DNA of 35,548 bases from Mycoplasmatota bacterium (GCA_022768045.1 JALEND010000029.1:1-35548); one strand, 5' to 3'; positions 1 through 35,548 are shown, counted from the first letter of the stretch. A program made the numbers and translations. Notes: generated from the sequence alone by a model not told the origin.

Positions 1-1
1 A

Positions 2-607
2 AAAGTATATGAGAAAATTAATGGTTATGAGCAGCAAATACTATCTGCAAAGCAATCTATTGATTCTTCAACACAGCAAGCAATATCTCAAAAAGAAGCT
101 ATGAATGCCGAACTTGCTGAAATTCAACAACAACAATTGAACGTTGAATACAATTTAAGAGCAGCAAGAGAATCTCTTGATAACGCTTCAACACCTGAAA
201 TGAGACAAAATATTGAAAATGAAATAAACGGATATCTTTCAACTAAAACGAACCTTGAACAAGAAGAATCAAAGATTCAAAGAACTATTAAAGGGTGTGA
301 AGCCCAAATTGCAAGTGATAGTAGCTATATTCAAATTCAAAATACAATTGATTTATTAGAGAAGCAGAAAGAAAAAGTATTTCAAGAGGCTAAGACGAAT
401 AGTGTCTTTGAAGCAAATGGTGGAAGTGGATTAAATCTTGGTGTTGCTGCGGTTGAAATTAATGGTGCAACAATATCTGATATTTCAGGATTGAATGCTG
501 TTATATCTGATGAAGCAGGCAAAAATGAAAAGTTATTAAATATTGTAAATGAAGAAATAAAAGAAGCTGGAAAAGATCCAGAACCTGTCAAAGATAGTGG
601 AAAATAG
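2..607 (+). CDS. C-terminal part of a coiled-coil protein, 5' truncated by the window
   Basis: The frame of ORF 101..607 is open back to position 2 (aaa gta tat gag aaa ...); Gln/Glu-rich heptad-like sequence; directly upstream of a PrgI-like gene, so probably a T4SS operon component (possibly the tail of a larger membrane protein). Confidence 0.75.
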   Translation, partial: KVYEKINGYEQQILSAKQSIDSSTQQAISQKEAMNAELAEIQQQQLNVEYNLRAARESLDNASTPEMRQNIENEINGYLSTKTNLEQEESKIQRTIKGCEAQIASDSSYIQIQNTIDLLEKQKEKVFQEAKTNSVFEANGGSGLNLGVAAVEINGATISDISGLNAVISDEAGKNEKLLNIVNEEIKEAGKDPEPVKDSGK

Positions 608-624
608 AAAGGGGAAAATAATTT

Positions 625-945
625 ATGAATGATGGAAATTACTTAATACCTGCTAACTCAAAAAGAGGTCAGCTGATATTTAATATATTTAAACCTATTG
701 ATTTATGGATAGCTGGTGTTGGAGCATCGATAACAATTATATTATTTATGATTATTCAACCTGCACAGTTATGGAGTGGAATAATTGTTCTTCTTCCATT
801 CCTTATTTGTGCATTCTTAGTTGTTCCAGTACCTAATTATCATAATATTAGATGTGTTCTTACAAATATATATAAGTTTTATTTTGTTGAAAGACAACAA
901 TTTACATGGAAGGGTTGGTGTGTAAAAGATGAGTACAAAGACTGA
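625..945 (+). CDS. PrgI-family-like T4SS membrane protein
   Basis: 106 aa, two adjacent TM segments after an N-terminal IPANSKRGQLIFNIFKPIDLWIAG segment, immediately upstream of the VirB4-type genes (PrgI/TraC-like position). Confidence 0.7.
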   Translation: MNDGNYLIPANSKRGQLIFNIFKPIDLWIAGVGASITIILFMIIQPAQLWSGIIVLLPFLICAFLVVPVPNYHNIRCVLTNIYKFYFVERQQFTWKGWCVKDEYKD

Positions 946-1459
946 TTTTGATGTACCTGTTAAAGCTATTTTAAATAATTTAATAGAGCTTGATAATGGG
1001 GAAAAGGTTGCTGGTGTTAAAATAATACCTAGAAACATATTTATATTAGAGGAAAATGATCAATTTTCTATACTAAGTAGATTAAAGGATATGTATAATA
1101 CTTTTGATTTTGAGTTTTGGCTTGTTGTAACTGATAGGCCTGTTGATATAGCAGTTCATATAGCACAACTTCAAGCTCAATTTAATCAATCTCAAAGTTC
1201 TTTAGCTAGAAAACTTATTTCTCAGGATTTACAGAAAGCTAATCAATTTATTAATGAGGGTGTTTCTGATGTTGAATTTTATTTCTTGTTTAAAGAAAAG
1301 AATATTGAGATTATTCAAAAGAGAATTAGACTTATGATGAATGGTTTAGCTCAAGCTGGATTGTTCTCTAGTCAAGCTAATAATGATGATTTAAGAGTTA
1401 TTTTAGATAGTTTCTTAAATGCTGGAGAAAAAACTGAGTTTGGGACGGTGATGAGCTAA
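929..1459 (+). CDS. Small protein resembling a VirB4/TrsD-type N-terminal domain
   Basis: 176 aa; ATG overlaps the end of the PrgI-like gene by 17 nt; its TAA overlaps the ATG of VirB4 (TAATG). Order PrgI - small protein - VirB4 resembles the trsC-trsD-trsE/traC-D-E arrangement of Gram-positive conjugation systems. Confidence 0.55.
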   Translation: MSTKTDFDVPVKAILNNLIELDNGEKVAGVKIIPRNIFILEENDQFSILSRLKDMYNTFDFEFWLVVTDRPVDIAVHIAQLQAQFNQSQSSLARKLISQDLQKANQFINEGVSDVEFYFLFKEKNIEIIQKRIRLMMNGLAQAGLFSSQANNDDLRVILDSFLNAGEKTEFGTVMS

Positions 1460-3246
1460 TGAATATTAAAAAAGAATTATGTCCAAAGGGAATTGATTTT
1501 CATCCTTCTGAGTTTGTTGTTAGTGATAAGTGGTGTACTATTTTAACTGTAGTTTCTTATCCTAAATGGATAGGACCAGGTTTTTTATCTAACATAACTA
1601 GTAATTCTGGTGTTAAAGTTGTTGTTAAACATTTACCATTACCTTTTAGTGTTATGTCTAAAATGCTTAATAAACAATTAGCAGAGTTAAAGGAAAATTA
1701 TCAAAAGGAAAATGATAAAACAGCACAGGAACAAATTAGACAGGATTATGATTCATTAAATGAGTTTATTCAAATGATAACAGCTAATCAAGCTAAAATA
1801 TTTGATTTTCAAATGCATATTATAATTTCTGCTAATACTAAAGAAGAACTAGAACAAAAGAAACTACAAATTAAAAACTATTTATCTGCTATGGAATTAA
1901 GGGCAATTCCTCTTAGGTTTGAACAGAAGAAAGTACTTAAGTCTATTCTTCCAATTTATCCTAAACAAGATATAGAAGATCAAATTGGTACTCCAATAAC
2001 TTCTCCAACAGTAGCAGCTATGTATCCATTTATTTTTGATAGTTTAAAGGATCCAGGACTTTCTTGTTTGCTTGGAACTGATTTTTCTGGAGGAGTAGTT
2101 TTATTTAACCAATTTTATTATCAATTACAAGGACAAAGTGATAATTCAAGAAATAATGCCAATATGATTATATTAGGTACATCTGGATCTGGTAAATCAA
2201 CAGCAGCTAAATTATTATTAAGATCTTATGTTAGAAATGATTATAAAGTTGTTGTTATAGACCCAGAAGGTGAATTAGAGGATATGGCAGCTAAGATGCA
2301 AGGTGATTTCATCGATATGGGACGTGGCGGAACTCATGGTATAATAAATCCATTAGAGGTTATTGCTGATACTGATGAAGATGAAGATAGTGAAGGTGTT
2401 TTAGGTAATACTATTCAAACTATTAAAGCATTTATGGCATATTATGATCCAACTATAACAGAGGATGTATTAACATTACTTGGTTCAATGTTAGCACTTA
2501 CTTATGAACGTTTTGGTATGACTGTTGAAACAAACTTTTTTAACATACCAAGGGATAGATTTCCAACATTCTCTGATTTATATGAAACTGTTGTAAGAAG
2601 ACTAGAAGCTTATGGTGATCAAATAACTCGTGAAAGAGATATATTAGAGTCTTTAGAGTTAAAATTAAGACCATTAGTTAATAGAAATGAAATGGGTATA
2701 TATTTTAATGGTCATACAACAATTGATCCAAAGAGTAAGTTTGTAGTATTTAATACTAAGGAATTAATGAATGCATCAGCTAATATAAGAAATGCTTTGT
2801 TCTTTAATATTTTAAAATTTGCATGGAGTCAGTGCTTAGATAGAAATATTAATACTGTTATGATGGTTGATGAGGCACATATATTGTTGTCTGGAAATAA
2901 TACTTTAGGTGCAGACTTTTTATCAAATGTTCAAAGACGTGCTAGAAAATATAACACAGGTACTTTATTTATAACTCAACAACCTAGTGATTTTGCTGAA
3001 CAATCAGTTATTACACAAGGTAAAGCTATATTTGATAATGCTTCATATTACTTAATTATGAACTTAAAGAAACAAGCTGTTGAAGATTTAGGTTTATTAA
3101 TTGATTTAAATGAACAAGAAAAAGAAAGTATTAAAAAATACTCTCAAGGAGAAGCTTTATTTGTTGTTGGTGAAAGAAGAATGAGGGTTGATGTTTTAGT
3201 TACTGAAGCAGAATTAGATTCATTTGGAGATAAGGGTGGATTCTAA
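1459..3246 (+). CDS. virB4: VirB4-family conjugation/T4SS ATPase
   Basis: 595 aa; Walker A LGTSGSGKST, Walker B VMMVDEAHILL, C-terminal RRARKYNTGTLFITQQPSDF motif typical of VirB4/TraE. Confidence 0.92.
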   Translation: MNIKKELCPKGIDFHPSEFVVSDKWCTILTVVSYPKWIGPGFLSNITSNSGVKVVVKHLPLPFSVMSKMLNKQLAELKENYQKENDKTAQEQIRQDYDSLNEFIQMITANQAKIFDFQMHIIISANTKEELEQKKLQIKNYLSAMELRAIPLRFEQKKVLKSILPIYPKQDIEDQIGTPITSPTVAAMYPFIFDSLKDPGLSCLLGTDFSGGVVLFNQFYYQLQGQSDNSRNNANMIILGTSGSGKSTAAKLLLRSYVRNDYKVVVIDPEGELEDMAAKMQGDFIDMGRGGTHGIINPLEVIADTDEDEDSEGVLGNTIQTIKAFMAYYDPTITEDVLTLLGSMLALTYERFGMTVETNFFNIPRDRFPTFSDLYETVVRRLEAYGDQITRERDILESLELKLRPLVNRNEMGIYFNGHTTIDPKSKFVVFNTKELMNASANIRNALFFNILKFAWSQCLDRNINTVMMVDEAHILLSGNNTLGADFLSNVQRRARKYNTGTLFITQQPSDFAEQSVITQGKAIFDNASYYLIMNLKKQAVEDLGLLIDLNEQEKESIKKYSQGEALFVVGERRMRVDVLVTEAELDSFGDKGGF

Positions 3247-3251
3247 TTAAT

Positions 3252-3279
3252 TTGACAAGAATTTAATTATATGTATAAT
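3252..3279 (+). promoter_or_regulatory. sigma-A type promoter
   Basis: TTGACA (3252-3257), 16-bp spacer, TATAAT (3274-3279), followed by AAGGAGGG ahead of the 3303 ATG. Confidence 0.75.
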
Positions 3280-3302
3280 ATATTCCATCACAAGGAGGGT
3301 TT

Positions 3303-3674
3303 ATGGCTAAAAGTGTAGAAGAATTAAGAAATGATATTTCATTTTATGAAAGACAAAAGAGAAAAGGTGGTTTATCATCAGATGAAATAAGACATTTTGA
3401 TGATTTAATTGATGCCGCAAAACTTGAAATTTCAAATATAGAAAATTCAAGAGAAAAAAGAACTACTGCTGAAAATATTGGTGGTACAATAGGTAGAATA
3501 GGTGGCCTTGCAGTTTCGTTTTTTGCAGGTGAAATAGAAGCTTGCATAACTGGTAAAACAGATGAATCTCAAGTTAAAAACGCAAGAGCAAGAGTAGCTA
3601 ATGCTGGTGAAAAAGCAGGTGCAAATATTGCTGGAGTAACTGAAAAGTTAATAAATAGAATAAGAAGAAGGTAA
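3303..3674 (+). CDS. Small protein with helical N-terminus and Gly-rich hydrophobic segment
   Basis: 123 aa; strong SD AAGGAGGG; C-terminal half contains IGGTIGRIGGLAVSFFAGEIEA. Confidence 0.8.
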   Translation: MAKSVEELRNDISFYERQKRKGGLSSDEIRHFDDLIDAAKLEISNIENSREKRTTAENIGGTIGRIGGLAVSFFAGEIEACITGKTDESQVKNARARVANAGEKAGANIAGVTEKLINRIRRR

Positions 3675-3675
3675 T

Positions 3676-3948
3676 ATGCTAAAAGATAATGAAATTCTTT
3701 TATTAAAAGATGGAAATATTCCTGTTAAATGTACTTTAGTTGCAACACTTTATGCAGATGAGTCTAATAGAGGTTTTGCTGTATATGATGATGGAACAAG
3801 AAACAAGGATAAAGCTTTATTAAAGATAGGTGAAATTACTTATGATAATGATGAAGTTGTTGTTGAAGAACTAACTAATCCTGATGAGATTAAGTACATT
3901 TGGGGTGAATTTAAAAAAATATATGATGAAAATTTTGGAAAGCAATAG
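3676..3948 (+). CDS. Small acidic protein, possibly DUF1292-like
   Basis: 90 aa; starts 2 nt after the previous stop; LLKDGNIPVKCTLVATLYADESNRGFAVYDDGT resembles small DUF1292-like proteins. Confidence 0.6.
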   Translation: MLKDNEILLLKDGNIPVKCTLVATLYADESNRGFAVYDDGTRNKDKALLKIGEITYDNDEVVVEELTNPDEIKYIWGEFKKIYDENFGKQ

Positions 3949-3971
3949 TTAAATACTATGCTTTCTTTTTT
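3939..3971 (+). terminator. Rho-independent terminator
   Basis: AAAGCAATAGT-taaat-ACTATGCTTT stem (one bulge) followed by a T-rich tract; overlaps the 3948 stop. Confidence 0.75.
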
Positions 3972-4042
3972 GTTATTACAATTGTAGAAATATGTTTTTT
4001 TTTATGTTATAATATAAAAAATATGGAGGGTATTATACAAAC

Positions 4043-4333
4043 ATGAAAAACGATACTAATGTAACTGAAAAATGGGAATTTCCATGTGATAAATGTGGCC
4101 TTTGTTGTAAAAGATTAGATTTGATTGAAGAGATGAAAGAGTATGACAGAGGTGATGGCGTTTGCATGTATCTTACTAAAGATAATTTATGTTCTATATA
4201 TGATAATAGACCAACTATGTGTAATACTAAATTATATTATTTAATGCATTATAGAAAACAAATGAGTTGGGAAGAGTTTGTTAAAGAATCGAAAAAAGGT
4301 TGTAAAGCTTTACAGGATATAGAAAAATTATAA
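4043..4333 (+). CDS. YkgJ-type cysteine cluster protein
   Basis: 96 aa; N-terminal PCDKCGLCCKR (CxxCxxCC) and CSIYDNRPTMCN, typical of Zn/Fe-chelating YkgJ/UPF0153 proteins. Confidence 0.8.
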   Translation: MKNDTNVTEKWEFPCDKCGLCCKRLDLIEEMKEYDRGDGVCMYLTKDNLCSIYDNRPTMCNTKLYYLMHYRKQMSWEEFVKESKKGCKALQDIEKL

Positions 4334-4352
4334 AAGTTAAGGAAGTGATTTT

Positions 4353-7300
4353 ATGCCAGTACCATTAGTAATTGCTGCAGGTGTAGCCGCAGCAGGGGGA
4401 GCTGGTGCTGCCGCAGGAGGTGCAGCAGTAGCAGGAACAGCCGCAGCCGCTGGAAGCGCCGCTGCCGCGGGAGGTGCAGCCGCCGCAAGTAGTGCTGCTG
4501 TTGCAGCTGGAAGTACAGCTGCCGCAGGAAGTGCAGCTGCCACAAGTGGTGCAAGTAGTGCTGCCGCAGCAGCTGCTAAAAAAGCATTAAGTGAAGAAGC
4601 AAAGAAAAAATTAAAAGACGAATTTGAAAAAAGAATGAAAGATGAATTAAAAAATAGAATATTAAATAGAGACGGAAATAATAATTCATCTGATGATAAG
4701 GATAATAAGAAAAAAAATGATAATGATAATTATAAAAATCCTAAAAAAGGCGATAATTTAAGTAAAAATGGTAATCCTGATAAAAATGGTAAAGATAATG
4801 ATAAAGGTAGAAATAATAAGTCTTTTAATCCAATGGATAATTTATCATTAAAGGATCCAGAAAAAGTTGCTAAGCAAGCTAAAGACTTAGTTAATGATGC
4901 TTTAAAAAATGCTAAATTAGGTAATATGCCAGATATAAAATTACCTAAGAATCTTGCAAATAAGGCTCTTAATAATAATTTGGGAGCTAAAAGGTTAGGA
5001 AATAATTTAAAAAATGGTCAAAAACCTTTAACTAAAAATAACTTAGGTAAGGGATTAGGTAATAATCTTAGAAACTTAAGAAATAATTTAAAAAACAGAA
5101 TTAATGATAGAAAAGAAAAAGCTAAAAATGCCTTAAAGAAAGGTGAAAAAGCTGTTAAAACAGCTATTGTAATTCATAAATTAAAAAAAGCATTTCCATT
5201 TATATTAGCTGCTGTTGTTCTATTGATAATTGTTAGTATACCTTTTGCAGCATATGGTTATGTGGAGTCTTTATTACCTGGTATTAATGGGGATGTAAAA
5301 GAAGAAAATGTAATAACTGAAGATTATTCAAAACGTGATCAAAAAGTAATTGATAAAATACAAGGCATAGTAAATGATAATCCTAATGCATCTAAAAATT
5401 ATAAAGTAAGTGATACTTCATCTGATGATGATGCTTCAAATTCAGAAGAGTCAGATGACACTACAGAGGATAGCTCAGATACTGGTTATTCAGTAGGTGC
5501 TGTTATAATGTCAGCAGTTGCATATCCATACTATAGTACACTTCAAAGTGATAATATAAAACTTTATTATTCAGACGCTGAGGAAACTGACGATGAGGAT
5601 GGTGATGATATAACTGATTCATCAGATATTTCTATTAAGTTTGAAGATGATGAAGATTCATCGTCTTCTGATAGTGAAGATGACGATGAAAATGAAGCTG
5701 AAAATGATATTTACTTAAACTTATTTTCAAAAAGAAAATATCGTAAGAAATTCAAAAAATTAATGAAGGTTTATAACGATGATGGACAAGAAGAGTTTGA
5801 AAAATATTTTAAAGAAAAATATATAAAGTCTGATAAAGGTTATAAACAGCTTCTTAAAAAAATGGATGATTTAGATGATGATGAAAAAGATGATGTATAT
5901 AATGAATTACTTAATGATGTAATAGAAAATGGTGATTTATTTGAACCTTATATTCCTGAAGCAAAGTGTTCATCATCTTCTAATGAAACAGAAATTGGAA
6001 CTGCATCTGATGAGGAAAGTGATACAGAAAATTTAGCTGATTCATCATCTGGTGCTGGAACATATTCCTCAATAATTAAAGGTACACCTTATGTAAATGT
6101 AAAAGATAGTTCATCTGGAAATATAAGTGATATAAAAAGTGCTTCTTCCTTATATGGAACTGATTCAAATCCTATGGCATTATCAAGATATGTAATGGGC
6201 GTTGTTTATGCAGAAATAGGCTCTACAAATGAGTCAGCTGTAAAATCTCAAATGATAGCAGCTCAATCATTCTTACTTGGTAGAACGCAAGCTTCTGCAT
6301 GTAAAGATGGATGTGTTGGTATGGGATTTACTCCTGATTATCAAGATGGAAAAACAATTATATACATAAGAGGAAATACAAACGATCAAGCATTTTGTGA
6401 TATATATGAAGGATGTAAATCAGGTACATATGCTAATTCTCCAACTTCAAAAGGTGCAATGTCAAAAGAAAATATTGCTAATTTTGAAAAATGGTATAGT
6501 GAGATAGCAACTTACTTTGTATATGATTCTAAAAACAATGTATTTACAGCGGCTTATAAAAAGAATTATGAGCAATCAGGTTGTAAAAAGGGAATATGTA
6601 TGTCACAAGATGATATATTATCTTCTTCAAATAAAGAGTCTGATTTTAAAAACTTATTATTTGATTCAAGTAAGGGTGGTTATGATAGTAGTAGATTCGT
6701 TTTATATAAAAGTGATGATGATTCTTTAAGTGCGATAACAACTAGTGAAACAGTTGCTTGTCCATCTAATAATTGTGGTGTATCTGGTACTCGTGATGAA
6801 ATCGTTACATTTGCAAGAAGTATGGTAGGAAAGATATCTTACTACTTTGGAGGAAAACCATCTGGTCCAAACTATGAAGATAATAATTTTGGAACAACAG
6901 TTAAGGCAGATCATAAAGGTAGAGATAAAAGAGGACTTGATTGTTCTGGATTTGTTGATTTTGTATTCTGGCATGTAACAGGTGAAAACTTTGGACTTGG
7001 AAACACATCAGAAATAAGAGATCAGTATTCAACAGAAATTTCTTATGATGATTTAAAACCTGGTGATATAGGATTCTTAGATAAATCAGGTTCTGGTACT
7101 AATCAACACGTTGGTATATATGTTGGTAAAGATTCATCTGGTAAGGATATATGGATTGATTGTAATGCTTCAAATGGTGTTCAAGAACATAATACTGGTG
7201 AATTCAAAGTATATTATAGACCTAAAATTTTAGATGGCACTGATGATAGTAATACTAATACTTGTGAGTCTAGTACAGGTGCATTTTCTTGTAAAACTTA

Positions 7301-8357
7301 TAATTTATCATCATCAGAATTAAATGGTTTAGCTTCAATAGCGTATGCAGAGCAAGGTTCTGTAGAAGGGGCAAAAGCAGAGGCTTCTTTAATGGCTAAT
7401 AGATATGAGTTAGATAATTCTTCTAGATCTTTATATGACTATGTTTATGATGGTGGAAAGAAAAACTGGTGGTCAGCATCCTCAAAGACAGATGTCAATA
7501 AAGCGCCTAAAAAAGAAGTTGTAGATGGTGTAAAAGATGTATTAGTAAATGGTAATAGATCATTTCCTTCATATGTAAATGAACATGACTGTATTTCTTG
7601 TGGTAGCTCTGGATTCGACATTATTAAACTAGATGTTGGTGGTAAGGTATATACAAGTTCTAAAGATTTATTAAATCATAATAATTATATTCAACATAAA
7701 ACAGTAATATATAATAAGTATAGTAGTAAATATACTTTCTATTCATTTCCTACAAAAGGTAGCGATCCATTTGGTTATACTAAGAAAACAAAAGATACTT
7801 GTAGTGCTTCTTCAGGTGTTCAAGGGGATGGATTATCAAAAGGAACTTTGGTTCATCCATTAAAATCAAAGGGTAGTTGGGCTCAGTCTGCAAGTGCAGC
7901 AGAAAATTTAAGATATAATAGTGGTTCTTATCATGGTGGTAATGATATTTCTGTAGCTAAAGGAACTTCTGTTGTAGCTATGGATGGTGGTGTTGTTATA
8001 AAAGCTGATACAACTACTAATAAAGGAAAAGATGTTAAAAGTGAAGGATATGGTCACTTTGGTAAATTTATTCTGTTAGAACATACGATATCAGGAAAAA
8101 AATATTATACAGTATATGCACATTTAAATAGTATATCCGTTAAAGTAGGAGATAAGGTATCTCAAGGACAAGTTATAGGTAAATCTGGAAATACAGGTAA
8201 TTCAACAGGACCTCACTTACATATTGCAATGTCTTATAATAAATATACTAATGGAGGAGCTCCTATATATAATAAAAATGTTATATCACCTTATAAATAT
8301 ATTACAGGATCTAAAAAAGGAAAATCATATGTGGGTGACAAAGGAAAAAATTATTAG
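4353..8357 (+). CDS. Large membrane-anchored multi-domain cell-wall hydrolase (Ala/Gly-rich N-terminus, TM, SpoIID-like, NlpC/P60, SleB-like, M23 peptidase)
   Basis: 1334 aa; TM FPFILAAVVLLIIVSIPFAAYGYV; SpoIID-like NPMALSRYVMGVVYAEIG...KSQMIAAQSFLLGRTQ; NlpC/P60 LDCSGFVDFVFW...NQHVGIYVG; SleB-like LNGLASIAYAEQGSVEGAKAEASLMANRYE; M23 YHGGND (HxxxD) and GPHLHIAMS (HxH). SD AAGGAAGTGATTTTATG. Confidence 0.85.
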   Translation: MPVPLVIAAGVAAAGGAGAAAGGAAVAGTAAAAGSAAAAGGAAAASSAAVAAGSTAAAGSAAATSGASSAAAAAAKKALSEEAKKKLKDEFEKRMKDELKNRILNRDGNNNSSDDKDNKKKNDNDNYKNPKKGDNLSKNGNPDKNGKDNDKGRNNKSFNPMDNLSLKDPEKVAKQAKDLVNDALKNAKLGNMPDIKLPKNLANKALNNNLGAKRLGNNLKNGQKPLTKNNLGKGLGNNLRNLRNNLKNRINDRKEKAKNALKKGEKAVKTAIVIHKLKKAFPFILAAVVLLIIVSIPFAAYGYVESLLPGINGDVKEENVITEDYSKRDQKVIDKIQGIVNDNPNASKNYKVSDTSSDDDASNSEESDDTTEDSSDTGYSVGAVIMSAVAYPYYSTLQSDNIKLYYSDAEETDDEDGDDITDSSDISIKFEDDEDSSSSDSEDDDENEAENDIYLNLFSKRKYRKKFKKLMKVYNDDGQEEFEKYFKEKYIKSDKGYKQLLKKMDDLDDDEKDDVYNELLNDVIENGDLFEPYIPEAKCSSSSNETEIGTASDEESDTENLADSSSGAGTYSSIIKGTPYVNVKDSSSGNISDIKSASSLYGTDSNPMALSRYVMGVVYAEIGSTNESAVKSQMIAAQSFLLGRTQASACKDGCVGMGFTPDYQDGKTIIYIRGNTNDQAFCDIYEGCKSGTYANSPTSKGAMSKENIANFEKWYSEIATYFVYDSKNNVFTAAYKKNYEQSGCKKGICMSQDDILSSSNKESDFKNLLFDSSKGGYDSSRFVLYKSDDDSLSAITTSETVACPSNNCGVSGTRDEIVTFARSMVGKISYYFGGKPSGPNYEDNNFGTTVKADHKGRDKRGLDCSGFVDFVFWHVTGENFGLGNTSEIRDQYSTEISYDDLKPGDIGFLDKSGSGTNQHVGIYVGKDSSGKDIWIDCNASNGVQEHNTGEFKVYYRPKILDGTDDSNTNTCESSTGAFSCKTYNLSSSELNGLASIAYAEQGSVEGAKAEASLMANRYELDNSSRSLYDYVYDGGKKNWWSASSKTDVNKAPKKEVVDGVKDVLVNGNRSFPSYVNEHDCISCGSSGFDIIKLDVGGKVYTSSKDLLNHNNYIQHKTVIYNKYSSKYTFYSFPTKGSDPFGYTKKTKDTCSASSGVQGDGLSKGTLVHPLKSKGSWAQSASAAENLRYNSGSYHGGNDISVAKGTSVVAMDGGVVIKADTTTNKGKDVKSEGYGHFGKFILLEHTISGKKYYTVYAHLNSISVKVGDKVSQGQVIGKSGNTGNSTGPHLHIAMSYNKYTNGGAPIYNKNVISPYKYITGSKKGKSYVGDKGKNY

Positions 8358-8367
8358 GAGGATTAAT

Positions 8368-9045
8368 ATGAATAACGTTAAAAAGATAATTATATTAATT
8401 ATTGGATTAGTAATTTTATCTGGTTGTAGTGTAAAAAGTGAAGTAAGTATTAATTCTAATAATAGTGTAGAAGAAAAGGTATATATAACAGAAAATATAA
8501 AAAAAATAAATACCAAGGGTACGGTTGATTCATATGTTAATGAATTAATCGACCTTTATGGTATAAGTTACAAAGATAAAAAGATAAATAAGAGTAAAAA
8601 TACTGTGACAGTTATATTAACTAATAAATATGATGATATATGTAAATATTTAGATAACTCATTCTTTGCAAATTATGTAACTGGTAATAAAAATTGTTCA
8701 AAGGAAAAAGATAAGTTTGTTATATCATCAAATGTATCAAATAAAGTTTGTGAAGATTGTTTAGAAAACGTAGAAACTTTTAAAATAAATTATAACTTAA
8801 ATAAAAAAAATATATTAACAAGTAATGGTATTGATACAGGAGAAAATTATAATTGGAAGATTGATGTTGGTGATGAAAAAAACATTAACTTTGAAGTGGA
8901 TAAAAAGTTTTCTATAACATATTTATTAAAAGGAATAAATAATACTGTTAAAATAACAATTTTATTTATAGTGATTTTAGTATTAGTAGCATTATTTATT
9001 AATTTTAGTTATAAGAGATTTAAGAAAAATAAAATAGATTATTAG
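8368..9045 (+). CDS. Lipoprotein with C-terminal TM helix, paralogue 1
   Basis: The track ORF starts at 8224, but the SD TAGGAGG (8355-8361) positions ATG 8368: MNNVKKIIILIIGLVILSGCS with lipobox LSGC; C-terminal TM TVKITILFIVILVLVALFINF plus basic tail. Confidence 0.85.
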   Translation: MNNVKKIIILIIGLVILSGCSVKSEVSINSNNSVEEKVYITENIKKINTKGTVDSYVNELIDLYGISYKDKKINKSKNTVTVILTNKYDDICKYLDNSFFANYVTGNKNCSKEKDKFVISSNVSNKVCEDCLENVETFKINYNLNKKNILTSNGIDTGENYNWKIDVGDEKNINFEVDKKFSITYLLKGINNTVKITILFIVILVLVALFINFSYKRFKKNKIDY

Positions 9046-9054
9046 GAGGATATA

Positions 9055-9798
9055 ATGACTAAGATAAGAAAAGTATTATTATTTATTATTTGTATTATAC
9101 TTTTTACAGGATGTACAGCAACAGAGAAAGTATCTTTAACAGATGATGGTAAAATAAAGGAAAATGTATCTGTTATGGAGAAAAATGCTGATGTATTATA
9201 TGGTAGTAGTACATTAGAAGAATCTATTGAACAATATTTATCTGAATATGAAGATGCTCTAAGAGTTAGGAAGTATAGCTACGACATAAAAATAAAAGAT
9301 GAGGAAAGTGGAGCTGTTTTAACTAATACATATGATGATATGTGTTCATTTATTAGAAAAACTTCATTTAGTCAGTATCTATATAAAAAATTTAATTGTG
9401 CTTTTAAAGATGGTTATTATGTTGTAGAAAGTAGTGGTGAATTTCTTAGAAAGGATTCTTTTGAAGAACCATGGAAGGTTCCTGATAAAATTATTTTAAA
9501 AATTGATTTAGGTGTTAACTTAGAAGAAAATAATGCAGATAGTGTTAATAAAACTACTTATACATGGAATTTTGATACTGATACACCTTCTTCTAAAGAA
9601 ATTAAATTTAAGGTTAATAAAAGTAAATTAGATGGTGAAAAAGAAAGAAGAATAAAGGAAAAGCAAGAGGCTAAAACAAAGAAAAAAATAATTAATGCAT
9701 TTATTTTAATTTTTGTTATAATTATTTTAGCAGTTGTTTCTTACTTCGTATATAAAGTTTTAAAGAAAAAATATGAAAATAATAAAATAGATTATTAA
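9055..9798 (+). CDS. Lipoprotein with C-terminal TM helix, paralogue 2
   Basis: 247 aa; MTKIRKVLLFIICIILFTGCT lipobox FTGC; shares LTN-YDD-C, NC and the C-terminal NKIDY with the preceding gene; C-terminal TM. Confidence 0.85.
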   Translation: MTKIRKVLLFIICIILFTGCTATEKVSLTDDGKIKENVSVMEKNADVLYGSSTLEESIEQYLSEYEDALRVRKYSYDIKIKDEESGAVLTNTYDDMCSFIRKTSFSQYLYKKFNCAFKDGYYVVESSGEFLRKDSFEEPWKVPDKIILKIDLGVNLEENNADSVNKTTYTWNFDTDTPSSKEIKFKVNKSKLDGEKERRIKEKQEAKTKKKIINAFILIFVIIILAVVSYFVYKVLKKKYENNKIDY

Positions 9799-9872
9799 TA
9801 AATATATATCAATTATTTAAAATATTTGATATAATTGTTTAGTAATGATAACTTGTTTATGAAGGTGATTAT

Positions 9873-12317
9873 ATGAAATTAAAATTTAGGGCAGAAAAAA
9901 AGGATGTTGTAGCTTTTATATGGGCATGCGTACTTCTTTTATTAATAGTTTCGATTTGTGTTTATAATCTTAAAGATGTAACAAATGAAGCTGAGGTAGC
10001 TAGAAGAACTGGAGTATCTTTAAATCCTATTTCTGGTTTAATACCTCCTTATCTTGGTTATACAATTGTTTTTTGGTTAGTTTCAATAATTATTTTAACT
10101 GCCAGTGTTTCATCTCATTTCTTTGAAAGAGAAAAAGGTTTTGGTTTTATTGAAGGAAAAAAAGAAGATGGATTTGGTAGATTTGCCAAAGAAGATGAAT
10201 ACAAAAAATATAAAGATGTTGAACCTGTTGAACTTAATGCAAAAGAGGCAACCACAGCAGGTTTTCCACTTGTTTATGATAAAAAGAAAAACTTAGTTTA
10301 TGTAGATAATGGTGAAGCACACTCTCTTGTAATAGGTGCTACTGGTTCTGGTAAAACTCAAATGGTTATTAATCCATTAGTTAATATTTTAGCTAAAAAG
10401 GGTGAGTCAATGATTATTTCTGACCCTAAAGGTGAAATATATGAAAAAAATGGTGAAATGTTAAGAGAGTTAGGTTATGACGTTATAGTTGTTAACTTTC
10501 GTGATCCTCAAAATGGTAGTTGTTGGAATCCATATACGCTTCCTTATAAATATTATAAAGAAGGTAATCAAGATAAAGCTAATGAGCTTTTAAATGATAT
10601 GGCTATTAACATAGCAACTGATGAAAAAGCAGATGATCCATTCTGGACAAATTCTGCAGCTGATTATTTAACTGGTTTATCACTTGGTATGTTTGAAGAT
10701 GCTCCTGAAGATGAAATTAGTATTTCAACTGTAAACTTAATGATGACAGTTGGAGATGAAAAAGTTGGTTCATCTACTTATATAAAAGAGTATTTTAAAA
10801 TGAAGGATCCAACTAGTCCTGCAGCTATTAATGCACTTGGAACAATAAATGCTCCTCAAGAAACAAAAAACTCTATAGATTCAGTTTTAAAGCAAAAGAT
10901 AAAGGTATTTGCTGTTACTCAAAACTTAGCTGAAATGTTATCTAGAAGTGATTTTGACATGGAAACAATAGGTGAAAGAAAAACAGCGGTATTCATGATT
11001 ATACAAGATGAAAAAACAACGTATCATGCACTTGCTACAATCTTTGTAAAACAATGTTATGAATCATTAATTGCGGTAGCACAAAGACATGGTGGGAAGC
11101 TTCCTGTTAGAACAAACTTCTTATTAGATGAGTTTGCTAATATGCCTAAGTTTAAAGATATTACTACTATGATTACAGCAGCTCGTTCAAGACAAATTAG
11201 AATGACTATGATAATTCAAAACTTCGCACAATTAAAACAAGTTTATGGTAATGAAGATGCAGAAACAATTCGTGGTAACTGTGGTAACATTTTGTATTTA
11301 TTAACAGGTGAGTTATCGGCACTAGAAGAAATAAGTAAATTATGTGGTGATAAAATAGTAAAAGTAGGTAAAGATAAAAAAGAAGAAACAAGGCCTTTAA
11401 TTACTGTTACAGAACTTCAAAGATTTAAACAAGATGAAGTACTTGTTTTAAAACATCGTCTTCCACCACTTAGAACTAAGTTCCTACCATTTTGGAATAC
11501 TGATTTTGGATATGGTAAAAATAATGCTGATGTTCCACCAGCAGAAATAATATCTCATGAACAAAGAAAAATAAAATTATTTGACATAAGAGAATTTGTT
11601 AATAGAAAAAAAGAAGAAAAGAGAAAAGAATTATTCTCAAATCAACCTAATAATTCAAATCAATTTAATCCATATGGTGGAGGTTCTAATCCTTTTGGAA
11701 TGCAACAAAATCCATTTGGCACGCCACCTTCTGGAAGTAATCCTTTTCCATCACCAATGGGACAAAATTCGTTTAATCCAGGAGTTCTAAATAATTCTTC
11801 TAGCAGTATTGGAAGCAATGATGAATCATTGAATATAGATGATTTAATCAAGAAAATTGATTCTAAAATTGCTGAGCTAGAGGAAGAAGAGAAGAAGGAT
11901 AACGAAGCTAAAGATAATGAAGAAGTTGCTTCTTCTAAAAAATTAGTAGAAGATATTATGAATGATAATAATATCAAAGAAGATAATAATATTCATTCAT
12001 CTGATGTTATTATGTCTCCAAATAAAATAGATTTTTCATCATTTGAATTGCCTGAAGAGAAAAAATCTGATAATAATGAGATTAAGCCAGATATAATGGA
12101 TGACTTCTTAGAAGATTTATCAATAGATGATAATGAAGATGATACGGTAATTAATACTTCTAATACTATTAATAATAATGAAGAAAATAAAGATGTTACA
12201 AACGTAGTAAATGAAGCTAAAGAACAAAAAGATGATTTATATGTAAATAAAGAAGAAGTAGATAAAATAATGAAAGAAAAAGAACCAGATGATTTCTTTG
12301 ATGAATTCTTTGAATAA
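9873..12317 (+). CDS. virD4: VirD4/TraG-family type IV coupling protein with acidic Asn/Asp/Glu-rich C-terminal tail
   Basis: 814 aa; two N-terminal TMs; Walker A IGATGSGKTQ, SDPKGEIYE, FLLDEFANMPKFKD, TMIIQNFAQL motifs of VirD4/TraG. Confidence 0.92.
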   Translation: MKLKFRAEKKDVVAFIWACVLLLLIVSICVYNLKDVTNEAEVARRTGVSLNPISGLIPPYLGYTIVFWLVSIIILTASVSSHFFEREKGFGFIEGKKEDGFGRFAKEDEYKKYKDVEPVELNAKEATTAGFPLVYDKKKNLVYVDNGEAHSLVIGATGSGKTQMVINPLVNILAKKGESMIISDPKGEIYEKNGEMLRELGYDVIVVNFRDPQNGSCWNPYTLPYKYYKEGNQDKANELLNDMAINIATDEKADDPFWTNSAADYLTGLSLGMFEDAPEDEISISTVNLMMTVGDEKVGSSTYIKEYFKMKDPTSPAAINALGTINAPQETKNSIDSVLKQKIKVFAVTQNLAEMLSRSDFDMETIGERKTAVFMIIQDEKTTYHALATIFVKQCYESLIAVAQRHGGKLPVRTNFLLDEFANMPKFKDITTMITAARSRQIRMTMIIQNFAQLKQVYGNEDAETIRGNCGNILYLLTGELSALEEISKLCGDKIVKVGKDKKEETRPLITVTELQRFKQDEVLVLKHRLPPLRTKFLPFWNTDFGYGKNNADVPPAEIISHEQRKIKLFDIREFVNRKKEEKRKELFSNQPNNSNQFNPYGGGSNPFGMQQNPFGTPPSGSNPFPSPMGQNSFNPGVLNNSSSSIGSNDESLNIDDLIKKIDSKIAELEEEEKKDNEAKDNEEVASSKKLVEDIMNDNNIKEDNNIHSSDVIMSPNKIDFSSFELPEEKKSDNNEIKPDIMDDFLEDLSIDDNEDDTVINTSNTINNNEENKDVTNVVNEAKEQKDDLYVNKEEVDKIMKEKEPDDFFDEFFE

Positions 12318-12339
12318 AAAGCATTTATATGCTTTTTTT
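12316..12339 (+). terminator. Rho-independent terminator after the coupling-protein gene
   Basis: AAAAAGCAT-ttat-ATGCTTTTTTT inverted repeat directly after TAA. Confidence 0.85.
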
Positions 12340-12361
12340 CATATAATATAACGGTGATGTT

Positions 12362-12634
12362 ATGATAGTTTCATTTGATGAAATAGATAAAAATTGTAAA
12401 ATAATTGATATAAGAGATAATATAAGTTTTAGTGAATATAACATAAAAAATAGTTTAAATGTTCCAAAAATAAAATTATTATCTGATCCAAGTTTATATA
12501 TTAATAAGGATGAGATTGTTTACATAGTATGTGATGAGGGAAAGAGTAGTAAGAGTACTGCTAATATTTTAAATAAATTAGGTTATAAATGCTATAGCAT
12601 AGAAGGTGGAATTGATAGTATAAAGAAACAATAA
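12362..12634 (+). CDS. Rhodanese-like domain protein
   Basis: 90 aa; IIDIRDNISFSEYNIKNSLNVP ... VYIVCDEGKSSKSTANILNKLGYKCYSIEGGID matches rhodanese fold motifs, with active-site Cys in VCDEGKSS. Confidence 0.85.
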   Translation: MIVSFDEIDKNCKIIDIRDNISFSEYNIKNSLNVPKIKLLSDPSLYINKDEIVYIVCDEGKSSKSTANILNKLGYKCYSIEGGIDSIKKQ

Positions 12635-12648
12635 AGTTTCTTTTTTTT
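12622..12648 (+). terminator. Rho-independent terminator
   Basis: AAAGAAAC-aataaa-GTTTCTTTTTTTT overlapping the end of the rhodanese gene. Confidence 0.75.
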
Positions 12649-12716
12649 GACAATAAAATTTATCATTTCATTTTAAATTTATGATATACTTATATATAGA
12701 ATAAGGAGGTAATAAG

Positions 12717-13796
12717 ATGGAATATATTATAATAGGATTACTTATATTACTTATTATATTAGTTATATTTTCAATATCTAAAAATATTAACGAAAGTAAT
12801 ATAACGGAAAGATTAGGAAAGTTAGAAACTAGTATGATTAAAGAGTTAGGGGAATTTAAATCAGGTGTTAGTACTAATTTAAATAATGATTTTGAAAAAC
12901 TTAATGATAGAATAGAACATAAATTAAATATGATAAATGATCATGTAAATGAAAGATTAGATGTTAACTTTGAAAAAACAAATAAGACTTTTACATCTGT
13001 GTTAGAAAGATTATCTAAAATAGATGAGGCTCAAAAAAAGATAGATACTTTATCAACAGATATAGTATCACTTCAGTCTATTTTAACTGATAAGAAATCT
13101 CGTGGTATATTTGGTGAAGTTAATTTAAAACATATATTAGTTAGTGTTTTTGGAGAAAATAATGATAACATATATAAAATGCAATATACTTTTAACAATG
13201 GTTATATAGCAGATTGTGTTTTATTTGCACCAGAACCTCTTGGTACAATAGCAATTGATTCTAAATTTCCACTAGATAACTACAGATTAATGATAGATAA
13301 AAAAGCTGGTTTAATAGAAAGACAAAACGCTGAGAAAAACTTTAAATCAGATGTAAAAAAACATATTGATGCAATTGCTAATAAATACATAATAAAGGGA
13401 GTAACAAGTAATCAAGCTATTATGTTTTTACCTGCAGAAGCAATATTTGCAGAGCTTAATGCATATCATTCTGATATAATAGAATATGCTTATAAAAAGA
13501 GGGTTTGGATAACATCTCCAACTACTTTAATGAGTACATTAACTACTATTGAACTTGTTATAAAAAATATAGAAAAAGATAAATATACAAATATTATTCA
13601 TGAGGAATTAAATAAATTATCAGTAGACTTTAAGCGTTATAAAGAAAGATGGGATAAATTATCTAGAAGTATAGATGCTGTAAGTCGTGATGCAAATGAT
13701 ATACATATTACAACAGATAAAATATCAAAAAGATTTGATGCAATAAATAATGTTGATACTTCAGTATTAACTGATAATAAAAAACTTGACAAGTAA
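12717..13796 (+). CDS. rmuC: RmuC family DNA recombination protein
   Basis: 359 aa; N-terminal TM, coiled coil, then KSRGIFGEVNLKHIL...GYIADCVLFAPEPLGTIAIDSKFPLDNYRLM, typical of RmuC. Confidence 0.9.
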   Translation: MEYIIIGLLILLIILVIFSISKNINESNITERLGKLETSMIKELGEFKSGVSTNLNNDFEKLNDRIEHKLNMINDHVNERLDVNFEKTNKTFTSVLERLSKIDEAQKKIDTLSTDIVSLQSILTDKKSRGIFGEVNLKHILVSVFGENNDNIYKMQYTFNNGYIADCVLFAPEPLGTIAIDSKFPLDNYRLMIDKKAGLIERQNAEKNFKSDVKKHIDAIANKYIIKGVTSNQAIMFLPAEAIFAELNAYHSDIIEYAYKKRVWITSPTTLMSTLTTIELVIKNIEKDKYTNIIHEELNKLSVDFKRYKERWDKLSRSIDAVSRDANDIHITTDKISKRFDAINNVDTSVLTDNKKLDK

Positions 13797-13814
13797 TGAA
13801 TAAAGTGATATTAT
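13786..13814 (+). promoter_or_regulatory. sigma-A type promoter inside the 3' end of rmuC
   Basis: TTGACA (13786-13791), 17-bp spacer, TATTAT (13809-13814). Confidence 0.75.
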
Positions 13815-13858
13815 CATTGTTATTCGCTTTAAAAAGCGAGAAAAGAAAGGATGATATT

Positions 13859-14161
13859 ATGAATTCAGTAAAAAAAGTTGGTAATTCATCAGAATTAAAT
13901 TTTTTAACAGATGTTAACGATTTAGGTCGTAAAAACAAGTTAGTTGAAGATTTAATATATGGTAACTTAAATGTATTAACCATAGTAGCAGCAGTAGACA
14001 CTAGTGAACCAAGTACACTAAAAGATATATATGAAGATAGAGAAGCAATGGAGTTATCAGAATTCTCAAAAGCCTTCGATATTGAAGAACAAATGACATA
14101 TAATCCTGATGGAAAACATTATGCAACTTTAACATTTAAAAAGAAAAATAATAAAAAATAA
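13859..14161 (+). CDS. Small uncharacterised protein
   Basis: The track ORF begins at 13796, but the promoter at 13786-13814 and SD AAAGGATG favour ATG 13859 (MNSVKKVGNSSELNFLTDV...), 100 aa. Confidence 0.7.
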   Translation: MNSVKKVGNSSELNFLTDVNDLGRKNKLVEDLIYGNLNVLTIVAAVDTSEPSTLKDIYEDREAMELSEFSKAFDIEEQMTYNPDGKHYATLTFKKKNNKK

Positions 14162-14187
14162 GTTTCGTTTGAAACTTATTTTTTATT
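14155..14187. terminator. Strong bidirectional terminator between convergent genes
   Basis: AAAATAAGTTTC-gttt-GAAACTTATTTT, 12-bp perfect stem with A-tract and T-tract on either side. Confidence 0.9.
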
Positions 14188-14188
14188 A

Positions 14189-14494
14189 TTAAAATTCTTT
14201 CATTGATAATTCAATTATTTTATTCATGTTATCATCATTAGCAGCTATGTTTTTATGAATCATTCCGCACTTTTCACATTTATATATTATTTTATATGTG
14301 TCCTTAAATTTTTCAATATCTATAGGAACGAGCATTCCCATGCAGGTATTTAATCTGTCTCCAGGATTAATATCAACATGTTTAGAGTATAGACAGTAAG
14401 GGCAATGATCTCTTGCAGTGTAATTTAATTTAGTAACATTTCTTTTACAGTTTTCACAAACAAAGTTTTCGTCTTTCATAGTAAATTTTTTCAA
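14189..14494 (-). CDS. RNHCP domain zinc-binding protein
   Basis: 101 aa; CxxC pairs FVCENCKRNV, ARDHCPYCLYSKHVD..PGDR..TCMGML, YKCEKCG fit the RNHCP family. Confidence 0.85.
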   Translation of the reverse strand: MKKFTMKDENFVCENCKRNVTKLNYTARDHCPYCLYSKHVDINPGDRLNTCMGMLVPIDIEKFKDTYKIIYKCEKCGMIHKNIAANDDNMNKIIELSMKEF

Positions 14495-14579
14495 AATATA
14501 TCACCTGTAATAAATTATAGCAAATATTTAAAATATTGTCTAAATATGTTATAATTATTAAAGAAATTAGGTGAAGTAG

Positions 14580-14993
14580 ATGATTGTAAAAAAAATTAAC
14601 AGACCGGATATAAAACAATTAATAGAAGAACAAACATTTAATAATAAGATATATAGAATCTGTGATAGTTATGCTCCTAAGTTAGGATTTATTAATACTA
14701 GTATTAATATAACAACAAAAGAAATTGAAACGGATTTCGAATATAATTTAGAAAGAGGATTAAGCTACGAAAATGGAGAAATTAAATCATATTTTATAAA
14801 ACTTAATAAAAATGGTTCTTCGTTTGAAAGTGCTTTTACTAGTGATCAGTTAAAATATTATGATGAGATAATAAATGAGTTTGAAACTTTAATTTCATCT
14901 GGTATGTCTTCTTTTACAAATGAATCGTTAAGTGTATATAATAAATTTAAATGTGAATTTGTTAAGGTAAATGGTGGTAGTCATGCAATATAA
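14580..14993 (+). CDS. Uncharacterised protein upstream of scpA
   Basis: 137-aa ORF ending 11 nt inside the scpA coding sequence; no recognised motif. Confidence 0.65.
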   Translation: MIVKKINRPDIKQLIEEQTFNNKIYRICDSYAPKLGFINTSINITTKEIETDFEYNLERGLSYENGEIKSYFIKLNKNGSSFESAFTSDQLKYYDEIINEFETLISSGMSSFTNESLSVYNKFKCEFVKVNGGSHAI

Positions 14994-15705
14994 AGTAACT
15001 ATAGATAATTTTGATGGTCCGTTAGATTTATTATTGCACCTAATTAAAGAACAAGATATTGATATATATGATATTAAAATAGAGGAAATAACTAAGCAAT
15101 ATTTAGATTATATAAAAGAGATGAAGGATCTTAATTTATCAGTTGCTAGTGAGTATTTAGTTATGGCATCTGAGTTAATAGAAATGAAGTCAAAAATGCT
15201 TTTACCAAAGAAAGAAAAACAAGAAGATGATGAATATGAAGAAGATCCAAGAGAAGTACTTATTGAAAGACTTTTGGCTTATAAAAAATATAAGGAAGTT
15301 ACTAGTGAGTTTAAGGATTTAGAGTTAACTAGAAAATTAGTTTTTACAAAAGAGCCAGTTAATTTAAGTAGTTATGCTAAAGAAAAAGATATAAAAGAAG
15401 ATCTTGGGGTAGATGATTTAATTAATGCATTTAATATTCTTATGCAGAAAAAAGAGTTAGATAAACCACTTGCAACTAAAATAACTAAAAAAGAGTTATC
15501 TGTGTCTGAAAAAGTAAAAAAGATAAAAGATATATTAAAAGTTAGAAAGAAAATGAACTTTGAAGAAGTATTTGAGGTTCAAAGTAAAGAAGAAGTAATT
15601 ATAAGTTTTTTATCTATCTTAGAAATGGTAAAGAAAAAAGAAATTTTATTAACTCAAGAAGGTAATTTTAAATCCATAATTATTTCTTTAAGAGAAGGTG
15701 ATTAA
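14983..15705 (+). CDS. scpA: Segregation and condensation protein A
   Basis: MQYKVTIDNFDGPLDLLLHLIKEQDIDIYDIKIEEITKQYLDYI is a hallmark ScpA N-terminus; start set to ATG 14983 rather than 14971. Confidence 0.95.
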   Translation: MQYKVTIDNFDGPLDLLLHLIKEQDIDIYDIKIEEITKQYLDYIKEMKDLNLSVASEYLVMASELIEMKSKMLLPKKEKQEDDEYEEDPREVLIERLLAYKKYKEVTSEFKDLELTRKLVFTKEPVNLSSYAKEKDIKEDLGVDDLINAFNILMQKKELDKPLATKITKKELSVSEKVKKIKDILKVRKKMNFEEVFEVQSKEEVIISFLSILEMVKKKEILLTQEGNFKSIIISLREGD

Positions 15706-15706
15706 T

Positions 15707-16273
15707 ATGAAACAGGGAGTATTAGAAGGACTTTTATTTGTAACAGGAGAAGATGGATTATCATTAGAAGAAATATCAAAGTTACTTGAAATAACTAGTG
15801 AAGAAGCTTTAAGTCTTTTAGAAGAATATAAAAAGTCTTTAGAAGATGAAAAAAGGGGACTTAAGTTAGTATTTTTAGGTAACAAGTATAAACTTACTAC
15901 TAAAGAAGAACATAAATCTTATTATGAATTATTAGTTGATAAAGTAGTTAGTCAAACGCTTTCTCAATCGGCATTAGAAACACTTGCTATAATAGCATAT
16001 AATAAGTCCATAACAGTTGGTCAAATAGATGAAATAAGAGGAGTTTCATCAAGGGATATGGTTAGAAAATTATTATTTAAAGGGCTAATAGATGTTGATG
16101 GTAAAAGTGATTTACCTGGTAAACCTATGCTTTATAAAACAACAGATAAGTTTTTGGATTATTTTAATTTATCATCACTAGATGATTTACCTAAGATAAC
16201 AATAGAAGAAAAAGAAGAAATGAGTGAAGAAGAAAAAGATTTATTTATTTCTAAATATAAAGAAGAAAAATAA
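15707..16273 (+). CDS. scpB: Segregation and condensation protein B
   Basis: LEGLLFVTGEDGLSLEEISKLLE...LSQSALETLAIIAYNKSITVGQIDEIRGVSS matches ScpB; follows scpA. Confidence 0.95.
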   Translation: MKQGVLEGLLFVTGEDGLSLEEISKLLEITSEEALSLLEEYKKSLEDEKRGLKLVFLGNKYKLTTKEEHKSYYELLVDKVVSQTLSQSALETLAIIAYNKSITVGQIDEIRGVSSRDMVRKLLFKGLIDVDGKSDLPGKPMLYKTTDKFLDYFNLSSLDDLPKITIEEKEEMSEEEKDLFISKYKEEK

Positions 16274-16299
16274 ATTTAAATAGAAAGGAAAGTAATAAT

Positions 16300-17085
16300 A
16301 TGTTAATAGCAGTAATAATTATTTTGTTAGTAATAGTTTTATCATCGATAAGACAAATTAATGAGTATGAAAGAGGGATTAAGTTTACGCTAGGTAAATT
16401 TAGTAAAATAATGAGTCCAGGTTGGAAAATTGTGTTACCTATTTTTCAAAGTTATAAGAAAGTTGATATAAGAACAAAGGCTGTTGATGTACCTGAACAA
16501 GATGCAATAACAAAAGATAATGTATCTGTTAGAATAAATGCAGTAATATATTATAAAGTTTTTGATGCATCAAAAGCAGTTTTAGAAGTAGAAAATTTCT
16601 ATTTTGCAGTAGGTCAATTAGCACAAACTACTATGCGTAATGCAGTAGGTTCTGTATCTTTAGATGAACTTTTAAGTGAAAGAGATAAAATATCTGAAGA
16701 AATATGTAATATAATTGATAAAGCAACAGATCCTTGGGGAATAAAAGTTGAAAACGTTGAGCTAAAGGATGTATCCCTTCCAGAAGAGATGAAAAGGGTA
16801 ATTGCTCGTGTTGCAGAGGCTGAAAGAGAAAAAGAAGCAGTAATAACTAAAGCTAAGGGAGAGGTAGAAGCATCTCTTAATTTATCAAAAGCAGCTGATT
16901 TAATGAGTAAAACACCAGGTGCAATGCATTTAAGAACTCTATCAACCATAAGTGATATATCATCAGATCAATCAAATACAATTATTTTTGCATTACCAGT
17001 TGAAGTATTAAAAAGTTTTGAAGGTAGAGCATTAACTAATGAAAAAATAGAAGAAATAGTAACAAAAGTAACAAAAAAGAAATAG
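16300..17085 (+). CDS. SPFH/stomatin-like (slipin family) membrane protein
   Basis: N-terminal TM then QINEYERGIKFTLGKFSKIMSPGWKIVLPIFQSYKKVDIRTKAVDVPEQDAITKDNVSVRINAVIYYKV. Confidence 0.92.
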   Translation: MLIAVIIILLVIVLSSIRQINEYERGIKFTLGKFSKIMSPGWKIVLPIFQSYKKVDIRTKAVDVPEQDAITKDNVSVRINAVIYYKVFDASKAVLEVENFYFAVGQLAQTTMRNAVGSVSLDELLSERDKISEEICNIIDKATDPWGIKVENVELKDVSLPEEMKRVIARVAEAEREKEAVITKAKGEVEASLNLSKAADLMSKTPGAMHLRTLSTISDISSDQSNTIIFALPVEVLKSFEGRALTNEKIEEIVTKVTKKK

Positions 17086-17107
17086 AATTTAAAACTATTT
17101 CTTTTTC
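17078..17107. terminator. Bidirectional terminator overlapping both convergent stop regions
   Basis: AAGAAATAG (17078-17086) / CTATTTCTT (17095-17103) with flanking A/T tracts. Confidence 0.7.
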
Positions 17108-17856
17108 TTATTTTTTATTTTTTCTCTTTCTTTTAAATCTTTTTTTATTTCATCAACAGTCATATCTTTATATCTTAAAAAAGATTTATAAAACACATTA
17201 GGCGTTAAACAATTTTTATCACTTAACTGTTTTTCTTTTTTTACTAAAAATAGGTTATCTCTTAAAAGACTTGGTATTGTTGTAAATAAATGATAAGCTT
17301 TTTCTTGATAGTATTTCCATTCTTCTTTTTTTCCTATTAATTCAGCTTCACTACTTGTTAAGTCTAAAATGTTTTGACTTTTAAGAGAGTTAATATATTC
17401 TTCTTGTTTTAGAACTTTAATAAGGTCTATTTGACCAGCTAAAATAGATAAAAATACATTTTTATATTCATAAAACTCATTTAGTTTTTTAGAATATTCT
17501 GGTATTAATGGTAAAAAAAATGCATCAAAAACTTTATCTGGTTCTTTTGAATTATTATTTAGCACAATATTTTCAAAAATATTTTTATTAATCCAAAAAG
17601 AGTGTAATTTATCTTTAACATCTTCTTTTATAACACTTTTATCATAACAATAAAAAATATCATCTTCATCTTCATACTTTTTACTTAGTAGATTTTTAGG
17701 TACATCAATTTCATATTCATCTTTTAAAAAACTTATAACTAAGTTTTTGTTATCATTTGAACTATTTTTTATATAAGGAAAAGTGTATTTTCCATTTTCA
17801 TATAATAGTAAAATCTCTTCTTTAGTATTAAATATTATAATGTTAATTTTTTTCAT
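17095..17856 (-). CDS. Degenerate Nudix-like N-terminus plus uncharacterised C-terminal domain, paralogue A
   Basis: 253 aa; INIIIFNTKEEILLLYENGKYTFPYI Nudix-like opening without a Nudix box; C-terminus shares LIKVLKQEEYINSLKSQN..DLT..EA.LIGKK...LTPNVFYKSFLRYKDMTVDEIKKDLKERE with the next gene. Confidence 0.75.
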   Translation of the reverse strand: MKKINIIIFNTKEEILLLYENGKYTFPYIKNSSNDNKNLVISFLKDEYEIDVPKNLLSKKYEDEDDIFYCYDKSVIKEDVKDKLHSFWINKNIFENIVLNNNSKEPDKVFDAFFLPLIPEYSKKLNEFYEYKNVFLSILAGQIDLIKVLKQEEYINSLKSQNILDLTSSEAELIGKKEEWKYYQEKAYHLFTTIPSLLRDNLFLVKKEKQLSDKNCLTPNVFYKSFLRYKDMTVDEIKKDLKEREKIKNKKKK

Positions 17857-17880
17857 AATGTTTCCTTTTCTTTAACTGGT

Positions 17881-17908
17881 ATTATAACATACTTAAAGTA
17901 AAGTTCAA
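17881..17908 (-). promoter_or_regulatory. Promoter for the 17095..17856 gene
   Basis: Minus strand TTGAAC - 16 bp - TATAAT between the two paralogues. Confidence 0.65.
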
Positions 17909-18790
17909 TTATTTTTTTATTATTTTATTCTTATTCATTTTATTTTCTCTTTCTTTTAAATCTTTTTTTATTTCCTCGACTGTTGCGTTTTTATATCTTA
18001 AATATGATTTATAAAGTACGTTTGGTGTTAAGTAATTTTTAGAGCTTAATTTTGTTTCTTTTTCTATTAAAAATAAATTATTTCTTAAAATACTTGGTAT
18101 AGATGAGAATAATTCATATGCTTCTTGCCAGGATTTATACCATACATCTTTCTTACCAATTAATAAAGCTTCTTCGTAAGTTAAATCAAAAAGATTTTGA
18201 TTTTTAATTGAGTTAATATATTCATTTTGTTTTAATATTTTAATTAAGTTTATATCATTAGCTAAAAGAAAAGCAAACTTTTTTCTATATTTTGCATTAA
18301 GTTTATTCATGTCTTTATTTGTAAATGCATAAAACATCTTATCTTGAAAATAATTTTTCTCATCCTTACTTTTAGCTTCTTTAATTAATTTAATATAAGA
18401 ATCTTTATCTTTGTTGCTATACGTGAATCTACTTTTAAGTACCTTAGACAACATTTTTATTAAGTTAGAATAATCATTCTTATCTTCTAATAAAACGTCT
18501 TTTAAATCTCTTTTATCTATCCATACTAAATTTTCTTTATTTTTTTTAAACTCTTCTATGTTATATGGTTCATAAGAATAATAAAATATACCTTTTTTAT
18601 TATGAGCTCTGTATTCAAAATAATCTTCTTTTGTTTTTATCCCGTATGTATCTTTTAATTTGCTAGCTAAAGTTTTTTTATAATTATCATCATTGTTACA
18701 AATAAATGTAGGTATATCATAAATACCATTCTTTTTTGTTAATAAAACTTCATCATTAGTGTTTAAAATAACTACTTTTAATTTTTTCAT
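17909..18790 (-). CDS. Degenerate Nudix-like N-terminus plus uncharacterised C-terminal domain, paralogue B
   Basis: 293 aa; LKVVILNTNDEVLLTKKNGIYDIPTF opening; C-terminal LIKILKQNEYINSIKNQNLFDLTYEEALLIGKK...LTPNVLYKSYLRYKNATVEEIKKDLKERE. Confidence 0.75.
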   Translation of the reverse strand: MKKLKVVILNTNDEVLLTKKNGIYDIPTFICNNDDNYKKTLASKLKDTYGIKTKEDYFEYRAHNKKGIFYYSYEPYNIEEFKKNKENLVWIDKRDLKDVLLEDKNDYSNLIKMLSKVLKSRFTYSNKDKDSYIKLIKEAKSKDEKNYFQDKMFYAFTNKDMNKLNAKYRKKFAFLLANDINLIKILKQNEYINSIKNQNLFDLTYEEALLIGKKDVWYKSWQEAYELFSSIPSILRNNLFLIEKETKLSSKNYLTPNVLYKSYLRYKNATVEEIKKDLKERENKMNKNKIIKK

Positions 18791-18973
18791 GGTAACCTCA
18801 CGTATATAATTTTATCATATAATTATTTAACTTATCAATTATTTTATGTTATTATAAACGTAATATGATGAAGAGGATGATACAAGTGGATTAGGTTTTA
18901 TATTCATTTTTGTTATGGTAATTGCTGCATTTATAGGAATATCATTTTCATCAAAGAAATAATTATTTGAAAT

Positions 18974-19003
18974 AAAAAAACGACTTATAGTCGTTTTATT
19001 TTT
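18974..19003. terminator. Terminator downstream of tRNA-Leu (minus strand), potentially bidirectional
   Basis: AAAACGACT-tata-GTCGTTTT with flanking A and T tracts. Confidence 0.8.
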
Positions 19004-19007
19004 ATAT

Positions 19008-19094
19008 TGGTACCGGTAGTCGGGCTTGAACCGACACGGTATTACTACCACTAGATTTTGAGTCTAGCGCGTCTACCAATTCCGCCATACCGGC
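19008..19094 (-). tRNA. tRNA-Leu(CAA)
   Basis: Reverse complement GCCGGTATGGCGGAATTGGTAGACGCGCTAGACTCAAAATCTAGTGGTAGTAATACCGTGTCGGTTCGAGCCCGACTACCGGTACCA; class II with long variable arm, anticodon loop CTCAAAA, encoded CCA. Confidence 0.95.
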
Positions 19095-19179
19095 ATGTAA
19101 GTTAATTATATCATAATAAATATTTTTTTGCTATGTTTTTATATAAAAAGTGATATAATTAATAAAGAGGTGAATGCAT

Positions 19180-20493
19180 ATGAAATATTACTGTATTGGT
19201 ATAAAAGGTTCTGGTATGGCAACATTAGCAGAAATACTTTATGATTTAGGAAATGATGTATCTGGTTATGATGATTATAAAGAATATAAATTTACACAAG
19301 AAGGAATTGATAAACGTGGTATTAAAATATATTATGATAATGAACATGAAATAGATAAAGATACAATAGTTACATATTCTAGAGCTTTTTCTGAAGAACA
19401 TCCTGAAATTAAGAGAGTTAAAAAACTAGGACTTAAGATAATAGCTTATAATGAATTGCTTGGAAAGTTAAGTAGTGAGTTTAAAACAATTGGAGTTAGT
19501 GGTACACATGGTAAAACTACTACTTCAACAATGATTTCTCATGTTTTAAATAATACTAAGGGATGTAATTATTTTATTGGTGATGGATCAGGTTTTGCTG
19601 ATAGAAAAAACAAATTATTTACACTAGAGTCTTGCGAGTTTAATAGACATTTTTTATCATATCATCCTTATTATGCTATTGTAACAAATATAGAGTTAGA
19701 GCATACAGAGTGCTATAAAGATATAAATGAAATAATAGAAACTTTTTCATCATTTGCTAATAAGGCAAGTGTTGTAGTAGCTTGTGGTGATGATAGTAAT
19801 GTAAGACGTATGAAAGTTAATAATAAAGTTACTTATTATGGATTTAATGATGATAATGATGTAGTAGCTAAAAACATTAAATTAAGTAAAGACGGTAGTT
19901 CATTTGATGTTTATATAGACGGTAACTTTTATAATCATTTTGATATTCCTTTATTTGGTGATCATATGATACTAGATGCACTAGCATGTATTACAATCTG
20001 TAACATGGAGGGTGTAAAAAAAGAGGATGTTGCATCACTTCTTTTGACTTTTAAAAATGCAAAGAGAAGATTTAAGGAAACTACTTTTGGTGATGTTGTG
20101 GTAATTGATGATTATGCACATCATCCAACAGAGATAAGAGTTACTATAGAGTCAGCTAGAAAAAAATATAGTGATAAAAAAATAGTAGCAGTATTTTTAC
20201 CAAATACATATTCTAGAACTAAGGCATTAATGAAAGATTTTATAAGTGCGTTAAAAGAGGCTGATAAAGCTTATGTTATGGATATACACTGTGATAGAGA
20301 AAGACAAGAAGATTATGAAGGTGTTAGTAGTGATGAAATAATAAATAATGTACCTAATGCTGAAAAAATATCAATAGATAGTGTTCAAAAATTATTAGAG
20401 TATAAGAATGCTGCAATATGTTTTATGAGTTGTACAAATATTTATGAAATAGAAGATAAATTTAAAGAATTACTTGAAAATAAAAATAATTAA
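19180..20493 (+). CDS. murC: UDP-N-acetylmuramate--L-alanine ligase
   Basis: GIKGSGMATLAEIL, GVSGTHGKTTTSTM, NIELEHTECY, DDYAHHPTEIR, FLPNTYSRTKAL; start at ATG 19180 after SD GAGGTG. Confidence 0.92.
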   Translation: MKYYCIGIKGSGMATLAEILYDLGNDVSGYDDYKEYKFTQEGIDKRGIKIYYDNEHEIDKDTIVTYSRAFSEEHPEIKRVKKLGLKIIAYNELLGKLSSEFKTIGVSGTHGKTTTSTMISHVLNNTKGCNYFIGDGSGFADRKNKLFTLESCEFNRHFLSYHPYYAIVTNIELEHTECYKDINEIIETFSSFANKASVVVACGDDSNVRRMKVNNKVTYYGFNDDNDVVAKNIKLSKDGSSFDVYIDGNFYNHFDIPLFGDHMILDALACITICNMEGVKKEDVASLLLTFKNAKRRFKETTFGDVVVIDDYAHHPTEIRVTIESARKKYSDKKIVAVFLPNTYSRTKALMKDFISALKEADKAYVMDIHCDRERQEDYEGVSSDEIINNVPNAEKISIDSVQKLLEYKNAAICFMSCTNIYEIEDKFKELLENKNN

Positions 20494-20585
20494 AAAGTCA
20501 TCATATTAATGGTGATTTTTTTTAAAATTTAATTAGTTATCTATCTTATTTTTTATCATATAATTTTTATGAAGGAGGGATTTTT

Positions 20586-20930
20586 TTGTTACCAAATGTT
20601 CCTCCTAAGTTATTTTCTTTATCAGCGGTTGTAGTAGGATACATTTTAATAGATGATATGACTGCAAATGAACAAAATGCCATTGGAAACTGGCTTATGC
20701 TTGTTGCACAAGTTTTATCTACTAATGCTTTTTATAGAGCAGTTATGCAAGAAAGAGGATTAGAAAGGGAAGGCTCTACAGAAACTGGTAGAAATAACGC
20801 TGATACTTTTTCTGGTATAAATTTTAATAATGATGATGAAAATATAAGTGATAAGAAAAGTACTTTAAAAATGCTCGAAAAGATGGTTACAGCAATTCAA
20901 AAAGAAATAGAAGATTTAAAAAATAATTAA
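20586..20930 (+). CDS. Uncharacterised small protein, TTG start
   Basis: 114 aa; SD AGGAGGG 7 nt before TTG 20586; conserved-looking NVPPKLFSLSAVVVGYILIDDMTANEQNAIGNWLMLVAQVL plus C-terminal coiled coil. Confidence 0.75.
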   Translation: MLPNVPPKLFSLSAVVVGYILIDDMTANEQNAIGNWLMLVAQVLSTNAFYRAVMQERGLEREGSTETGRNNADTFSGINFNNDDENISDKKSTLKMLEKMVTAIQKEIEDLKNN

Positions 20931-20932
20931 TA

Positions 20933-20960
20933 TTGACTTTAATAATCTTTTGAATATAAT
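20933..20960 (+). promoter_or_regulatory. sigma-A type promoter
   Basis: TTGACT - 16 bp - TATAAT upstream of the 20986 gene. Confidence 0.75.
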
Positions 20961-20985
20961 AGTAGCTACTGATTAAGAGGTTATT

Positions 20986-21681
20986 ATGAAATTTTTTAAA
21001 GATAGAAATAAATATGTGGATGAAAAAGAAGTAAGGTTAAGAAACTTTTTGTTAAAAAATAAAAATAATTATTCATCAGATGAATATGATTATTTAATTA
21101 ATCATTATGGTGATTTTTATTATAATCCAGAATATGCCTGTGATATATTATCTGAATTATATTCAAAGTTTGGAATAATATCAAAAGAAAAAGATTTCTA
21201 TTATGGAGTATTTAATAAGATAAATAATATTTATGGTTTAAATAGAGATATTGTTGAAGTAGCATCAGGCACTTATCCTAGATTAGCTGAAATAATAGGT
21301 GAGTATCAAAGTAAGAATAAGTTTGGTTCTATTAAAACTTATGATCCTAAAATAGTTATTTCATCATTAAAAAACGTTGAGATAAATAAGTGTAATTTTA
21401 GTTTAGATACACCTGTTAAAAAAGATAGTTTGTTAGTTGCAACATTTCCTTGTGAGGTAACTTTAGATATAATTAGAAATGCCAATAATAATGATTTAGA
21501 ATTTTTAATTTTCTTATGTGGCTGTACTCATGATGGTTTTAATAATTATGAAGAGTGGGAAGATTATGTTTTTGATTTTGCAAATCAGTCATCTAATGAT
21601 AGGTTTAAGATTTATAAAGATTCTTTAGATGAAGCATACTCTGTTCCATGGAAGTTAATATATAAAGTAAAAAACACCTAA
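20986..21681 (+). CDS. Uncharacterised protein, possible Rossmann/methyltransferase-like fold
   Basis: 231 aa; NRDIVEVASGTYPRLAEIIGEYQ resembles a SAM-methyltransferase motif I region; otherwise no clear family. Confidence 0.6.
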   Translation: MKFFKDRNKYVDEKEVRLRNFLLKNKNNYSSDEYDYLINHYGDFYYNPEYACDILSELYSKFGIISKEKDFYYGVFNKINNIYGLNRDIVEVASGTYPRLAEIIGEYQSKNKFGSIKTYDPKIVISSLKNVEINKCNFSLDTPVKKDSLLVATFPCEVTLDIIRNANNNDLEFLIFLCGCTHDGFNNYEEWEDYVFDFANQSSNDRFKIYKDSLDEAYSVPWKLIYKVKNT

Positions 21682-22034
21682 TTATTAGATGTTTCTTTTT
21701 TTATCCACAGCATAATTAAATTTACAATAAAATCTATTTCCTTTTTTGTTAAATTTCTTCCCTTAGGAATTTTGTACCATTTTTCTAAACATCCTCTGCA
21801 GCAGCAGGCACATGCATGTTGAGCAATAAATACAGGATGACCTTTCATTGGAGTTTGTTTTCCATCATTTTGTATAGAGCTTGGTGCAAGTCTTTTATTT
21901 ATAAAGTCATATGCATGTTCTTTAATTTTTTTGTATCCTTTTTCATTAATATAATCAATCATGTATTTTCTTAAATGAAAACTACTTCTAAATTTAGACT
22001 TAGATAAATTATTTAATATGTCTTGATATGTCAC
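21678..22034 (-). CDS. DUF4186 family protein
   Basis: 118 aa; FRSSFHLRKYMIDYINEKG..HAYDFINKRLAPSSIQNDGKQTPMKGHPVFIAQHACACCCRGCLEKWYKIPKG is characteristic of DUF4186; convergent 4-nt overlap with the preceding ORF. Confidence 0.88.
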   Translation of the reverse strand: MTYQDILNNLSKSKFRSSFHLRKYMIDYINEKGYKKIKEHAYDFINKRLAPSSIQNDGKQTPMKGHPVFIAQHACACCCRGCLEKWYKIPKGRNLTKKEIDFIVNLIMLWIKKETSNN

Positions 22035-22155
22035 TTTAAATCACCTTAATTACTTTTTATTATAATACTTTTTTTTATTTTTGTTATAAATAAGTGTAAT
22101 TTGCAAATAATATTATTTAGTTATATGTCAAATTATAATAAAAAAACAAATAATC

Positions 22156-22184
22156 TTGACGGTAAATCTTTTATATTGTATCAT
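22156..22184 (+). promoter_or_regulatory. sigma-A type promoter
   Basis: TTGACG - 17 bp - TATCAT upstream of the large repeat protein. Confidence 0.6.
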
Positions 22185-22222
22185 AATATGTGTATAAGAT
22201 AGTAAGAAAGTAGGTTTTAGTT

Positions 22223-25200
22223 ATGAATTTTTATTTTAAAAAAGAAGAAGAAAAACTTAAAGTAGGACGACCAAAACTTGCAGACACTAAGCAAAAGAAA
22301 AATGCACTTATTTTAAGTGTATCATCAATAATGGTAGCAATATGTTTAGTGTTTGGTGGACTATTTGATTTAAATATAATAAATACAGATAAGTTAAAAG
22401 GATCTATTTTTGGGACAACTATAACAGGTTCTAAAGTTTACAAAGGCGTTTTAATAAGTGTTCCTAAAAAAGTACTTTTAGGTGATCCGGAAGGTTCAGA
22501 GCAGTATAAGGGTGCTACTATATATGATAAAAATAATTTTAATGTAACTATTAATAATACCACTGATAAAGAGATGACTGATGTAACTTATTCTCTTAGT
22601 GGAACAGGTGATTTAACAGGTGCCGATGGTGGAACTACTAATATTCAAAGTAATGGATTCCCTGCATCAGTAGCAGCTAATACTAAAGTAGAAACTAAGT
22701 TCTATGGTGGAGTAAAAGATGCTTATGATTATAAAGATGTACAAGAACAGTTGATTATAAGCTATAAGGTAGATGGTGAAAGCTTTAATGAAATATATGA
22801 TATAAACTTTTATCATGCAATTTATGGTAATGATTATTTAAAGAGCTTACCTCTAGTTGATTCTGAAGAAAGTACTGGAGAGTATGCTTATTCTGGAAAT
22901 GAAAGTGAGACTTTTTACTATAAATCTAATAGAAGTAAAGTATTTATGGATAAAAGAGAAGACTTATATGATATGAATGTTAATTTTTCATATAAAACGA
23001 TATTTTCAAATATTGTAATAATATTAGCACCACAAGCTGCTAGATCTGTTGCAATGAGTGCAGATGGTGATGCTAAGTTATCTGATTATATTAATTTTGG
23101 TAGTTCAGATAATGGTCATACTTATAAAGTAAAAAGTGCAACTGACTATGAAACTTTTGATAACCCATCGCACAGATTATGGGGAAGTGTAAAACAGACA
23201 ACAAATGGAACTGTTCCAATTAAACTTCCAGTTTATGCAGAATATTCTAAGAAAAAATGGACTGGTTCTTATGAATATCAATATGCTACTAGTGATACAA
23301 CAAAATTTACTAGAACAAAAGATGTAACTATTGATCTTACTATTTATGATAAATCTATATTAGAGAAAAAATTAGTTGAAGCATCAGCTAAAATAGATAA
23401 GTATGATGATGATTATTACAAAGTAGATACTTATAATAATTATATTAATGCAGCAAAAGAAGTTTATAAAACAAGAAATACAACTCAAGCTAAAATAGAT
23501 GAAGCAATTAAAAATCTTGATACTGTAATAAATGCTACGCCAGAAGAAAAAGAAGCTGATTATACAAAGTATAATGAAATAATAAGTAAGATTGTTTCAC
23601 TAGATAGTGAGTTTTATAAAGATAATGAAGAATATAAAAAATTAATTGAAGAATATAATAATAGAAATAATTATAATAATTTTAAGAAAAGTAACCAATC
23701 TACGCTAGATACATATGTTAGTACATTAACTTCAATTTATAATAACATACCAGGTAATTATACAGAAGTTGATTTTGCTATTGATAGAGCTAATAAGATA
23801 AGTAATGAAATAGAGGTAGCAGGAGTTAAATATAATAGATATACAGATGAGTCTTATAAAGCTTTAACAGATGCTGTTGCAAATGTTGTAACTGGTAAAA
23901 AGGTTAAAGATCAAAGTGAAATAGATTCGTATGCAGAAAACATTAATAATGCTATTAAAAATTTAAAAGATCATGCAGCAGATTATGCAAAAGTAGATGA
24001 AGCAATTAATGCTGTACCTAAAAATGAAATAGAAGTAGATGGAATTAAGTATAAAAGATATACAGATGAATCTTATAAAGTATTAACTGATTTAATAAGT
24101 AGTATAGAAGAAAGTAAAAAGACAAAGACTGTATTAGATCAAGAAGAAGTAAATGGCTATGTTAATAATATTGAAAATGCTATAAATGGTTTAAAAGATC
24201 ATGCAGCAGATTATGCAAAAGTAGATGAAGCAATTAATGCTGTACCTAAAAATGAGATAGAAGTATCAGGCGTTAAATATAAAAGATATACAGAAGACTC
24301 TTATAAGAAGGTAACAGATTTAGTTGCAAGTGTAGTAAGAGATAAAAAGGTAACAGAGCAAGCTGCAGTTAATAAATATGCAACTGATATTAAAAATGCT
24401 ATAAATGCTTTAAAAGATCATGCAGCATATTATACAAAAGTAGATGAAAAAATTAAATCAGTACCAAAAAATGAGATAGAAGTATCTGGTACTAAATATA
24501 AAAGATATACAGATGAATCTTATAAAGTATTAACTGATTTAATTACAAAGATACAAAATGAGGAAAAAAATAGCCCGAAAACAGTATTAGAGCAAGAAAA
24601 AGTAAATAAATATATTACAGAAATAGATAATGCTATAAATGGTTTAAAAGATCATGCAGCTGATTATACAAAAGTAGATGAAGCAATTAATAAAGCTAAG
24701 GAGAAACTTGGCGATAAATTAGTTAATGAAATAGAAATAGATGGCGTTAAGTATGAAAGATATACATCTGATTCTTATAAAGCTGTAATAGATGCAATAA
24801 ATAGTGTTGTTAAAGGTAAATTAGTTACAGAGCAAGAAATTGTTAATAAGTATGCAGCAGATATTAATAACGCAGTTAAAAACTTAAAAGATCATGCAGC
24901 TGATTATACAAAAGTAGATGAAGCAATTAGTGCTGTACCTAAAAATGAAATTGAGATAAACGAAGTAAAATATCAAAAATACACAACAGCCTCTTATAAA
25001 GAGTTAACTGATTTAATTGATAATATTGATAGAAATAAAACTATATTAGAACAAGAAGAGGTAAATAATTATATAACTTTAATATCTAAGAAAGAAAAAG
25101 AATTAGAGTTATGTAAAGCAGATTATAGTAAATTAAAAAATATAACTTCATTAATACCTTATGACTTTTCTATATATAATTTAGAGTCAGTTGAAAAGTT

Positions 25201-25807
25201 AAATACTTTATTAGATAAAATAAAGAACTTAGATTCAGAACTTAAGATAACTAGTCAAGATAAGCTTGATAGTTTAATAAAAGAAATAGATGAAGTATTA
25301 AGTAGTTTGAAATTAAAAGATACTAGTGTTACTACTAAGTATGATAATAAATATGATGCTAATTATAAGCCGGATAAAAAGGTTATAAAGAAGAATAATA
25401 AAGTATCAAAAAGTCATATTGTTAGTATAACAGTAAATGGAAAAGAGCTTGATTTAAATAGCGCTAGTATAACTGTTGAAAATGATGTATCAAAAGCAGA
25501 TATAAAAGTAGAACTATCAAATTCAAGTGATAAGTATGAAATATATGGTGGTAATATACTTATCGTTGGCGATAATACAATTACTGTTTATGTTTATAAT
25601 GATAGCGACAGCTATGAATATAAATTTAATATAAAAAGAGAAGATGAAGAATTAACTAGTGTAAAAAAGAAAACTAAAACTACAATTAATAATATTATAA
25701 AATATAAAACAAATTCTAAATTGATAATATCAGCTTCTATTTTAGGAGTATTAATAATTGGAACAGTTTGTTATCTTATAATTAAGAAGAAAAATAGTGA
25801 GAAATAA
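22223..25807 (+). CDS. Large surface/envelope repeat protein with N-terminal VGRPKLAD motif + TM, FIVAR-like repeats, cadherin-like beta-sandwich domain and C-terminal TM
   Basis: 1194 aa; EKLKVGRPKLADTKQKKNALILSVSSIMVAICLVFGGLF; about six repeats of DHAADYxKVDEAINxVPKNEIEVxGxKYxRYTxxSYK...; C-terminal SITVNGKELDLNSASITV...GDNTITVYVYNDSDSYEYKFNIKRE and TM LIISASILGVLIIGTVCYLIIKKK. Confidence 0.85.
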   Translation: MNFYFKKEEEKLKVGRPKLADTKQKKNALILSVSSIMVAICLVFGGLFDLNIINTDKLKGSIFGTTITGSKVYKGVLISVPKKVLLGDPEGSEQYKGATIYDKNNFNVTINNTTDKEMTDVTYSLSGTGDLTGADGGTTNIQSNGFPASVAANTKVETKFYGGVKDAYDYKDVQEQLIISYKVDGESFNEIYDINFYHAIYGNDYLKSLPLVDSEESTGEYAYSGNESETFYYKSNRSKVFMDKREDLYDMNVNFSYKTIFSNIVIILAPQAARSVAMSADGDAKLSDYINFGSSDNGHTYKVKSATDYETFDNPSHRLWGSVKQTTNGTVPIKLPVYAEYSKKKWTGSYEYQYATSDTTKFTRTKDVTIDLTIYDKSILEKKLVEASAKIDKYDDDYYKVDTYNNYINAAKEVYKTRNTTQAKIDEAIKNLDTVINATPEEKEADYTKYNEIISKIVSLDSEFYKDNEEYKKLIEEYNNRNNYNNFKKSNQSTLDTYVSTLTSIYNNIPGNYTEVDFAIDRANKISNEIEVAGVKYNRYTDESYKALTDAVANVVTGKKVKDQSEIDSYAENINNAIKNLKDHAADYAKVDEAINAVPKNEIEVDGIKYKRYTDESYKVLTDLISSIEESKKTKTVLDQEEVNGYVNNIENAINGLKDHAADYAKVDEAINAVPKNEIEVSGVKYKRYTEDSYKKVTDLVASVVRDKKVTEQAAVNKYATDIKNAINALKDHAAYYTKVDEKIKSVPKNEIEVSGTKYKRYTDESYKVLTDLITKIQNEEKNSPKTVLEQEKVNKYITEIDNAINGLKDHAADYTKVDEAINKAKEKLGDKLVNEIEIDGVKYERYTSDSYKAVIDAINSVVKGKLVTEQEIVNKYAADINNAVKNLKDHAADYTKVDEAISAVPKNEIEINEVKYQKYTTASYKELTDLIDNIDRNKTILEQEEVNNYITLISKKEKELELCKADYSKLKNITSLIPYDFSIYNLESVEKLNTLLDKIKNLDSELKITSQDKLDSLIKEIDEVLSSLKLKDTSVTTKYDNKYDANYKPDKKVIKKNNKVSKSHIVSITVNGKELDLNSASITVENDVSKADIKVELSNSSDKYEIYGGNILIVGDNTITVYVYNDSDSYEYKFNIKREDEELTSVKKKTKTTINNIIKYKTNSKLIISASILGVLIIGTVCYLIIKKKNSEK
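23755..25110 (+). repeat. In-frame tandem repeats (about 65-80 codons each) within the surface protein
   Basis: Six recognisable units; units 2 and 3 are near-identical at DNA level over gatcatgcagcagattatgcaaaagtagatgaagcaattaatgctgtacctaaaaatga (starts at 23969 and 24197, 228 bp apart). Confidence 0.85.
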
Positions 25808-25826
25808 TTTCTCACTATTTTTTTTA
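25796..25826 (+). terminator. Rho-independent terminator
   Basis: AGTGAGAAA-taa-TTTCTCACTATTTTTTTT spanning the stop codon. Confidence 0.88.
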
Positions 25827-25859
25827 AACCGAAATGGTCGTGTGTATTTAATAAAATAA

Positions 25860-25886
25860 AAACTAGATGGTAATACCAACTAGTTA
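25860..25886 (-). terminator. Terminator for tRNA-Met (minus strand)
   Basis: Minus-strand AACTAGTTGGTATTACCATCTAGTTTTTATTTT hairpin plus T-rich tract. Confidence 0.7.
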
Positions 25887-25895
25887 TTTGACAAA

Positions 25896-25972
25896 TGGTA
25901 GCGAGAGAGGGGATCGAACCCACGACCTTTCGGGTATGAACCGAACGCTCTAGCCAGCTGAGCTATCTCGCC
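25896..25972 (-). tRNA. tRNA-Met(CAT), elongator type
   Basis: Reverse complement GGCGAGATAGCTCAGCTGGCTAGAGCGTTCGGTTCATACCCGAAAGGTCGTGGGTTCGATCCCCTCTCTCGCTACCA; anticodon loop TTCATAC; encoded CCA. Confidence 0.95.
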
Positions 25973-26156
25973 ATAAAAAACTTTGCATTAATATAATAGC
26001 AAGAAAAAGACTATTTATCAAGCCTTTTTTTATAAAAAGTAAAATTAGTTTAAAAAGTTAAAAAAAATTGAAAAAAATGTTGATAAAAATAATTTTAATA
26101 TTTATAATAGTTAGCTATAAAAACAAATAATGACCATTAAGAAGTAGGTGAAGTTT

Positions 26157-26741
26157 ATGTATAACGGGTATGAAACTGAGGAAATAATGACTGATAACTT
26201 AATTTTAATGAAGGGTAAAGAAAAAGACTTTTTAACAGTTTATGAATTTGATTTTAAAAAGTTAAAAGATGTGGATGACGTTTTTGAGTTTTCTAAATCA
26301 GATAATAAAAATATAAAGAAATTATTTAATAGAGGTAGTAAAAGATACTATGAAAGGTGTAAAAAAGCACATATATTTGATTGGATAATATATAAAGATA
26401 ATAAGGCTATAGGAAATGTATTTACATTAGATGAAAACTTTGATAATAAAAGTGTTGGATTAAAAGTAAATATTCATCCAAATAGTTGGAGAAAAGGTTA
26501 TGCAACTGAAACTCTTGTTAATGTAATTAACTTTCTTTTTAAAGAAGGGTATGATAACGTTATTTGTAGTTATGAAGATGGTAATAAGAAAGCTAAAAGA
26601 TTACTTGAAAAACTAGGTTTTAAAGCTTATAAAATACTTAATGATTCATCAGCTACTTTAAAAAATAATTTAGTTGATGTATATAGTTTAATAATAGAAA
26701 AAGAAGATTGGTTATCTAGAACTAGTAAAATTAAATTATAA
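26157..26741 (+). CDS. GNAT family N-acetyltransferase
   Basis: AIGNVFTLDENFDNKSVGLKVNIHPNSWRKGYATETLVNVINFLFKEGYDNVICSYEDGNKKAKRLLEKLGFK; ATG 26157 preferred because the GTG at 26148 lies in the SD (AGGTGA). Confidence 0.88.
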   Translation: MYNGYETEEIMTDNLILMKGKEKDFLTVYEFDFKKLKDVDDVFEFSKSDNKNIKKLFNRGSKRYYERCKKAHIFDWIIYKDNKAIGNVFTLDENFDNKSVGLKVNIHPNSWRKGYATETLVNVINFLFKEGYDNVICSYEDGNKKAKRLLEKLGFKAYKILNDSSATLKNNLVDVYSLIIEKEDWLSRTSKIKL

Positions 26742-26793
26742 GTTTTTTATAAAGATTATTTATGTGCTATAATTATAGTAGAGGTGAATGATA

Positions 26794-27792
26794 ATGAAAA
26801 ATATATTAGTAACAGGTGGAACAGGTTTTATAGGAAGTCATACTTGCGTTGAATTACTTGAAGCAGGTTATGGTGTTGTTATAATTGATAATTTATCTAA
26901 TTCTAAAAAAGAAGTAGTAAGTTATATTGAAAGAATAACTAATAAAAAAGTTAAGTTTTATGAAGAAGATGTATGTAATAAAGATGCACTAAGAAAGATT
27001 TTTAATGAGAATAAAATAGATGCAATAATACATTTTGCAGGTTATAAAGCAGTTGGTGAATCAGTTGCTAAACCTATAATGTATTATAGAAATAACTTAG
27101 ATTCAACTTTGTCATTAATAGAAGTTGCAAATGAGTTTAATGTTAAAAAAATAGCATTTTCATCTTCTGCGACAGTGTATGGAAAGCCAGATCATCTTCC
27201 AATAAAAGAAGATTTTCCTCTTTCTACTACAAATCCATATGGTACAACAAAGCTTATGATAGAAAGAATATTAAAGGATTTATATACTGCAGATAATACC
27301 TGGAGTATAGCTATACTTAGATACTTTAATCCAATAGGAGCTCATAAATCAGGTCTTATAGGAGAAAATCCAAATGGAATACCTAATAATTTAATGCCAT
27401 ACATAATTAAAGTAGCAACAGGAGAACTTAAGTGCCTAGGTGTATTTGGTAATGATTATGATACTCATGATGGAACTGGTGTTAGAGATTATATTCATGT
27501 TGTTGATTTAGCTAAAGGTCATGTTAAAGCAATAGAAAAGATATTAAATGAAACAGGTTGTGATGCTTATAATCTTGGTACTGGAAAAGGTTATAGCGTA
27601 CTTGACTTAGTTAATACATTTATGAAAGTAAACAATGTAGATGTTAAATATGAAATAAAAGAAAGACGTAAAGGGGATATAGATGCATGTTATGCTGATC
27701 CAAGTTATGCTTATGAAAAGTTAGGTTGGAAAGCAGAAAAAGATATTAATGAAATGTGTCTTGATGCATATAATTTTGTTAAGAAAGACTAG
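26794..27792 (+). CDS. galE: UDP-glucose 4-epimerase
   Basis: MKNILVTGGTGFIGSHTCVELLEAG..VIIDNLSNS, FSSSATVYGKP, NPYGTTKLMIE, LRYFNPIGAHKSG; ATG 26794 fits SD GAGGTG. Confidence 0.93.
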   Translation: MKNILVTGGTGFIGSHTCVELLEAGYGVVIIDNLSNSKKEVVSYIERITNKKVKFYEEDVCNKDALRKIFNENKIDAIIHFAGYKAVGESVAKPIMYYRNNLDSTLSLIEVANEFNVKKIAFSSSATVYGKPDHLPIKEDFPLSTTNPYGTTKLMIERILKDLYTADNTWSIAILRYFNPIGAHKSGLIGENPNGIPNNLMPYIIKVATGELKCLGVFGNDYDTHDGTGVRDYIHVVDLAKGHVKAIEKILNETGCDAYNLGTGKGYSVLDLVNTFMKVNNVDVKYEIKERRKGDIDACYADPSYAYEKLGWKAEKDINEMCLDAYNFVKKD

Positions 27793-27801
27793 GTGGTAAT
27801 T

Positions 27802-28119
27802 ATGGATTATAATAAAACCAAAAAAGACTTTTACAAGAAGTTACATTATGAAAGATATGAAGATGTATATAGTACATTTAATTCATATATATCTTTAGGA
27901 AAAGATCCAAAAGAAATGCTTGCTTGTTTAAAAGATGCAAGTTTAGAAGCAAGAGGTGGTCAAACTATAGAATCTATGCAAGAAGAAGCTAAAATGTTAT
28001 CTAGGATATTCGCTGATTTAAAGAAAAAGGAATTGTTAACTAGTAATGATGTAAAATATGTAGAAGACTATATAGAAGATTATAGAAGATTGGTAATAAA
28101 TGATGAAAAAATTAAATAA
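27802..28119 (+). CDS. Uncharacterised small helical protein
   Basis: 105 aa from ATG 27802 after SD AGGTGG; overlaps the next gene by about 20 nt. Confidence 0.7.
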   Translation: MDYNKTKKDFYKKLHYERYEDVYSTFNSYISLGKDPKEMLACLKDASLEARGGQTIESMQEEAKMLSRIFADLKKKELLTSNDVKYVEDYIEDYRRLVINDEKIK

Positions 28120-28705
28120 TGTATTAATCTTTTTATGTTCTCTTGCTGCAGTTTGTTTTTGCATAAGGGATTTAAATGTAGGTTCTTATGATAGAATTCT
28201 TGGTGATGTAACAGTTCCTTTTGTATTATTAATACCTAGAATAATGGGTAAAATATTTAAGATAAAAATAACTTCTGCCATGGAATTGGTGTATGTATTA
28301 TTTATAATTTTAGCTCAGTTTTTAGGAAGTGTAGTTAATTTATATAATAAGATTTGGTGGTATGATTTATTTGCTCACTTTTTATCAGGTATTTTAACTT
28401 CTGTTTTATCACTTGTTGTTTTAAACTGGTTTGGTGTGTACAATAGAAAAAATAAATGGTTTAACTTTTTATTTATAATATCATTTACACTTATGATTGC
28501 ATCTATTTGGGAATTTATGGAATTTGGTACTGATACATTTTTTGGTATGAATGTTCAGCATTCTATAGAAACAGGAGTTCGTGATACTATGGAAGATATG
28601 TTAGTTGCATTTTTAGGTAGCTTAATAGTTAGTATATCTTACTTAGTAGAAAATAAAGTAGCTAAAAATGGATTTTTAAAAAGAGTAGTTAGTGACCTTA
28701 AATAG
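28100..28705 (+). CDS. Multi-pass membrane protein, YjdF/DUF2238-like
   Basis: About 5 TMs with WWYDLFAHFLSGIL ... IASIWEFMEFGTDTFFGMNVQHSIETGVRDTMEDMLVAFLGSL. Confidence 0.7.
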   Translation: MMKKLNNVLIFLCSLAAVCFCIRDLNVGSYDRILGDVTVPFVLLIPRIMGKIFKIKITSAMELVYVLFIILAQFLGSVVNLYNKIWWYDLFAHFLSGILTSVLSLVVLNWFGVYNRKNKWFNFLFIISFTLMIASIWEFMEFGTDTFFGMNVQHSIETGVRDTMEDMLVAFLGSLIVSISYLVENKVAKNGFLKRVVSDLK

Positions 28706-28708
28706 GCG

Positions 28709-29242
28709 CTAGCTCTCTTTTTTTATACCATAAATATTACTTATAGGATCTTTAAATAAATCACATTTTAACGGATTATATGTTAAGTATGTAAATAAAG
28801 CATAAATTATTATTGCAAATATAATAGCTAAGTTTTCCATTTTTAAATCCTTTTTTATGTTAATTATATATATCGTTATTACTTGTGAAATAATTATTAC
28901 TATAAGCATTAAAAATATTGTAAGAGGAAGTTTTTCTCCGATTGTATAATAAATTGGTAAATATATAATTAGAAAAATAAACACAGATGATAACGCTGCA
29001 ATTACATTTGATATACAAACATTTTTATAATTAAGATGTTTTACCTTTACTATTATTTTTTGTATTACTCCTGAAATTAAAATACTTCCAAAAATTATTT
29101 TCATGTGTTCAAATATTGATTCATTAACTGGTGATATTATGCTAGTTATAAAATTAGGTGCTTTATCATATAAAAAGTGTAGTGGAAAACATATTACAAA
29201 CGCCATTATAACTCCTAGCGTTTTAAGTTTTTTAAGTGACAT
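28709..29242 (-). CDS. Multi-pass membrane protein, DUF6512-like
   Basis: LHFLYDKAPNFITSIISPVNESIFEHMKIIFG ... TYNPLKCDLFKDPISNIYGI; start MSLKK at 29242 preferred over 29260 by SD AAGGAG. Confidence 0.72.
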   Translation of the reverse strand: MSLKKLKTLGVIMAFVICFPLHFLYDKAPNFITSIISPVNESIFEHMKIIFGSILISGVIQKIIVKVKHLNYKNVCISNVIAALSSVFIFLIIYLPIYYTIGEKLPLTIFLMLIVIIISQVITIYIINIKKDLKMENLAIIFAIIIYALFTYLTYNPLKCDLFKDPISNIYGIKKES

Positions 29243-29366
29243 GTACTTATCTCCTTTCAATTAAATAATATGAATTTTATTTACATATTTATGCTTTACA
29301 AATATTAGCTTATAAGTATAATAAAAATTACTATAAATATAATTTAATTATGAAAGGAAGTTATTT

Positions 29367-30653
29367 ATGAAAGACTTAATAGAGAAAAAAATATATTTAG
29401 GCGAATTAAGAAATTTAAATTATAATACAATTGGTGAATTTAAAGAAAATCTAGCACTTGTTTCAATAAATAAACATGACCTTTCTGATAATTTATATGG
29501 TTTTATAGATGAAAATTTAAATGAGAAGATAAAACCAGAGTATATAGAGGCTACTTCTTTTAGTGAAGGACTTTCAGCTGTTAGAAAAGAAAATTCTAAA
29601 GAGTTTATTTACATAGATAAGAATAATAAAGTTATTTTAAGTGGTAATTATGAAAAAGCTTATCCATTTAAAGATGGCCTTGCAAAGGTTATAATAAATA
29701 AAAAAGAAGTATTTATAAATAAAGATGGAGAAATAGTTATTAAACCAAAATATAAAACTGATAATGAGTTTAGAGATGGTATGATAAGAATTTATAAGTT
29801 AAAATCAGTTTTTGATATTAATAAAGGTAGACAATTTCATTATTTAGTTGGATATATGAATAAAAATGGAGAAGTAGTAGTTAAACCAAAGTATTTAAAT
29901 ACATCAGGTGAGTTTTGTGAAGGTTTAGCTTACGTAAAATCTAGTAAAAATAAAGAATACTTTATAGATAAAAACGGAGATGAAGTAATAAAACAAAAAC
30001 GATCAAAAAGAAATTTATATAATTTACAATTTAAAGAGGGACTAGCTGTTATAAATAATACTTCAAAATCTTATTATATAGATAAAACAGGAAAAAAGGT
30101 CTTTGAAAAAGATTTTGATGATGCAGATATATTTAGCGAAGGTTTAGCACCTGTTAAAGTAAATAATAAGTGGGGATTTATAAATAAAAGTGGTATTTTA
30201 GTTATAGACGCAAAATATGATAGTGTTTCTAAATTTAAATTAGGGCATGCAATAGTTAGTATAAGAGGTAAAAATACGTTTATAGATAAAACAGGAAAAG
30301 AACTTTCTGACTTTATTTATTCAAGTGCAATAATATTAAATGATAGATATGTTTATTTATATACAAAAGATATTATTCTTGACCTTAAAAATACAATATA
30401 TGAGGTTAGTATTAGAGTAAATGATAACATTAAAAAGATGACTTTTAATAGTGAAAAAGGAGCAGATGATTTTATAGATAATATAAAAGATTATGTTTAT
30501 AATGAAACTATAAGAAAAAATGAAGAGATAAATAATTATGTTTTACCTCTTATTAAGAAGGCAAGAAAAGATGAATATCTTATAAATAAAAGGTATGAAG
30601 ATGATATGATTAATAAAATTAATGATTATTATAAAAAGGGTTTTAGAAAGTGA
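29367..30653 (+). CDS. WG-repeat containing protein
   Basis: 428 aa with repeats such as YGFIDENLNEKIKPEYIEATSFSEGLSAV / VFINKDGEIVIKPKYKTDNEF / WGFINKSGILVIDAKYDSVSKF. Confidence 0.85.
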   Translation: MKDLIEKKIYLGELRNLNYNTIGEFKENLALVSINKHDLSDNLYGFIDENLNEKIKPEYIEATSFSEGLSAVRKENSKEFIYIDKNNKVILSGNYEKAYPFKDGLAKVIINKKEVFINKDGEIVIKPKYKTDNEFRDGMIRIYKLKSVFDINKGRQFHYLVGYMNKNGEVVVKPKYLNTSGEFCEGLAYVKSSKNKEYFIDKNGDEVIKQKRSKRNLYNLQFKEGLAVINNTSKSYYIDKTGKKVFEKDFDDADIFSEGLAPVKVNNKWGFINKSGILVIDAKYDSVSKFKLGHAIVSIRGKNTFIDKTGKELSDFIYSSAIILNDRYVYLYTKDIILDLKNTIYEVSIRVNDNIKKMTFNSEKGADDFIDNIKDYVYNETIRKNEEINNYVLPLIKKARKDEYLINKRYEDDMINKINDYYKKGFRK

Positions 30654-30732
30654 AAAAGTATTTTTTTGCTTTTTATTTGACTTTAGTTTTTAATAATTAT
30701 ACAATTGTACTTAGTAAGAAAGAAGGTACAAA

Positions 30733-31182
30733 ATGGATTTAAATAAAGAAAGGTATATAATACTAGAAATTATTCCAACTAAAGTTTTTGGTGGAGATGT
30801 AGCACAACTTTCTGCACTTAAAATTAATGGGGTAAAGTTAGAAGATAGATTTGATTATAGATTAGATAAAAGTAAAATAAATTCATTAGATATACTTAAT
30901 ATGACTAATTATGATAATGAGTCATTTAAGTATGCTAAGACAACTAAAACAATCATGAAAAACTTTAGTAAATTTATAGAAGATTTACCTTTATTAATAA
31001 TAGATAATTCATATACAAGAAACTATTTAGAAGAGTTTGATAATAAAAAAGAGTCTGTGTTTAAATACCTTAATTTAGATGTAAGTGATGATGTGTTTGA
31101 TAAACTTATGAATAAGTATAATTTAGAGCCTAGTAATTACTTGGTTGACTTACTTTATGAGGCTTTAATTAAGGAGCTATAA
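30733..31182 (+). CDS. Degenerate DEDDh-exonuclease-like (DnaQ/PolC epsilon fold) protein
   Basis: 149 aa; YIILEIIPTKVFGGDVAQLSALKINGVKLEDRFDYRL aligns by eye to the DxET start of DnaQ-like exonucleases but lacks catalytic Asp/Glu; LLIIDNSYTRNYLEEF aligns to the VAHNASFDxxFL motif without Asp. Confidence 0.5.
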   Translation: MDLNKERYIILEIIPTKVFGGDVAQLSALKINGVKLEDRFDYRLDKSKINSLDILNMTNYDNESFKYAKTTKTIMKNFSKFIEDLPLLIIDNSYTRNYLEEFDNKKESVFKYLNLDVSDDVFDKLMNKYNLEPSNYLVDLLYEALIKEL

Positions 31183-31183
31183 A

Positions 31184-31702
31184 ATGGAAGTTGAAAGTGT
31201 AAAAACAGGTATTTTAGATGAAAATTGTTATGTTTTATCAAAAGAAGATGAATGCTTAATAATAGATCCAGGAGATGACTTTAGTAAAATAAAAAAGTTA
31301 GTAGGTAAAAGAAAAGTATTAGGTGTTTTAATTACTCATTACCATTTTGATCATATAGGTGCATTAGATGATGTGCTTATTAATTATAAAACGAGTTTAA
31401 TTGATTATAAAAGTTATGAGTATCAAAATATTGGACCTTTTTCTTTTGAGATAATAAAAACTCCAGGTCATAAAGATGATGCTGTAACATATTACTTTAA
31501 AGATGAAAAAATAATGTTTGTTGGAGATTTTATATTCAAAGGTACAATTGGAAGATGTGATTTAAAGGGTGGTAATATAAATGATATGAAAAGAAGTATT
31601 AACTTAATAAAAAAGTATGATAAAAAAATTAAGTTATACCCAGGTCATGGTGATTATACAACTCTAGAGTATGAAATGAATAATAATTTATATATGAGGT
31701 GA
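31184..31702 (+). CDS. Metallo-beta-lactamase fold hydrolase (glyoxalase II-like)
   Basis: LIIDPGDD, LITHYHFDHIGAL (HxHxDH), TPGHKDDAVTYYF, FVGDFIFKGTIGR, LYPGHGDYTT. Confidence 0.92.
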   Translation: MEVESVKTGILDENCYVLSKEDECLIIDPGDDFSKIKKLVGKRKVLGVLITHYHFDHIGALDDVLINYKTSLIDYKSYEYQNIGPFSFEIIKTPGHKDDAVTYYFKDEKIMFVGDFIFKGTIGRCDLKGGNINDMKRSINLIKKYDKKIKLYPGHGDYTTLEYEMNNNLYMR

Positions 31703-31707
31703 TTTAT

Positions 31708-32655
31708 ATGAGTAAAAAAGTTGTTATATTAGGTGGAGGAACAGGAACATCTACATTAGTTAGAGGTTTAAAAGAATTTCCTATTGATATATCAGTTGTT
31801 GTATCTGTATGTGATGATGGGTCTTCTACAGGTAAATTAAGAAAAGAATTTGATGTTCCTGCAGTAGGTGATTTAAGAAATGTATTATCTGCATTATCTG
31901 ATACAGAGCCTTTATTTGAGAGTTTATTAGAGTATAGATTTAATACATCTAGTGATTTAAATGGGCATGCAATAGGCAATCTTTTGCTAGTTGCTTTATG
32001 TAATATAACTGGTAATATGTCGGATGGTATAAAGTCTTTATCTAAAGTACTTAACATAAAGGGTAATGTTTTACCTTTAACAGAAGATAATGTTGTTTTA
32101 ATGGGAAATATGAATGATGGTAAGGTAATAGAAGGAGAACATAATATAACAGAGTATAAAGAAAATATAAAAGATATTTATTATAAAGAAGAACCTAAGA
32201 TAAATCCAGAAGTATTAGATGCTATAAAAAGCGCTGATATGATAATACTTAGTATGGGTAGTCTATATACTAGTGTTATTTGTAATTTAATAAGTAAAGA
32301 TGTTATAGATGCAATTGATAAGTCTAAAGGTCAAATAATGTATGTATGTAATATGTTTACTCAGCCAGGTGAAACAGATAACTTTACCGTAAGTGATCAT
32401 GTTAAAACCCTAAATAATTATCTAGGAAAAAGAAAGATAGAAACTGTTATAGTAAATAGCGGAAAAATACCTAAGAAGTTTATTTCAAAATATCATAGAG
32501 AAGAGGAAAAAGACCCAGTTATTATAGATAAAAAAGAACTTGATAAATTAAATATTAATATAATAAAAGATGATTTTATAAAGTTAAGAGATAAAGGACT
32601 TAAGCATAACTCTATAAAACTTTCTCTTAGAATATTTGAAGAATTAATAAAATAG
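31708..32655 (+). CDS. yvcK: YvcK/CofD-like gluconeogenesis factor family protein
   Basis: KKVVILGGGTGTSTLVRGLKEFPIDISVVVSVCDDGSSTGKLRKEFDVPAVGDLRNVLSAL; ATG 31708 after SD GAGGTGA. Confidence 0.92.
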   Translation: MSKKVVILGGGTGTSTLVRGLKEFPIDISVVVSVCDDGSSTGKLRKEFDVPAVGDLRNVLSALSDTEPLFESLLEYRFNTSSDLNGHAIGNLLLVALCNITGNMSDGIKSLSKVLNIKGNVLPLTEDNVVLMGNMNDGKVIEGEHNITEYKENIKDIYYKEEPKINPEVLDAIKSADMIILSMGSLYTSVICNLISKDVIDAIDKSKGQIMYVCNMFTQPGETDNFTVSDHVKTLNNYLGKRKIETVIVNSGKIPKKFISKYHREEEKDPVIIDKKELDKLNINIIKDDFIKLRDKGLKHNSIKLSLRIFEELIK

Positions 32656-32678
32656 CACAATATAAGGTGCTTTTTTTA
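32652..32678 (+). terminator. Rho-independent terminator
   Basis: AGCAC-aatataag-GTGCTTTTTTT directly at the yvcK stop. Confidence 0.8.
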
Positions 32679-32735
32679 AAACTTTGTAGTATTATATATA
32701 TAACGTAATTTTAAGTAGTATAGGGGGATTTTATT

Positions 32736-33848
32736 ATGGAAGAAATGAAAAAACACTTTCCTAAATTAGAAGATAATTTTGTAACTAGTTTTTCTGATTA
32801 TTTAGATTTAATACCAAATTGTAAACAGTTTAATTATGATGATATATCTTTAATTTATAAAGCTTTATATAAGGCAGATTTATTACATAAAAATAGTCAT
32901 CCAAGAAAAACTGGAGAACCTTATATAACACATCCTATTGCAGTATCAAGTATTCTTGCTAAATATGGGTTAGATGCTGAATGTTGTGCAGCAGCATTAC
33001 TTCATGATACGGTAGAAGATACTAAGTATACATTAAATGATTGTGAAAAAGACTTTGGTAGTACAATTGCAACACTTGTTGATGGAGTTACTAAGGTTGG
33101 TCATGATGTAAATAAAGAAACTCATGATAAGATTATAAAAAGTGTTGATAGGGATGTTAGATCACTTGCGATTAAAGGTGGAGATAGATTTCATAATTTA
33201 TGTACATTAGCTCCTATGAAAAGGGAAAAACAAATAGAAATTGCTAATGAAACTAATACATTTTATGTTCCAGCATTAAAAATACTTGGTATTTATAAAT
33301 TAAAAGATGAATTCCAAGACCTTTGTTTTTATTACCTTCATACAGATGAATTCTTAAGGTTTGAAAAAAAGAGAAATAAATTAAAACAAAATTATACTCA
33401 TATATGTAATATGTTTGGTGATGAGGTTCAAGAAAAACTTAGTAAGATGGGTATTGGTATGTATTTTCAGTCCCGTATAAAAAACATAGGTGCTATGTAT
33501 GAAGAAGCTTTAAAAACAGGAAATATTAATAATATTGATGATTTGCTAGCTATAAAGATGGTATTAAAAAAACAGGAAAATTGTTATCAGGCTCTTGGCG
33601 TAGTAAATGAATTAGGTGAGTTTGTAAAAGGTAAAACAAAAGATTTTATTGCATCACCTAAGTCTAATGGGTATAGATCGCTTAATACAAACGTAAAATA
33701 TCAAGATGCTAATATACAAGTTAGAATAAGAACAGAAGAAATGCAAATGGCTAATGATTTAGGAGTTTTTGCAAATTTAAATGAAGATGTTCAAAAAAAG
33801 ATTAATAGTGAAATGAAAAAATCTTTGAATAAGTTAAAAAATAAGTAA
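32736..33848 (+). CDS. RelA/SpoT homologue, short form without TGS/ACT; synthetase domain with altered ExQIRT motif
   Basis: HD hydrolase motifs GEPYITHPIAVSSIL, AALLHDTVEDT, KGGDRFHNLCTL; synthetase-like IDDLLAIKMVLKKQENCYQALG, GKTKDFIASPKSNGYRSLNT, IQVRIRTEEMQMANDLGVFA. Confidence 0.88.
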   Translation: MEEMKKHFPKLEDNFVTSFSDYLDLIPNCKQFNYDDISLIYKALYKADLLHKNSHPRKTGEPYITHPIAVSSILAKYGLDAECCAAALLHDTVEDTKYTLNDCEKDFGSTIATLVDGVTKVGHDVNKETHDKIIKSVDRDVRSLAIKGGDRFHNLCTLAPMKREKQIEIANETNTFYVPALKILGIYKLKDEFQDLCFYYLHTDEFLRFEKKRNKLKQNYTHICNMFGDEVQEKLSKMGIGMYFQSRIKNIGAMYEEALKTGNINNIDDLLAIKMVLKKQENCYQALGVVNELGEFVKGKTKDFIASPKSNGYRSLNTNVKYQDANIQVRIRTEEMQMANDLGVFANLNEDVQKKINSEMKKSLNKLKNK

Positions 33849-33863
33849 AGGAAAATAGGGTAT

Positions 33864-34499
33864 ATGAAGAAAATAAAAAAAGAATATATATTTATTTTAG
33901 TGCTTTTAATTATGTTTTTTGCTCTTACATATTTTGTTAAAAAAGGAAGTATGGATGAGTTAGATAAAAAAGTATTTGATATTTTAATAAATGTAAAGTG
34001 TAAACCTTTAACAAGTATTTTATTTGTTATTACTAATTTAGGCTCTAGTATTGGGGTTATCTTAATTTTACTTCTTCTTTTAATACCATTTATTAAAAAT
34101 AAAGAATTATCAAGCTACAAATATACGGTAATAGATGTTATATCAGGTGTTATTATAATGAAGTTAATAAAAGATGTTATAAGAAGAGTAAGGCCTTCAT
34201 GGAAATGGATTAGTCAAGGTGGATTTAGTTATCCATCAGGTCATACAATATCAGCTATCTTATTATATGGTAGTTTAATTTTAATAATAAATAAAAAGAT
34301 GTCTGGTAAACCAAAAAAGGTAGCAACCTTTTTAGCAAGTCTTATGATGATATTAATTCCTGTAAGCAGAATATATTTTGGTGTTCACTATTTAACAGAC
34401 GTTTTAGCAAGCATAATTTTAGGATTTATTATTCTTATAATAACTAATATTTTTATGAGCAAGGAGTTTTTAAATGATAAAAATAAAGTTAGAAAATAA
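33864..34499 (+). CDS. PAP2-family phosphatase
   Basis: KDVIRRVRPSW, YPSGHTISAI, SRIYFGVHYLTDVLASIILG. Confidence 0.92.
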   Translation: MKKIKKEYIFILVLLIMFFALTYFVKKGSMDELDKKVFDILINVKCKPLTSILFVITNLGSSIGVILILLLLLIPFIKNKELSSYKYTVIDVISGVIIMKLIKDVIRRVRPSWKWISQGGFSYPSGHTISAILLYGSLILIINKKMSGKPKKVATFLASLMMILIPVSRIYFGVHYLTDVLASIILGFIILIITNIFMSKEFLNDKNKVRK

Positions 34500-35304
34500 A
34501 TTTAAATTATATGATACTGTAACATGTGGTCAGATATTTAGATTTTATGAATTAGATGATAATAGTTTTGACATAATTCTTAGTGATAGGGTAATAAACG
34601 TTTATCAAAAAAATAATTATTTATACGTAACATCTAACAAAGAAGATAACTTAAAAGAAGTTGTTATAAATTATTTTGACTTAGAAAATGATTATGAGAA
34701 AATGAATGATTATTTAATTAAGAAAGATGATAAATTAAAAGATGCTATATCATTTTCAAGTGGTCTTACAATGATAAGACAACAACCTTTTGAAACTATA
34801 TTTGAATATATTATTTCTGCTAATAATGGTGTACCACAAATTACAAATTCATTAAACTTAGTATCAGAAAAGTATGGCAGGAAAGTTAATTTTAATGATA
34901 AAGAATACTTTCTTTTTCCAAGTAGTGAAGATTTAAAAGATGTAACAGAGTCTGATTTAAGAAATTGTAAAGTTGGGTTTAGAGATAAATATTTGAAAAA
35001 AATAATAGATAAAGTGAATAAAGGCGAATTTGATATTAATTCTATTTTTGAAATGGATACGCAAACAGCTTTAAATAAATTAATGGAAAATAATGGTATA
35101 GGGCCTAAAGTAGCTTCTTGTATTCTTCTTTTTGCTTATCAAAAATATGATGTTTTTCCAATTGATACATGGGTTAAAAAAATAATGAAAAATAACTATG
35201 AAATAGAAGGAGAAAAAAACATAAGAAAATTTGCTAAAGAAACTTATGGTAAATATAGTGGAATAGCAATTCAGTATTTATTTAATTATAGTAGAAATAG
35301 TTAG
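34474..35304 (+). CDS. ogg: 8-oxoguanine DNA glycosylase (OGG-like HhH-GPD)
   Basis: YDTVTCGQIFRFYE, EYIISANNGVPQITNSLNLVSEKYG, GIGPKVASCILLFAYQKYDVFPIDTW (HhH with catalytic Lys and Asp). Confidence 0.88.
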   Translation: MIKIKLENKFKLYDTVTCGQIFRFYELDDNSFDIILSDRVINVYQKNNYLYVTSNKEDNLKEVVINYFDLENDYEKMNDYLIKKDDKLKDAISFSSGLTMIRQQPFETIFEYIISANNGVPQITNSLNLVSEKYGRKVNFNDKEYFLFPSSEDLKDVTESDLRNCKVGFRDKYLKKIIDKVNKGEFDINSIFEMDTQTALNKLMENNGIGPKVASCILLFAYQKYDVFPIDTWVKKIMKNNYEIEGEKNIRKFAKETYGKYSGIAIQYLFNYSRNS

Positions 35305-35325
35305 GAAGTTTTTTCTAACTTTTTT
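35299..35325 (+). terminator. Rho-independent terminator
   Basis: AGTTAG-gaagtttttt-CTAACTTTTTT. Confidence 0.65.
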
Positions 35326-35346
35326 GTTCGCATTCATTTCAATATA

Positions 35347-35376
35347 TTGACTTGAAAAAAGAAAACATGATATTAT
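35347..35376 (+). promoter_or_regulatory. sigma-A type promoter
   Basis: TTGACT - 18 bp - TATTAT, followed by SD ATAGGAG. Confidence 0.65.
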
Positions 35377-35414
35377 AAAAAAAGTAAAATAAATAAAAAT
35401 AGGAGATTATAAAC

Positions 35415-35548
35415 ATGTTTAAGAAAAAGGAAAAGCTAAGAGTTGGAAGACCAAAACTAGCAGATAGTAATTTAAAGAAGATGTCACTTTTAATAAGTGC
35501 TATATGTTTTGTAATGGTAATAGGATTAATATTTGGAGGATTATTAGA
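35415..35548 (+). CDS. N-terminus of a second VGRPKLAD-motif membrane/surface protein (truncated by window end)
   Basis: Own translation: MFKKKEKLRVGRPKLADSNLKKMSLLISAICFVMVIGLIFGGLL...; open at window end; parallels the N-terminus of the 22223 protein. Confidence 0.85.
   Translation, partial: MFKKKEKLRVGRPKLADSNLKKMSLLISAICFVMVIGLIFGGLL

Follow-up and report, generated by a model that had tools for sequence, protein, structure and literature searches.

A predicted membrane-anchored wall hydrolase with four peptidoglycan-active folds in a type IV secretion locus of order RF39

The gene at positions 4353–8357 of a 35,548-nucleotide stretch of DNA from a Mycoplasmatota bacterium (GCA_022768045.1 JALEND010000029.1:1-35548, hereafter the window) raises the question of whether one anchored protein can combine four different peptidoglycan (PG)-active domains inside a type IV secretion system (T4SS) locus, and what such a protein would do there. 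The original prediction, made from the sequence alone, saw in it an unusual all-in-one wall-opening module. We infer that the window genome belongs to Candidatus Aphodocola, which has been placed in order RF39 (PMC8035907). All window genes and domains with a designated strand below are on the + strand.

A four-domain protein between virB4 and virD4

The open reading frame (ORF) encodes 1334 amino acids without an internal stop, and long homologous ORFs occupy the same place in the sampled congeneric genomes. A chance ORF or an assembly fusion was considered and rejected, as the same domain order is found in two independent assemblies, G007 and G008. The N-terminal region (4353–5177), Ala/Gly-rich in residues 1–76 and Lys/Asn-rich in residues 77–275, is predicted from its charge to be cytoplasmic. 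It is followed by a single transmembrane (TM) helix at about residues 276–302 (5178–5258), the one hydrophobic segment in the protein, and by an acidic linker and conserved membrane-proximal region, residues 303–590 (5259–6122), that can be aligned in most congeners. The 16 cysteines are confined to the predicted extracellular part, the cytoplasmic part having none, and the topology is most simply read as N-in. After the helix, the sequence reads as SpoIID-like, NlpC/P60, SleB-like and M23 domains, and the expected candidate catalytic residues are present in each; the motifs and the domain order are those of the original prediction.

Profile searches place two of the domains above the curated Pfam cut-offs. 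The NlpC/P60 domain, residues 825–956 (6825–7220), matches PF00877 over residues 855–941 (E=1.1e-9) and has the Cys/His pair C864 (6942–6944) and H919 (7107–7109). The M23 (LytM) domain, residues 1193–1292 (7929–8228), matches PF01551 over residues 1193–1297 (E=1.4e-23) and contains the metal residues H1194 and D1198 of the HxxxD motif and H1288 and H1290 of the HxH motif, together with H1257. The SpoIID-like domain, residues 606–690 (6168–6422), is sub-threshold for PF08486 (E=0.004, 18.2 bits vs a 23-bit cut-off). The call is upheld because the SpoIID domains of several relatives at the same locus exceed the Pfam cut-off (e.g. 4.7e-11 and 8.6e-10), and because a profile built from 11 SpoIID-like domains of same-locus homologues matches solved SpoIID at 1.7e-10. 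Its invariant Glu, E621 (6213–6215), falls by hand count in the alignment column of E101, the catalytic residue of Clostridioides difficile SpoIID (PMC6221140). The Cys pair C140/C146, which binds zinc in that enzyme, may have its counterpart in the invariant DQxxCx5C motif; the parallel is one of spacing, the two cysteines being six residues apart in both proteins (C682/C688 in the window). Among the congeners, the NlpC domain of G012 (L042) lacks the catalytic Cys (GLGSVGF) and the Cys motif was not found in that of G015 (L045); both versions are probably non-enzymatic. Given the loss of the Cys in G012, the function of this domain need not be enzymatic throughout.

At the start of the window lies the C-terminal part of a VirB6-like protein that is cut by the contig end (2–607). 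No direct sequence match was found for this ORF, which is assigned by its position, where congeners have a multi-TM ORF of 810–946 amino acids. Next to it lies a PrgI/VirB3-like membrane protein (625–945), recognised by a weak PrgI match (E=0.011) and its conserved position. VirB4 is encoded by two coupled genes at 929–3246, one for an N-terminal part of about 180 amino acids (929–1459) and one for a C-terminal ATPase part of about 595 amino acids with the Walker A motif GTSGSGKS (1459–3246). Both in the window and in its relatives, the hydrolase gene lies between this split virB4 and virD4. It is followed by a lipoprotein with a C-terminal TM helix and, on sequence inspection, the lipobox SGC (8368–9045), by a second lipoprotein with a C-terminal TM helix that is conserved beside the hydrolase (9055–9798), and by the VirD4 coupling ATPase of the CD1115 family (9873–12317; NF045973 above cut-off). 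Genes for a rhodanese and RmuC (12362–13796) form a chromosomal flank that is conserved beside the T4SS, and housekeeping genes make up the downstream flank (RmuC, ScpA/ScpB, Band 7 and a Mur ligase). At 22223–25807 is a 1194-residue ORF whose only matches, to Amidase_2 and FIVAR, are weak, both being below the cut-off. With its gene inside a virB4/virD4 locus, a predicted membrane anchor and at least one PG-hydrolase domain on the predicted extracellular side, the protein has the features of a VirB1-type wall hydrolase (4353–8357). The expectation of four distinct PG-active folds on one anchored chain in a T4SS locus is borne out, with the catalytic signatures intact.

A predicted SleB-fold domain of an unnamed family shared with gut phages

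The segment between NlpC/P60 and M23, residues 964–1147 (7242–7793), is the one predicted domain that profiles do not support. It has no Pfam match to PF07486 (SleB/Hydrolase_2), no relevant match among PDB sequences with phmmer or hmmsearch and none by hhalign to the resident SleB/CwlJ-like proteins of the genome, and its family matches neither Pfam nor PHROG. These results would suit a domain that is unrelated to SleB and binds the wall or has a structural role, as would the Foldseek E-values against the PDB, which are all above 0.1. We nevertheless consider such an unrelated domain very improbable. Two AlphaFold models of the segment have pLDDT values of 85.6 and 87.0, and the SleB structures 4fet and 4f55 take ranks 1–3 in the PDB for these models. 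For the deeper model, the SleB matches have a probability of 0.98–0.99, E-values of 0.11–0.18 and TM-scores of 0.60–0.66 normalised to SleB, and the next unrelated match has a probability of 0.15. SleB crystal structures are thus the sole credible PDB matches to the predicted fold. Matches in a viral structure library are also mostly SleB-type hydrolases, the best with E=1.1e-4. The candidate catalytic Glu, E1000 (7350–7352), placed in the predicted fold by sequence inspection rather than by superposition, occurs in 99% of 67 homologous domains, a set to which phage proteins contribute. On the strength of the modelled structure, we treat the segment as a SleB-fold enzyme and not as a PF07486 member. 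The SleB-like call thus stands at the level of the predicted fold, but by sequence the domain is not a recognisable spore-cortex hydrolase.

The family is found in 18 of 288 RF39 genomes, two of these as weak matches through stop codons, in one of 392 sampled Bacillota genomes (the window genome alone) and in 54 viral-contig loci. On the viral contigs (L187–L239), the domain is N-terminal in gut-phage endolysin-like ORFs that also contain PG_binding_1 and, in many cases, CHAP or ELLD, and some copies are embedded in very large ORFs. In three phage ORFs (L192, L227 and L189) it is the sole candidate catalytic domain, the others being PG-binding domains, which also speaks against a structural or binding role unrelated to SleB. 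As the SleB-fold cassette is common to gut-phage endolysin-like proteins, some cassettes of the T4SS hydrolases are probably phage-derived. A search for the whole architecture on plasmids and named phages gave no place covering 80% of the query, the best matches being to one or two domains. Six further loci (L173–L178) have SleB-like ORFs of 331–383 amino acids with N-terminal hydrophobic segments, in a layout that is VirB2/pilin-like by eye; on one of these stretches (L178), VirB6 and PrgI homologues are also present.

Cassette shuffling in a T4SS kept across RF39

Domain series in relatives were assigned with local domain profiles seeded with Pfam-assigned regions. The exact order SpoIID-NlpC-SleB-M23 beside virB4 and virD4 is found in 3 of 18 Candidatus Aphodocola genomes (the window, G007 and G008), and a permuted version, SleB-SpoIID-C39-CHAP, in a fourth (G001). 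The commonest series is SpoIID-C39-M23 (ten proteins), and there are many other sets, including ones with phage-lysozyme. Congeners retain the N-terminal half, the TM helix, the membrane-proximal region and SpoIID; the rest is swapped, added or permuted, the variable cassettes being NlpC, C39-like, CHAP, M23 and SleB-fold domains, with phage-lysozyme in other genera. The four-domain order is not a fixed module but a single result among several that domain shuffling has produced. Domains of the same kinds are, in other genera, split between a pair of adjacent genes in the T4SS locus, for example SleB-like plus M23 beside SpoIID plus C39 in L184, which suggests that the domains work together.

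Median identity within the genus is 32% for the hydrolase, a value that partly reflects alignment of non-homologous cassettes, and 36% for the adjacent lipoprotein, compared to 87% for the C-terminal VirB4 part, 77% for VirD4 and 86% for RmuC. Between the window and G007, identity is 76% in the NlpC and SleB-like domains and 32% in M23, and the window M23 is most similar (72%) to a domain encoded by another, unrelated gene of G007; this combination therefore indicates cassette exchange. The gene in question (L048:444–1754) encodes a 437-residue protein with a prepilin-like N-terminus. Taken together, the sequence comparisons present the hydrolase as a fast-evolving modular subunit of a chromosomal T4SS.

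The secretion system itself is widespread. The gene for the N-terminal part of VirB4, used as a T4SS marker, is present in 259 of 290 RF39 genomes with a completeness of at least 90%, nearly always in one copy. VirB4 is split in all 96 RF39 locus entries, which include some contigs fetched twice, and fused in none, and the stop and start codons of the two genes mostly overlap. Beyond the family, the marker is matched in seven genomes of the class; six of the matches are weak, and several of these genomes have fused VirB4 frames of 785–882 amino acids. No relaxase of the MOBP, MOBQ, MOBV or MOBT classes was recognised in the T4SS loci sampled. A search of the 18 congeners for these four classes gave matches to MOBP (PF03432) in 3 genomes, to MOBQ (MobA_MobL) in none, to MOBV (Mob_Pre) in 10 and to MOBT (Rep_trans) in 1, and none of the matches listed shares a contig with a T4SS locus. 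One MOBV relaxase homologue lies elsewhere in the window genome (G000:C68:459–1124), in a frame with one TAA. Judged by presence, copy number and synteny, the T4SS of RF39 resembles a chromosomal system passed on vertically more than it does a mobile element. A literature keyword search combining RF39 with VirB4 or type IV secretion returned nothing relevant.

Proposed function and known systems

We regard it as highly probable that the protein is the VirB1-type PG hydrolase of a chromosomal Gram-positive-type T4SS in Candidatus Aphodocola, in which the cassette array opens a local hole in the wall. One TM helix would anchor it beside the channel. From what is known of the domain families, the SpoIID-like and SleB-fold domains would cut glycan strands and the NlpC/P60 and M23 domains stem peptides. 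From the domain families and the position beside virB4 and virD4, the resulting hole would let the channel be assembled and substrates pass. An analogue for such local wall opening is provided by the anchored VirB1 proteins of Gram-positive T4SSs (PMC12857230). C. difficile SpoIID requires glycan that has first been stripped by an amidase (PMC6221140); the window protein has no amidase domain, which counts against this reading.

The cassettes need not all be active. In PrgK of pCF10, LytM lacks the metal, and LytM and CHAP downregulate the muramidase, the sole active domain of the three (PMC11323569); an all-in-one activity, as originally envisaged, therefore cannot be assumed. A partly vestigial array like that of PrgK, with a single catalytic domain (e.g. 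SpoIID or M23) and binding or regulatory roles for the rest, is a serious possibility, although we give it somewhat less than an even chance. The degenerate NlpC of G012 fits such an array, but the window copy has every expected catalytic residue, and the near-invariance of E1000, which extends to phage proteins, also argues against it. An array directed chiefly at the wall of a recipient or neighbouring cell, which it would bind or cut, with shuffling as adaptation to changing targets, seems to us unlikely. It would account for the hydrolase and the adjacent lipoprotein being far more diverged in the genus than VirB4, VirD4 and RmuC, for the cassette held in common with phage lysins and for NlpC domains without Cys, and inactive VirB1 homologues have been proposed as adhesins (PMC12857230). 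The window protein, however, has the catalytic residues of all four domains and is membrane-anchored, as are known self-wall hydrolases, and rapid divergence could also come from relaxed spacing or from changes in the cell's own wall. We thus favour local opening of the cell's own wall as the main role.

More tentatively, and with clearly less confidence than in the wall-opening role, we suggest that the RF39 T4SS, being single-copy, vertically inherited, with split VirB4 and no recognised linked relaxase, is a standard machine of the cell. Its hydrolase would then be made of lysin cassettes that reassort fast, are in part common to phages and are tuned to the cell's own wall or to that of target cells in the exchange of DNA or protein among reduced-genome gut bacteria. 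Known T4SS wall hydrolases have two or three domains; the results extend this range to a chain with four different cutter folds, and one genus shows the assembly of such hydrolases by cassette exchange. A T4SS retained across an uncultured, genome-reduced gut order and an unnamed SleB-fold lysin domain common to gut phages and a secretion machine are arguably of greater interest than the number of domains.

No T4SS hydrolase that contains SpoIID or has as many as four domains is documented in the small literature sample of PMC11323569 and PMC12857230; SpoIID and SleB are absent from the text of the former and SpoIID from that of the latter, and a keyword search for SpoIID or SleB in T4SS papers returned nothing relevant. 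TraG of pIP501 (ALPHA class) and Orf14 of Tn916 (BETA class) have two domains (SLT and CHAP in TraG) and a short or no intracellular domain (PMC12857230). Like the window protein, they combine a glycan cutter and a cysteine peptidase, membrane-anchored, in a Gram-positive T4SS locus, but they lack SpoIID, SleB and M23. The SpoIID-like domain has the core motif with the catalytic Glu of C. difficile SpoIID (solved chains 4rwr, 5i1t and 5txu), but the match is short and the spacing to the Cys pair differs; it is fused to peptidases, whereas C. difficile SpoIID is paired with the SpoIIP amidase. The SleB-like domain resembles SleB of Bacillus anthracis (4fet) and Bacillus cereus (4f55) in predicted fold and, on sequence inspection, in the placement of the candidate catalytic Glu. 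It differs in its additional C-terminal strands and its conserved EHD and DPFGYT motifs, shows no significant match to SleB in sequence and, unlike SleB, belongs to a family found both in phage lysin-like ORFs and in proteins of T4SSs. The closest known system is PrgK of pCF10 from Enterococcus faecalis, a VirB1 protein of the DELTA class with an intracellular N-terminus, one TM helix and three extracellular domains, LytM-muramidase-CHAP (PMC11323569), so that the original notion of T4SS hydrolases as two-domain proteins needs correction. The window protein has the DELTA-class layout, with a predicted intracellular N-terminal region, a TM helix and more than two extracellular domains, but not the DELTA-class composition of LytM, SLT/muramidase and CHAP, as it contains neither SLT nor CHAP. 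Both proteins carry several PG-active domains including M23/LytM and unite a glycan cutter with peptidase-type domains on one chain. PrgK belongs to a conjugative plasmid and has a degenerate LytM, whereas the window protein has SpoIID, NlpC, SleB-fold and M23 domains with intact signatures, belongs to a chromosomal T4SS and is shuffled among relatives.
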